Assembly: GCA_946406115.1 (NCBI GenBank)
Contig: OX291551.1
Span: forward strand, 11,780,001 to 11,844,000
Origin: Apoda limacodes
Taxonomy: Eukaryota > Arthropoda > Insecta > Lepidoptera > Limacodidae
Direction of reading: 5' to 3'
Length of the DNA: 64,000 nucleotides
In this document: piece after piece, positions 1 through 64,000 of the stretch
Numbering within the stretch: the stretch's first letter is position 1
Layout of the letters: each line of letters opens with the position of its first letter
Notes under the pieces: generated by a model
Database searches by the model: none
What the model was told of the DNA's origin: nothing
What the model saw: the letters and a program-made list of their open reading frames with translations, nothing else
Made by a program: the position numbers and the translations under genes

Positions 1-1274
1 AACTGGTGTTCGTTTGCTGAATTATACTGGCTTAATTGTTACACATGGAGATAGACTTTCATTTAACCTTTACCGAGAAATACTCCAAACCAGAAAATTA
101 ATTTATACACGATCCTTTTATAATTTGGTTCAAAGATTAAAGCTTCTCTTTAATATTTAACTTATTTCAGCAGATTGAAAGGCGTTTAAAACATATAGTC
201 TGCTTTAGGGGCTTTTTAGTGGATTTCTTTCTGAGGTAACACACATTAAAATAAAAACATATACAAACGAATTGAGAACTTCCGCCTTTTTTTTAAATCG
301 GAACAAAATAACATATTCTGAGAATGTAATAGACAAAAATAATATAATTAGGCAAATAAAAAATCTCAAAAATGGTTACGGGTCCATTTACAAGGACGTT
401 TAAAACCTTGTCGGCCGGCAAACCGATTTGAGAGTTTGAATGGCATTTCACATATTTGCCAGTATTTTTTAAATATCTAGTAAGATAAGACTTGTTTTCT
501 TTAATTCCTAGATATGACATTTCGGGTTCTTATTAAATTGAAGATTCCAAAACTAAAACGCAGAAAAAGTAATGTTATATTATATTAAATCAAGATCGTC
601 AAACTCTCGAAGCGGTCGGTAATTTCCAAAGGCCACTTTAGTGGTTAGAAACTGCCCGCTAGCGGTCCCTTTTCAATCAGTTTCATTCAACTGATTGGAT
701 CTATCAAATATAGTATTTTATTGGAAATCAGAGTGCTTCATAGAAAGCTTCAAAATCACATATGATTTTATAAAGATAACATTCTGGAAATGTTACGTAT
801 ATATTGTCTAATTGAATCCCCATTTCTTTCCGGAAATTGTACAGAAATTTAATTTTCTGATAACAAGCTATACTTTTTGTATTTCTGGAAAAATATCGCA
901 TTACATGTTTTTAGTTACTTTTTACACATACAGATAAACTGTCTCACCTAGTGACTAGTTAACTAAATAGTTTTAGCAATATCTTTGATTTAGTTAGATG
1001 GAAGAGATAGATCATACACATGTAAAGATCATGCACATGTAAATGTGAAGTCTTGTAAAATTATATGGAATAAAAATTTCTACTGAGGTCGGACTTCAAC
1101 TTTATGCTACTATGCCATTTAGCATTAGCAGCGAATAGGCAAACACACTTAGCTGTGTGGGCCATTTTGTATTTAGATTTACATTTATTTAATATAATTT
1201 AGGTATGATTAAGTTAAATATTTTTTAAGGATAATGAACTGTGAAATGTTTTTGTGTTTTACAACCACGGTAAA
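1..1274. other. AT-rich DNA, no gene recognised
   Basis: I see no convincing coding sequence on either strand. A short stretch at 256-300 resembles the end of the dispersed repeat better preserved at 52110-52155 (pattern GAGAACTTCC-GCC followed by a T run), but it is too short to call firmly. Confidence 0.5.
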
Positions 1275-1502
1275 GCTGGATTCTGCCACCTAACTTCGAC
1301 GTTAACCAATCGCTAAAAATGGAAGATTGTATGGAAATTTTCTATCGTCAGGTATTTTTAAAGTTAACCAGCTAGTGGTTTGCTGAACTTTGACGGGCCG
1401 GTTAAGTTTAAAAATAGCTGACTTTGCAAATGTTCATACAATCTCCCGTTTTTGACGACTGGTTAACGTCAAAGTTAGTTGGTGCAAGTGGTGCAACCCA
1501 GC
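1275..1502. mobile_element. MITE-like element with long terminal inverted repeats
   Basis: The left end reads GCTGGATTCTGCCACCTAAC, then TTCGACGTTAACCA. The right end is its imperfect reverse complement (TGGTTAACGTCAAAGTTAG ... GCAACCCAGC). A second inverted block lies further in (GGAAGATTGTATGGA against TCATACAATCTCCC). The element is about 228 bp with no coding capacity, so it is a non-autonomous DNA element able to fold almost end to end. No target-site duplication is obvious, so the superfamily is not assigned. Confidence 0.75.
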
Positions 1503-2458
1503 CTATGTAATACATATATATATAATTTCCGAATTCTAAAATTTTCCTATAGTGAAACTTTTTAAATAGGTACTTACTCGGTTTACAAGTTTTCAGATAG
1601 TTCGTCCTTGTTAATAATTCTAATTCTACCGAACCTCTGATTGAATTCTTTGACAGCTTATTCTTCCCGAGGTCTATTAGTATTAGATAAGATAAGATAA
1701 ATATAAGTTTACCTCTAATTATTATAAAGCTGGTATTTATAACTTATGTGATCTATATAAATCCATCTTAGTCCACATACAATGCTTGTGTACGTCCAGA
1801 TACATTGCTTATGTGGGTTTATATAATAAGAAATCTTGCAAAATTTTATTAGAACAATGCAAAAACAGCGAAATTGGCTGTGACATACTGACGGAAAGAC
1901 ATGAAGAAATCCTAAGGGTTGCGTTTTTAACATTTAACTACAGAACCCCAATAACAGAACATAGTAAGTACATGAAATAAATAAAGAAAATATTTTAATT
2001 TCCGGCAAATAACAAATGCGTTTTTGAGTTGTACAAAACGCTCATTAAGGTAAAACATAAAACGAATTTTCAATTGTAAATGTAATATACTTTTTGAGCT
2101 TGCAAGTCGACCTTTTCTTGTAACTCATTATTCATGGTAATTAAATGTTCACACTTAGTGAGCGTCAGCTTTGACCCGAGAGTCATTCAACGAGCCCTTT
2201 TCAATTATTAACCAAGCATATTTAATTATCGTTTAATTAAGATTACCTGACCTGTTCAATGTATTTCACCGTTTTTAGGGTACTATTTAACAGTAGTAGG
2301 TAGAAGCCAGATTTTTTTTTACAGAATAGGTACACGACTAACGTACAAACATGACGGTTCAAAAACATCACATAACGATGCAACCAGTTACTTATTTCTT
2401 TGTTCTTGAGTATTTTCAGAATCATTCTATGTTTTACATTTAAGTTACCTATGTGTAC
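1503..2458. other. AT-rich DNA, no gene recognised
   Basis: Only a short (GATAA)n tract at about 1685-1700 stands out. Reading frames of 60-72 codons occur on both strands but show no domain and overlap each other. Confidence 0.5.
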
Positions 2459-2492
2459 CCAAGAAGCTTATATCCATATATAAGCTTCTTGG
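2459..2492. repeat. Perfect 15-bp hairpin
   Basis: CCAAGAAGCTTATAT (2459-2473) is followed by a four-base spacer and its exact reverse complement (2478-2492). It is isolated and associated with no visible gene; it could be a chance palindrome or the relic of a terminal inverted repeat. Confidence 0.8.
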
Positions 2493-2557
2493 TAGTAACT
2501 ATAAAAATCTTGAGTATGATTTCGAAACACGAAATGTAATGCAGGACATATTGATAG

Positions 2558-2765
2558 ATATATACTTTATTGCACTTCAAAAATGAATTATAAACAAATT
2601 AAAATTTAGAAATCAACTTATAAGTAGTATACAATCAGACGGTCTTATCGCTCATAAGCGATCTCTACCAGACAACCTTTGGGTAGAAAACGAAAAATAT
2701 ACAGAAAAGGTAGGTGATGCATAACTAAATTTATACCTAGGTATTAACGTTAAAAGAGAACATAA
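2558..2765 (-). mobile_element. 3' end of a LINE (same family as 36845-38970)
   Basis: This stretch matches the 3' untranslated region of the LINE at 36845-38970. Both carry CTTTATTGCAC at the outer end, then CTTATCGCT-AAGCGATCTCTACCAG, ACAACCTTTGGGTAGA or CAACCTTTGGGTAGAG, and AGGTAGGTGAT. Only the untranslated tail is present, as expected for a heavily 5'-truncated retrotransposed copy on the minus strand. Confidence 0.85.
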
Positions 2766-3756
2766 TATATTATATATAATATTTTAGTAGTATGTTTTAG
2801 TATTTATCTGTAGTTCTTTATTCGCATGTCTTGACGCTTGCGTATATTGGCTAATTTTACGTAGTAGGAGGAGTTGCCCTAGCACCTACTACTGGGCAAA
2901 TGTAGATATTACCTCAATTATTTGATGCTTAATCGATTGAATGTCACAGTACTAAAGGATAAAGGTTGTTACAATGTACACATGCTATGTGTTGAGCGTA
3001 AGTTTCGTGCATAAAAAAAGATGGGAGTGGTCGAAAGCTAAAATTATTTCACGTGATGACGTTTCCAATACAAATGGACCCACACAGCTAACGTAACAAC
3101 AGAAAATTAACAAAAACAAAAATATTTTTTTTTGAAAACTAAATCAAACAAACCTGATTTGTGGTTCTCAAGTTATAAGGGTAATAACAGACAGATATAT
3201 AGCGTTTAATAATATCCTGGAATATACGAAAAATAATGGATGAAATACTTTTTATATACTTGTAAAAGTAAAATGCGCAAAAGTTTGTTTTTATCTACCG
3301 ATACAATAGTATGACTTCATAAAATATTTGACGTTTGAGTAAAAACAAAAATTTTCTTAGGGTGAAATAGATACGGAAAAAATGGCTGAAATTAAACATG
3401 ATCTTATATTCCAGCTATTCTGATTAATAATAACAAAATAGAATTTTAAATACATAATATATATATATGACTCTGATCTGCAGAGAGTTTTCTATTTTCT
3501 AATTCTTTTTGGAAACTCTTTATATAATAAAGTAGACATAATTGCAACCTATTGCAAATCAGCAAGTAATTTTTAACCAAAAACATCTATACTACATAGA
3601 ACTTGTTTGTTTTTACATTTGTGAGGTCACGACTTTCACGGTCTATTCTTCAAAACGTGAGTTGCAACAAAAATACAGACGTGACTTTGTATTCTAAATT
3701 CTTTGCAGGCGAATTCGCGGTCACTAACTTGTTTCGTAATCTATGCACGTGTATAA
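2766..3756. other. AT-rich DNA, no gene recognised
   Basis: No coding sequence, RNA gene or recognised repeat was found here apart from short AT microsatellite tracts. Confidence 0.5.
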
Positions 3757-4025
3757 TCTATACTAATATTATAAATGCGAAAGTAACTCTGTCGGTCTGT
3801 CTGTCTGTCTGTAACCTCTTCACGCCTAAGCCACCGTACCGATTAAGATTAAATTTGGCATGGAGATAGTTTGTGTCCTGGGAAAGAAAAAGGAAAAGAA
3901 AGGAAAGGCTACTTGAAAAAGTCTAGTTTAAGTCGTTTTTTTTCTATAATTGAGGAGTTTGCGTTGAAATCCTACGCCTATAACCGAATTAAGGGCGAGT
4001 GAAACCGCGGGAAAAAGCCAGCTAG
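3757..4025 (+). mobile_element. Non-autonomous Helitron-like element
   Basis: It begins TCTATACTAATATTATAAAT, contains a run of GTCTGTCT repeats and a CCGATT-containing centre, and ends AAGCCAGCTAG. The flanks are A on the left and T on the right. A TC start, CTRR end and A/T insertion site are the Helitron signature. Lepidopteran genomes carry a large non-autonomous family with this start. There is no coding capacity. A closely related copy lies at 54072-54467. Confidence 0.8.
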
Positions 4026-5556
4026 TGATAATTACGTATGATTCAGTTGGAACATTGTGTCCTTTATGTTCGCACACATTTAATTAGAGTGTTACTACTC
4101 CACTGCGGACAAGCCTAATTGTTTCATGCAGACAAAGTACAATGTGCTTAATTAACTGTCTAACAAACAGATTTCGAAATCGAAATTGTCTAAAACAGTT
4201 CCGTTTACTAATTCAGAACTTCACACATGCAGTAATTCTAATGGTAAAAATACTTCGTTATTTCTTTATGTAATTTTTGTGTTACTTACGGACCCGCGCG
4301 CGCCTTCGCTTTTATGGGTAAGAAGACCACTTAGAAGGGTTTCGTACCTACCACCATTTACGTAATTTAAAAACTCAAACAAAAAAAAGTGTGCCTTTAA
4401 GCGATCACCCATCCAATTACTGACCAAGTCCGACGTTGCTTAACTTTTTCTGTGTTACTGTTTCGCTTAATAATAGCTAGATGGCGCTGTAACGGTGATT
4501 TAAGATGGTAAATAGCTCGAGCCCGTCTTACACTTGGCCGGGTTTATTATTATGCTGTCATACTTGCTCACACACACTATGATCACTGCAAGAATAAAGA
4601 CGGACAAACATGGCGAAACTATAAGGGTTTCTTGTAGACTACGGAACTCTAAAAATTAAAAACTAGCTCAATTTTAATGGCAATCTTTAATTACCTTATA
4701 TAAAAGCCAAACATTTGGTTATGTGTGATACAATAACAATTACAATAATAACAATACCAAGATACTATTTGATTTTGTGGCTTAAAAATATTATTTTAAT
4801 GATTTATTTGGTGCCAAATATACAACGAGATTGAATTGATTGGAGCGTCGAGAGTAACACAGAGACGAACAACTCAGCATTCACTATTTTGGTATTGGGT
4901 CTACCGTTTTTCAAAGTTTGAAACATAAAGCCTTTCATCACCTTGCAAATTTCTTCAATACTGTCTTTTCTTCTGTCCCTGCCAATTCAAATGTTTCAAA
5001 TTCAAAAAGATCTAACTAGTTCCGTTTTGGGTACACGTTCTTATTATAAAGAACGTATTGTAATCCTTGCTAAACCTCACCTTAATATTTATGTACTCTG
5101 CACCTACGAAATTATAATGTTCAATTCCTGGATGCGATTTCACAAGTACCCGATCCATTGTGCCACGTACTCTCTACTCGTATGTAAGAAAATTAAATTA
5201 AAAAAACCTAACTAAAAAAAGTCGTGAGTCACTGTGCCACTTATTACCGGAGGACTGTCCACTTGTATGTGTTCCTGGCACCCACTAAATACACATGCAT
5301 GCGACTACGGCTCTACCTTGACCATTTTTGTACCTATACATTTCTTGATTTCTGTCTGAATTATTTTCTTATTTCGTAATTTTGAAATCCCTTTTATATT
5401 TCCGTAGTGGGGTTACAGTTTTTTAAACTTTTTTTTTATTAAATGCTTAGTATGTGACTTGCTGTGTTATAATTTTTATTCATTTTCATGATCTATCCTT
5501 TTTGCGCTCCAGCTATTTATTAAACCTACTATTTAATGTACAATTTCCATCCAATT
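4026..5556. other. AT-rich DNA, no gene recognised
   Basis: An open frame of 90 codons at 4943-5215 on the plus strand has no recognisable domain, no splice context and low-complexity composition. I do not call it a gene. Confidence 0.5.
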
Positions 5557-5867
5557 AGACATAGACATAGACAGACATTTATTTGGCACCAGAAAACACA
5601 CACAATATAAAACAAAACACAAAAATACAAAAAATTTAAAACATACGAACAAAAAAAATAATAATTTTAAAAGCAGGACTATACAGAATATTGTGAGTGC
5701 TATGATGCCAAAGTTGTGTATTGTTAAATATATAATTATACTTACTTATAATGATAACTAATTGCATATAAATATAAAAGATAAATTAAAAAATATGAGC
5801 ATACATATAAGATAAACATATCCATTCATGCGTGCATATAAATACATTTACACATACATATACATAT

Positions 5868-5873
<6 letters not shown>

Positions 5874-5908
<35 letters not shown>
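5874..5908. repeat. (TA)n microsatellite
   Basis: An uninterrupted AT dinucleotide run inside the 3' untranslated region of the surrounding LINE. Confidence 0.95.
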
Positions 5909-5916
<8 letters not shown>

Positions 5917-5929
5917 AATCATTACCTTA

Positions 5930-8572
5930 CTATAACTTGGCAAGAATTATATTTGAGAGTTGATTTTGGCCACTGCAAATTAAACTCTGTTTTTGAAATT
6001 CCAAAAAATATCTTTTTAATTTTGACTTAAAAGTTTTTAAATTATTCAGATTGCGAATAGGTGGAGGTATATTGTTCCAACACTTGGTGGCCGAGTATCT
6101 AAAACTGCCTCGAAAAGCGGTCGTGCGGTGCTGAGGTATTTTTAATACGCTGTCAATGGTTCTCATACTCCGCACTTTGTCTTCTCTACGCCAAATAAAT
6201 TTTATATTTAGGTATTCTGGTTTACCGAATTTTACTACGCCAAACATAAGTGTCGCCAGGTGCAATTCCCTACGAGAATTCATGTTGAGCATATCTGCGT
6301 TATTTAAATATGGGCTCACGTGACTACGTGAAGGGATATAAAAAGCGAACCTAGCACACGCATTTTGTACTCGTTGGACTACCCGTGAAGTTTTTGCCAG
6401 CAACCTGGGGCCATAAACAACATCGGCATAACTTATCTTATTTAGGATTAACGAGTCACAGAGTCTTATGCGTAGGTCCTCACTGAGAAAGCCACGTACT
6501 CGGTATAATACCTTTAACCTATAGAAGCAATTTCGAGCGATCCATCGTCCATCAGCACGCCGAGGTTTCGAGTTTCTGTGACGCGTTCAATCTGTTCACC
6601 GTGAATACGTATAGCGGGACTGTTTGCGAGCACACGGTCTATCTGGAGCTTCGATCCCAATACCATGTACTTAGACTTGATCGGGTTTAGTACCAAAGAG
6701 TTTTTCTCCGACCACAACGATATTCTGTGCAAGTCTTCGTTTATTTTAGCTACCGCAACGTCGGTTTCATTTGGGTCAAAAGACAAATACAATTGTATGT
6801 CGTCCGCGTACAAATGATACCTACAGTGCAAGATTTTGCTACAAATATCGGCTGTATATAAAATGAAAAGGATAGGCCCCAAAATAGAACCTTGGGGTAC
6901 TCCCCTGGTGAGAGGGTATGGGGTCGAAAGCTGCCGGATGCCATCAGTTCGATTTATGCCAACAATTTGAGTACGATTAATTAAATAACTTGAAAACCAT
7001 TTCACTGTGTTGTGTTCAAATCCGTAATAACTTAGTTTGGACAGCAGAAAAGGAACACTTATGCAGTCGAAAGCACGTGAAAAGTCGAGAAGTACCATAA
7101 TTGTTCCCCTTCCTATATCCTGTGAAGCCAAGATGTTATCCACCACATCGATAAGAGCCGTAGCAGTGCTGCGACTTTCTAAAACCTGACTGAAAAACAG
7201 GTAGCATATTTTTGTTCTCTAAGTAAGGGGTAATTTGCATGCACACAGCTCTTTCTAAAATCTTTGAAAGGCAACAAGGAATACTGATAGGTCGTAGATC
7301 CTTAAAATATGAGACTTCTTTGCCTTTGGGCAAAGGTGTCACTAGAGCTACCTTCCAGGCATCGGGAAAGGTGGATGTTAGTATAGACATATTGACAATT
7401 GATGTAATGACTTCTAGCGTGTATGGAAGAGTAAGTATCAACATATCTAAAGAGATGCTATCACTACCTAAAGCATTTGATTTTAGCGACTTTATTATTT
7501 TTGCTACTATGCCTTTGTCCAATAGGCTTCAATATAAATGACGAGTCAGTATGCCTGTTAAATTCGAAGTAGGTCATATCAGATAAAGATGTAGTACTAG
7601 TTCCAGGCACTGTGCAAAAATGACGATTTATTTCATTTGGATTATTTATATGGTTAGGAAGGTCAGCATCACGCGATTTGCCAGTGACATTAACGGTGTT
7701 TTTGAGATTTTTCCAGAGAGCTCGAGAGTTGTTTATGTTTTGATTTATGTATTGATTAAAATAGGCACGTTTTTCATTATTTATAGCAGAGTTGACACAT
7801 TTTTTTAGCTCTTTGTAATAGTCCTTATGTTTTGCCAGACCGGTAGCTCGATAACGCTTATGACTCTCATTTCTTAAAAGCATCATCTGTCTCACCGTGT
7901 AAGTAATCCAAGGGAGAGATTTTTCCTTGGCTATTACGCTTTTTACCGGAGCAAAGAAATCGAAAAGTGTAAGTATTATAAAATTAAATCTAGATATCAT
8001 GTGGTTTACGTCTGACAAGTGCGTAATTGAATCCCAGTCGATCGCATTAATTTCTCTATTAAAAATATTAAAATCTATATCTTTAATGGAACGGAATGTA
8101 AAACGACGTGAAGTACGTTTTAGTTTTTTTATATGCATTTCGCAAGTCAAAAAGGCATGATTACTTAAACTAGGTATATAATCTACAAGTGAATTAAGCA
8201 TTGGAAAGTCACTACAAATTAAATCTATTTGGGTTTCACTATGTCCGGTAAAATGAGTAGGTTTGTTTATATATTGTGTCAAATTTAAATATTGAATAAA
8301 ATTATTGAATTTAGTGAAGTTCAAATCGGAAATTAACAAATTTATATTGAAATCACCTAACAATATTAAGTAATCATTATCAGGAAAAGATACGATCGTG
8401 TCGGTCAAAGTGTCAAAAAAGGTATCGACATCGAGCCACGGCGGTCGATAAGCGGTACCCACATTGAATTTTATGCCGTTTACCGTCAATCTCAGCCACA
8501 TTTGTTCGACGAGTGACGTAGCGGGGTGCTTACACACTCGCACAGTAAGTCCGCGCCGCACAATTCTTACAG
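5930..8572 (-). pseudogene. LINE ORF2 (endonuclease-reverse transcriptase), frameshifted
   Basis: ORF2 encodes the apurinic-type endonuclease and reverse transcriptase that nick target DNA and prime cDNA synthesis. Visible in order: the C-terminal half of the endonuclease (8155-8572) with a GDFN box near 8350 and an SNH box near 8160, where the family normally has SDH; a linker; then reverse transcriptase with the RPISIPCCLSKILERAV and FQSGFR boxes (7136-7522), DFSRAFDCI, GVPQGSILGPILF and an intact YADD box (6514-7146); then the C-terminal thumb-type region ending in KTFKSKLKRYF (5930-6520). The frame changes near 7515, again near 7175, and again near 6515. No start codon belongs to the fragment because it is 5'-truncated. 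It cannot make a working protein as it stands. Confidence 0.92.
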
Positions 8573-8600
8573 ACAGACATAAGTCAAGTCACTTATCACA

Positions 8601-8790
8601 AAGCACAATAAGTAAGTACCTGGTCTTTCTTTATTGTGCATATCCTATCCTCTTGCTTTGCTACAAATAAGGCAAATCTATCCCCCATTTTCCCAACCCA
8701 ATCCTGACTTTCTTCTTATTGTTTGTCTTTAACAGACAATGGGGGTATATTCTGGCCCAGATCTGTTATTTTACGCCTTACGCTACCTTA
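8601..8790. other. Flank of the truncated LINE, no gene recognised
   Basis: This contains a CCCCCATTTTCCC/GGGGGTATATT-type imperfect hairpin at about 8680-8750. No coding features are visible. Confidence 0.4.
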
Positions 8791-8839
8791 GTCCAGATAC
8801 TCTACATCAAAAGCAGCGGCGGCAATAGACTCGCTCACC

Positions 8840-8945
8840 CCCTGTCACGTAGAGTTAAAGTGGTTGGTAAAAAGAGGCTGTTCCCTACAGCATGATGCAG
8901 GTATCCAGCCACTGGTTATCCCCTTCTGTGGATAAAAACTAAAAA
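8840..8945 (+). repeat. Dispersed repeat, pair member with 49110-49200
   Basis: It shares TAAAGTGGTTG, then TATCCAGCCACT, then a TCTG-GGAYAAAA pattern with 49117-49195 in the same order and orientation. Both copies are short and non-coding. The family is not recognised. Confidence 0.6.
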
Positions 8946-9925
8946 ATGCAATGCCGTTAAAATATGCAATCTGAATGAGACGTAAATAAAATTTACATGA
9001 TCAATGTAAATACATAGCTGATCTAAACCTGAAAACAACTTAGATTTATGTGAATTCACAAACACCATTCCCGAACAAGTTAAAACATTCAAAGCTGTGA
9101 AGATAAACACTTAAAACTTGGTGTTCTTTACGAGTATTCGACGATGCTTGTTCAAAACTATCTGGGTTATTTAACAATACTACTGAATACTAACTTAACT
9201 TTAATCATTTGTGTATTCAATTTTTATGAGAAATATGTTAACATTTTAAATCGAGTCATTATTTTTTATTAAAAATTAAGATACAGGTGAGAAAAGACTT
9301 AAGTCTCCTTTCTCTAAGGGGACGCCGATACCCCTATGGTAGGGGTAAACAACAACTAAAGCAACAACGGATGGATGTCTAAGAGGATATAAAATAAAAA
9401 CCGTCCAACTCCGTGTCATACGCGCATTAAGTAAGGGTTCCGTAGAATGAGAATTACTGCGGATATTTGAAAAACGTGTAAACCGATTTTGTTCAAACCC
9501 AGAACCGCCAAGCACCGCCATCTATTCCAACACGTTATTTAAACGTAAACATTTAGAAATAATATAATTAAGCGTGTTATGATTTTATTTTTTGACAATT
9601 TAACATGGTTTATAAACTCATGTAAACTGTTTAACACAGCTAACAACTTTGTCTAATTAATTTTCGATGGAATTTGAAAGATTTCGTCCAAACCCCGTAG
9701 ACTTTTCTAAGTACATTTTATAAGTTGGTCTATTATTCGGTAGCTTGTAGGGCCTACATAGCTTAAATATTTAGCAAACACATCCCTGAATCTAAAAATT
9801 TTTTTTTACACATCCGCAACATTTTTGAACGAGCTATTCAGCGACACTTTATATATTTGATAGACTTTATTTTACCATTTCGTTTGCGTCATAAATTAAT
9901 TACAGCTTTCTACGATTAAGAGTTT
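8946..9925. other. AT-rich DNA, no gene recognised
   Basis: No coding or RNA gene is seen. A GGTTCCGTAGAATGAGAATT fragment near 9438 may be a scrap of the dispersed repeat described at 18600-19165. Confidence 0.45.
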
Positions 9926-10015
9926 CTGAACTGAGCCGTTGACGGACAGACAGACGGACAGATGGACTGACTTGGTAAAAGTCTAAGGGTTCCTTGTTGA
10001 ATAAGGAACCCCAAA
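9926..10015 (+). repeat. 3' end of the GAGTC-palindrome dispersed repeat (family A)
   Basis: A run of ACGGACAGACAGACGGACAG is followed shortly by AAGGGTTCCTTGTTGAATAA and GGAACCCC. This is the 3' end pattern of the abundant lepidopteran repeat whose most complete copy in this window is 18600-19165 (opposite strand). Confidence 0.7.
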
Positions 10016-10137
10016 ACTCTAACTGTGCTAATTGGAAATGATCAGACAGGTAAAACAACGCATGGCGCGATAGTTGACATATAGGCACCTATCGCAAACT
10101 TATCAAGTGAACAATAAGTTGGCATATGCAGCATTTA

Positions 10138-10535
10138 TCGTATGACTTCAATCCTTAACCCATGTCACATGCCTTAAGGCGCTCCGGACACTGACAGTCG
10201 TCCTTAGCTCTAGATTAGCGAGATATCACTACTACCCTGTCTGAATTCCCTGCAGGATTTTGAAGGTCAGATAGTAGTTTTTTCATATATCAACTAGAAT
10301 CTTCGTAGAATTGTGACCTTGATCGCTTCGAACCATTGGTTGAATAGCCCTGTTACCAGATTTATTTCTTTTTCGTATTTTGACATTTAATCAAGACGAT
10401 TAAAGAATACGTCATCAGCAAATAAAGTTCGAGTAGAGTAAAAACACTTAGATGTGCCAACTTTCATGATGACCGGTGAAACGGTCCGAACGGAGTTCAT
10501 TAAATTATTATATTAAATATCTTATCATATTATAA
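10138..10535. other. Unrecognised intergenic DNA
   Basis: A moderately GC-richer stretch at 10150-10290 may be repeat-derived. No open frame or RNA gene is supported. Confidence 0.4.
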
Positions 10536-10540
10536 TTATG

Positions 10541-10790
10541 CTTAGGACCTGGAGGAGCGATCTTTGCTCGTTTTTTTAACAACGCCATCTATGGTCAAGT
10601 AGCTAAAGTCAAGAAGAGTCATATTTTTTCAGTTTATCTTTGCATGAAAACACAGATAAAACGACGTCCCGAAACCCCCTGCATACTAAATTTTAATGAA
10701 AATTGTTGGAGCCGTTTCCGTGATTTAGATTATATACATATAGTAAGAATTGCTCGTTTAAAGGTTTCAGGTTTAAGATATTTATGTTGG
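10541..10790 (+). repeat. Dispersed repeat (family C), plus copy
   Basis: It contains AGGACCTGG, CTCGTTTTTTTAACAACGCC, ATCTATGGTCAAGTAGCT, AGAGTCATATTTTTTCAG and GATAAAACGACGT. The same blocks appear in reverse complement at 29800-30028. The extended tail here (GTTGGAGCCGTTTCC, GAATTGCTCGTTTAAAGG) is typical of a repeat widespread in lepidopteran genomes. It is non-coding. Confidence 0.75.
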
Positions 10791-10799
10791 ATGTGCAAA

Positions 10800-12060
10800 A
10801 CATTTTGTGTTAGGTACCTGGTATATAAATATATTTAATAATCTTCTAATAAAAAAGTAATAAAGATGGCAAAACGTCACTGTTTTTTTTTTATGTCCTG
10901 AGTAAGAGACACGAACATCAAAAGGAAAATAAATTGCTAAATCACTCTTGGAAAATGTGTTTTCCCGCAGCAGCCCTGTTTAGCCTCGTTGGCCAATTCT
11001 TGGATTCGTATTTTAATTAATTTTAAGTACCTCGTCCGAGAATCTTTCACGTTTCCGCCTCTACAACAATGTTCCCCACTTTATTGGTTCACGCAAACAA
11101 AGGTATATGCATCGACCAATATTTTGAGATGATTTTATAATTTTATTTACAATTAAATTAAATTTTAAATTAAATAAAAAATATTACCCTACCTAACCCC
11201 AAAAATAACTCCAGCATTGCAGTGGGCTAATTTACAAATGTTTACTATTTGTCGGATTAGCAAGGGTAGAATTTTATCCATTAATGTATCTTTCCATTAA
11301 TGTTAAAAAAAAACCAACTATTATGCAATTTCTAAATAAAAATGCAAAACGTTTTGGAGTGGAAATTATGTTAGAATATTCAAAATTTTTGTATCAAGCA
11401 GACAACAAAAAGTAGCAAAAATTGCATATTTAATTTCAATATTTCATTATATATTCTTCTTGTACAAATACATTGTTGCACAATGGCTGGCTTAATATCA
11501 TACAAGATTTTAAACAGAATTAGTGTAGGCAGTACAATAAATGTTTAATATATAATAATAATATATACAAATACTAAATAATGCCATTTACTATTTAATA
11601 TTTGCAACATTGTGTAAATCCTGCTACAACATGCGTCATCCATGACAGAATCTCGTGTAACGTATACCCGACACCTCATAAAATCCCGTAGTTGTATGAT
11701 GAACACGAGCCACACGACCTTCCGTACCTTCATAATCTTGGTTACCTGCGGAGATAAACTCAACGATACTTGAATGTCTACCTTAATCTCGGCTACAGCC
11801 AACATCACTCTACACTTTGTGTCATTTACTTAAATTTGTAAATTTCGTCTTGAACTTTACGTATGCCAGAAATCCTACCATACGTTACATTATGCATATT
11901 AATTACTAAGTATATTAAAATAAACATTATTGATGTAATTTGTCTTGAATAAATTAAACTTCTACATCCCGTATTACATTCTTACGTATCTTAGTTGGAC
12001 ATAAACTAATATTAGACTTTTGTAACCTAAAATTAAAATGGTGCAAATCGATGCTGGTTA
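10800..12060. other. AT-rich DNA, no gene recognised
   Basis: An 87-codon frame at 11545-11808 on the minus strand shows no recognisable domain. Nothing else is supported. Confidence 0.45.
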
Positions 12061-12299
12061 ATTCGATTGGGATCTGGACGCGCAATTCTTGAAGAATAAG
12101 AACGTTCTGGATGACACTTGACCATTGATGAGGAATTGGGACTCTGCTGCGTCAACGCGGATCCGGAAGCAAGTACACACGAGCTAGCAAGATTACAATA
12201 TTTTATATTGTCTACAAATTAAACAAGAAATATATAAAAAAAAATTTACAAACAAGCTATCATCAGACCTTGAAGATCAGAGTACGTATCAAGACAATT

Positions 12300-12530
12300 T
12301 AAACAAGCCCAATGATCCATGGGGTGCGTCGTTTCGTTACAGAGATCTTATGGCCTCCTTCCGGCTCCATCATCAGACCAGCTTTATGACATCATTATAT
12401 TGCATTGTCATCCTATTTACGTGTGTACGCAAAATTTGAATTCAACCGAACACCGGAAAGTGGGTCAAATTACCTCTACCATACGCATACATTCATACTC
12501 TCCAGACAGCGCCATTTGTGCAAACATTTC
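12300..12530 (+). repeat. Dispersed lepidopteran-type repeat
   Basis: It has the pattern CCTTCCGGCTCCATCATCAG, CCAGCTTTATGACATCATTA, TTGCATTGTCATCC and AAAGTGGGTCAAATTA. I recognise this as a common lepidopteran interspersed sequence. The class is not settled and there is no coding capacity. Overlapping frames of 74 codons in this interval are incidental. Confidence 0.55.
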
Positions 12531-12707
12531 AAGTTGTATTTGAAAAATAAAACTTCGAACACGTCCGACGATGTGACAAAGGATTTGTCAATACTTGTCG
12601 ATATCAGACAGAATAGAATCGTTGTATAAACTAGGATATAACAAATTTGTATAGGTTATAAAACAAAAAAGTTGTATTCGAAGTAGTAGTTAAACATTAA
12701 ATAATAT

Positions 12708-12890
12708 TTTGCCCGCAGCTCCACCCGCGCTACATCCGATCATCGACGTATTCCATTAGGGCCAATGGGTTTCTCCGTCTCTGCAGATACGAGTCTATCT
12801 GTATCTTTGAGTCCAATTGGTTGCTCTGTTGCGACGAAGACGTGAAGAAAGGCCAAACAAATACACTTGCGCATTTATAATATTAGTGTT
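12708..12890 (-). mobile_element. Helitron-like fragment, minus strand
   Basis: Read on the minus strand it begins near ACTAATATTATAAATGCGCA and ends AGCGCGGGTGGAGCTGCGGG-CAAAAT. These are the two ends of the family at 3757-4025 with the CTAG terminus eroded. Confidence 0.7.
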
Positions 12891-13777
12891 AAATGTATGT
12901 TAGCCACGGACCACACAAAATTCATGAATAGGTTTAACATATAAGGCTGAAGTGTAAATAATTAACAATAAGGATTTTTAGTTAATAAAGTCGTATTTAG
13001 ACATAAAAAAGGTAACGTTAAAACAATATGTAAAGTAATTTGTTGGTAAGTTTTTAAGATTTTTGTAAGTAGTCTGATAAATAAATACGCTATAAATAGT
13101 GTTATAAGTGACAAAAAGATGTTGTAAGTGTCAACTTTGTACATTTTTAAAGTAAAACGTTAAGTAAACAGTAAAAATACTAGTAAAATAAATAAGGAAT
13201 TGCGCAGAAATAAATGGTACACTAAACTATAACTTAATGTTAGGAAGTGCATGTATTTAGTGTTCTAGGATCGTATATATTATTTCTTGTATACTTAAGC
13301 AACTATAGGCAATTTCAGTTAGGATCTAATATGTAGGGTTGTCAATTTAATAATATCTTAGGCAAATAATTTGTAAGATAAATAACCTGTAATGTTCTCA
13401 TATGTAAAAATGTTTTATGTACTCAAGCAGAGTTGAGATAAAAAATGGTTAGTGTAATTGTAATTGCAAGTAAGGTCTTAGTAATTACATAACATAGAGA
13501 ATATCGATAATATTTAGTTAAATTCAAATTAAATTCAAACAGTGTAAATTTGTATGAGCGTTTGTGGACATCTTCTTTACCCCTGTCGGGCAAAAGAGGT
13601 ACGGGTGTCGTGGTAAAGTCTGACGTTTTACCCCATGATCCGGGCGAGTCTCGAGGGTGAACGCACCCTTTTCAGCCCCACTACCAACATAATGGCCACT
13701 TTTATAGAGTGGCGGAAAAGGGGGTTAAAAACAATAAGACAAAAAAGAAATGAAAATAAAAACCAAAAAAAAAGAAA

Positions 13778-13806
13778 ATTGAAAACTAAGCTATAAGCTT
13801 AGTTTT
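13778..13806. repeat. Perfect hairpin
   Basis: AAAACTAAGCT, ATA, AGCTTAGTTTT: an 11-bp perfect inverted repeat followed by a T run. It lies within the 3' region of the surrounding LINE remnant. Confidence 0.85.
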
Positions 13807-13879
13807 TTTTTTTTTACACAAAAAGCAATAACATTAAATTGGGATTAGTTTTTGGGAGGGATGTGCTCTCAAGGAAGGG

Positions 13880-14300
13880 TCAGCCTTCAGGTGGCCGGGC
13901 ATGGAGCGGTGCAATGCCCCTCAAGTGAGGATGCGCACTGTTGTCCGCCATGTCAAACAGCCGGGCGGCCAATCTGGCGATAAACTTACCTATCGGCTTT
14001 GCCTTTGTGTCCATAGCAATTGTGTCGTTGCGCACGTAACGCGGAGCACCCGTTTTCGTCCTCAGCGATTTATTTTGCACGAATTAAAATAATGGCCATA
14101 AGGCCGCCCTGGCGCCGACTGCTCTAGCCGCGACATGCTCAACCATTTTGGGCATGCGCAGCTTGCGGTCGATAACGTAGCCGAGGTATACGCTGTCACT
14201 CAATTACCTGGCCGCGAAATACAAGCTCCTTAGGTAATAGTCTCTATTGGCCGGTTAAGATAGCTGCCGTTTGTGCCGTACTCAACACCTAGTTTTGGAC
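13880..14300 (-). pseudogene. LINE ORF2 C-terminal remnant
   Basis: The minus-strand translation of 14095-14195 gives YLGYVIDRKLRM followed by an HVAARAV segment, which is the region after the reverse transcriptase fingers and palm in Jockey-group ORF2. After a frame change it continues (13880-14080) with GAPRYVRNDTIAMD and the IARLAARLFDMA segment, the usual C-terminal tail of that group, ending at a stop. The catalytic YADD part is absent, so this is only the tail of a dead retrotransposon. Confidence 0.8.
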
Positions 14301-14549
14301 GCCAGCTTCACCTTGTCATACAAATGATCGCGGAACTGAGACTCGCAATCACAACTGCGTAATGGGGAGCTCCCCTCCTGGCGTTGACTCACCTTCGGGT
14401 TCGAGGCTCACGCTGGTCGAAGGGACGACCCCAAAAGCGATAACCCAAGCCAAGCTTCCCCCGCGGGGAGCCCTTGAGCGTTAGGCGCTATATGGGCTGA
14501 GACTACTTCAGAGTCTCGCCCTAAAAGACCGGAGGAGTAGTAATGGCTA

Positions 14550-15360
14550 CATCAGCCAAATGCATAGTAATTCAAAAAAAAAAAATATGTCGGAGCGTGT
14601 TGTTGAAAATGGATAAAATTGATTTCGGCCATCGGCCATCGGCCATCGGTTGTTCGAGCTATGTACCCTGCCCATTGCCACTTCAGCTTTGTGATTCGGT
14701 GAGTTATGTCGGCGACTTTAGTTCTCCTACGGATTTCCTCATTCCTGATTCGATCACGTAGGGAAACTCCGAGGATAGTTCTTTCCATCGCCCGCTGAGC
14801 GACCTTGAGCTTTCGTATAAAGACCATAGTTCACTAGATCACTGGCAACATACACTGGTTGAAGACTTTTGTCTTTAGGCACTGGGGTATTAAGGACGAG
14901 GAAATAGTACGCAGTTTTCCGAATGCTGCTCAACCGAGTTGGATCGAACAGTTTGTCCCAGGTATACGTATTCGTCAATAACTTCGAGTGTAGAGTTCCC
15001 AACAGTTGTTGGAGTGGGTGCTACATGGCCATTTGACATGATTTTCGTCTTGACCATGTTTATCTTGAGGCCCACTAGTTGGGAAGCTCTACTGAGGCTT
15101 TCGAGCATTGTGCTAAGGTCCTCCATCGATTCTGCCATGACCACAATATCGTCGGCAAACCGATGGTGGGTAATGTACTGATGCTAAGCCCGTCCCAGTC
15201 CAGAAGCTTAAAGACATTTTCACCCATTTGTGAACAGTTTCAGAGATATGACATCTCCCTGTCTCACACCTCTCTGCAGTTGGATCGGTTTCGAGTTCTG
15301 ATCCTGGAGACGGACTGACATGCTGGCGTTATCGTACAAGCATTTCAGCACCTCGATATA
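14550..15360 (-). pseudogene. RTE-type LINE reverse transcriptase remnant
   Basis: Three frames on the minus strand together cover the second half of an RTE-type reverse transcriptase. They are LQRGVRQGDVISLKLF at about 15220-15300, then VMAESMEDLSTMLESLSRAS, KTKIMSNGHVAP and DEYVYLGQTV (14940-15144), then AQRAMERTILGVSLRDRIRN and KLKWQWAGYIARTTDGRW (14620-14827). The expected catalytic aspartate box lies at a frame break just before VMAES and is not intact. A further frameshift separates the segments at about 14830-14940. Both ends are truncated: the left end abuts the Jockey-type remnant and the right end abuts a mariner relic. Confidence 0.88.
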
Positions 15361-15370
15361 GATATATATG

Positions 15371-16277
15371 AAAATACTCCACCATATTCTAAAGTTACAA
15401 AAAGGTGCGCCCAATTAAAACGTGTAAGAACATCCACCAAAGATGACCCTCGCTCGGGTCGCCCAACAGGGTAGCGACCGAATAAATGGTTAAAGGTGAA
15501 AAAAATGTTTTAGCCGATTTTCGCGTCACAGAACGTTTTATAGCCGAAGAAACAAAGAGTTCGACTGGTAATGTGCATAGCATTTTACATGAACGCGGAG
15601 GTATGAAAAAAATAACCGCGCCCTGGGATCCCAGAATACTTACCGATGGTGCACATTCTTAGCTCGATTTATAACTATGGATAAAACGTGGCTTTGCCAT
15701 TATGATCCAGAAACAAAACTACAGTTTATAACCTGGAAGAGACCACCATCTCCAACCACTAAGAAATTTTACGGCGAGTCGTTCGGCCGGAAAGATGATG
15801 GGCTCTCTTTTCTGGGATAGTATAGCGGTAATCATTATTGAATATCTCGAACATGAGCTACTGTTCCTAGCTAATAAAAAAACTGCTTAACGAAATTCGT
15901 GAGAAACAGCGAGGCAAACCAGCAAAAATTGTTTTGTTCCATCAAGTTTGCTATGGCTGCAGATTAAGACTCTGGCTTTGAAATACTTGAGCATCCTCTA
16001 TATTTACCCGACCTTGCCCCCAGTGATTTTTATCTATTTCCAAGAATTAGAATGTTCTGAAAGGACAGAGATTCGACAATAATGAAGCCGTAATCGCTTC
16101 AGTACAGGAATTTGAGGTGTACAGGATACAAAGTATTTTAAGAAAGGAATTTTAAGTTTAGAATAAAAAAATTAAAGTATATTAAGCTAAAACTATAATT
16201 ATATCGATAAATAAATTACACTTAGTAAAAGTTACCGTCAACAAACGAATTCAAACTTTTTATTAAACGCCCTACGT
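15371..16277 (+). pseudogene. Mariner-type transposase relic
   Basis: Mariner transposases cut and paste their own element using a DDD catalytic triad. Plus-strand reading across frames gives a helix-turn-helix part with STKDDPRSGRPT (about 15430) and VHSILHERGGMKK (about 15570-15610), then MDKTWLCHYDPETK (about 15675-15720) where the family has an aspartate-containing DETW-type box. Later comes HPLYLPDLAPSDFYLFP (about 15990-16045), the third-aspartate box. Several stops and frameshifts interrupt it. The right end, ending in ATTAAACGCCCTACGTA near 16277, looks like a terminal repeat region; the left terminus is missing or has been cut by the RTE junction. Confidence 0.88.
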
Positions 16278-17675
16278 AAGTATTTAAAAACTCGAGAGAA
16301 GCATTTCCAACAAATATTGGTAAGGGCGCGACTTTGTTATATATACCTACATTTATCAAACATATACAACTTTTGACAAAACACAAGGTAAGCACCATTC
16401 ACCAAGCTTATTTAGGTTAAAACTAATTATTCTAGAAGAATATATTTTGAAAGACTGTAAATTATTACACAACAATTCTCATTCAAATGTTCATCTATTT
16501 CACGTGACAGGTCCTTTTCACTCCAGAATGTCACCTAAAATAGGGTTTTTCTAAACTGCTTTATATAGTTTTCAGCTGATTTATTACGTTAATTTATTTC
16601 AACTTTTGTTGATCAAGGAGTGTAACTGTTAAATTGTCTGTTTTTTTTTTCTTTTTTGTTAAGGCAATATAACGTTGTGCGCAAGACATACATTTGGTAC
16701 AGGGTGGCCCGAGTGCCGGTTGTGCTTTGCTAAGGTAATTTTCCCTTATTTCGCTACACCCTCTGCCGCACAATAAGTTAATATTATAATATAACTACTA
16801 TGGTTTTATAATTTGCAAACCCTTTTGTAGACAAGTTGATGAAATTTCACAGGCAGGTGTCTGATTTATATCATACTATTTCTACTAATCACAAATTTGA
16901 ACATAAAACTTACTCCTAATGGCTTTTGAATAATATAGGTGCGACATAAGAACAGGTGGCAATTAAGTATAGGCCGTAATGACAGTTTTGTAAACTAAAG
17001 ACCCTCGTTCAACCATGGAACACTAAACACGGCAACTGAGGACTTAATCGGTTTAGTTCATGTTAATATTCTTCTAGAGTCTGACAGTATCCAATGTAAA
17101 TGGAGTAAGTGACAACTAAAAAAGAATCATTTGGGTTGAAACAAATTTCTTTAAAGCTGCTTTTGTATCAATAAATTCGATTGTCAATTATTACGACCAG
17201 ATCTTAAAGATGGCCAACATTAAAAATTACGAGTTTGAAGTCAAAAAAGTCATTTGTAAATATTTCCCTTTCCAAATAAAATGCGATTTCCACTAAGGGC
17301 CAGAAATGCTTGAAACATAAAGAAGTTAAATAAAGTGAAAAATCTAGCTTAGGCAACACTTCCACTCCACAAGGACCTCATCTGCCCTTTTCCACAACAT
17401 GTCGAAAAGAAGATAAACTTTCAACATATAGTCGTATTCACAAGTCGGAGCCTTGAACAAATAGTTGTTCGCATTTGAAGACGTAGTGTGTCAAGGATAT
17501 TTTAACACATGTGCATTTGCGGGTATTTAAAACACAATTTCTCCATATACTTGAATAAATATTTGCAACTGTATCAATCATCAGCATACCTTAATAATAT
17601 AAGCACATGTCATTGTATAATAAACTCAAAAAGTTTGCGGTGTTTATGAATTAAAAGCCACTCCTAAACTCTAAG
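16278..17675. other. AT-rich DNA, no gene recognised
   Basis: A poly(T)-rich tract lies at 16640-16660. No coding or RNA gene was found. Confidence 0.45.
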
Positions 17676-17687
17676 TACGTTTTTCTA

Positions 17688-17835
17688 TTTATGAAAAAAG
17701 TTACCGCGCGCTGGGTTCCCAAAATATTTACTGAAGATGCACAAAAACAAATAAGGCTGAACATTTCTCGAGCTTATTTGGAACTGTTACAAGATCCTTA
17801 ATCCAAAATTTACTACGTAATCTCAGAACGTTAAA
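17688..17835 (+). pseudogene. Mariner transposase fragment
   Basis: The plus-strand translation reads KKVTARWVPKIFTEDAQKQ followed by RLNISRAYLELLQDP, matching the linker between the DNA-binding and catalytic halves of mariner transposases (typically ARWVPRLLT and NISR). It resembles the KKITAPWDPRILTDGAH segment of the relic at 15371-16277, so both derive from related elements. Only about 50 codons remain. Confidence 0.8.
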
Positions 17836-17839
17836 TGTA

Positions 17840-18225
17840 AGCTTAAGAACAACGAAGATTTACTTGAAAATAAGTACACCAGTCTCAGGTTTCAACGACT
17901 TAGAACAATCCTTAGTAAAACGTTCTTTGAACGCAATAGTCAAAGCCTCGCTTGGAGATAAACACTTGGAACTTTGTACGCCTTGCGACAATAAAATTCA
18001 AAATGGCGTAGAAGCATTTGGAGGCACTTCTTATGAAAAGCCTCACTTACATTCAATGTCAGAGTTTCAATTGTTTTTTGAACGATTGACAATTTAAGCC
18101 GAGTGACTGCCGTCTGGTGTTTTTCCTTTTAATGTTTCTTTTTATGTATTTATGAACTTTAGTTTCGTAATGATATGTCATAGTAATGTGGGAACTAACT
18201 TTAATGTGGCACAATCTATGCAGCA
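17840..18225. other. Unrecognised DNA with a 77-codon open frame
   Basis: A plus-strand open frame (17864-18097, MKISTPVSGFND at its start) directly follows the mariner fragment. It matches no domain I know and is not called a gene. Confidence 0.3.
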
Positions 18226-18227
18226 TA

Positions 18228-18340
18228 GACTATGCTTATATTATAAAGAGGTAAAATTTGTTTGACCGTATGTAGGGGGTAATCTCTGCAACTATTGAAC
18301 CGATTGTTAAAATTATTTTATTAATACATAGGGCACACTG
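18228..18340 (+). mobile_element. Helitron-like 5' fragment
   Basis: It begins with TATATTATAAAGAGGTAAAA, a TTTGTTTG tract and a GAACCGATTG-type centre. This 5' portion is shared with the fragments at 20583 and 20990, which begin ATTATAAAGAGGAAAG. The 3' end is not visible. Confidence 0.55.
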
Positions 18341-18404
18341 AAAGTTCTGCGCTCCTGGCTGCTCATAAATATTTTAAGCATAAGAAATTCCATCATTTGT
18401 TTTT

Positions 18405-18500
18405 AGGGATCCGTACCTCGAAAGGAAAAAACGGAACCTTTATAGGATCAGTTTGTTGTCGATACTGACGGTGAGAACTCTCTCTCCTCTAGTTTGTCCA
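18405..18500 (-). repeat. Family A dispersed repeat, 3' end fragment
   Basis: On the minus strand it ends GGTTCCGTTTTTTCC-TTTCGAGGTACGGATCCCTA, the usual 3' end of the repeat, with TGATCCTATAAAGG before it. Confidence 0.65.
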
Positions 18501-18599
18501 AGCGACAAGAGCTATGAAAGTAGAAACTCGCTCAGCATTACTAACTTTGTTGCATTTCAGGGTTACCATGACAAACATTCAATTTAGATACATAAGTTT

Positions 18600-19165
18600 T
18601 TTAATGTTGGATACTTTTTAGGGTTCCTTATAGGATCACTTTGTTGTCCGTCTGTCTGTCTATCAAGACCATTTTTTTCAGGAACGCGAAAAGGTATCAA
18701 GTTGAAATTAGTTTCAAATTCTCAATTCTACGGTCCTTTAAAGCTGTAAACAAATCAAGCTTCTAAGTCAACGCAATAAAAAAATACAACCGAAATACGG
18801 TTATTTATATCTCATATTTTGGTATTTATATATAATTAAAAACCTATTGGGACTTCCCGTTGATTTCACACGAAGCAAGGTCTTACATTACAAATATAGA
18901 GAAAAAATCGAAATTCGGTAATTAGTTGTAGTCACAACACATTAAAAAAAATATTGGCTGTCCGTTTGTAAAGATTCTTTTACTCAAGAAAAAAGTTGAA
19001 ATTAATACCAAATACTAAAGTAAAATCAAGTATCAAATACGACCTATGTTGATCTATTGGGACAACAGTTGTCCAACGGCAAAGTTAAGTTTGTCCCTCA
19101 ATACAGTTTACCTTTTACGTAATCTTCGGTGTGCGAGTCTGACTCGCACTTGACCGGTTTTTTTA
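18600..19165 (-). repeat. Family A dispersed repeat, nearly full length
   Basis: The 5' end on the minus strand reads AACCGGTCAAGTGCGAGTCA followed by GACTCGCACACCGAAG. The 3' end is a run of GACAGACAGACGGACAACAA followed by GTGATCCTATAAGGAACCCT. It is about 560 bp and non-coding. Other members in this window lie at 9926, 18405, 26300, 27290, 29370, 31275, 44270, 47570 and 49435. The 5' palindrome (GCGAGTCnGACTCGC) is a hallmark of a very common lepidopteran interspersed repeat; its transposition mechanism is not inferred here. Confidence 0.8.
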
Positions 19166-19560
19166 TAAGCGTGTTGACAGTTAACAGAAAATAAAAGCCA
19201 TATGGTGTGTTTTTACTCAGTTTTATATGAAGAAAGTTTAGTAAACTGTGTACGTTCTTACATTGCTTACATCGTGTATGTGACGGTTTATAACATGAGA
19301 CTGTAGACTGCCACAATTAACGAGTTTCGCAGATTTGCCATAAAAGAGCCAAGTTGTGCCATAAACACGTAAGTTTTGTAAGCCTTTTTGCGTTAAAATT
19401 TTAGACACGTGTTTATATGTCACATAAGTTGAGTTAAGTTTCTTGTAAATTACGGTCACAATTGCATATAAGGTATAATTTCTCAAGGTAAATAGTAACA
19501 AAGAAAACTACACAATTGTAAAAAAACATATATAATCGTCTCAAAACGATAAGCTAAATA
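19166..19560. other. AT-rich DNA, no gene recognised
   Basis: Frames of 72 and 87 codons on the minus strand have no domain signature. Confidence 0.45.
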
Positions 19561-19565
19561 ATTTT

Positions 19566-19660
19566 TTACCGACTTCAAAAAAGGAGGAGGTTATCAATTC
19601 AGATGTTTTTTTTTATGTCATATTAAAATGTCAGTTATTGATTTTCCGTTTGGTAGTTTT
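19566..19660 (+). repeat. Family E repeat, start of a copy
   Basis: ACCGACTTCAAAAAAGGAGG, AGGTTATCAATTCAG and a T-rich TTTTTATGTCA block. The reverse complement of this start is seen at 36390-36412 and 52110-52153 (CCTCCTTTT ... AGTCGGTTAAAA). Confidence 0.65.
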
Positions 19661-20575
19661 TTTACTTTAAACGGTTATAATAAAAATCAAAGTTAGAATT
19701 CCACACAAAAAAGTAGTTCAAAGTTTTTACTAAGCCATAAGGGAAACATGAATCATTACATTGCTTGATTGAAATTTAAATCAACAAATGCTTGAAATTT
19801 CCAGTAATAGGCACATAATAAGGAATGTCTAAGTAATTGAGAAGTTAAAAAAAAAAGGGAATATTGAAATTCACTCGTCATATTTGTAAATAAATTGTTG
19901 TTTTTGGATTCTTAATAGAGCCAAATTCCTGTTTTTTATATTAAACCTACATTTAGAAAAATTGACTGAAACCAACAAGTTATAAATAAACAGAAATCAG
20001 ATTACTTTTAACGAGCGATTGTTCGCAATGTAAGCAAAAAAAAAAAATCATAGAGACAGTTAGAAATGCAATGCTAATTGCAGCTGTTTTGAATCAGGAA
20101 ACCTTTAAAGGAAAAAGGAAGAGGTTCGCTATTGGTCGGAATCTTTTATTTTTTATGTATGTTCCCCGATTACTCGAAGACGCCTGAACCGATTCGAAAA
20201 ATTCTTGTTTTTAAAGAGTTCCTTAGTGGTCCCATATTAATGTACTGAATTTTACAATCACTGAAAAAAATACTTTATTGATAGAAACAACATCTTATTA
20301 GCAGCAATCAACATTCTTATTTAAATACGAGCCAATAAAGTATCTTGTCAACAGTTATAAAATGGGTCAAATAAGCTGTTTATTGGCTGCAGTTAACTCT
20401 ATTGCTTTTGACAATATTGAAATGGTTATTGCAACTATTTTTGTGCCAAAATTAATAAAGAATCTTAGTGAACCAATCAATCATTTTAATTGTATTGCTG
20501 TAATAATCGTTTAACTTTAACTTTAAATATTTATTTTGTCTGGTTAATAAAGTGCTTTATTATATTGATTTTTTT
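19661..20575. other. AT-rich DNA with scraps of Helitron-like repeats
   Basis: The interval 20140-20225 (GCCTGAACCGATTCGAAAAATT) resembles the centre of the ATTATAAAGAGGAAAG-type elements. Otherwise nothing is recognised. A poly(A) tract lies at 20037-20047. Confidence 0.45.
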
Positions 20576-20582
20576 CAGTGAT

Positions 20583-20765
20583 CTACAAATATTATAAAGA
20601 GGAAAGTGTTTATTGTTTGTATGTAATGAATAGGCTCCTAAACTACTAGACCGATTTGAAAAATTCTTTTACCATTAGAAGCCGACATTATCCCTGATGA
20701 ACATAGGCTACTTTTAACCGCGGGAAAATGCTTAATTCCTACGGGAAAACGGGTAATAGGACAAC
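20583..20765 (+). mobile_element. Helitron-like fragment
   Basis: ATTATAAAGAGGAAAGTGTT, then CTCCTAAACTACTAGACCGA, TTGAAAAATTCTTT, then an AACATAGGCTACTTTTAACC block and GCGGGAAAA. This is the common lepidopteran Helitron-like layout with a degraded 3' end. Confidence 0.65.
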
Positions 20766-20789
20766 GAATAATCAAAATTATCTTGCCGT

Positions 20790-21125
20790 ACTTATCTTTT
20801 TCACATAACTTCTAAACGGCTAAACCGATTGGGTTGAAATTTTATATGGGTATTTCGATGGTTTCCTGGATGATTTAAAAATACAATTGGACGTGGTATG
20901 TGGCGCTGCTGTCGGTATGTCAACAACTAAACGGCTTGACCGATTGGGTTGAAATTTTGTATGTGTATGGTATCCATGGTTTCACAGACACGAATGTATT
21001 ACGCCATTAAAGAGGAAAGATTTGATTGTTTGTTTTTTTTCTATAATTGAGGAGTTGCCGTAAGAACCTACGCCGATAACGAAATTTAGGGCGGGCGAAG
21101 CCGCTGGCAGAAACTTGTGTACTAA
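20790..21125 (+). mobile_element. Composite of Helitron-like fragments with an internal duplication
   Basis: A block reading AACGGCTAAACCGATTGGGT-TGAAATTTTATATG (about 20814) is repeated about 115 bp later as AACGGCTTGACCGATTGGGT-TGAAATTTTGTATG (about 20930). A second element start (ATTAAAGAGGAAAGATTTG) follows at about 21005, and a 3' end-like GGCGGGCGAAGCCGCTGG at 21090-21110. No terminal CTAG is present. Confidence 0.6.
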
Positions 21126-22715
21126 TAATTGAAAAGTAAAAATACATACTCAAAGTTAATACTTATTCGTTAGTTAATCTGATAAAATATGCTAATGTAC
21201 AAGTTAAAAGAAGTTTTGCCAAATACGTTTACTGCCAGCAGAATTTTAAATTCAATTACGTGAGGCGGCAGATAATGTAGCTTTTACGATGTTTTCCGAA
21301 AAAAAAGCGCTTCTAAACAGCTTTAATACTAATAAAAACTTTAAGGTACTTTAAATATAAAATTACTAATGTTGGTATTATCATATTAAAAAAAATCGAA
21401 TTAGAGTATGTACCTAATTGGACAATGCCGTAGATTTTGTTACTAAGAAGTGACCTTGTTTTTGTCACTTTAAATGCCCATTTTGAATGCTTGTAAAAGG
21501 GGCATGTTCCGTGCGCGCGGCTCATTAGCGCCGCTGAGTCGTAAATCTCCGCGGGTAGTGAACCGACTCACCGTTGTATCCTGCCAATTTAGAATGCATA
21601 ATCTCGGCTGACAGTTTCTATGACTCCATGACTTAATCAAGTCAACAATAATCTATGATTCTACCGAAATTCCCAAACTGGTATCTTAATTAGCCGACCA
21701 AGTTGCACTGTAAATTTTTATAAACCGTGAGCTGTTTATTCTGCGTTTGAGCTGCAGCTCAATTTCTAATTGGTTGGATATTTGATCGGTTTACAAATGA
21801 GTTACTCATCTCAACTCACTTTAAATAAAATAAAAATTACTGTCACAATTAGTGATTAGTACGTGAAATCTGCTTCGCTACAAGCTCACACTAAATACTG
21901 AAAAGCTTTTGGTATCACAGTGATGCGATATAGTGAACATTCTTTTTAACACTTTTTGCAGGTCAGAATGGGGCCTGGGGCCTTCCTTCCTGGGGTTACT
22001 AGGATATTTGTTTATATTTGTATATATATGCAAGTTAGTTAAGAAAAATTTATATTGTTTTAATTTATATGAAGTATAATCAATGGCTAATAGCTAGATC
22101 AAGATAGAGGCGATAGCAATGATGCAGTGCGGTAACTCGGCCGCCATGATTGACAAAGCGGTAAAAGGTGTTAGTAGGTTGCAGACAGGGGCGCTAGTGT
22201 TTACCTCCACAAACTTTTTCTTGAAAAGACTCAAATAAAATACAATCCGTATAAACGGAGAATTTGTACATATGCAAGACTTCTTTTTTTAATATGCATT
22301 GATAGATCTATCTTTTGATTTGATTTATGTAGCTACTACCAAACCAAATTGTGGTGTCTTGTTTATAAATAAACGGACCTCATGTTTTTCATCAATCTGA
22401 GTGCCGCTTTTGTTCACTATTTCAACAACCGTAATCCTGTTTTCAAATTTCACGTCGCGTGCCCACGGCCCACGTTCACATTGTATTGCTCCTGTGCGTG
22501 CGTGACTACTTCCAAATTTCGTACAGAAGATGATGTTGATATAACATTCAAAGTATATATGAATGTAGATATGTGTATTTCCGTCTCTTGTCTCAACTAG
22601 TAGGTAAGTTTGTTGTATTGTTATTTTGGTTTATTTGATATGACTTAAATTATTTTTTTAGTGTCAAGACGTCAAATCAAATCAAATATTGTATGGTTTG
22701 TATCAAAGTTTATTT
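21126..22715. other. AT-rich DNA, no gene recognised
   Basis: No coding or RNA gene is supported. A (TATATG)-rich patch lies at 22020-22035. Confidence 0.45.
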
Positions 22716-22719
22716 GCAT

Positions 22720-22931
22720 TTGTCCTTCTTCAAATCGCAACAAATCATCCAACTGAGCTGAAATTTAGCACAGGAGTTGAAGAGATCGACTAAAGACTAA
22801 GGCTTTCGAAAACATTCTAAGGTTCCCACAGGAATAACTCTATATTGTTGGCAAACTCCCTTAGAAGTTTCCATAGGAATCCCACGCCGATAACCGAAAT
22901 TAGCACGGGCAGAGCTGCTGGCAAAAGCTAG
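22720..22931 (+). mobile_element. Helitron-like 3' part
   Basis: It ends ACGGGCAGAGCTGCTGGCAA followed by AAGCTAG and a 3' flanking T, the Helitron CTAG/T terminus. Internal blocks (CAACTGAGCTGAAATTTAGC, ATCCCACGCCGATAACCGAA) match the family at 3757-4025. The TC start is not clear. Confidence 0.65.
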
Positions 22932-23835
22932 TAAGAAATAAAACTTCACTATTTATTCTAATGATAATACTAAACTAATGTAAGTAGTCCGAGATTTAAG
23001 CTCGTATGCATTTCCGCTACTTTTGATCAACAAGGTTTTACAATAGATTATATACCACTTACGCAGCTATAATGTATATTAAATTTATAAAGAGAAATAT
23101 ATTTTGGTATATTAATATATTGTTGTGGATACGTCTGTAATACATAATTACATAATAATTATAAAACCATACTATCTAGATAAATTGAAGTTATATTTTA
23201 AGATAGAATTAAGATATTATGTTAACTTCATGTAATATAATAATAATAATAATAAGTTTAAACTTAGTGCTTTAAAATGATTTTGAAAACGGACTTCAAC
23301 GATTTTTTCGTTACAAGCATTTCATATTTTCCCATCGCTCCTAGTACTATGGGGCCTAAAGTAATTTGTATCGAAAAGAAATCCTTTCGGTAAGAAATTG
23401 ATAACTTCGTTAAAAATAAAAGAAACTAAACCAATTTCACTTATTTAAGAAATATAAGTGTTCTACTTTAGTATCATATTATCAGAAATGGACATATTGT
23501 TTTTAGACACTAACAAAATATTAAAAATGCGTAAAATCGTAAATTTTTTACAATTAGATCCCATTTATCTTAAAAATATGAGCTGAGAATAACTTTTCTT
23601 ACTGACTATCGTAAAATATTGACTAAAATACATGCAAATTAAGGCATATTTTGCGAGCAACAAAGTTTGTTGGCCAGTTATCAGTTATCGATAAAACACC
23701 CTTCCTTCCACGAACACTTAGACATGAGGATCATTATATAACAGCTTAAATAGTGTATAAGGAATAAAAGTAAGAGGGTCTTCAATAAAAGAGTTATTGT
23801 ATATTAAAGGTCGGGCAACGTGCGTGTAATTCTCC
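22932..23835. other. AT-rich DNA, no gene recognised
   Basis: Simple AT tracts and an (ATA)n stretch at about 23238-23253 are present. Nothing else was found. Confidence 0.45.
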
Positions 23836-23841
23836 TTTTGC

Positions 23842-24225
23842 TACAAGCGCCCTCGCAGGGTACAATTATCACATAGCATCAGGCGGACCGTAAGCTTGTT
23901 TGCAATCTAAGGTAAAAATAAAAGGTAGGTAATTATTGCATTGCACTGTTCAGTTTTGCAAAGGCATTAATGAACTATTCTTAGGGCGTGTATAGCAACT
24001 AACTAGCGCCGCCCACACACGAAGCTATAATATATATATATATACAAGCGCCCTCACAGGGTACAATTATCACATAGCATCAGGCGGACCGTAAGCTTGT
24101 TTGCAATCTAAGGTAAAAATAAAAGGTAGGTAATTATTGCATTGCACTGTTCAGTTTTGCAAAGGCATTAATGAACTATTCTTAGGGCGTGTATAGCAAC
24201 TAACTAGCGCCGCCCACACACGAAG

Positions 24226-24243
<18 letters not shown>
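23842..24243 (+). repeat. Two-copy 201-bp tandem duplication
   Basis: Unit 1 (23842-24042) and unit 2 (24043-24243) differ at one visible base (CCTCGCAGGG versus CCTCACAGGG) across the alignable part. Each unit contains CATCAGGCGGACCGTAAGCT-TGTTTGCAATCTAAGGT, the 3' tail of the LINE family seen at 46835-47080, and ends in an AT dinucleotide run. The near identity indicates a recent duplication. Confidence 0.93.
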
Positions 24244-24261
<18 letters not shown>

Positions 24262-24270
24262 TTATTATAG

Positions 24271-24315
<45 letters not shown>

Positions 24316-24330
24316 TATAATAATATGTTT
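24241..24330. repeat. AT microsatellite forming a long palindrome
   Basis: AAATATTATTATAGTATATA and its inverse TATACTATAATAATATGTTT flank AT dinucleotide runs, so about 90 bp can fold into one hairpin. Such palindromes arise easily in AT microsatellites. Confidence 0.85.
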
Positions 24331-24875
24331 ATGTATACATATTAATATTATAAATAGCATATGGCGCTAAATTTTCCATAGTAATCTTTGAATGACCACA
24401 CATACAGCTATAAATTTTAGTTTTGTAAAGATATTATATTGGCATTTTAATATGTATTACAGCTCAGTGTGTCAACACGAATTTGGTGCCTGAGTTCTGT
24501 GTACCCGATTTTGATTTCTCATACCTAATTTATAAAAGAAACAATATTTTTATCTCATAAAGTTTGCTTATTAAGAACGGTAACCTCTAAGCATTTGGCA
24601 AAAATTGTGTATTTTATTCATCATCGTATAAAGTTCGAAAGCAAACTTTTTTTTTATCAATGTAGTTTTTGGTTATTTTTCAATTTAAAAACTCAGACAG
24701 TAGTCATTAGTATGATCTTAACTCAAGATTTCTTGTAAAACTGGCCCCTTTAGGAAAAAAACCAAATATTACCGAAACTTACCGATGCTTTCCAGAAACA
24801 AGCTACAACAAGTCATAAAAGTTAGGTGATTCTCTATCACTCTAACCACTCTTGTGCAAAAACTGAGTTGCACCC
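24331..24875. other. AT-rich DNA, no gene recognised
   Basis: No coding or RNA gene was found. Confidence 0.45.
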
Positions 24876-24879
24876 CGTT

Positions 24880-25375
24880 CTACCGTTGTGATGTGTAAAG
24901 GCCGCTCCACACTCACGGCATGGCGAGAAGCCCCGAGAAGCAGGAATGTTTGTGGTTTCTCGCCTCCTTGTTCTCGCGCTCTCCTGTTCTCCGATCGATG
25001 TCAGTATTTTGATCCGGATCAAAGGTTTTCTCGGGTGGGAAAAAATAACACCGGCATATTCTTGTTCATTCTCAGTGCAACGTTTGAGTGTGGCGTTGAG
25101 TAGACGTGTAACTACTTCTTATCGTAATCTACCATCGTCTGGCCCATCTTTTTTCTGAATTTCATTTCTAATTTTATTATTTACAAGGTTATAGTATGCT
25201 AATTCACTCAATAACAAAACTTCCGCACTGTCAAAGTCGTCCATACCGGATGAAGACAGGAAGAGTATTTAGAACATTCGTAAATGTGGACAGTACCGTG
25301 TATTGGCGAGAAGTCTTGGCGAGCTTTCCCGCAGAGATTTCTCGCCGCAAGTCTTTTTTTTTTCCTTACTAACTA
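24880..25375 (+). repeat. GC-richer repeated-motif segment (CGAGAAG motifs)
   Basis: GGCGAGAAGCCCCGAGAAGC, TTTCTCGCCTCC, TTCTCGCGCTC and, further on, TTGGCGAGAAGTCTTGGCGA and TTTCTCGCCGCAAG recur through this interval on both strands. GC content is visibly higher than the surroundings. It looks like a composite repeat; the short open frames here overlap on both strands and are not credible genes. Confidence 0.5.
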
Positions 25376-25377
25376 TG

Positions 25378-25560
25378 CAGCTGCAGCCATTACTGCTTCA
25401 CCGGGCTTTTTTGGGCGAGTCTCTGAAGGAGCCTCAGCCCGTATAGCGCCCAACGCTCAAGGGCTCCCCGCGGAGGTAGCCTCGGTTTGGGTTGTCGCTC
25501 TCGGGTGCGTCCCTTCGACCGGCGTGAGTCTCGAACCCTTAAGTCTGGAGAAGGTAAAAG
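25378..25560 (+). mobile_element. LINE leader-like fragment, inverse of 14350-14540
   Basis: GCCATTACTGCTTCACCGGG, GGGCGAGTCTCTGAAG, CAACGCTCAAGGGCTCCCCG and TCGACCGGCGTGAGTCTCGA match the minus strand of 14350-14540 in order. The block is GC-rich and probably belongs to a 5' region of a Jockey-type LINE; that assignment is inference. Confidence 0.7.
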
Positions 25561-25699
25561 AATAATTCTTTGCAGTTATGCCTAGTAAAAATTATAACTC
25601 TCGATCGTTTTTATATGTACGCGTATTTTATCCATCCCTCTAGCCTTTTATGTGTCAAAAGACTAGTGAACCCTTTGTTCATTACACACAAAGGAATAT

Positions 25700-25765
25700 T
25701 TGACCGCGCTCTTTTTTTACACCACTAAGGTGGCAAACAAGCTTTACATATAAAAAAACAGATTT
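25700..25765 (-). mobile_element. LINE 3' tail fragment
   Basis: ACACCACTAAGGTGGCAAAC followed by AAGCTT is the reverse complement of the 3' end of the LINE family at 46835-47080. Only the last few dozen bases are present. Confidence 0.6.
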
Positions 25766-26124
25766 AAAATCAATCTAGATCATTTTCCACGTAATAAATG
25801 TTTGTTAAATGTAGACCGTTTTTCCATATAGCGAATATAAAACAACAATAGAATAACTAGAAACTGTTCGACTCTTACAAAAGAGCTTGATTGACAATAG
25901 CATCAATCATCTAACGCTGGAAATATAGGCACAGCGCAGCGGCAAACGTAACGAAACAGTCGAAAATAGGTGAATAAAAGCTGGGTATTTATTTATTTAC
26001 CTGCAACTAATTGGAAATTTTAATGAGAATAGAACTTTGATCTGTAACCTTATTACCTCCCAAATCAGTGTAATGACCACATTGTACTTTATTAGAAAGC
26101 ACATTATGATAAAATTACAAACAA
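25766..26124. other. AT-rich DNA, no gene recognised
   Basis: Nothing recognised. Confidence 0.45.
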
Positions 26125-26139
26125 GTTGCGGGTTGCAGC

Positions 26140-26295
26140 CCGAGCCGAAGGCGAGGGCGTATTTTAGCCCAGTGTGTAATAAGCAGAGCTCACGAGTGTC
26201 ATACGAACTGGGTGATTTAAATGCATGAATTAGTGCCCATAATGCACTTGGGTGATTTAAAAGCACTATTTAGTGGACCTAATTCACGTGAGTGC
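26140..26295 (+). repeat. Dispersed repeat (family F) with a 43-bp internal duplication
   Basis: CGAGGGCGTATTTTAGCCCA, GTGTGTAATAAGCAGAGCTC and ACGAGTGTCATACGA match 50231-50285. Immediately after, CTGGGTGATTTAAATGCATG and CTTGGGTGATTTAAAAGCAC show two tandem units of about 43 bp. Confidence 0.7.
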
Positions 26296-26299
26296 GTAT

Positions 26300-26400
26300 T
26301 TAGGGTTCCATAGCCAAACGGTACTAACGGAGCCCTATAACTAAGCCTGCGCTATCTGTCTAACCCTTAAAAGATTTTAATAATTGTCTGGTTGCCTAAA
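26300..26400 (-). repeat. Family A fragment
   Basis: AGGGTTCCATAGCCAAACGG, then ACGGAGCCCTATAACTAAGC: the reverse complement of the 3' end of the family A repeat. Confidence 0.65.
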
Positions 26401-27285
26401 CTGACGCGTCAGGCACATTTAAACATTGAAAAACGGTGTTTTAGTTTTTTTACACATATTTATATAAAATAATTACGGTTGAGGTTCTAACCTGACTAAC
26501 AAAGGCCTAGTAACAAAACAAACTTTAACACCATTTTCTCATGATAGCCTGAAAGCTTCTTAAACAGTGACCCGGTGGTTAAAAATCAAAACTATTGTCG
26601 CCATATTAAAATGGTGTCAACTTATATGACACTAGCGACCATACATCATCGGGTCAGAAAAGTTTATTGCATTGTACCTACAAACTACTTGCGGTAAATT
26701 AAAACTATCGTGTCTAAAACTTAAACAAAAGCCTTAAACAAAGTAAAGCACCACAGAAATAAAAGAATTATTTTTGGAGCTTTTTTTTACTTTATCTACA
26801 AACTAAGGTTTTGGGAAAGTATTTTGGTAGTTTTTTTATTAAAATTAAAGTATCAGCTACGACTTTAATTTTTAACTTACTAGCCATATTTTATTAGGAT
26901 AAGTTTCTTTTAATAAAATAGATATTTGAAAACTTTTTAGGTGTCACCTTACATAAAATAGGGACAGAAGCAATCAACTTAAATACGGTAGCTTTGTCAC
27001 GTTACATATTCACTTAGTTTATTAGAAGTTAAGCTGACCGACATAAATAAGGGACAACTATGAGGATATGATGAAGGTTGAGTATTTACGCTAGTCACAT
27101 AACATTACGCAGCATGTTTTTTGGCATACAATAGAGAAAAGAATGAAGGCTTTTGTGTAAAGAGACATTATGCAAATATTGTCACGAGCGGTTATGTCAC
27201 GAAACTAAACATATTTCAATAAAATTTAAATAAGGAGGAAAACACAAATTGTATTGTGTTCAAAAATGTTTACTGTGCTTACTTT
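26401..27285. other. AT-rich DNA, no gene recognised
   Basis: Nothing recognised. Confidence 0.45.
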
Positions 27286-27289
27286 TATT

Positions 27290-27375
27290 AGTTTTTAGAG
27301 TTCCGTATCCAGAGAGTGTCAACAGAACCCTATTATTAAGCCTACGTTACTGTCGGTCCGACCATTAAAGGGCTC
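27290..27375 (-). repeat. Family A fragment
   Basis: TTTAGAGTTCCGTATCCAGA, ACAGAACCCTATTATTAAGC and CTGTCGGTCCGACC form the reverse complement of the family A 3' end. Confidence 0.65.
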
Positions 27376-27787
27376 TATCTTTTAGACCGAAATAAGTAGA
27401 AGACTGAAATTTTCTCAGAATATGTGTTTTACAAATGTATACATTTGGGCTATTCAAACATACTCATACTTCTGTCCCTCTGATCTAAGTTATAAGTTCT
27501 TTGTGCTTTGAGCTATGTTCTTGACAACAGTATATTATATAGATCGGCATTGGACCGTAAGCAAACACGATTTTTGTATGTTTGTATATCTTTACGGTGC
27601 ATATTCCCAGAAGGGGGTAACCGGGGGTGAGCCATGAGCCCATCGCTGCAATATTGCTTTTGATGCAGTGTATCTCAACTTAGATAGCTTAAAATTTAAC
27701 CCATACTCCATTTATTACCAGCTTGAAAGTAATAAGCAGTAAATAAAAGACCAGGTACAGTAAGTCAGAATTAGGCAGGATGGATAA

Positions 27788-27862
27788 TTTTATTTAATAA
27801 CCTATTGGTATATTTTATTGAATAACCTATTGTTATATTTTATATAATAACCTTTTAATATA
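27788..27862 (+). repeat. Three tandem 25-bp units
   Basis: Units at 27788-27812, 27813-27837 and 27838-27862 share TTTTATTTAATAACC with small changes. It is a short minisatellite. Confidence 0.85.
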
Positions 27863-28315
27863 TTTTAGGGATTTTTTCTATGCAAATTGGCCCCCGTAGT
27901 AGCTAGTAGGTGTCTTATTTGTGAATTGTGGCCCGCTTAGATCTCATTCATCGGCAAAGCGGTTAACAACTAAAAATACAAACAGTCGTTTACAAATAGT
28001 TTACACAAAAAAGACACACGGAAAGACCTAGAGATCCATAAATTAACACATAAGAATATTAGATTGTTAGTAAGGAAATGTGTGTGAAGGTAAGTTAAAA
28101 TATTTAATCACTAAGTTAAAAAAAATAAAAATAAATACCAAGTTTAAAATAATTTACAATACTTCATTAATTAAGCTATCTAGTTTTAGTATCTAAAAGC
28201 ATAATTTTAAAAGCTTAGCAAAAACCTATACTGTTCTAATAGTAAGTAAGTGAAAGTGTAGTTTAGTTATTTAGTGGAGTAGTTCGTATATTTTTCTTAA
28301 ATTTATATAAAGAAA
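27863..28315. other. AT-rich flank, probably the 3' untranslated region of the LINE to the right
   Basis: No gene is visible. Placement as LINE 3' region is inference from its position downstream of the minus-strand LINE frame. Confidence 0.35.
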
Positions 28316-28329
28316 GCTCAAATACATCG

Positions 28330-28945
28330 GTTGCAAATAACTTATCATTTGTAAATCTTATATATATATATATATATAATCCTGTAATGAGGTAAAAATA
28401 TTTTTAGAACGAGAGGATGCACGAGGGACTTCAAAAGAAATTTTTTCAAGAGCCAAGAAGAATCGACATGGTTATGTATAATTTTATATAGGAAGATAGC
28501 GTCTAAATATACGCGCCTGCTTTCTAAATTAGGTATGTTATGTTTAGCAGCAGTATAAGCGTAACTTATAAAATTTCCTTCGGTGCGATATGCTAGTGAT
28601 TTTAGAAACTTATTTTGTATATCCTTTCGAAACTTCGTATATGTATTTTGTATTGAGGGTTCCATACAAGGCTACCAAATTCTATAATACTTCTTACGTA
28701 ACTGTAATAAAGGATTTTGAGAGTAGAGGGCTGTTTAAAAGGGCTTCGAGAGATGTAGTATAACACCAAGCTGCTTAAAACTATTTGTAATAATATTATC
28801 AATATGTAGATTATAATTTAATTTAGAGTCAAGATTAATGCCTAGGTCTCTTACATGAGTCTCTCGTTTTATAACCGTGCCAGATAAATTATAGTTATAT
28901 AGAAGAGAATTACGTTTACGAGTAAAACTTATTACGATCTCTCTC
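28330..28945 (-). pseudogene. LINE ORF2 C-terminal fragment
   Basis: Minus-strand frames give, in order, VISFTRKRNSLLYNYNLSGT and VRDLGINLDSKLNYNLHIDN (about 28815-28935), then LKILYYSYVRSIIEFGSLVW and NPQYKIHIRSFERI (28602-28720), then FRKDIQNKFLKSLAYRTEG and LESRRVYLDAIFLYKIIHN with a downstream SSWLLKKFL segment (28400-28630). This is the post-catalytic part of a LINE reverse transcriptase of the Jockey/CR1 style; the YADD part is absent. Two frame changes are visible. It is a dead, 5'-truncated copy and belongs to a different family from the LINEs at 5557 and 36845. Confidence 0.85.
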
Positions 28946-29114
28946 TCTTAAGTAGATCTCTTTGATCAGCAGAGCGGTCAATTCTATGCTGAACTCTCAG
29001 ATAGATATTTTATCGGATATTATCGCCTACTTTTTGTAAAATTATATTTTTGCACCTCGTTCCTTCTTTTTGTTTTAACTCCTCGCCATTGTCAGTTAGG
29101 TAATTCATCCTTAC

Positions 29115-29290
29115 AACCTTAAAAGGTTTTAATGGTCTCGTCCAGTGCGGTTTCAGAGAAAATTCCTCTCGCGAACGCTTAGGGAGTGGAAAGAGCTCCT
29201 TGCCAAGGTTTTCAAGAAAGAAGTTAATAAATTTTTAAAGGGTCGGAAACGCGCGAGTGACGCCAGGTGTTGCAAGCGTCCATAGGCTAA
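29115..29290 (+). pseudogene. LINE C-terminal fragment (same family as 46835-47080)
   Basis: The plus-strand translation reads VRFQRKFLSRTLREWKELLA, then KVFKKEVNKFLKGRKRASD, matching the LINE C-terminus at 46883-47070 (VRFQKHFLPRTLKLWNELPA ...). Relative to that copy, 27 bases are missing inside the KVF-KKEV join, and a frameshift ends it early. The untranslated tail CATAGGCTAA follows. Confidence 0.85.
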
Positions 29291-29369
29291 AGTCATTTAA
29301 GATTTTCTCAACGCATGATCGTTGAAAAGTTAAAAGAAAAGAATGGGACCCAAAGTCACTTAAAAAACT

Positions 29370-29450
29370 TCAAATGCATTTTTAGAGTTCTATTCAACGA
29401 TACCCTATAAGGTGTGTCGTCAGCAAAAAAACGTATGGAAGTCACCCTGA
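29370..29450 (-). repeat. Family A internal fragment
   Basis: TTAGAGTTCTATTCAACGAT followed by ACCCTATAAGGTGTG matches the internal block of the copy at 49435-49792 (CTATCCAACGATACCCCACA). Confidence 0.5.
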
Positions 29451-29799
29451 AACAAATATATAATAATAATCAAATTATTATGCATTCAGAAGCGAAATAT
29501 TTGTTTGTACGGTATTTTGATAGTATTTTTTGTTTTAGACTGCTATCCACACTACATCTTGCGCATGTTGCTCTTTCGTGGGACACCACTATATAAGCGC
29601 ACCTTCCAAAATGAAACTGTGAATTTATTTCCCATTTTGTTATTCCTATAATAAACACTATTAAGTGCATTTCGATTGAACACCACATTATAAGTCACCT
29701 GTCTGTAAAATTCATGACATACGGACGGACAGACGGACATCACGAAACTTTAGGATATACTTAAAAAAGACAAAATTTCTATAAATGTATCTTAAGATC

Positions 29800-30028
29800 A
29801 TATAAAAATCCCTACGCTGTGAGGTTTCAGTTTTAGAAAACGTCGTTTTATCCGTGTTTGCAGGCAATGATAACTAAAAAATATGACTCTTCTTAACATC
29901 TAGTGGCGAGCAGTAATACTATTATTTTTACCGATGGCGTTGTTAAGCAACGCTAAAGCTACTTGACAATAGATGGCATTGTTAAAAAAACGAGTAGAGC
30001 TCAATCCCCAGGTACTACGTCATTATAG
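29800..30028 (-). repeat. Dispersed repeat (family C), minus copy
   Basis: This is the reverse complement of the repeat at 10541-10790. Shared blocks are AACGTCGTTTTATCCGTGTT, AAATATGACTCTTCTTAACA, AGCTACTTGACAATAGATGG and TTAAAAAAACGAG. It sits just beyond the 3' end of the MADF-BESS gene. Confidence 0.75.
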
Positions 30029-30188
30029 AACATTACACAAAAGATTATTTTCCATATTACTTGATTATTTAACGAATAAAAGGTTTTCAAAAAATATCTT
30101 ATATGAAAAGGCTGTTTTTACTAAATTATAATATTTTACAGTTAGGTTATTAGGTTGCCTTCCAACAATGCAAAGTAAAAGCAGGCGC

Positions 30189-33100
30189 TTAGGATCGCCG
30201 AAGACGTTTAATTTCCAACTGTGGTGACCTTCTCTCTGTGTCTGAATAGTTAGCTGCAGTGTCTGGTGGGTCACTTATATTACTATCATCATGATTTAGA
30301 GGTTCTAACTTAGGTGATGGTGACGATGTATGCATGTCTGCATCCAAAGATGAAGAATATGAATGAGGGGAATCTATTGCAACAGGTCTTAGTGATTGGA
30401 TTGGCAACTGGTACGCACGGGTGGTTGATGGCGATGCAGATGAAGTACTAGGTTGGCTTGTCAAACTTTCTTCTTTGGCATCCATAACATTATTAAAAAT
30501 TTGCCGTTGTACTCTGAGTTGTAATCTTTCAGGTAGTTGGCTTGTAGACAATAACATACTTGTAAAAAACTTTTCCAAGGCAGTATCTTGAGAAATAGTA
30601 CTCTTACTAACTATCTGCCTTCTCAGTTCATCTCTTCGGGTTGCTCTTACTTCTCTTCTTTTTTGTTCTTTCTTTAATGAAGATAGTGTTGTGGCTTTTA
30701 TAGATGGAACAGAAAAATCGTCACTATTCTGCAGTTCTATTGATTCAAAAGGATCTTCGTTTTGTTGCGTTTCGTCGTTATTTACTTGATTATCCTCTTG
30801 CGTTTCAAAATATGTTGTTCTTGGTCTATTCTTCATGGCGGGCAAGAGGAATTCCATTTGTTTTTCATACTTCCATAGAGATTTTATATTTACGGCTTGT
30901 CCGGACTTTTTTCTTGCTATTGCTTGACGATGTCCGTCTCTGAGCTTTCTCCATAAATTCTTAGCTTCTTTAACTGAAACAATAAAAGTATACCAAAGCG
31001 TGCTCTCTAATTGTTTATTATTGTCGTATTTTTTTTTTAAATAACAAAATAAAATTAAGGTAATACGTCAACCAAACTTTTGTCTACAAAACTAATAATT
31101 TCTGTTAGTAACGTAAGTGGCATAATATGTGTATTATTAAGTGTGTTCGTCTCGCTGTTTCGATAGCAAACAGCAAGCTAACACTGAAAATCAGTACTGT
31201 GACTTTTAGCAGCTTTTTGCTGAGTGGGACACATTTTGGCATAAAAACAATAAATTAATTCCAAATAAATAATAAAAAATCGGCCAAGTGCGAGTCAGAC
31301 TCGCGCACCAAGGGTTCCGTACCATTATCTATAAAATATTTGTTTTATTTTATTTCTTTTCAAGTGAATATATAACTAAATATTCTGAGAATATTTCAAG
31401 CGTCTATATACCTGTTGCCGTTATCAATATCGAGCAAAAACGAGCAAAAAAATCACGTTTGTTGTATAGGAGCCCCACTAAATATTTATTTTATTCTATA
31501 TTTGTTGTTTTTGTTGCTATAGCGGCAACCGAAATACATCTTCTGTGAAAATTTCAACTGTCTAACTATAACGGTTCATGAGATACAGCCTGGTGACTAT
31601 AACTAGATAGGCGGTAAGCTTAGCGCTTCGCTATGAGCTTGGCTGGACTCCTAGTTTACTGCCTGCTGTGTATCTAAGTAAACAAATGTCTAGCCACGCA
31701 GGCGCAGTGTGTTTGGGTGTCGCTAGGCGCTAAGCGAGGCGCCCGACAAGGCGATAAGCAAGCCACCAAGTACCCATCCTAGTGACTTACCAGGGGTGTA
31801 TCTAACCTCTAGGCGCTAAGTAAGCCACCGGCCGGCGCGGACGCGGCCTTAGAGGCGATAGGAGTATAAATTAGCGGTTTGCAATGTATATGTGTCATGT
31901 CGTGTACCCATGAGTTGAGTTTTAATACGCCCTTTACAGGACTGTCATGGGTTTGAATATTGGTGTCCTGTTTTTATAACAAAACTGGGAAAAAAAAAAT
32001 AGAAAGCACACACCACTTTATTAAAACAACACTTTTCAATTTAATTTTTTTCTTTAAATAAGTTTGTTGTACTGAATAAGGTGTATTAAAAAATAAAAAA
32101 TATTAAATATGGTATATCATATATATATAATATATAATATGTGCTTAGTTTTTTTTTGTAATTTTTTAACAAAACGTTAATTACTAGAAATATCAATTAA
32201 ACAATGGCAACCCTATAGGTATGTGTAATAACACATAGCCATAGTACCTCTTTATAAAACTACCATCTTATAAAAACTTTATGTTATTTTTATCAGAATC
32301 AATTTTTGTCAATTGCGTTCAGATAAAACCCTAAAATGACCATTAATTTTGTGCAATCTCTACCGATTAAATAGTCTATAATCCTCCCTCTCTCTCTCTA
32401 CCAACTCACCCCTATACCTCCGCCCCAACCCTTTTTTCTCTGTACCCCAGTCTGGCTGGACACAATGTATTTAATTTACATCTAAGCCTTCCTGAAAGTG
32501 CGCCGCGGGTAAACGTTTAGACGTAAAACTATAATAATTTGTTACAGACTTTACTTACTGCACGCAACATTAGTCTTTGCTTGTTTTGACATGTTTAAAA
32601 AAACATACAACCAAATTGAGAACCTTCTCCTTTTTTAAGTTGGTTAGTAAAAAAACACAGTCGAAATTGTAATTTAACATGGTCGTGGGTAACCCACTAG
32701 GGTTGCCCACATTTTTTTTCAGCCCAAAGGGACAAACGATCATGAACCTCAAAAAACACGGGATAAGTATTTTTCCCCCGGGACATAGCCTATTGCATTT
32801 TTACTTACCTATATTTCGTTTTATTTAGACTTTTACCATTTACTTACGTTAATACATACTTTTAATATTTTACTTACAGACTTCACTGTACGCAATAGGT
32901 ATATCTTTTTATATTGTGCCGTGTTTATACAAAGAAACAAAAACGAAATCGTAGTTATACATGGTCGCAGTCGGTCACTCCTAAGATTTTCGTAAAATAC
33001 CGGACGTGTCCTGTCCCGGCGAAACATTGAAATTTATGCAAGAAATATGGGACGTCCCGCGAAAAACGGGACGATTGGCGACGCTAGTCCCCACAAGATT

Positions 33101-33954
33101 TTCGTTAAATACGGGACATGGCCTGTCAAGACGGGGAATAAGAAATATGGGACGCCCGTGAAATACTGGACAGGTGAAACTAGCCCTCAACCAACATATA
33201 TTTTAAATATGAGTCAAATTGGTCTACGCAGCAAGTACGTACATGCAACGTCTCTTGAGTAAAAAATCTTTTAAAAAAAAAAAAAAATTACGTCATATTG
33301 GATCCGACATTTCGAATTTTAAAAAACTGATAAAAAATTCGAAATCAGCACCCTCGAAAACACTTTACTACCCCTCGATCCATTAAATTATACATGAAAT
33401 TTATGTTGCGTGCATAAAAAAGTCAGTTTTTTACGGATAAAAAACGAACCGCTGGACAGATTTATTTCAAACTCCTTTCAGATCTAAGTCATGACGTGGC
33501 GTATCGATTGATATGTCATCAGAGCGATTCGGTCCAGTAGTTATTGAGGAATCGAAAGCAAAAATATGTCTACCTATTCCAATAACTTCTCAAGAGAAGT
33601 TAAAAATATCTATGAATTGCATTGATACAGACTCTGTAAATATGACCTCAATCGGCCAAATAATTTAAAAGTTACATAATAACAAACCACAGATTACTAA
33701 GCGTTATAATAACATATAACATCTGTGCCTATAATGCGCCTGTGTAACAAACGAACGCGCCAAAGATAATATAGGTACCTGTAGAGATAAAGTCATAAAT
33801 AAATGACAAATAAAAAAGACTTACCATCCGGCAAGTCGCATTTCCTTACCACCTCCGCCCATGCTGCATCTTTAAGATCGTACATTTTATATTCTTCTAT
33901 ATTTATGTTCCACAAACAAGGAAATTTCCGTACATTTTCAATAAGACGGTCCAT
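30189..33954 (-). CDS. MADF-BESS domain protein, two exons
   Basis: Coding parts are exon 1 at 33825-33954 (130 bases) and exon 2 at 30189-30973 (785 bases), joined across a 2851-base intron, giving 304 residues and a TAA stop. The donor reads GGATG|GTAAGT and the acceptor TTTCAG|TTAAAG; splicing leaves one frame with a Val codon at the join. Residues 1-90 form a MADF (Myb/SANT-like) domain split by the intron: it starts MDRLIENVRKFPCLWNINIE, has the DAAWAEVVRKC helix, then LWRKLRDGHRQAIARKKSG and LWKYEKQMEFLLP. A basic, charged helix covers about 142-164. Residues 174-209 (LEKFFTSMLLSTSQLPERLQ and following) fit a BESS motif, a short protein-interaction helix pair. The tail is Ser/Pro-rich and ends basic. 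MADF-BESS proteins are insect sequence-specific DNA-binding regulators acting in the nucleus; target genes cannot be inferred. The ATG at 33954 has good context (CACAATGG); longer openings use non-ATG codons. Whether further exons exist is unknown. Confidence 0.87.
31275..31600 (+). repeat. Family A dispersed repeat, 5' part, inside the intron
   Basis: It begins TCGGCCAAGTGCGAGTCAGA, CTCGCGCACCAAGGGTTCCG and continues to GAAAATTTCAACTGTCTAAC and GTTCATGAGATACAGCCTG. This is the canonical 5' half of the repeat; the 3' half is missing. It is antisense to the host gene. Confidence 0.8.
31600..31870. repeat. GC-rich intronic block with repeated GGCGCTAAG motifs
   Basis: TAGGCGCTAAGCGAGGCGCC and TAGGCGCTAAGTAAGCCACC occur about 95 bp apart, and GGCGATAAGCAAGCCACC lies between them. 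The base composition contrasts sharply with the AT-rich intron around it, suggesting an inserted repeat of unknown family. Confidence 0.55.
32690..33190. repeat. GGGAC-rich intronic repeat with about 112-bp duplicated units
   Basis: AAGATTTTCGTAAAATACCG-GAC (about 32982) recurs as AAGATTTTCGTTAAATACGG-GAC (about 33094). Each is followed within 60 bp by AAGAAATATGGGACG. A more decayed unit may lie at 32700-32780 (GGGACAAACG, ACGGGATAAG, GGGACATAG). It is a non-coding intronic repeat. Confidence 0.7.
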
Positions 33955-34130
33955 TGTGAATGACGTAGCGTGCAGCGTGTGGCACAAACTGCGACGGAAT
34001 ACAAAGGAGCGAAAGAGAAGAGAGAAAGAGCGCGGCGGTCTTTCACCCCCGCTCCCCTAACCCCAGCCCGCCATCATGGAATGCTCGCGGCCAGCGACTA
34101 TGTATCGACCTTATCTGCAGCTATTATCTT
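33955..34130 (-). promoter_or_regulatory. 5' leader and probable promoter-proximal region of the MADF-BESS gene
   Basis: This segment is much more GC-rich and CpG-containing than the rest of the window. On the minus strand it contains ATGATGGCGGGCTGGGGTTA-G, an upstream ORF of six codons (about 34057-34078) that would precede the main start if the leader extends this far. The same bases resemble the ATGGCGGC core bound by YY1/Pho-type factors. The transcription start itself cannot be placed from sequence. Confidence 0.45.
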
Positions 34131-36185
34131 CACGTATATTTTTATCTGACAGTTTCTGCAGGTACCTAGCGATAAAATATTACGTTGTCAGCAAAACCAT
34201 AAATGTGAAATGTGGGCCAAGTTCGGCATAAACAAAGTACGGGTTTCGGTATCGGGTGCCAAGATCCTTATAAACTAACTAACAATATGAACCCACTACT
34301 AATTAGAATGCATGAATGTATCCAAACATAATTTTTCATACAAACTGCGTTACATTACACCTTTATTTCTTTAACTATGTATGTAATGCACTTACCATAT
34401 ACCTATAGTATAAAACACATCGAACAGGACACTTCAATAAATAAACTAAATCTGACATCGTAGTTTCATTTTCATGATTATTTTTTTTAATTAAATCCGT
34501 GTGGATATTTAACCATGTTCATAACATTTAACATATTTTTACTAAGCATTATTAAAAAATTATTGATTCGTTATAAGAATAAAGAAATACCAGGTGACGA
34601 AAAAGAAAAGAAGTACTTCTATATAATTCATATAATTTTATTAAGCTAAGTGTTTCTCCTTTTCCTTCAAGTACTCGTAAAAGGCCAAAAAATTGCAGGA
34701 GAGACAATTATTTATTCTACAGGGATTCTACATCAAGGTTCTTTGCTTCAATTCCATCGGCGCGGGCATAGGGTTTTTTTTTAATTTTTGTGGGGTTTTG
34801 AAAACGGCTTGATATTTAATTTGAGTTTATTATTTTTTATTTTCTTTTTAAATTAGTTGGTACTTAGACAAATACATTTCATCAGCGGATCACGGTGATT
34901 AAAATTGTCTAACAATCAGCGACGATATCGCGTAGCAAATTGTGGTTGTAACAACTAACATATACAAAAATACAACATCCCAGACGCACTATCTACGCTT
35001 TAGGCGCGCTCGCTCGCTCTTTGACATAGGTAGCACGACTTGCAAGTAATTTTAATTGAAACTACATAGACAAGAATTATAAAACCTTTATTAATATTTA
35101 AAATATAAAAAATTAAAAAAATCAAATTACTAAGTACTTGAAACTGACCGAACTAATAATTAGTTATCAGATTTTATACCTTTGTGATATACTCGTACTT
35201 ATATAAAATTACCTTGATGCTTTAGTTTTTGAGTCACCTAAAACTTGTCCAGATTTTTGATAAATGAGTCAGTTAATGTTAAAAATTGCTTTTTTCAGAA
35301 CTATCACAGGTTTATTCGTGAAATTGGGTTTAGTCGATTCAAAAGGCTTTATTATACATGTAAAATTGCAAGAAGTGTGTAGATTTAATAGTTTTGAAAA
35401 CGGTTTATGTAATGTACTCATAGCCGGTTTTGCTCTTTTCTTTATTGAAACTTGGCTCACATACTGCCGTGTGGCTAGATCTGGACCGTACGTATGTTTG
35501 TGTACTTACATCAATTGATTTCTGCGACGAACAATATCGAAACGTGAGATATGCGGTCAAACACATATAGGTATATTATCTGCGTAATGTGAGATATGAG
35601 TCTTTCTTATAGTTCGGTTATAAATTTCATTAATGTTATCGTAGGTATGGTAATGGTATACATATCTTTCGTGTGTTATCGACAGATACCATAAGTTAAA
35701 CCCAGATAAAGTGTGTTTTATACGTTTTGTTACTTTTTAATTTAGAATATGACGTGCAGACATCATTATTGGTTCGTTTGTATGTCTTCGTAAAACCTCT
35801 AAACGATCGCTCGAGGTAACAATAACCCTTTACAATATTTTAATCTTTTGTGGAGTCGATGATTTATAGCTACGTGCTACGAAAAACTGTTTTAGTGAGT
35901 TTTATTCTACCTAACTACATTAATACTAAAATGGTATCAATCTACTGCTGGGTAGAGTGCTCTCCCACGGTACGTCAATTTGCACGATCCTGCGCCTTAA
36001 GCATTCAATCAGAATAGGCCAGAAAATAAATTATTCAATTTAATAGTTTATCCAATAATTATACATGAAAAGGCTTTTTTTAAGTTTATGTTCAAATCTT
36101 TTTTTAAGGAGACAAACACACAAAACCTTCATAAAATTAAGAAATAAAATATAAATATACATACATAGAAATCTTTATTATAATT
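34131..36185. other. AT-rich DNA upstream of the MADF-BESS gene, nothing recognised
   Basis: An 84-codon plus-strand frame at 35264-35518 overlaps a 63-codon antisense frame and shows no domain. No repeat copy was recognised. Regulatory elements may lie here but none can be named. Confidence 0.45.
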
Positions 36186-36189
36186 AATT

Positions 36190-36412
36190 TTATACAATCA
36201 CAACATAAAAGACGTATTGCACCAGTTCCAAATTAACATCAATTTTTTTTTTCTCCAAAATATGGGACTATTTCAGGAGCATACTCTTTTTAATAAAAAC
36301 GAATTTTTAAAATCGGTTCACAACTGACGGAGAAATCGGTGGACATACATAAAAAAAAAATATACCCGCCGAACATAGAACGTCCTCCTTTTTTGTAGTC
36401 GGTTAAAAATAG
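36190..36412 (-). repeat. Family E dispersed repeat, third copy
   Basis: TATACAATCACAACATAAAA, GACGTATTGCACCAGTTCCA, AGCATACTCTTTTTAATAAA and CCTCCTTTTTTGTAGTCGGT-TAAAAAT follow the same order as 51905-52153. It lacks the outer half of that copy. Confidence 0.75.
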
Positions 36413-36419
36413 CTCTAGT

Positions 36420-36838
36420 CAATGATAAATACATAAACTATCATTAGCTCTAGTCAATTCCTTTTTACACCTTTATTTAAACCATATTTCAAGAAGGTAA
36501 GTTTCAAAGATTTTTATAATTTTAACAATAGAACTTGGTCTGAGAAACGTATTAAGGACTTTGCAAATATTTGAAGAATCAAGGTCCTATAGGATTAAAT
36601 CTGAAAATTTATTCGTAGAGCGGACAGTCTGAGGAATATTTCTAAACAAAAGTTGTCGCAAAGTTTTCCTTCATTAAAACAAAATACCCAGCTGTTAATT
36701 TAAGCGATTTTCTTCAAAAGTATCCCTCGTTGGGTCATTATCTTCAATATTCAAAAGCTTGTAGTATAAATTAGCAGAAGTTCGTATGATACACGGCTGA
36801 TATATCGAAAAATTAAAAATTAATGAAGTACAGACGGA
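36420..36838. other. AT-rich DNA, no gene recognised
   Basis: Nothing recognised. Confidence 0.45.
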
Positions 36839-36839
36839 C

Positions 36840-38970
36840 TATACAATACAATACAATACAATATTCTTTATTGCACAATTTAAAATACACAAAAAAAAAA
36901 CAATAGAGGAAATAGCACAATAAGGCGGCCTTATCGCTTAAAAGCGATCTCTACCAGGCAACCTTTGGGTAGAGAAACATTGACAGGAAGAGGTAGGTGA
37001 TACATAAAACATCATAAGTAAAATTATAAGGAAGAATAAAGAATATAACAACACTCATAAATACCTTTGTACTTACTATATAGATAAAATACATATACAT
37101 ACTTAATATAATTACTTAAACAAATACATAAAATAAATGATTATATAATATGAATACATAAACATACATACAATAAATAAAGTAATAAAGATAGATATGT
37201 TTGAATAACCAGAGGTTGGTCAAAATTAAAAGAAATTAGGAAGTAGTACGTAAGTAATAAGATTTTAACGAATTCTTGAAAACAGGCAGCGACTGGATTT
37301 GCCTTATATTTATCGGCAGAGAGTTCCAAAGACTAATGGCTTTTACAGTAAAAGAATGATTGTAAAAATTAGTACTGTGTCCAGGTGTTTTAAGAAGAAG
37401 ACTAGTAGACGAGCGAAGAGTTAGACAAGGCGAGCTGATAAAATAAAACCGCTCTTTTAGATAACATGGTGTAGATGGATTGAATAGCACGTTATAGAGG
37501 AGTGAAAGAATATGTACATTCCGGCGAAGTCGGATTGGAAGCCAATTGAGTTGTGAACGAAATTCTGAGACATGGTCATATTTTCGAAGTCCAAAAATGA
37601 AGCGAATGCAAAGATTTTGTAGACGCTCCAGTTTATTAAGTTGTTCCTCTGTCAGGTTAGTACAACAAATGTCAGCATAATCAAGTAAAGGTAGAAGTAA
37701 AGACTGAGCAAGCACAATTTTAGTTGACACAGGTAAAAGATTCCGTAATCTTCTCAGGGTTCCGGCCGAAGCAAACATTTTTCGGCTAATTTCCTTGATT
37801 TGTGGAGTCCAAGATAACGTGCGGTCAATATAAATACCAAGACTTTTTATTGTGTCACTAAAAGGGATAATGATACCATCGAGTTTTATTGGGGGTAAAT
37901 CAGTCCAATTAATCTTCGATATTAATTTTGGGCTACCTATAATTATGGTCTTCGACTTAAGAGGATTAAGTCGAAGTCCATAATATCAACACCATTCAAC
38001 TATTTTATCATGGTCAGAGTTAATAGATTGAATTGTTGTTACGATATTTTCTATTGGACCATGTGCATAAATCTGGAGATTGTCTGCATATAGATGGTAG
38101 AGAGAAGATAGTTTGAGAGTGATAGTGTTAATGAAAACTGCAAACAGGAGTGGGGACAACACGCCACCTTGAGGTACGCCGGCAGTTAATGGGCACCAGT
38201 TAGAGAAAGATTCCTCTACCCGAATGCAATGTCGGCGGACACCCAAGTAACTACGAAACCAGTCAATTACTGTTGGAGATATGTTAAGAGAGCTTAGGAT
38301 TGCCAACAAAATGTCTGAATCCACTGTGTTAAAAGCATTGCTAAAATCAAGAGCAGACAAGACAGTGACTTGCTTACTGTCCATACCATAACGGATATCA
38401 TCAATGATCTTAGTGAGAGCAGTAACAGTACTATGACCGGTTCGAAATCCGGATTGCAAGGTATTAAATAAACTATTTTGAGTTAGAAAAAGGTTTAACT
38501 GTTGTTTAACTAGCCGTTCAAGGATTTTAGATAGGAATGGTAATAATGAAATTGGTCGATAATCGGAAAAAGAAGTTGGATTGGATTTTTTAGGCAACGG
38601 TATTATGTAAGCATCTTTCCAAGCTTCAGGAAATACTCCAGAAGCAATGGATGCATTAAAAATGTGAGTAATTATAGGAATAATTAGGTCAATAATTGGA
38701 ATAATCATAGCACGGCTTATGCAATCACTACCAACAGCACTTGAAGATATAAACATAATACTCTTCTTAACATCACAATCAGTAAATTGACGAAAAGTAA
38801 AAGGGAGGAAGTCAGAAGTTGAGGTCATTGAAAGATTTTGCAGCGTAATCGCTTTTTTATTGCTATTCATAGCAGGTACAGAAGTGAAATGTTGATTGAG
38901 TAAATTTAAGTTAAGATCTTTTGAAATTGGTGTAGCCTGAGTTTTACCAACTCCTAATGACTTAAGAATT
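36840..38970 (-). mobile_element. 5'-truncated CR1/Jockey-type LINE
   Basis: A 2.1-kb minus-strand retrotransposon copy. The 3' terminus is an ATACA repeat tail (36840-36863). The 3' untranslated region carries the CTTATCGCTTAAAAGCGATC hairpin-like block also seen at 2640-2665. The 5' truncation lies just before the reverse transcriptase, at about 38968. One in-frame stop interrupts an otherwise continuous frame, so this is a fairly young but dead copy. Confidence 0.92.
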
Positions 38971-38975
38971 ATCAT
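37236..38975 (-). pseudogene. LINE reverse transcriptase, one stop and YADN active site
   Basis: A single minus-strand frame of 579 codons is broken only by a TGA at 37986-37988. Motifs in order: FPEAWKDAYIIPLPKK, YRPISLLPFLSKILERLV, LQSGFRTGHSTVTALTKI, SALDFSNAFNTV, GVPQGGVLSPLLFAVF and LYADNLQIYAHG. After the stop come RLNPLKSKTIIIGSPK, SWTPQIKEISRKMF, LNKLERLQNLCIRFIFGLRK and ISLWNSLPINIRQ. The second catalytic aspartate of the YADD box is Asn here, which should abolish polymerase activity even without the stop. The endonuclease is absent through 5' truncation. The C-terminal half is closely similar to the plus-strand copy at 55880-56743. Confidence 0.93.
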
Positions 38976-39051
38976 TTTAGTTTATGATTCGTTGCTATTT
39001 CTGAGTAACAGCAACAAGGATCTTTAAACAATGATTCTGATTTGTTATTTA

Positions 39052-39435
39052 TAATATTCTGTCTTGTTAAACTTCGGGTTTGTAATTTGTATATCAGAGT
39101 ATATAATATTCTGTCAATTTATACTTCGAGTATAAACTTCGGATTTGAAATTTGTAACTCAGTGTATGCATTATTCTGTCAACTTAAACTTATGAACTTC
39201 GAATTTGAAATTTGTAAGTCAGTGTATACAATATTCTGTCAACTTCTACTTATGAACTTCGGATTTGTTAGTCAGTGTATATAATATTCTGTCAACTTCT
39301 ACTTATGAACTTCGGATTTGAAATTTGTAAGTCAGTGTATACCTGCAATATTCTGTTTACTTAAACTTATGAACTTCGGATTTGTAATTTTTAAGTCAGT
39401 GTACACAATATTCTGTCAACTTAAACTTATCAACC
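39052..39435 (+). repeat. Minisatellite, about seven units of 50-64 bp
   Basis: Each unit contains ATATTCTGTCAACTT, a CTTATGAACTTCGGATTTG block and GTAAGTCAGTGTATA. Unit length varies through small indels. It begins about 80 bp beyond the 5' truncation point of the LINE. The open frame of 80 codons running through it is a by-product of the repeat. Confidence 0.92.
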
Positions 39436-42400
39436 TTATATTGACGATCAGTAAATGTAAATTTCTTAATATGATTTTGATACCTAATATTAATTGACTT
39501 ACCCGATAAGTTAAATTAAAAACCCAATACAAAAATACGATATCACAAAAAGTTAAAATTAAGGTTTTTCGTTAAGCACCTTCGGAGTCCATGATATGAT
39601 GCTTTTGACCAAAATTTCTTTGTTTTTGCTATTCTTACATAAACAGCGGTTCCAACACAATGAAGCCAAACAATCAGCTGTAAGCTGTGCTGGTTAGATA
39701 CAGCATCAGATAAAGGTTGTCATATTAGTTAAGTAGCATCGTATTTACGTTTTGTAACAATTTTTGTCGATCGGACAAGTGAAAGTGATGTTAAAATATA
39801 CACTATATGGTTAAAGTCTACTGACCTATGTATTTTAAGATGACATGACTAAGAGACCTTTTGATTAAAGCTTAGGGGCTGAATATACTCCTCTAAAATT
39901 TATTAACCACCGCAGAGTATATATGTTTATATAACCTCTTCGGAAACCGGCTTGTTCAATAGGCTAGAAGTCGTTGAACTTGCGAGCGAGATGATTTATA
40001 ATACTATCGAAAACACCAACATTATTCTAAGCCGTGGTGCATCTGTATTTTTTTTCTTAAGAAGCGTGTTGTCGCCTTTATACATATTATCATATAATTA
40101 CTCCTCCTCCTTCGGGTATGATGGTGCTAGTAAGCTTCTGAAGAACTTGCAATGGCATTTTTCAACCCGCTTTTAGACGCATTTTCATTAGCCTTTCCCA
40201 TAATTTGTGTAATAATTAGGAACGTTAAAACCTTGTTATGAATACGTTTTAAATAAAATATTTACTGTGTTTGTAAAAGGACTAAACCTGGAGTTAGCAA
40301 TGAAAATGAAAATAACCTCAGAACACTTCATTCAACCCTCATAAACCCCATTCTGTTTCATTAATCTCAACGGAGGGATCATCAAAAGTTACTTAACTAA
40401 TGGTAGGTTAATAAGGAGTTTTACTACCTATTAGGCATAGAACAAAAACTTCTAACCCGTTCTAGTAAATAATGTTTTTTTGTATGCTGTAAGTTTATTT
40501 CATTCTTCTATCGAAATCGAAAGTTTTGAGTTATGTTTTTTTTTCAAATGGAGCGTTTTTAAATCGTCACTGAGTAGAACTCAGCCGATGACTTCCTCAC
40601 TGCAGGCCACAAGGAAAAGTAGGCTAAAGGCTATAAATAGGCTACCGCACTGGCCCAGTTCGGACATTGTTAAATTGAATAGAAAAATTTCCTAATCGAC
40701 CATAAGTCACTTGTGTCACAATTTTCTAAATAAATCCAATAGAAGAATGCTCTTCTACGGCCTCCACGAATATGTGCGTAGATAAGAGAGACTACAAAAT
40801 AAAACGAAAAAGGTGCAGTAAAGGAAAATTAATAGGAAAATGTAATAAAATTAGTTATTAACTGAGCAACGTATGTACTACGTATGTAGAAAATATAATA
40901 CACGTTGCGGAAAAAGCAAACATATCAGGAGTTAAAATAAGAAACATACACGCACGTGCTCGTTTCCACTATGTGTCGGAAGCTGGTAATGGGCACCGGG
41001 AAGTTTATACAAAGAGAGTTGTGGTCTTTGTGAACCTACTTAAAAGCTGAGATATCCAATGTCGTTCTCTTTGAACTAGATACAAGTGTAACCATTTTGG
41101 CGTAGATCCAAATGGACTAAGTTTTTGAAAAACGTCGGAAATACACACAAATGACTTCTTTCTATTTTTTATGTCCTTATCAAATACAATTTCCTGAAAT
41201 ATATTTTTCATCTCACTGGTTTGGAAAGGTTCACTTTTTTATTTAAAATTTGATTAAATCGGCGTGAAAAAGCCTGGTTTTTTTAATTCTACAAAAACAA
41301 ACATAACGAAACAGTCCGAGATGCGGTTCGTCCTTACTTCTTTATACATTAGTGATTCGTTAATAAGACTTTAGTTTAATTTATGATAATATTGCATCAA
41401 AGATAATGTTTTCTTTAATGTTATTCAACACATAATTAAATGTAGTTTTTTAAATTATTATATATAACAAGAATAAATACATTTTAAGTATCATTTTTGT
41501 TCTAAGAATTTTAAAATTGGCATGGTGCACATTCGGATACATTTTCGGATTAGGAAACATTTATTTGGAATTACGTTATACGTACATCATTTTTGTTGTT
41601 TTTACTAAAATTTAATTAAAGTTAATAAATTAAAAACATAAGTAACTCCACCAGTGATGTAAATTACCTAAGTTATCCGCGGAAAATAGGTTAGAACCTC
41701 TGAGCGTGCGATTTGTAAATTAATATAAAAGAAATTAAATATATGACATCTATTACTGAAGTAATTGAATGCTTGTTGGCCACCTTAGTGGTAGAGACCG
41801 AAGAGAGTTGTAACAATTTTGAAATGTTATTTCATATACTAAATACTGTAGTATTTATAAATACAAACGCATAAGATTAGTACCAATGAATCTTTTTTTT
41901 CCACTTACAGATGACAAACACAAAGAAGGTGTAAATTCTGTGGGTAAAAATCGACATGAACGTCACAAGAATCAAAAGTCATTTTGTTTTACCTCCCCTC
42001 ATATCGAGCTAAGTTGAAACTGACAATTGTTCGGTAGAGTTAAGTGTTGTTAAACATAGGAATTTTAATAATATTTTGTACTAATCTGTAAAATTAAAAG
42101 TTAACTATTAAGATATACTATAATTCTTTAACAAATAATAATCTCTTCTTATTAGATTCTAACCATGGACTATGGAGTAGTATGGTATAAGATCATAATT
42201 AAGAAATAAGATGTTATATCAAAATAAACAACAAACATATAAATAAAACAGGCATACAAAACTCAAACGAGGAGGGTTGAAACAGTCTGTTTCCAAACTC
42301 CTGAGTACAAAAAAGTCATAGAAATAGTAATAAAATAGGTACAAATTGTAGTATCTTAAACCAAGAGAAAGATCTGTTTTAATTTTTTTATACATATTTA

Positions 42401-43150
42401 TTTATGTAGTAAATTTCGATGACTACCTTTCACATAGGTAACGTTACTTATGATATGCACCACCAACGTCGAGTTTTCCTGTCGGAAAGTACTGAGCTGT
42501 TACAACACTTGCAACGTAGGTAATACGTGAAATGTGGAGTAATATAAAAGTCCATTAATCCTTAATGTTGAAGAAAAATTGTGGAATAGAGGTAATATGG
42601 TCATTCGCGTGGTATTTCTATGACAACTCCTTGATTATACTAATGAATTCTGATACTATCAATAATTGAAACAAACTACTACTTAGTAGTAGGATATTGA
42701 GAAAATCTGACTATTAAAATATATTCCTAAACTACACGTGTTTTGATTAAGGAAGACACCAGGAACCAGAGATTTGTGTAATTACTGGGAGGGATTTCGA
42801 TTTTTCTTTCACTGTTTTCGATAGATTTTTTGTACATTTATCTAAACCGATTGCTCATCGGTAGTAATTTGGATAAATGTAAACTTTAGAAACAAACTTT
42901 CTTTATAATTTTTTGGTATGTATCATTTAATAATCTAATTTTAGAATGGAATTTTATTTTACATTATTTATTAATGCACTAAGTAGGTATAATATGATAA
43001 AACTATTTGAATAATCATAGTGTTTGGTGAAACAGTTTAATGTCACATTAAAAAACATACATCACTTCTGATCCTTAAAAAACAGAGGAAAACCCAAATG
43101 CGAGTTAACTAACTCACATATTGTACCACGAAAGAATGAATAAAAGTAGG
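39436..43150. other. AT-rich DNA, no gene recognised
   Basis: Frames up to 74 codons occur but have no domain, codon bias or splice context. A GGCCACCTTAGTGGTAGAG scrap at 41778 may be a LINE 3' tail. No RNA gene is seen. Confidence 0.45.
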
Positions 43151-43156
43151 GAGTAT

Positions 43157-43275
43157 TGGCAAAAGAAATGTCTTGTCATTAAAATATTGTATTTCATTAT
43201 TGCAGAGCACCGCATCAATGAAGGTCAAGGAAAATAGAAGGCCAATGGATGTATCACCATTACCACCGCGCCGCC
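43157..43275 (+). repeat. Dispersed repeat (family D), plus copy
   Basis: GGCAAAAGAAATGTCTTGTC-ATTAAA, GAGCACCGCATCAATGAAGG and AAAATAGAAGGCCAATGGAT match the minus strand of 46272-46415 in order. It may derive from a LINE 3' region; this is inference. Confidence 0.65.
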
Positions 43276-43284
43276 TATCTGCCG

Positions 43285-43365
43285 TAAAAAGATTTTACCC
43301 GCGGCTCCACTCGCGCTATACCTATTCAGTTATCTGCGTGGGATACCATACACCAATTCTTTGAA
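43285..43365 (-). mobile_element. Helitron-like 3' fragment, minus strand
   Basis: TTTTACCCGCGGCTCCACTC-GCG is the reverse complement of the CGCGAGTGGAGCCGCGGGTA 3' portion of the Helitron-like family, followed by TTATCTGCGTGGGATACCAT. Confidence 0.6.
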
Positions 43366-44265
43366 TCAATTAATCTAACAGCTACCTCCTAGGAACAAAG
43401 AACTTAGAACGAAGAGGAAGTAGATAGACTGGTGAATCTACGGGAAAAGTAATTCACTCGGTGGACTAAGAAAAAAACACATAAGTGAACTACGCAAGTT
43501 GTCCACGGGCAAGAGACAGTCGTAGCCAGCGTCTGTAAAATGAATTGAATAATTAATCACAAGTAACAAGTACTATAGTTCTTCGTGACAGGTGGTATAT
43601 CCATCGTCTATGATACAGTGAACACCAGCTTGTGTCCAATACTGACTTCCTTATTGTTTGTCAAGAATTAGCTAAAGGGGTATAGTTTGTGTATCTGATC
43701 TTTATTTTACCGTATATTAATTCATTTTCTGTGACCAAACGATGTACAGAACTATATTTTGCGTGTGAAGTGCCGTGAGTGTAATGAGGCAGTTTCATTT
43801 TGGAATTCACACACACACAAAGGGTACCATACATACTCTTTGTCAAAGTTTGTGAAAATGGTTCAACTCGATTTATTACTATAACTTATTTTTTTTACTT
43901 TCATGACTCAAAGCAAATAAACTTTGGTGAAATCTATTCCTAATTTACAAATGTACCTCTGAAGATTTTTTTTCTATATCACCAGCAGGTATATAATTAT
44001 CCCTGCAGAAACATACAACAAAATAAGTTAAGTCCCCAAGTAACGTAATTTCGTGCCACGCATCATCAACGTATAATGTTCTTGCCTGAAATTGATGATC
44101 TGTTACAGTGTATAATATGGAGTGAAATATTAGTATGATGCCATCGGTGGAACTCACGCAAGACAGAATTAATTCTCTAACCTTTGGTAGAAAGTTTAAT
44201 TCCATTGAGAAAAGATTAAGGGCTTATATCTGATTAACAGAAAATTCAGCAAAGGCGAGAGTCAC
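43366..44265. other. AT-rich DNA, no gene recognised
   Basis: Frames of 61-86 codons on the minus strand carry no domain signature. Nothing else was found. Confidence 0.45.
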
Positions 44266-44269
44266 ATCT

Positions 44270-44455
44270 GGGGTGACAAATTCCTTAGAAAATATACTAG
44301 GGTTCGTAGAATGGATATGACTACATTTGATAGATCTGGGAAAAAAATGGGTTTTATTATGGCCTCTTTTAGTCTCTAGTATGTGACCGACAGATGGACG
44401 GCAAAAAACATTATGTTTATGTAAGAGCGCCAAGTGCGAGTCGTACTCTAACTGA
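44270..44455 (-). repeat. Family A dispersed repeat, divergent copy
   Basis: The right end reads GCGCCAAGTGCGAGTCGTAC-TC and the middle has TGTGACCGACAGATGGACGG. Both blocks belong to family A, but their relative order indicates rearrangement or two overlapping fragments. Confidence 0.5.
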
Positions 44456-44559
44456 TGTTCAACAATCTCTGTTAGAATTATTTATAAAGATCTTTAATAT
44501 TTACTATCGTGTTTTAATTCAGATTTCACATCGGTTTTTTTGTATTACTGTTTAAGATA

Positions 44560-44720
44560 AGATAAGACTCTAAAGTCCAACGCAATGCAGACTGGCAGTA
44601 ACTATTACAATTTATATTTTTTTTCTTTTTTCTCTTTGCTTCAACATAAGTGTGCAATGGCGAGCATAATGCCATACGGCATTCTTTACAAATTAACTAC
44701 AAGCTAAATAGGCAACTTTT
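44560..44720 (-). mobile_element. Possible LINE 3' tail with (GATAA)n end
   Basis: AAGATAAGATAAGACTCTAA at the left, followed by a T-rich tract and AATGGCGAGCATAATGCCAT. A short-repeat end plus non-coding tail suggests a CR1-group 3' end, but no coding part is present to confirm it. Confidence 0.3.
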
Positions 44721-46265
44721 AATTTTCTACATTGGATCAATACTTTTAACGACTATTGTTTCAGCAGCAAGTTGAAGTTAATAATAATCACTGAACAAGT
44801 TAATATTATTGTATATTTTTAGTAGAGTTACAATTAGTATTCAAAGAGTAACTTACATAGTAACCACTTGTCTTATCAAGGAGTTTAGGAGTAACTAAAT
44901 AATAATTTAACTACATGTATATCTTAAATACATGGATATTAGTGCGTGCATATATTTGTTTGTGATGCAATAGTGAAAGTTGTAGTCAGGCCTTGTAATT
45001 CTGTTTATTATTTTATTTCCTGATCTACATACGTGCTAATATTTACAATACAAACCATACTCTACATACTTAACGACAGAAAATATTTTAAAAAAGAAAT
45101 TCAATTACAGAACTTTCAAGCAACTCATTCTAAACACATTTTTTTACAAATGTTAATTAATGTGCCTACAAATTATGTTACTCCATAAGTTTAGAAAAAG
45201 GTTTTTGCTAATCTTTACCGCAAAATGGTACAGGTTAATAACGCAATTGGCTAGACCAAAGATGATTTTCGTAGCAAATTGTATGGTGTATTGTGGAATA
45301 GCGCAATTTTTATGTGCGGCAATTATAATTATATATTTAGTTTAACCAAGAATATAAAAAACCGAAACAATGTATATTTTATTATGCGTATAAAATATCG
45401 ACAACATTACATAGTAATCTAATTTTTCGCTATGCATAATTATTTCAAAGCATATCTTGCCAAATCTAATTTTAAGGATTTAGTAGATAAAAAGTAGGAC
45501 TGTAAAATTGAGAATTGGTAGATTTACCTACCTGCAATCACGCTATGTTTTATTAGGAATTAGAGTCAAAAAAAGTCAGTAAAAGTCGGGCTGTAATTGG
45601 CTAGCAGCAAATTTTTTGAGAATTCGTTGATTTTCAAGGAGATTTTCGTACTTATCGTGTCGATAAACCACAAACTGGTCGACATAGAATGTTCTATTCA
45701 CCGCACTTAAATTAAATAATACTTATATATTGTGATTCCTTCGTTTATTTTTCGTACTATGAAACTTTCAAAAATACAGCCATGTTTTTTAAGTCGCTGA
45801 AATGGCCACCAGAACGACGAGAAAGACGTTCACCGAATTCACGTCAAAAGTTCTTTCTTTTTTTCACCCAAACGCCGCGAAACGAAAATTTTGACTATCA
45901 TGATTATTCATTGATAAGTCACTTTCCGGTTTAGTAACGATCCGTCAAACCACCTTGAAAAATTTGTAGTATTAAGGATTATGTTATGATATAGATCGAC
46001 TGGAGACAAATTATGTAGATATACTAATAATATAGATATACAACAAAACGTTATTAGTTTCATCAAAATCGGACTACCGTTTTAACTACTCTAATGGACA
46101 TAGATATTTGTTTATAATAAATATATACTCATATACGTACCTCATGTTTATTTTAAAGCTAATAAGGTATTATAGGAAACCTTTTTTATTGAAATGATCA
46201 AAGATTTGTAAATGAAATAAATAAATAACAGCTTATTTATGTAGGTTGAAAGAATTTTTAACCAA
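44721..46265. other. AT-rich DNA, no gene recognised
   Basis: Nothing recognised beyond short AT tracts. Confidence 0.45.
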
Positions 46266-46271
46266 ATAAGC

Positions 46272-46415
46272 AATGGGTTGGCGGTGCGGCCGGGATCTCT
46301 TCAATCCATTCTCAATGGCCTTCTATACATTTCCCTCGACCTCCATCGACGCGACGCGACGCTCGGAAATGCTGAAATACCATTTAATGACTAGACATTT
46401 CTTTTGCCAACCCTT
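46272..46415 (-). repeat. Dispersed repeat (family D), minus copy
   Basis: Read on the minus strand it gives GGCAAAAGAAATGTCTAGTC-ATTAAA, GTATTTCAGCATTTCCGAGC, a CGCGTCGCGTCGATGGAGGT block and TATAGAAGGCCATTGAG, matching 43157-43275 with an extra GC-rich insertion. Confidence 0.65.
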
Positions 46416-46626
46416 TTCCATACTGTTATGTTTTTCATTCACTCGTGTATTTTGTTTTTTTTGAGTTTCATTAGGCAGATCACTCAAGCGCAATATATCA
46501 GGTATACTAGGTTCACTAATAAACCTGGGCGCTTTGACTAGTTAAATTTAATAATTATAATAGGCGAGGGCTGAAAAGTTTCTTGTCGTGTCTTCTTATC
46601 AGAACGCCTTTGCCTTTTTTTTTTTG

Positions 46627-46776
46627 ACGTGACAACGTCTTATAAATTGGTTTGCCGGGTGACACTTCAAGAAACTGCGTTACGCTCCGCTCACGTTATG
46701 CGCTCACAATGAGAGCGAGTGAGAGGCACGCGCCCGCCTAAGAGCGAGAGAGACAGACATAAAATCATTGTCACGT
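46627..46776 (+). mobile_element. MITE-like element (family G), shorter copy
   Basis: The ends are ACGTGACAACG and CATTGTCACGT, forming a 9-bp or longer terminal inverted repeat. The body (TTATAAATTGGTTTGCCGGG, GCGTTACGCTCCGCTCACGT, AGAGCGAGTGAGAGGCACGC) is nearly identical to 52612-52782 apart from a missing stretch of about 11 bases and a different right arm. It is non-coding and has higher GC than its surroundings. Confidence 0.75.
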
Positions 46777-46834
46777 AAAACTTTCGCCCGTATACCGACT
46801 TTACAGGCAACCAGTTTATTTTTTTATTTTTTTA

Positions 46835-47110
46835 TACCACTAAGGTGGCAAACAAGCTTACGGCCCGCCTGATGGTAAGCGGTCACCGTAGCCTATGGAC
46901 ACTTGCAACACCAGGGGTATCACTTGCGCGTTGCCGACCCTTCAGAAATCTAATAACTTCTTTCTTGAAGAACTCCATACTGTAGTCCTTGCAGAAAACC
47001 TTGGCAGGGAGCTCATTCCACAACTTAAGCGTTCGCGGGAGGAAGTGTTTCTGAAACCGCACTGTACGCGACCATTTAGGTTCTAAAGTGTGAGAATGAA
47101 TTCCCTGCCG
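46835..47110 (-). pseudogene. LINE C-terminal fragment and 3' tail
   Basis: The minus-strand frame ending with TGA at 46883-46885 reads VRFQKHFLPRTLKLWNELPA, KVFCKDYSMEFFKKEVIRFL and KGRQRASDTPGVASVHRLR. This is the C-terminus of a LINE ORF2: the short hydrophobic WNELPA box before the end is typical of non-LTR elements. The tail then reads ACCATCAGGCGGGCCGTAAG, CTTGTTTGCCACCTTAGTGG. Related pieces are at 29115-29290, 53773-53870, 25700-25765 and inside the duplication at 23842-24243. Confidence 0.85.
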
Positions 47111-47569
47111 ATGGCGTGCGATGGTAGAAAGTAGCCGTGGGCATCATTTCGAACAATTCCTCAGAACACAACCCATTTCAGAACCGGCGGTAAATTTAGT
47201 CAGATTTAGTTTTCAAGAGCGGTTGCCCAAGCCGTGGTTCGTGTCCAGGACACCCTTGTGCAAACCGCCCCAACTTTTCACAGCAAAATTGCTATCTGCG
47301 GCCAACAACAGTAGTCAGTAGTTAGAAAAAAAAAAAACACTTTTGAGTTATTTACATGGATTTTAATGAATGCTAAATTATAAGTTACAATTACTGACTT
47401 TTGTCTCACACACTAGCTAGCCGATTTCTTTTCATATCTATAGAAAAAACTCAGCTATAGTTCCAAGGCTTTTATATTAAAATTTAAATTATTTTAAATT
47501 ATATTAAAAAAAAAGGCAATCAAATCTGTTGTTACCCAGTGCATTACCTAAGATAGCGTAAAATAAAAA

Positions 47570-47610
47570 AAAAACCGACCAAGTGCCAGTCGTCTAAGCC
47601 TACGTATTAA
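47570..47610 (+). repeat. Family A 5' fragment
   Basis: AAACCGACCAAGTGCCAGTC-GTC is an eroded copy of the family A 5' end. Confidence 0.5.
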
Positions 47611-47623
47611 GTTACGGTCAGGC

Positions 47624-47745
47624 CACACTTGACCGATCTTCGGCAGCGGCATCTCGTCCGTCGTGTCCCTCTACCTACTGATAGATCAACGTATATTTAA
47701 GTGTGAGACGAGCGACGCAACCAAAGATACGCTGCCGAAGATCAG
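47624..47745. repeat. Inverted-repeat (MITE-like) segment
   Basis: GATCTTCGGCAGCG (47635-47648) is the exact reverse complement of 47730-47743. CACACTT and AAGTGTG form a further pair. It is non-coding. Confidence 0.7.
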
Positions 47746-49105
47746 CCGTAGGTATGGCTCTACGCTTAGGGTGGAAATAAAGGTTCCGTGTTTTGTGTGT
47801 CAGAGACAGAATGACTATTAAATGGTAAAAATGGAATTTCATAAAATGCTGATCAACTCCTAGTCGTACTCGGGTACTAAGTAATCCGTACTTATTAAAA
47901 ATTATAATACTTAAAAACTGTTTAAAATGTTATGCGTAAAAATCGTAAAAAAAAAATTAAAATGTTTAAAATAATTGTCTATTAGATTTATTGGCTTGGA
48001 GATTTCAAAAGAATGTTAATTTTTGGGCTATAAGTCCAATAATATGTCACAATAAATAAAAAAAAGAATAAACAAACAAAGCCTGTCCATATGGCACCTC
48101 ACTTGCTGAAGTAACTTCACTTCCAAATCCCATTTCTGCGGCAAAAAAATTAACTGCCAATACTGGAATTCACAGCTGAATTTGTTAAAAAGCTTCTACA
48201 TCTTCTATTTCCAAATAAACATATTTCCGTTGTTTTTTTTTTTTTAAATAAATGCCGAGTGCACCATTATTTTGCACAAGTGTTGCGACAATAGTGATCA
48301 TTGTCCTTTGTATTTTAGCACTAAATACACTAAATAAAAATCACCCAATAAGCTAATGCACAAGACAAAGGCAGGTTTTATAACAATTTTTGCTGTTTGC
48401 TGCAAAAATTTACACAAAAACTGCTTATGTACGCAATAGATCTATATCGCTCCTTCAAATCTTTCAATCACAATAAGCTCGAATAAAAAAAAAACTATTT
48501 ATTTGCGTCATATTGTTTACTCTTTTGTGTATTCCTATCAAAATTTTGATGAACGACAACTCAAGTCTTCTGCCAAATATTCCATTCATCTTCCACCCCA
48601 TTGTTAGTAAGTTTAACATGCTCCCTAATATTCAGTGACTTGCAGGTCTCAGCTTCAGCTCCAACAGTTTATCATTATAGTTTTACTCTTATTTGTGTCA
48701 TGACGTCGACTTTTCGATGCCCAGTAGTTGTTTATCATTAGCTTATAATAAGGTGTTAAATATGAGACATGAGAAAAAAGAAACAAAAAATAAAATAGAT
48801 TTTTAACACCATTCCCTTTTTTTAGTAAGCTCATAAATAGAGTGTTTTTTCTAGATTTTGTCAATGCATTTATAGCACCAACAGCAACTAACTTTTTTCA
48901 TGTTTCACTGTTGAGTAGAAATATCACTGTAACATGAATGAAACATGAAGATCACTGGCAAAGTCGTTAAAAAGATCACTAAATTTGCAAGCAATTATGT
49001 ACTAAAAACATGCCCTTACAATGCCTTACATATATTACATTACAAAATAACATCAACTTTCTATCAAATGTAATGTTGCAACGATAGGTTTAGGTACTAT
49101 TTATC
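47746..49105. other. AT-rich DNA, no gene recognised
   Basis: On the minus strand around 48540-48650 a short segment translates as LTNNGVEDEWNIWQK, but it has no continuation and I do not recognise it. Nothing else is supported. Confidence 0.4.
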
Positions 49106-49109
49106 ACGC

Positions 49110-49200
49110 AAAACTAAAGTGGTTGTTTCAAAAGGGGTGTTACCAACAGTGTATCCAGCCACTCCCTCTTTTCCTCTGCTAAGGACTAAAACCGTGAAAT
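49110..49200 (+). repeat. Dispersed repeat, pair member with 8840-8945
   Basis: TAAAGTGGTTG, then GTGTATCCAGCCACTCCC and GGACTAAAACC match the plus copy at 8840-8945 in order. Confidence 0.6.
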
Positions 49201-49434
49201 AAACCTGGTTCATAACAAAAATCTGTTTTTAACGACTTTCAAACTATTTCAAAATGTTTTATCACTTTAATAACAACACTTTAAACATTTTCAAGATGCT
49301 TCTATAAACCGTGTGCATCTTTAGTTCCGTCACAGTTAAAGTAAATAGCACTGTATGCAGTATGGCTATTGTCTATTTTTTCAACTTGAGAGTGGTAACT
49401 CTCATAATATACAAAATACTAATTAAATAAAAAA

Positions 49435-49792
49435 ATACTTAGGAACCTCAAATCTATTTTTAAATGCCTATCCAACGATACCCCACAAGGTGCGCAAAAA
49501 AAATTTATAAAATATAGTAATATAGGTAAGTATCATTTGATAGGGCTCAAAAAATTCATTTGAGGTTTGTAAGATTAATATTTTGCGAATTATTGACTCC
49601 TAAAGTTGCAAAAATTAGTGTCCTTTTTTCTAAAAACTTTAAACCAATCAAAAAACTGCAAAAAATCACGATTACACTTTATAAATACTACCAACAATCT
49701 TCATTATTTCAATTTTCATCGGTTTATAAGTTTTTAAAATATCCGCAATAATTGTCATTCTACAGAACCCTAACGACATGCACTTGGCCGCT
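49435..49792 (-). repeat. Family A dispersed repeat
   Basis: The right end on the minus strand reads AAAGCGGCCAAGTGCATGTC followed by GTTAGGGTTCTGTAGAATGA. The left end holds TATCCAACGATACCCCACAA. The 3' GACAGACAG run is missing. Confidence 0.65.
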
Positions 49793-50225
49793 TTTTATTT
49801 ATATGTATTAAAAGTTTTTGTTATTGTGACTGGTGACGCTTTTAAAAAAAAAAAGCAAAGTACTTCAACCAATTGTTTTTTTTTGTCATATATTTTAACA
49901 ACTATAAAGCACGAAAGCTTAAAATCATTTGTGGAATTTAAACAAACGTACAAATTTACCACACAAATGACATAATAATTAAAACCTTTTCAGTTAATTC
50001 TACAGATTTCGTCCGACACGTCATGGACGTCGCGTCGCTCATGATTGATAGTATTAAAATTACTGAAGTTGAAAAATATGTGCAAAAACAAAAACTCCCA
50101 ATATAAATTTTTCATTTCGTTAAGGTACATACCTATGTTTTCCATTTTTTGTTGTTAAATTTATAGTTTTAATTTCCATTATAAATATAAAATAAGAGCC
50201 TATAGTACATAATGACGATACAAGT
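49793..50225. other. AT-rich DNA, no gene recognised
   Basis: Nothing recognised. Confidence 0.45.
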
Positions 50226-50230
50226 GAGCT

Positions 50231-50285
50231 CGAGGGCGTAATTCGGCCGAGTGTGTAATGAGCAGAGCTCACGAGTGTCATACGA
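50231..50285 (+). repeat. Dispersed repeat (family F), second copy
   Basis: CGAGGGCGTAATTCGGCCGA, GTGTGTAATGAGCAGAGCTC and ACGAGTGTCATACGA match 26150-26207. Confidence 0.7.
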
Positions 50286-50459
50286 TTGTTTTCAACACAC
50301 TTGAAGGACAGTGGATACTAATATTAGAGTTAAAATGTTGTAAAAAGGAATCTATCAAATAATTTATATATTTTTTTCAAAGTTAAGAACTTCACGTAGG
50401 CATAATTTCTTCTTGCTAAAATAAAGGCGCAGATAATAACAAAAAAATATTTATGGAAT

Positions 50460-50522
50460 GGTACGGAATCCCATGGCGATAACCAAATTCGGCGTTAGCA
50501 AACCGCGGGCAAAAACTGGCGT
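50460..50522 (+). mobile_element. Helitron-like 3' fragment
   Basis: GGAATCCCATGGCGATAACC, AAATTCGGCGTTAGC and AAACCGCGGGCAAAAACTGG correspond to the last 60 bases of the family at 3757-4025. Confidence 0.6.
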
Positions 50523-50667
50523 TAAGTATATGCAAAGCAGCTAAATATAAAATGTTTATTATCCCATTTCCTATACTTGTTTATATTTTAGTTAAATATA
50601 TTTGTACATTATAAAAACAATATGAAACTAATTTTATTTTAAATACACGAACATGAGAGTAAAGGGC

Positions 50668-51104
50668 TGGTTACACTGTTCGAGTAGCTGACATAACAGT
50701 AGACAGCCATGGTGTACTCGAATCGCGTCCACCGGTCACACAATGATAGTAGCTGCCATACTATCAGGCGAATACATATGTAGATACTGCATTGAAATGT
50801 GAAAATGTCTTTTTTAATAATATTGTAAAATATACGCCAGATCATAGTTTTTACCACAATAAAAGCTATTACAAAAATATTTGACAAATCGTGTGGGTTG
50901 ACGGCAGAGTCACGTGCCGGTGGCGTGGCACTTGCCCCTACGTGTGTGCCAAGTGCAAAAAAAATAAGCAGTAATAGTATTGCTATTAGTTACTTACCGA
51001 CTCGCATATGACAATTACTCGCATAACGAGCCCACACAGTGCAGTTGTAGAGCTGCAGAAGCGCGCACCGCCAACTTATACGCTAACTCGCACTGTGTAA
51101 CCAT
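50668..51104. mobile_element. Non-autonomous element with terminal inverted repeats
   Basis: The left end TGGTTACACTGTTCGAGT is the near-perfect reverse complement of the right end ACTCGCACTGTGTAACCA. The body, about 436 bp, is GC-richer at both ends and AT-rich in the middle. No transposase is encoded. An open frame of 82 codons in it is incidental. Confidence 0.65.
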
Positions 51105-51480
51105 GGACCTAATTAACACTTCATCCGAGTTGATTTTAAATTATAGATTATCTAGAAGACACTATCTCGACTATAAAATTTCGAACTTCGACACCATTAT
51201 CTCGTTTGCTACATTCTCACTATCAATTAAAACAAACTTCGAACAATATGTCGTTCGATGCAGCGAAATGTTTCCATTGTGAACAAATTACACTGCTAGG
51301 TACGTTTCGTTGCACAGTTTTACTTTTTTCTTTACCACTTTCAATATATTAAAAAAGAATTTGGTGACTACATAATGTTTGAAGCAGCATTTATTGTGTG
51401 TTTTATCATTATTTTTGTTTAGTTTTGTCATTAAATTTGTAAAATAAATCCCGTAAAAACGTATTTGGAAATAAAAAAAA
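51105..51480. other. AT-rich DNA, no gene recognised
   Basis: Nothing recognised. It separates the TIR element from the left arm of the large inverted repeat. Confidence 0.45.
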
Positions 51481-52153
51481 CACTTTGCTTCTTTGTGCCA
51501 AATATTTTTGAAAATATGATTAAAATTATATAAATACTTATTTTTCCAAAAATTATGCGAATCTTTTAGCTAAAAGAGTTTTAAGAAACTATACTATGAC
51601 CATAATCGACAAAAAATACATTCAATTATTATTTCTTATAAATTATTTCTATAACAAAAAAGTAAAATTTTGACATGACAGACATCTTTTTGGCATCAAA
51701 AAAAAAACTCATACAAACTGCCAAAAAAACTTTTTGCAACAAAAAAACAACAGGTTTCTAAAAGATGTACTAAAGAGGTAAAAAAATTACTTATTTCCAA
51801 AATTCTGATCTGATTTACAGTTTAAAGTTGGTTTTTACCTTTTTAGTGCATCTTCGACTTGCTTTTTTCGTACACTAAAAATATTCATACTAGTAACAAA
51901 ATGTTATACAATCATCAATGTAAAAGACGTTGCATCAATTCCAAAGTAACGCCAATCATTATTTTTTCCCAAAACTTTAAGGTTTAAATACACTTCATTA
52001 ATATGGAAGCACCTCGGAAGCATACCCTTTTAAATACAAAAAGAATTTTGCAAATCCGTATATATATGACGGAGTTATGCCACAACATACATAAAAAATA
52101 TATAAAAATCCGAATTAAGAAACTTCTACCTCCTTTTCTAAAGTCGGTTAAAA
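51481..52153 (-). repeat. Family E repeat; left arm of a long inverted repeat
   Basis: Bases 51481-52067 are complementary, with moderate divergence and small indels, to 55147-55746. Examples are CACTTTGCTTCTTTGTGCCA against TGGCACAAAGAAGCAAAGTG, and ATTTCCAAAATTCTGATCTG against CAGATCAGAATTTTGGAAAT. The copy continues to 52153 and ends AGTCGGTTAAAAAT, so it is more complete on that side than its partner. Confidence 0.88.
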
Positions 52154-52363
52154 ATAATAACAAAAAATAGTAAAATAAGGTTTCTGCTTGAAGGAAATTA
52201 GTCTAAAAGCACGCTGGTAATAAAAAAAAATGCCAACTTATAACCACACATAAAATTAAGGAATGAACTTGACAGAGTTGGTTAGTTAGTTGGGTGTATG
52301 TCTTTCGCACTTAGTCTCACAATTGGGCCATTGTACGAAAGTGACCAATCTGTCTGTCGTTGG

Positions 52364-52575
52364 TTACTCATACCATTTTTGCTCTGTCCAGAAATCTAGG
52401 AGGTGTCTGATGCTCCTCAGTGCCTCACTCAAGGTGTTCGGATTATCCAGAAGCCTTGCCCGTTGATTTTTCACACTTCTGCAGTGCAAGATCACGTGAA
52501 ATGGTGTCTCCTCAGAATTCATACAGCCTCTGCATAGGGGACTGTCACTGTTGCTGATGTTAAAGAGATGTTTTT
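52364..52575 (-). pseudogene. C-terminal CCHC-type fragment of an I/R1-like LINE
   Basis: The minus-strand translation gives KHLFNISNSDSPLCRGCMNS, EETPFHVILHC, then RARLLDNPNTLSEALRSIRH and LLDFWTEQKWYE before a TAA at 52364-52366. The C-x2-C ... ETPFH-x4-C arrangement is the cysteine-histidine motif that follows the RNase H or reverse transcriptase domain in I/R1/LOA-like LINEs. Only the last 69 or so codons survive. Confidence 0.8.
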
Positions 52576-52611
52576 TTAAAAATTGATAATCATTGAGTTA
52601 ATTTTTTTTTG

Positions 52612-52782
52612 ACGTGACAACGTCTTATAAATTGGTTTGCCGGGTGACACTTCAAGAAACTGCGTTACGCTCCGCTCACGTTATGCGCTCACAATGAGAG
52701 CGAGTGAGAGGCACGCGGCATGGTTAGCCCGCCTAAGAGCGAGAGAGACAGACATAAAAAGTGAAAGGCACAAGTTGTCACG
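52612..52782 (+). mobile_element. MITE-like element (family G), longer copy
   Basis: The ends are ACGTGACAACG and AGTTGTCACG. It matches 46627-46776 base for base over the first 110 bases or so, then includes GGCATGGTTAG, absent from the other copy, before rejoining it at CCCGCCTAAGAGCGAGAGAG. Confidence 0.75.
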
Positions 52783-53770
52783 ATTCCGGACGGTTGTCCG
52801 ACACTAATTTTTTCTCCTTGAAGTAAAACACCAAGGGTCGTATGTGTCAAGTAAGAGACAATTTTGTTCATTGTATTCATAATAAAATAACATCTGCACA
52901 AAATTACCACACTTTAGTAAAAATATCTGCATAAATTTTAATATTTCATAGCTAAGAAAACTTCGAATTCCTAATCCGCAAGCCATGAAGATACAATAAA
53001 TGAATTTTCCATGTTTTTCAAACCAACACGAAAAGTTGACGCGACATTTACATATCTGACTTTTGAACTTTTACCTTTTCAATTATCATTACATCTGCTT
53101 CGATTATTCTCTCATTTGAATGATCAAATATTAGAATTACATATTTGTGCGCATTTTTTATAAAAAATAGCTAAGTTTTTCTGTCCTAATCACAAAACCG
53201 CCTATTCACTTTTAGATAGTCTGACTGAGAATCAGTAAGAAAGGTAACTTAAACCGTGACTTAGATTACTGCATTTGAAGTCTCCATCGGGCACTTTCAT
53301 TACAACACTAACAAGAACTATGCTTATTAAATTCCAAGTTAATTTGTACGAAACTGTGGAGAACTTGTCTACATAACTCGGTTACGTCTGAAGTTAAGTG
53401 TCTTTAACTTTAAGACGTCTCTACAAAACTTTCAGAAAATGTATCTTAGCTCGTGGATTTAATTAAGTTATATGAGGAACATACTCGTATTATACTTTTC
53501 TCAGTTAATACGTCGTTTATTTCAGTTCGTACAAGCTAATCAAATAAAGTACCTTTACCAAAAATATACATTATATGGATGGCCAAAACTACACAATGAA
53601 ATATTGTATAGACATGTTTTATATTTGTATGTATAACATACCAGCCAACAGTCAATATTCGATAAAAGTTTGAATTAAAACTATTTCAGCTCATACCGCC
53701 AAAAAAAAAACAAGTTGTAGTTGTCACATATAGTAAGTAGTATGACGTCGCTCGATATTTATGCCCCTGA
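52783..53770. other. AT-rich DNA, no gene recognised
   Basis: This lies in the spacer of the long inverted repeat. Nothing recognised. Confidence 0.45.
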
Positions 53771-53772
53771 AG

Positions 53773-53870
53773 TTGCAAGCATCCATAGGCTGCAGTAACC
53801 GTTTACCATCAGGCAGGCTGCAAGCATATTTGCCACCATAGTAGTGGAAAAGAAAGAAACAGAAATCGCA
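53773..53870 (+). mobile_element. LINE 3' tail fragment
   Basis: GTTGCAAGCATCCATAGGCT, TTTACCATCAGGCAGGCTGC and TTGCCACCATAGTAGTGGAA form the untranslated tail of the family at 46835-47110, with a purine-rich end. Confidence 0.75.
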
Positions 53871-54071
53871 CTGTATAAGTAATGTTGGGTTAGGTGTAGT
53901 AAGGTATATTCTTGAGACAACGTAGATGCGAAGCGAGCGAAGCGAGTGGAGCGATCGAATTAAGTTTCGTATAAAAACCTGTTTACTTTTATAATACTTT
54001 CTTTTCCATACTAAAAGACCTGCCTAGGCGTTTAGTAAAACAAGCGGATTCAACAATCGGGCAACGATATA

Positions 54072-54467
54072 TCTATACTAATATTTATAAATGGGTAAGT
54101 AACTCTGTCTGTCTGTCCGTTACCTCTTCACACTCAAACCGCTGTACCCATCAAGATGAAATTTGACATGGAGATAATTTGAGACCCGAGAAAGGACATA
54201 CTAATTGAAAACGTCAAGCGTGAGTCGGTTTATTTTCTATTATTGAGGAGTTGCGGTTGAAATCCTACACTGATAATCGAAATTAGGTAGAACCGCGGGC
54301 AAAGTTTACATGGATATAGCTTGAGTGCTGGGAGAGGACATATGCTACTATAAAACGTCAAGCGTTATTCTTTCGCGTTTCTAGAATATTTAATATATAT
54401 TTTTATCAAATTGGAATCCTACTCCGATAACTGAATTTATGGCAGGTGAAACTCAGGGCAAAGCTAG
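54072..54467 (+). mobile_element. Non-autonomous Helitron-like element, complete ends
   Basis: It begins TCTATACTAATATTTATAAA and ends GGCAAAGCTAG, flanked by A on the left and T on the right, the expected Helitron insertion site. It holds the (GTCT)n tract and two partly duplicated GACATGGAGATAATTTGA/TACATGGATATAGCTTGA segments, which make it longer than the copy at 3757-4025. Confidence 0.82.
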
Positions 54468-54920
54468 TATAATAATAAAACATAAAGTAGTATGTAGCTA
54501 AAATCAGAAGATAGTTTGACTTTTATATAGTGTTTACATTTTTTAAAAAGAATAACAATATGGTTCTAGTTTATTTGATTTATTTTCCGTGTGCTTGAAA
54601 AAAGTAGCCATTTTGTATAAAGATACTGCAGCTTCTCTGCATTCGCCATAAACATTTATCCATAGACACATAAAACCTACAATCAAACATAGAGATTCGT
54701 TGTACTCAAGCGGGGTCTCCTGCTAACACCGGCGAAACATCTACACCAAACATTGTTTCGCTAAACATTTTCGCTACTTTCTTATTTTGATTGAAACAAT
54801 GTTTTTGCTTTTCACGATCGTTACTATCGTTCTTATATATGATCTGTGGTAATCAAATGTACTCTGTGGCTTTTTATATTGCTTATTTTGTATATTTTGC
54901 TATATGTTTATATTACCGTA
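54468..54920. other. AT-rich DNA, no gene recognised
   Basis: Nothing recognised. Confidence 0.45.
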
Positions 54921-54925
54921 AAATC

Positions 54926-55058
54926 GTAAATACCGTTAGATTATAATCTATCTAGTGAGATTGTATGCTATGAAACAAAAAATATAAATCACCGTTAAAT
55001 TTGAAAAAATGTAGATTATAATCTAACGCCATTTACAATTTAACGGTGACATTTATAT
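54926..55058. repeat. Nested inverted repeats around TTAGATTATAATCTA
   Basis: GTAAATACCGTTAGATTATA (54926 on) is inverted at 55012-55036. TATAAATCACCGTTAAAT (54983-55000) is inverted at 55038-55058. The two pairs interlock rather than nest, so the segment could adopt alternative folds. It is non-coding. Confidence 0.75.
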
Positions 55059-55146
55059 TGCTCAATCTACTATTTCTAAAACTCAAAATATGTCTCAAAC
55101 GTTTGAAGTCATTTTGGCAGTAAATGTTTTAAATACATCAAAAAAT

Positions 55147-55746
55147 ATATATATATACGGATTTGCAAAATTCTTTTTTATTTAAAAGGGTATACTTCCG
55201 AGGTGCTTCTATATTAATGTAGTGTATTTAAACCTTAAAGTTTTGGTAAACAAAAAATTACTGGCGTTACTTTGGAATTAGTGCAACGTCTTTTACGTTG
55301 ATGATTGTATAACATTTTGTTACTAGTATGAATATTTTTAGGGTACGAAAAAGTAATTCGTCACTAAAAAGTAACAAATAAAAACTTTTTACAAAAATAA
55401 AAAAAACAACCGGTTTCAACAAGATGCACTAAAAAGGTAAAAACCAACTTCAAACTGTAATTCAGATCAGAATTTTGGAAATAAGTAATTATTTTTACCT
55501 CTTTAGAAACCTGTTGTTTTTTTTTATGCCAAAAAGTAATCAGGATGTCATGTCAAAATTTATTTTTTTTGTTATAGAAATAATTTATAAGAAATAATAA
55601 TTGAATGTATTTTTTTGTCGATTATGGTCATAGTATTGTTTCTAAAAACACTTTTGGCTTAAAAATTTGCATAATTTTTTGAAAAATAAGTATTTATATA
55701 ATTTTAATCATATTTTCAAAAAAATTTGGCACAAAGAAGCAAAGTG
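55147..55746 (+). repeat. Family E repeat; right arm of the long inverted repeat
   Basis: The reverse complement of 51481-52067, as described for that arm. The copy stops at an AT tract (55145-55157) instead of continuing to the ACCGACTTT end. The plus-strand LINE fragment begins about 130 bp beyond. Confidence 0.88.
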
Positions 55747-55837
55747 GCACAAAACGGTAAAGACTGCAGGTTACAGCGCAGTGCCAGCGTTAGACTTGTA
55801 GGATTCATACGCCATTTTCGTTAGAAATGCAGGTTTC

Positions 55838-56743
55838 GTGTTAAGGAAAATAAGAAAACAAGTTAATATTGATTTGGCAACAATATACATACATTCTTCT
55901 CTCCACCACATGTATGCAGACGACGATCTCCAGGTCTATAATCAAACAACTTTTGATGATTTATTTCAAACGATAGGTTTGATAAACTCTGATCTCCTCA
56001 AAATTTCAGAATGGAGCAAAGCCTTTAACATAAAAATAAACCCAGCAAAAACCCAGGCCATAATACTAGGCAGTCCAAAGTTTATGTCTAGAATAAACTG
56101 GGTTAGTCTCCCAAAAGTTTGTGTAGACAATGTATTTATACCTTATAATGACCAGGTTAAGAATCTAGGTATTATTATAGATAGTAGTATGTCTTGGACT
56201 TCACAGATAGCCGAGGTCGGTAAGAAAATGTTTTCCGCTGTAGGTTCCCTAAGAAGGCTGCAAAATTTCCTACCCACGGACACTAAAATTGTTCTTGCAC
56301 ACTCTCTTTTGCTTCCCATACTCGATTACGCCGATGCTAGCTATCCTGATTTAACTGAAGACCAATTAAACAAACTTGAGCGACTACAAAATCTCTGTAT
56401 TCGGTTTATATTTGGATTACGCAAATATGACCATATTTCCAATTTCCGCGTGAAGCTCAAGTGGCTCCCAATTCGCTTTCGCCGGAATGCTCATATTCTT
56501 TCACTTCTTTACTGTGTGCTGTTCAATCCTAGCTACCCTTCTTATCTCAAAGAGCGTTTTGGTTACTATGCCTCTTTGCGTTCCTCCTCTAATTTATAAC
56601 TTAATACACCGAGTCACAACTCAAAATTTTACGTTGATTCCTTCACCGTACAAGCAGTACGATTGTGGAACTCTCTCCCAGTAGATATCCGAAAAGCACA
56701 ATCACTTACAACCTTCAAAGCACAAGTGAAAAAGCATTTTTAA
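55838..56743 (+). pseudogene. LINE reverse transcriptase C-terminal half, plus strand
   Basis: A 5'-truncated copy of the family at 36840-38970. Reading starts within the catalytic region as HHMYADDDLQVYNQ, which carries an extra Asp in the YADD-LQVY box. It continues through SEWSKAFNIKINPAKTQAII, SWTSQIAEVGKKMF, LNKLERLQNLCIRFIFGLRK and LFNPSYPSYLKERF. A frame change between about 56570 and 56619 then leads to DSFTVQAVRLWNSLPVDIRK and FKAQVKKHF with a TAA at 56741-56743. Against the minus-strand copy, residues around the CLTLRSS segment are partly deleted. The leading 15 or so codons before HHMYADD do not match the family and are probably flanking sequence. Confidence 0.9.
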
Positions 56744-57089
56744 ATCTCTTTAAAAAATTTAATTAGAAGTGAAACAATTTTCTTTTATCTTCTAGAATCG
56801 TAATATTGAATCGGTTTGTGCACAAAAAGTTAGTTGAACTCGCTCAAAATTCTTAAATTTAAATTAAAAACATCAAAATTAAACCTAATTAATAAACTTA
56901 AATTTATTCTTGCAAGACTAAGTAGTATCCATTTACTGAGATTCGATGTGGTTGTTACCTCCCTCTAAAGAACTGCAGTCCTACTTCAGCAGGGACCTCG
57001 GATACTGTCAGGAATATACAACTCTCGAGATCCTCGAGGGTTCCCGCGTGAATGACACTGGAGCTCTCACACTATTTTATGTTGTAGTA
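56744..57089 (+). mobile_element. Probable 3' untranslated region of the preceding LINE
   Basis: No coding sequence. It lacks the CTTATCGCT-AAGCGATC block of the other family members, so it belongs to a different subfamily or has been replaced. CCTCTAAAGAACTGCAGTCC and ATCCTCGAGGGTTCCCGCGT are moderately GC-rich. Confidence 0.4.
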
Positions 57090-57101
57090 CCCCCCCCCCC
57101 C
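57090..57101 (+). repeat. Poly(C) tract
   Basis: Twelve consecutive C bases, unusual in this AT-rich window. They mark the left edge of the compositionally different region that follows. Confidence 0.95.
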
Positions 57102-57639
57102 TAACTAATTATTAAAATTATTTAAATTTGAACTCACGTGGAGTGAACGACAGGTTGCCGCCAATTTGAATACGTGAAGGCATGTGATGACGTACGTAAT
57201 CCTAACATATTATTGTTGCCTTTATTATTATTAAACATTAATGATATTTTGTAACCGTTATTAGTGTTATTATTAAAGAAAGCTAATATTTTATTTGGCT
57301 GTGATCATCTAATGGCGTAATCGTCTATTTGGACCCCTCGTTGTGACCGGTAATAACCCAAGATCCTAAGAGGTATGGATTCAATCAGTCCCAGGTGTGA
57401 AAGAATAAACTCAAAACCCTAATCTTACATTATGCCTACATTAAAGACAATGATCTATAACCAATCCTTAACCGCAAAGCCACTAAGTCCTAACTAGCAT
57501 TAGACCAGAATTTAAATTACTAAATCCGAGTTTCTGCTCAAAATATATGTGGTTTATTATTCTAACGTAGTCGGAGTACCTAGGCCTAAATCACTCTATT
57601 CACCAGCTTAGCTACCTCCCTACAACTCCAGACAAATCC
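57102..57639. other. Start of the compositionally different region, no gene recognised
   Basis: C/A-rich plus strand with repeated CCTAA and CTTAA words. No coding frame is supported. Confidence 0.45.
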
Positions 57640-58208
57640 CGTAATAACAAGGTTACCCCTTGGCCACGATAGGCCTCAAAGTTATAACGTTATGATAGTA
57701 TATGAATCCTCACTATAAGGATGAAACCCTAAGACCGCCTACCCCTTAAGTGAAGTCGTAATCTTATAGTAATGTATGAGAGTCGCCTTAAGGAAGAACT
57801 CTTAAACGGTAAGTAGTCCATCAATAACCTCGTTAGCTTCCCCTTAAGTAAAATTGTAACCTCATGGTAATGTATGAACCTCACCTTAGGAAGAACCCTT
57901 AAATTGTAAATAATCTACCACCAACCCCACTAGCTTCCCCTTAACTAAAGTGGTAACCTTATCATAATGTAGGAAAGTCACCTTGAAGGGAGAACCCTTA
58001 GGCATATTAAGGTACTAACCACTAATAAACTCACTGGCTTCCCCTTAACTAAGTTTAGGCACTTGCAACAATATGTCGAAATCATTAAAGTGACAGACGG
58101 ACCTATTTAGTAACTAAACAAATCATTAGCAGATACGCTTTTGATCCCTTAAATAACCTGTAAAACTGTAATATAATATGAAAGGTCACCGTACGGATAA
58201 ACTAACAG

Positions 58209-58247
<39 letters not shown>

Positions 58248-58590
58248 CACACGAATATACTCGCTAGCTACCCCTTAAGTAAATTACAAAACCGTCATGA
58301 TAACACTTAAAAGTGCACCCACGGACGGACCGACAGGTTTAGTAGTTGCATAAATTATAAAATCGCAATGGTATTCGAGAAGCCGCCCAAAGACGAATAG
58401 ACAATCTAAGTATATAAAAAAGACCCTACCACTATCCTTACTAGCTTCCCTTAGCAGACTTTAAGATTATAATAATATATGGAGAATCACTGTAAAGACG
58501 AACTAACAGATTAGAAGTTAATGTAACCCTGAACTACATCTACAGCCTACCCTTTAAATAGAGTTATAACCTAGTCCTAACCGTAGGTAT
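57640..58590 (+). repeat. Degenerate satellite, units of about 95-125 bp
   Basis: The unit anchor GCTTCCCCTTAAGTAAA or variants recurs at about 57738, 57836, 57931, 58034, 58141, 58268, 58443 and 58541. Within units, GTAATGTATGAA-type and TCACCTTA-GGAAGAACCCTTA-type blocks follow in the same order. Later units change to AAAGACGAACTAACAGATT. It is non-coding and internally interrupted by a (TA)n tract. I do not recognise the family. Confidence 0.8.
58213..58248. repeat. (TA)n microsatellite
   Basis: An uninterrupted AT dinucleotide run within the satellite. Confidence 0.95.
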
Positions 58591-59740
58591 CTAGAAATCC
58601 CCATACATTCATGATGATTATTTTACCACTGTGGCTCACGCCATCTGTGTAATAATCGTGGAATTACTCGGTCGATCGATATCTTAGCTAACTGTCTAAT
58701 AATCTTGGAGATATTGAGGAGGCCTTATAGAGGGCGCTAAGGGCGGACGATTTAGTATGGAAGTCTATCTAAATCTACCAATCCTAGTTTCCAGGTCGTT
58801 TACGGGTAACCCTAACTGGGAATCGTCCAGGAAAATTCACATATACAACCATTCCTTAAGGGTTCGTAAGTTGTCCTATCCAGAATTGATGGGCCCGCCA
58901 CCGAATTATCCCCTCGGCCAATTAATGACTAAACGGTCAGACTTTTCGTACATTTGCCTGTGCATCGAAGTGCCCAGCTGGCGTCTCGTGGTCACGTGGG
59001 TGCGCAGAGTTCACATTTTAGTCTTCTGCGCAGATACAGAGTCTAATCGTGTTACTCGACCTTCCTTCGACTAATTTACGTTGGTTCGGTTTTGGTTTAG
59101 TATCTCGCGACCCGGTCAATACGAATTTCGTTATTAGATCTAAAATTGAGTTTATGTTTACAACCTATGGCGATTATCTACACTAGAATATAAAGTTTAT
59201 GAAAACAAAACTATAAAATTGAGACAAAACCTAACGCTCGCCTAACTTATACTCTAGGTTGTTCCTACCTGGTCGCTAAAATGAATATTGAAAAATAATT
59301 ATGTATAACTTGAATTTGAATAGCCTTAAAGGCCTAGGGTACCGTCTGGCCTTAAGCGGTTGTCAATTATATCGTGTCTATTATCTGACTAACGCCTTGG
59401 AACCTTTAGCAAGGAAGGTATATAACGACCAACTCCTGACAGACTCGTACATAGTTTTAATCAGACTAGCTTACCGTGTGGCTTCGCCTTCCTGTCATTT
59501 AGTAATTGAGTAAGTGTATAAACATTAGTCTTTCGTACACTGTGCCTTAAACGGTTCTTTAGGATAGGTAAGTAGTGCTCCCCACCAACTCCTACGTTTA
59601 TAACGCTACGGAGGTGGCACACAACCAGGCGACCATGTATTTATCCTTACTACTGTGACTAACTATGGAACTAAGGGGACCATTTCGTTATTATTTGAAT
59701 ACAACCTACGATCGGTCTGTTCGAACCCGAGGCTCCTTAA
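58591..59740. other. Unrecognised DNA, no gene supported
   Basis: The longest frame is 105 codons at 58757-59074 on the plus strand; it shows no domain and no family resemblance. The C/A-rich texture of the satellite continues. No RNA gene is seen, although GTTCGAACCC at about 59721 resembles a tRNA T-loop by chance. Confidence 0.4.
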
Positions 59741-59806
59741 GTTAAATAGCCGCTATCCCGGAGAGGCTATACTCGCCCGAAACATGTGTCGTGCAGGCTA
59801 AGTTCA
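59741..59806 (+). ncRNA. Decayed type-I hammerhead ribozyme-like motif
   Basis: Hammerhead ribozymes are small self-cleaving RNAs. Here the 3' half is well formed: GAA (59779-59781), then A15.1 and C15.2 (59782-59783), loop ATGT, then G and U (59788-59789) and C17 (59790). This gives a minimal two-pair stem III and a GUC cleavage triplet. The 5' half of the core, expected CUGANGA, reads CCGGAGA (59758-59764), two transitions away from consensus. Stem II is weakened by a missing base (GGC-TATACTCG-CCC). Stem I can form through TAGCC (59747-59751) with GGCTA (59796-59800). Type-I hammerheads with a minimal stem III are known from Penelope-like retroelements; assignment to such an element is inference. 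It is probably inactive. Confidence 0.45.
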
Positions 59807-59943
59807 TATGAAATAATAAATTAGGTGTGCGATTACGCACATGGTTAAGTGGTAAATTGTTCATCAGAGTAATTAAGGCGACAGAACACCTAATTTGGCA
59901 CACAATAAGTATGTTTAAGGTGGGTTGTAAGGGAGACATATCT

Positions 59944-60001
59944 ACACTCAGGACCTGGCGCATTAGCCAGATCAAGTAAGGGTTAGCCCTTTTCTGAGTG
60001 T
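59944..60001. other. Three-way-junction fold next to the hammerhead
   Basis: An outer 8-bp stem, ACACTCAG (59944-59951) with CTGAGTGT (59994-60001), encloses two perfect 5-bp hairpins. These are CTGGC-GCATTA-GCCAG (59955-59970) and AAGGG-TTAG-CCCTT (59978-59991). It starts nine bases 3' of the ribozyme on the ribozyme's strand. It is not a tRNA: arm lengths and loops do not fit. The function is unknown. Confidence 0.6.
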
Positions 60002-60010
60002 TTAGAACTT

Positions 60011-60087
60011 AACGTTTCGGCTTTCCATACAACAATTCAGAGCCTCATCAGTTAGTAGAGAATTGTGTATGATTATACTAATACGTC
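60011..60087 (-). ncRNA. Hammerhead ribozyme, complete core (type III layout)
   Basis: Reading 5'-3' on the minus strand: GACGT (60087-60083, stem III), A (60082, position 17, cleavage site), TTAGT (60081-60077, stem I), a 20-base loop, ACTAA (60056-60052, stem I), CTGATGA (60051-60045), GGCT (60044-60041, stem II), an 18-base loop, AGCC (60022-60019, stem II), GAA (60018-60016) and ACGTT (60015-60011, stem III). Stem I is 5 bp, stem II is 4 bp with the conserved G10.1-C11.1 pair, and stem III is 5 bp starting with the required A15.1-U16.1 pair and ending in one G-U pair. All core bases (CUGAUGA, GAA, H17) are present. Stem III is the open one, so the layout is type III. Such RNAs cleave themselves at position 17. 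No promoter or host element coding sequence is visible nearby. Confidence 0.8.
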
Positions 60088-60101
60088 TTCAACGGGGTGA
60101 T

Positions 60102-60930
60102 TCATGGTGAAGAATAGAACAAATCCTGACCCACTAACGTCACCTCATAGCCTGTTAATAAAGTTTGGTCAAGGTCGAAGTTCTGTCATCTTTATCTTAA
60201 ATGGCTCAGTCAAAACATAAATTAAACAGTATAAAGCAATAAAATAAAGCCTAGATAGTCTAAATAAAAATTAGACTCGCTAGATTAATGTCGCGGCCCT
60301 GAAAAACATATGAGGTTTACGTTTATTTTTACACAGGAAACAAATATTTAAATATGAACACAATAATACTTAGCTTTCCAAATCTATCCGTCGCAGTAAT
60401 GGGTGGAGTGGAGGTTTTATTTATATACGAATTCCTTAAGGAGATTGGGTTAAAAATCCCACATTAAATTTTAGCCGCCCATTACCTAAACGGAATCTAA
60501 CAGTTCAGCTTCCTTACTCGACGCCGGTGAAGGGTGGAACTGGAGCCAACCTAGATCTAGGTTTAGTCAGCCCCTCACACCCTTAGATTCCCGAAGCCTG
60601 CAGTTTATCAAGCATGTCTCTAACATTAAGCCCCGATCTCCCCTCATCTTATAACAAGCCAGACCCCGCTTGAAGAACCCCTACTGTGACTGCCCCGTCC
60701 TCGCCTACCTCTATCTACCAAGGGTCTGCTTGCTTTGGGGATCACCATACTGCAAAGCAGCACGATGTCGGAATTAAAATTGTTATGATAATAAATAGTG
60801 AATATAGAGATATCATTAACGTAATAGTCAATTACATGCAACAACCTCGTCTAACTTTAATGAGCACCTACTAAATCGTGTAGGGTTTCTTTAATAGGAA
60901 TTCATGACAAGGTTCGCACAAGGATTACAT
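60102..60930. other. Unrecognised DNA around the hammerhead, no gene supported
   Basis: A weak direct repeat about 130 bp apart is visible (AGTAATGGGTGGAGTGGAG at about 60396 and GGTGAAGGGTGGAACTGGAG at about 60526). Short overlapping frames of 60-66 codons occur on both strands. No reverse transcriptase, GIY-YIG or integrase motif could be read on either strand. Confidence 0.4.
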
Positions 60931-61126
60931 ACTCATACACATATGTGCACAGCAAGGGCCACACAAGGACTACCCCAGCGAGTCCTTTGGGGGGTCCCTT
61001 CACCTCCGACTCAGATCAGTGCGAGTAACCGCGGCCCAGGGACTCGCGTAGGGTTTTATCCAGTGAGGATATCCAAACTCATACACATACACGCACTACA
61101 GGGAATACACAAGATTTACCCTAGCC
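60931..61126 (+). repeat. Degenerate direct repeat of about 50 bp, 146 bp apart
   Basis: ACTCATACACATATGTGCAC with ACACAAGGACTACCCCAGC (60931-60980) recurs as ACTCATACACATACACGCAC with ACACAAGATTTACCCTAGCC (61077-61126). It is probably the remains of a tandem array. Confidence 0.65.
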
Positions 61127-62600
61127 TTAACCCTAAGCTTAACCGACTTCCTATCTAATCAGATCAGGGCTTAATTACGGGGTTTTCCTCCCACAAGGTA
61201 TCACAAAATTTACAACATCATGTTAAAAGACATCGATCCCGGCAGGAACCTTTTACTCCACTAAATTTTCTACAGAAATCGGCAATCTCTTTTCCTTAGA
61301 GAGTACATAGTCAACAATGTCAACAAATTACCTCTGCATTTTTAATAAGTAAGGGTTTTTTTTTCTTCTCTACCCCAAATTTACAACTAAAATCCCGGAC
61401 TAAATCCCAACCAAAAAGTCAAACACTTTTAATTTTCCCCAACCAACCCTTCACTTTAACCAAGGTGGCATCTTACACGGTCCCTTACACAGTCCTTACG
61501 CCATCGTATAAAGGAAGTCCCTCACAAAGCCCCATAGTACAAACCCATCAATAATAAGTTGACATTGCTAGCCTCAGTTCTAACAAAAGACACTTACTGA
61601 TATTTGATGTAGGCGAAACGTGCACGGCGCCGGTATTAAATTTCTTTAAATCTTTGTGCGTCCTGTCCTTCACACATCCTCAGGAACCTCGAGCACGGCC
61701 AGCCTCTCGGCACGACGACAGTGAAAAAGGGTGCCGCAACTGACGCCTATCGCTTATAACCGTTTTCCCCTCCCCCACGATAGACGCGGCCTGAACGCGT
61801 GGCGTGTCTAGAAATGGTGGCGCCAGTTAAATTCTTCTTTATTTTACTTCCACGTGTACCCACGTGCTCCGCAGTTTAGTGGCCAGTTACTTTATAGTAA
61901 TAATCGAACAATCATATCGAATCGCAAAACGATTCTACTAAATCATTTACCTGCTGAGCTAGCTTCTCCGCATTTCCGTGGCTCGATTATACAGCTTCGA
62001 TTAGTCTACACATTGGAGGTTCGTCGTAAGCGGCGCGGAGCCTACTCTACCATCCCTCTCGCACCCTACAACGTTTATATCAATTAACTGAGAATAATCA
62101 ATCGATATTCTCCATATATTTTAACCTCCTGGTTATCTGCTACTTTACGAATCGGTCGTATTTAACGAGCAATTATTTTTGTGTTGATGATTTCAGGATC
62201 CTACCGCGATTTACGCCTTATGACGTAGGTATAAACATATTAATCGAAGACCGGTGAGGACATCCCGGGCCACTCACTTACTTCATACTTCATTGATCTC
62301 GTTTCTATCAATTTATTAGGAGTATTCGATTGGTATGAATTACGAAGGTGATTAATCTAATTTATATTTATTATTGATGAATTCCATCTTTAATTTACCT
62401 GCTCTCTTAAAACTTAAATTAGCATGTCAACACCGTGTCGTGAGGTCCAGATTACTACAATTCTCTATTAACGGCTTGGATCCACTACAATGTCTTTTGT
62501 CACTGTCACTTTCAAAGTCCACAAAATGAATTATAACACTTGCGGCGCGTTTAAAAAAATTAAAGGTACCTGTATAGTTTAGGGAAAGAATTGTTGTAAT
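61127..62600. other. Unrecognised C/A-rich DNA, no gene supported
   Basis: The interval 61380-61560 is C-rich and pyrimidine-biased. A GCGAAACGTGCACGGCGCCG stretch at 61614 and TGGTGGCGCCAGTTAAA near 61815 stand out but could not be tied to a known element. No coding frame is convincing. Confidence 0.4.
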
Positions 62601-64000
62601 TTGATATTTAATATAATACGATGTCAACACGTCAAAACAGGAACCGGTGAGCATCAAAACCATTGTGTTCTTCTTATTGTGGACATGAAATAAGATCTGA
62701 GCGATTCATATACCAAGATATATCTAGTTATAGCTAGATATAGAAGTTTTTACTCTAACCGAACTTGTTTGGTCACACCAGAACTCCATATTACCAAATC
62801 CATTCGGAAGTCAGAAGAAAAGACTTCCCCATTAGAACCAGCTAGCAGCACTAAAAAGAAATCTAGACAATGAAACCATCCTTCCATACTGGAAACAAGT
62901 CTAAGCGTCCAAATCTCTCATTTAATTTTCCTTAAACACTTACTAGTCTCAAATCAACTTTCTTACAACCAATCAAACCTGCATGAATCTTAGTTTTAAG
63001 ATTTATTTTAGGTACTCTATAATTTTTGGTTGTAGATTAAGTGTGTTCTAGAAATAAAGTTGCCTCGATATAATTAGACCTCCACGTTTAAGTAGTCGAC
63101 GATAAATAAACTACAGGTCCAAAAATACCAAAAACCATTTCCAGAGTGTATCCTCAATGTTTGATATGTGTTTATCTAGACTTAGTTCAGAAATAGTATG
63201 CCGTAAATCTGTAGCGAAGGACCGTTAGCGAAGATCTGGTCTAGATCTCCCTTCCGACTCAAACTCCATTGAACACACAGATTTTGGCGTGTGAAATTGA
63301 TGTTTTGAAGTGTAGTTTTAAGAAATTTTATGTAATAAAATTAAAAAAGTAAAAATAAGTTTAATGTAATTTTCAATAACAATTATAAATTTAACTCTGA
63401 TCAAAATTCAACTCTCATAGAGATAGTTGATGAAGACAAGGTATAATTAAAAAAAAATATGCTGAGCTGTAAATTTAATTGTTTGTGTAACAACTCAGTT
63501 AAAATTGCTAAAAGTGTTACTTAGATTATTAAAATTTTTTGTAGGCTTTCACTTAAGTTAATTTTGAAAATAAAGTGTAACAATAAATATTTTTTAAAAA
63601 CACAAAAAAATTCAAACATTTCACAAAATTCACACACTTTCCTTAACATAAAAGAAAATCGAGAAATATTGCCCTATCACCCTTGTTCTACAAAATTTTC
63701 CCATAAAAATAGAACCAGCTGAAAAACAAATAATGGCCAGACTTAGAAAGTCTAGGTTACCTAGTTCTCCTAACAATCTATTAGACAACAAAATTAAAGA
63801 AAAACAGCTAAATTCTTTCTTGTCTGAATTTAGACATTAGACAAAGAAAGACGAAATCGTTGTGTTTCAGGAAATTACCCGGGAAAACGGGGATTTTAGA
63901 GCTCTTGTAAATCTAAATCTAAATTAAAAAAATATTTCCTACCTCTGGAAAATCAATAAATTAATTAAAAATAAAGTTAAATAATAGGATCTGTGTAACT
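62601..64000. other. AT-rich DNA, no gene recognised
   Basis: Composition returns to the AT-rich background. No domain-bearing frame, RNA gene or recognised repeat was found; ATAGCTAGATATAG at about 62731 is a short palindromic tract. Confidence 0.45.

Follow-up and report, generated by a model that had tools for sequence, protein, structure and literature searches.

A type III hammerhead motif in the LTRs of a giant Ty3/Gypsy family of Apoda limacodes and its proposed role in RNA processing

A solo LTR carrying a hammerhead motif

The window, i.e. the whole stretch of 64,000 nucleotides of Apoda limacodes DNA that was analysed, carries on its minus strand a solo LTR of a giant Ty3/Gypsy element, and a type III hammerhead motif lies about 2.4 kb inside this 5.4-kb LTR (Table 1). 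The LTR of a complete copy of the same family aligns to the window over 57113-62494, in four pieces that display 85-93% identity. No mate LTR was found within the window or in the next 20 kb. An earlier note, made from the letters of the window, had described a ribozyme with no identifiable host element. This description has to be given up, since the motif lies inside the solo LTR and whole copies carry a hammerhead in both LTRs; an isolated ribozyme without host is ruled out by the LTR borders, the target duplications and the paired copies of the genome. By contrast, the guess of the same note that the motif belongs to a ribozyme-bearing repeat family turned out to be right, as hammerheads are found in both LTRs of whole Ty3/Gypsy copies of the same genome.

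Table 1. Coordinates of the features of the window and of an ORF shared by family members
Feature	Position	Strand	Remarks
Solo LTR of a giant Ty3/Gypsy element, 5407 bp	57083-62489	minus	TGTAG...CTACA ends
Target site duplication ATGT, one side	57079-57082		flank read
Target site duplication ATGT, other side	62490-62493		flank read
97-bp tandem repeat within the LTR	57742-58000	minus
Type III hammerhead motif, 77 nt	60087-60011	minus	nt 2403-2479 of the LTR of the window copy; read directly and by script
CUGAUGA core	60045-60051	minus	by script; unchanged in 40/41 rows (exception L073, G8 change)
GAA core	60016-60018	minus	by script; unchanged in 41/41 rows
H17 (A)	60082	minus	after U16.1 (GUA triplet); predicted cleavage 60082/60081
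Loop I, 18 nt	60058-60075	minus	60060-60071 can pair with loop II; same in both subfamilies
Loop II, 18 nt	60023-60040	minus	60026-60038 can pair with loop I
Highly structured stretch adjoining the hammerhead on its 3' side	59790-60010	minus	z -4.7 versus 100 dinucleotide shuffles
157-aa ORF, L019	338-808	plus
157-aa ORF, L031	654-1124	plus
157-aa ORF, L032	640-1110	plus
157-aa ORF, L034	750-1220	plus
157-aa ORF, L038	6965-7435	minus

Architecture of the motif and probability of a chance match

The motif includes a stem III GACGT/ACGTT (60087-60083 with 60015-60011) of 5 bp including one G.U, a stem I TTAGTA/TACTAA of 6 bp and a stem II GGCT/AGCC of 4 bp that contains the G10.1-C11.1 pair. With CUGAUGA, GAA, the U16.1-A15.1 pair and an open stem III, it displays the whole type III architecture, and as a sequence pattern the minus-strand motif is confirmed. 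The complete type III hammerhead with open stem III, an A at position 17 and both conserved pairs had already been recognized in the earlier note, as had the long loops I and II; the stems of 5, 4 and 5 bp given there are correct for stems II (4) and III (5), whereas stem I is 6 bp long. Cleavage would be expected after H17, between 60082 and 60081, a position predicted from known hammerhead chemistry. A relaxed scan of the window for types I and III, allowing one core mismatch, detected no second hammerhead.

The window includes nine CTGATGA occurrences. Under a Markov-2 null, in which 4 million 3' flanks were drawn and those passing the stem II test were each paired with 20 random 5' flanks, type III motifs with stems of at least 4 bp and loops of at most 30 nt arise at 4.3e-6 per CTGATGA, or at 1.4e-6 if at least 15 bp in all are demanded. 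This corresponds to about 4e-5 and about 1e-5 motifs expected per window, respectively, and the chance of any of the three hammerhead topologies is 1.7e-4 per window.

The covariance-model search proposed as a check in the earlier note gave a result far below threshold. Indeed, no Rfam family reaches its gathering threshold on the hammerhead interval, and the RF00008 model gives the window motif 17.6 bits for a cut-off of 48.5 (E 1.3 over all families and 1.1 kb). The same model gave no match at E<=10 among the 68 scored of 90,236 candidates genome-wide, nor on the copy L048 of the subfamily B described below. As RF00008, a type III model, gives matches below its cut-off in 7/14 control prokaryotes and none among these 68, it is apparently insensitive to long-loop type III motifs. 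The distance between the motif and the Rfam type III threshold also implies that relatives may have been overlooked.

Copies in the genome and LTR pairs

The genome to which the window belongs (800.3 Mb, 31 contigs) was searched with a 101-nt hammerhead query, leading to 489 candidate copies. The 40 that were scored, a subset of ties chosen by hammerhead identity that does not include the window's own copy, are all 100% identical over the 101 nt. Among them, 34 form 17 neighbour pairs, each with both copies on one strand and a spacing of 11.7-17.3 kb, and 6 are isolated. All neighbours less than 40 kb apart lie on the same strand, both in these 40 copies (17/17) and in a second set of 40 picked by their flank (13/13); a random scatter of 490 copies would give about 12 neighbour pairs below 40 kb genome-wide, half of them on the same strand. 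The same-strand hammerhead pairs are the two LTRs of whole elements.

In the four pairs compared, two of which are bounded by fetched ends, the LTRs are 99.95-100% identical over 4.9-5.6 kb, and this near-identity points to recent activity. The LTR of the copy at C4:29.36-29.38 Mb is 5630 bp long, starts with TGTAG, ends with CTACA and carries the motif at nt 2617; the typical length in the family is about 5.6 kb. Target duplications of 4 bp were found in 5/5 insertions checked, including that of the window, and the LTRs have TG..CA ends. A primer binding site (PBS), TGGTGCCGTGACC..., follows the 5' LTR exactly in two copies and as a variant in the C5:7.02 Mb copy; we take it to fit tRNA-His. 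A polypurine tract (PPT) precedes the 3' LTR in six copies.

Two particular arrangements were also observed. On C16, three same-strand LTR copies of the flank-picked set (26033848, 26045825 and 26057777) show an even spacing of 11,977 and 11,952 bp; this is perhaps an LTR-interior-LTR-interior-LTR array, which would fit multimers made from a circular template and also unequal recombination. In the LTR at C5:7.02 Mb, tandem copies of about 131 bp are found upstream of the hammerhead (L012 266-719).

Coding and non-coding members

A spacing of 16.1-17.3 kb was measured in six of the 17 pairs, and all six include gag/pol-like ORFs in the same sense as the hammerhead. The gag ORF (360-369 aa from stop to stop) is open in five of them and broken in L035. 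The pol ORF was seen in full in L033 and L035 (1211 aa), shows no stop before the fetched sequence ends in L031, L032 (from a later start) and L034, and is split in L036. Relative to gag, it is in the -1 frame in L031, L033, L034 and L035; in L032 and L036, gag and pol frames differ as if small indels had shifted them. Pfam matches on the pol ORFs of L033, L034 and L036 include reverse transcriptase, RNase H and the integrase zinc finger, to which the full one adds the integrase core; in L033 the order is RVT_1, RT_RNaseH, Integrase_H2C2, rve. The protease match is weak (RVP in L034, E 6e-4, 20.5 bits for a cut-off of 20.7), and gag gave neither a Pfam match nor a CCHC knuckle. From this order of domains, with gag followed by a pol in which reverse transcriptase and RNase H precede the integrase, the coding members are assigned to the Ty3/Gypsy type.

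The interior sequence was examined in six of the 11 remaining, more closely spaced pairs (L019, L024 in part, L030, L037, L038 and L039), and no ORF of at least 170 aa was found between their LTRs. The spacing plus one LTR gives an estimated size of roughly 22 kb for coding members and of roughly 17-20 kb for those that lack long ORFs. An ORF of 157 aa near the 5' end of the interior is common to coding and non-coding members (Table 1); that of L019 has no Pfam match. Beyond the PPT, L030 carries an ORF of 423 aa.

Conservation of the motif and subfamily B

Comparison of the window with four copies over about 4.2 kb of LTR revealed a difference-free run of 114-123 nt framing the motif, the longest or second longest of the stretch, in which difference-free windows of 77 nt account for 2-4%; these four copies had been found by motif identity. 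A motif-independent sample was obtained with a 401-nt flank that excludes the motif: 486 candidates were found, 40 copies were picked and the motif was read in 38, the other two being the window itself and a copy of the first set. With the window, L018 and L023, this gives 41 rows, of which 22 carry an identical motif (19 of the 38 flank-picked ones).

Seven of the 41 rows, from five loci, form a subfamily B with seven fixed differences in the motif. Five affect loop positions outside the helix that the two loops can form (see below), one changes stem II from U-A to U.G and one changes stem III from G.U to G-C. All seven are compatible with the hammerhead, an outcome that has a probability of 0.018 for random substitutions, and all seven are compatible with both the hammerhead and the loop-loop helix (0.0006). 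In this helix, a possible end pair, 16-63, is lost and another, 29-49, is gained, so that its energy is kept (-13.7 kcal/mol). On the other hand, the motif of subfamily B diverges no more slowly (7/77) than its flanks (17-25 of 250-253), which counts against constraint.

The earlier note had called for further copies with covarying stems. Copies are indeed found (the 489 candidates) but two-sided covariation is not, the copies being very similar: among 10 distinct rows, none of the pairs has both partners changed, and three further types of one-sided pair changes occur, two in hammerhead stems and one in the loop-loop helix. The pairing measures in these 10 very similar rows equal those of shuffles. 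Differences found in two rows may correspond to the two LTRs of one insertion. In three of the 41 rows a change breaks the motif, at U16.1 in L064, within stem I in L072 and at G8 in L073, which is what old dead copies should show.

These breaking changes in single loci could also be read in favour of a match that arose by chance, has no function and was amplified through its position in a successful LTR, all the more so as the hundreds of candidate copies trace to one ancestor and copy number alone is therefore no evidence of function. Such a chance match is nevertheless very improbable given the low probability of the motif, the exclusively compatible differences between subfamilies and a complementarity between the loops that is reached in only 29 of 20000 shuffles.

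Loop-loop complementarity and the competing rod

The segment CATACACAATTC of loop I is complementary to GAATTGTTGTATG of loop II over 12 bp with one bulge. The duplex, at -13.2 kcal/mol, was equalled by 29 of 20000 shuffled loop pairs. Owing to this complementarity, nested folding favours a rod (-16.0 kcal/mol) over the bare hammerhead (-5.9 kcal/mol). The rod is the minimum-energy nested fold and blocks the ribozyme, which counts against an active hammerhead; stems I and II have a probability of at most 0.001 in 20/20 short contexts, and of 0.13 and 0.0, respectively, in a 600-nt context, in computations whose nested-folding programs are unable to score kissing contacts.

Stem I exceeds stem II by 2 bp (6 versus 4). 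According to Perreault et al. (PMC3088659), about 40% of hammerheads likely have a pseudoknot between stems I and II, which in type III goes with a two-pair difference between these stems. The complementarity between loops I and II may combine a tertiary contact and an off-switch: in the active fold the pairing would act as a tertiary contact, and as a rod it would hold the ribozyme off.

The conserved object could instead be the rod hairpin itself, made of the loop I and loop II segments and stem III and acting for example in packaging, dimerisation or processing, with an accidental hammerhead pattern. The rod is the minimum-energy fold in 15/15 rows of alignment A2, its segments are unchanged between subfamilies, and the weak Rfam scores also favour a rod alone. 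Yet a rod requires neither CUGAUGA, GAA, A15.1-U16.1 and G10.1-C11.1 nor stems I and II, and none of the seven fixed differences violates them (0.018 for random substitutions). A full hammerhead pattern is furthermore an event of about 1e-5 per window, and this alternative appears distinctly unlikely.

The stretch directly 3' of the hammerhead is predicted to adopt a very stable multibranched fold, the closing helix of which shares 3 nt with the 3' strand of stem III. This stretch is possibly a competing or regulatory domain for the hammerhead. Sliding-window folding of 57.0-62.6 kb detected other structured stretches as well, so that this domain is no more than suggestive.

A proposed ribozyme-processed RNA

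The explanation that we consider probable is that of a giant Ty3/Gypsy family carrying, in the middle of each LTR and in the sense of gag-pol, a type III hammerhead that processes its RNA, a circular template being proposed. It builds on what is observed, i.e. the motif, the LTRs, the target duplications, the PBS and PPT, the coding and non-coding members and the conservation. Transcription starting upstream and ending downstream of the motif would put both hammerheads in one RNA, and double cleavage would free an RNA of 12-17 kb that a host ligase of the RtcB type could close into a circle. Once circular, this RNA would contain one full LTR plus the interior, in line with the model of plant retrozymes (PMC4918200). 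Reverse transcription primed by a tRNA could then use the circle as its template, a step that has been proposed for plant LTR retrozymes. Gag-Pol would come from those transcripts of coding members that are capped and stay uncut, and the first fold to form could decide how much RNA serves as mRNA and how much is processed.

A more specific version, tentative but worth considering, is an animal lineage of LTR retrozymes with autonomous members, in which the element's own hammerheads would cut its genomic RNA at both LTRs, replication would proceed through a circular RNA of 12-17 kb and a built-in switch between the rod and a hammerhead with the 12-bp loop-loop contact would split transcripts between Gag-Pol mRNA and template.

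Alternatively, an active ribozyme could serve one-sided RNA processing, such as trimming or turnover of LTR transcripts or control of the gag-pol mRNA, with no circles and an ordinary linear template with R repeats. Indeed, the normal Ty3/Gypsy layout (PBS, PPT, gag and pol) makes a circular template unnecessary. The solo LTRs and the evenly spaced C16 triplet are allowed by the circular-template model (PMC4918200), although ordinary recombination yields them too. Overall, processing without circles seems rather unlikely.

Comparison with known hammerhead-bearing elements

The known LTR retrozymes come from plants, are tiny and encode no protein of their own, and in animals hammerheads have been assigned to non-LTR repeats and to Penelope-like elements (PMC4918200, PMC7229834). 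Like plant LTR retrozymes (Cervera et al. 2016, PMC4918200), the family of A. limacodes carries a type III hammerhead in each of the two LTRs and is flanked by target duplications of 4 bp; it also shows a PBS, a PPT, Ty3/Gypsy affinity, solo LTRs and a hammerhead that the minimum-energy fold blocks. However, plant LTRs are 300-400 bp long versus about 5.6 kb, and a non-coding interior of 300-600 bp contrasts with a hammerhead-to-hammerhead unit of 11.7-17.3 kb. Furthermore, plant elements have a tRNA-Met PBS and encode no proteins (PMC4918200), whereas here the PBS seems to fit tRNA-His, the host is an animal and some members encode gag-pol. Instead of being small (about 1 kb) and non-autonomous, two defining features of LTR retrozymes, the elements of this family have 11.7-17.3 kb between their hammerheads, with gag/pol in 6/17 pairs.

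Among animal elements, non-LTR retrozymes and Penelope-like elements/Terminons also associate a hammerhead with a retroelement (PMC7229834, PMC6431247). Nevertheless, animal retrozymes carry type I hammerheads in short tandem repeats devoid of LTR, PBS and PPT, and the hammerheads of Penelope-like elements are of type I and located in their terminal repeats (PMC7229834, PMC6431247). The combination that defines animal non-LTR retrozymes, a type I hammerhead in tandem repeats of 150-450 bp, is not that of the present family. The giant Ty3/Gypsy elements Ogre and Burro resemble it by their size, the LTRs of Ogre measuring 1.9-6.5 kb, but the accessible part of PMC6431247 mentions no ribozyme in them.

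Type III hammerheads are also described in HDV-like agents and in the genomes of termites and Diptera (PMC7936874), and they share with the present one enlarged helices or loops I and II and a Watson-Crick loop contact. Their stem I, however, has 5 bp and an additional hairpin, their stem II has 6 bp and the contact is a short GCCR/YGGC, whereas the present motif combines stems of 6 and 4 bp, open 18-nt loops, a 12-bp complementarity and an LTR element as host. According to PMC7936874, the termite motifs are isolated, without recognised element, and further dipteran motifs are announced as unpublished.

In a limited look at the open-licence literature, none of the titles and abstract openings listed reports a hammerhead from an LTR retrotransposon of an animal. 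A coding Ty3/Gypsy family with one conserved hammerhead per LTR would show that self-cleavage can belong to the full life cycle of an LTR retrotransposon. Such a family might also be where the orphan type III hammerheads of insect genomes belong, and it makes reverse transcription from a circular template testable in insect cells. If the family truly is a lineage of LTR retrozymes with autonomous members, it would form a bridge between animal LTR elements, plant retrozymes and viroid-like circular RNAs.

Other features of the window and discarded origins

Other origins of the motif were considered and rejected. An HDV-like insertion is not supported, as no Pfam family, the delta antigen included, reached its cut-off in the 20 of 24 local ORFs scanned and as, instead of the rod of about 1.6 kb of such agents, the stretch 59300-60800 shows a folding no better than that of 20 shuffles (z -0.45). 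As regards a viral contig, a 17-mer around the core matches nine IMG/VR contigs, none of which, by eye, continues as a hammerhead, and a 35-mer from the 3' domain has no IMG/VR match. A tRNA or SINE at 59720-59790 was also discarded: ARAGORN found none, and the Rfam scan of 1.1 kb returned no tRNA family. The 88-aa ORF adjoining the motif has no homologue in a protein search.

The earlier note had stated that no reverse transcriptase is readable around the motif. In fact, such sequences are found at 55802-56599 (plus strand), 37.2-39.0 kb and 5.9-8.6 kb. All three lie outside the LTR borders and look like non-LTR reverse transcriptases, and they were rejected as hosts of the hammerhead. For one of them, named relatives are mostly lepidopteran among the 120 matches listed. 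Beside the truncated fragment at 55802-56599, a short repeat has inverted copies at 55601-55746 and 51481-51625 that are 93% identical. The ORF at 30189-31067 (minus strand) has no Pfam match at E<=0.001 and has MADF-type relatives, of which the six named are three lepidopteran and three beetle proteins. Lastly, a 201-bp unit occurs twice in tandem at 23842-24245, with 99% identity between the copies.
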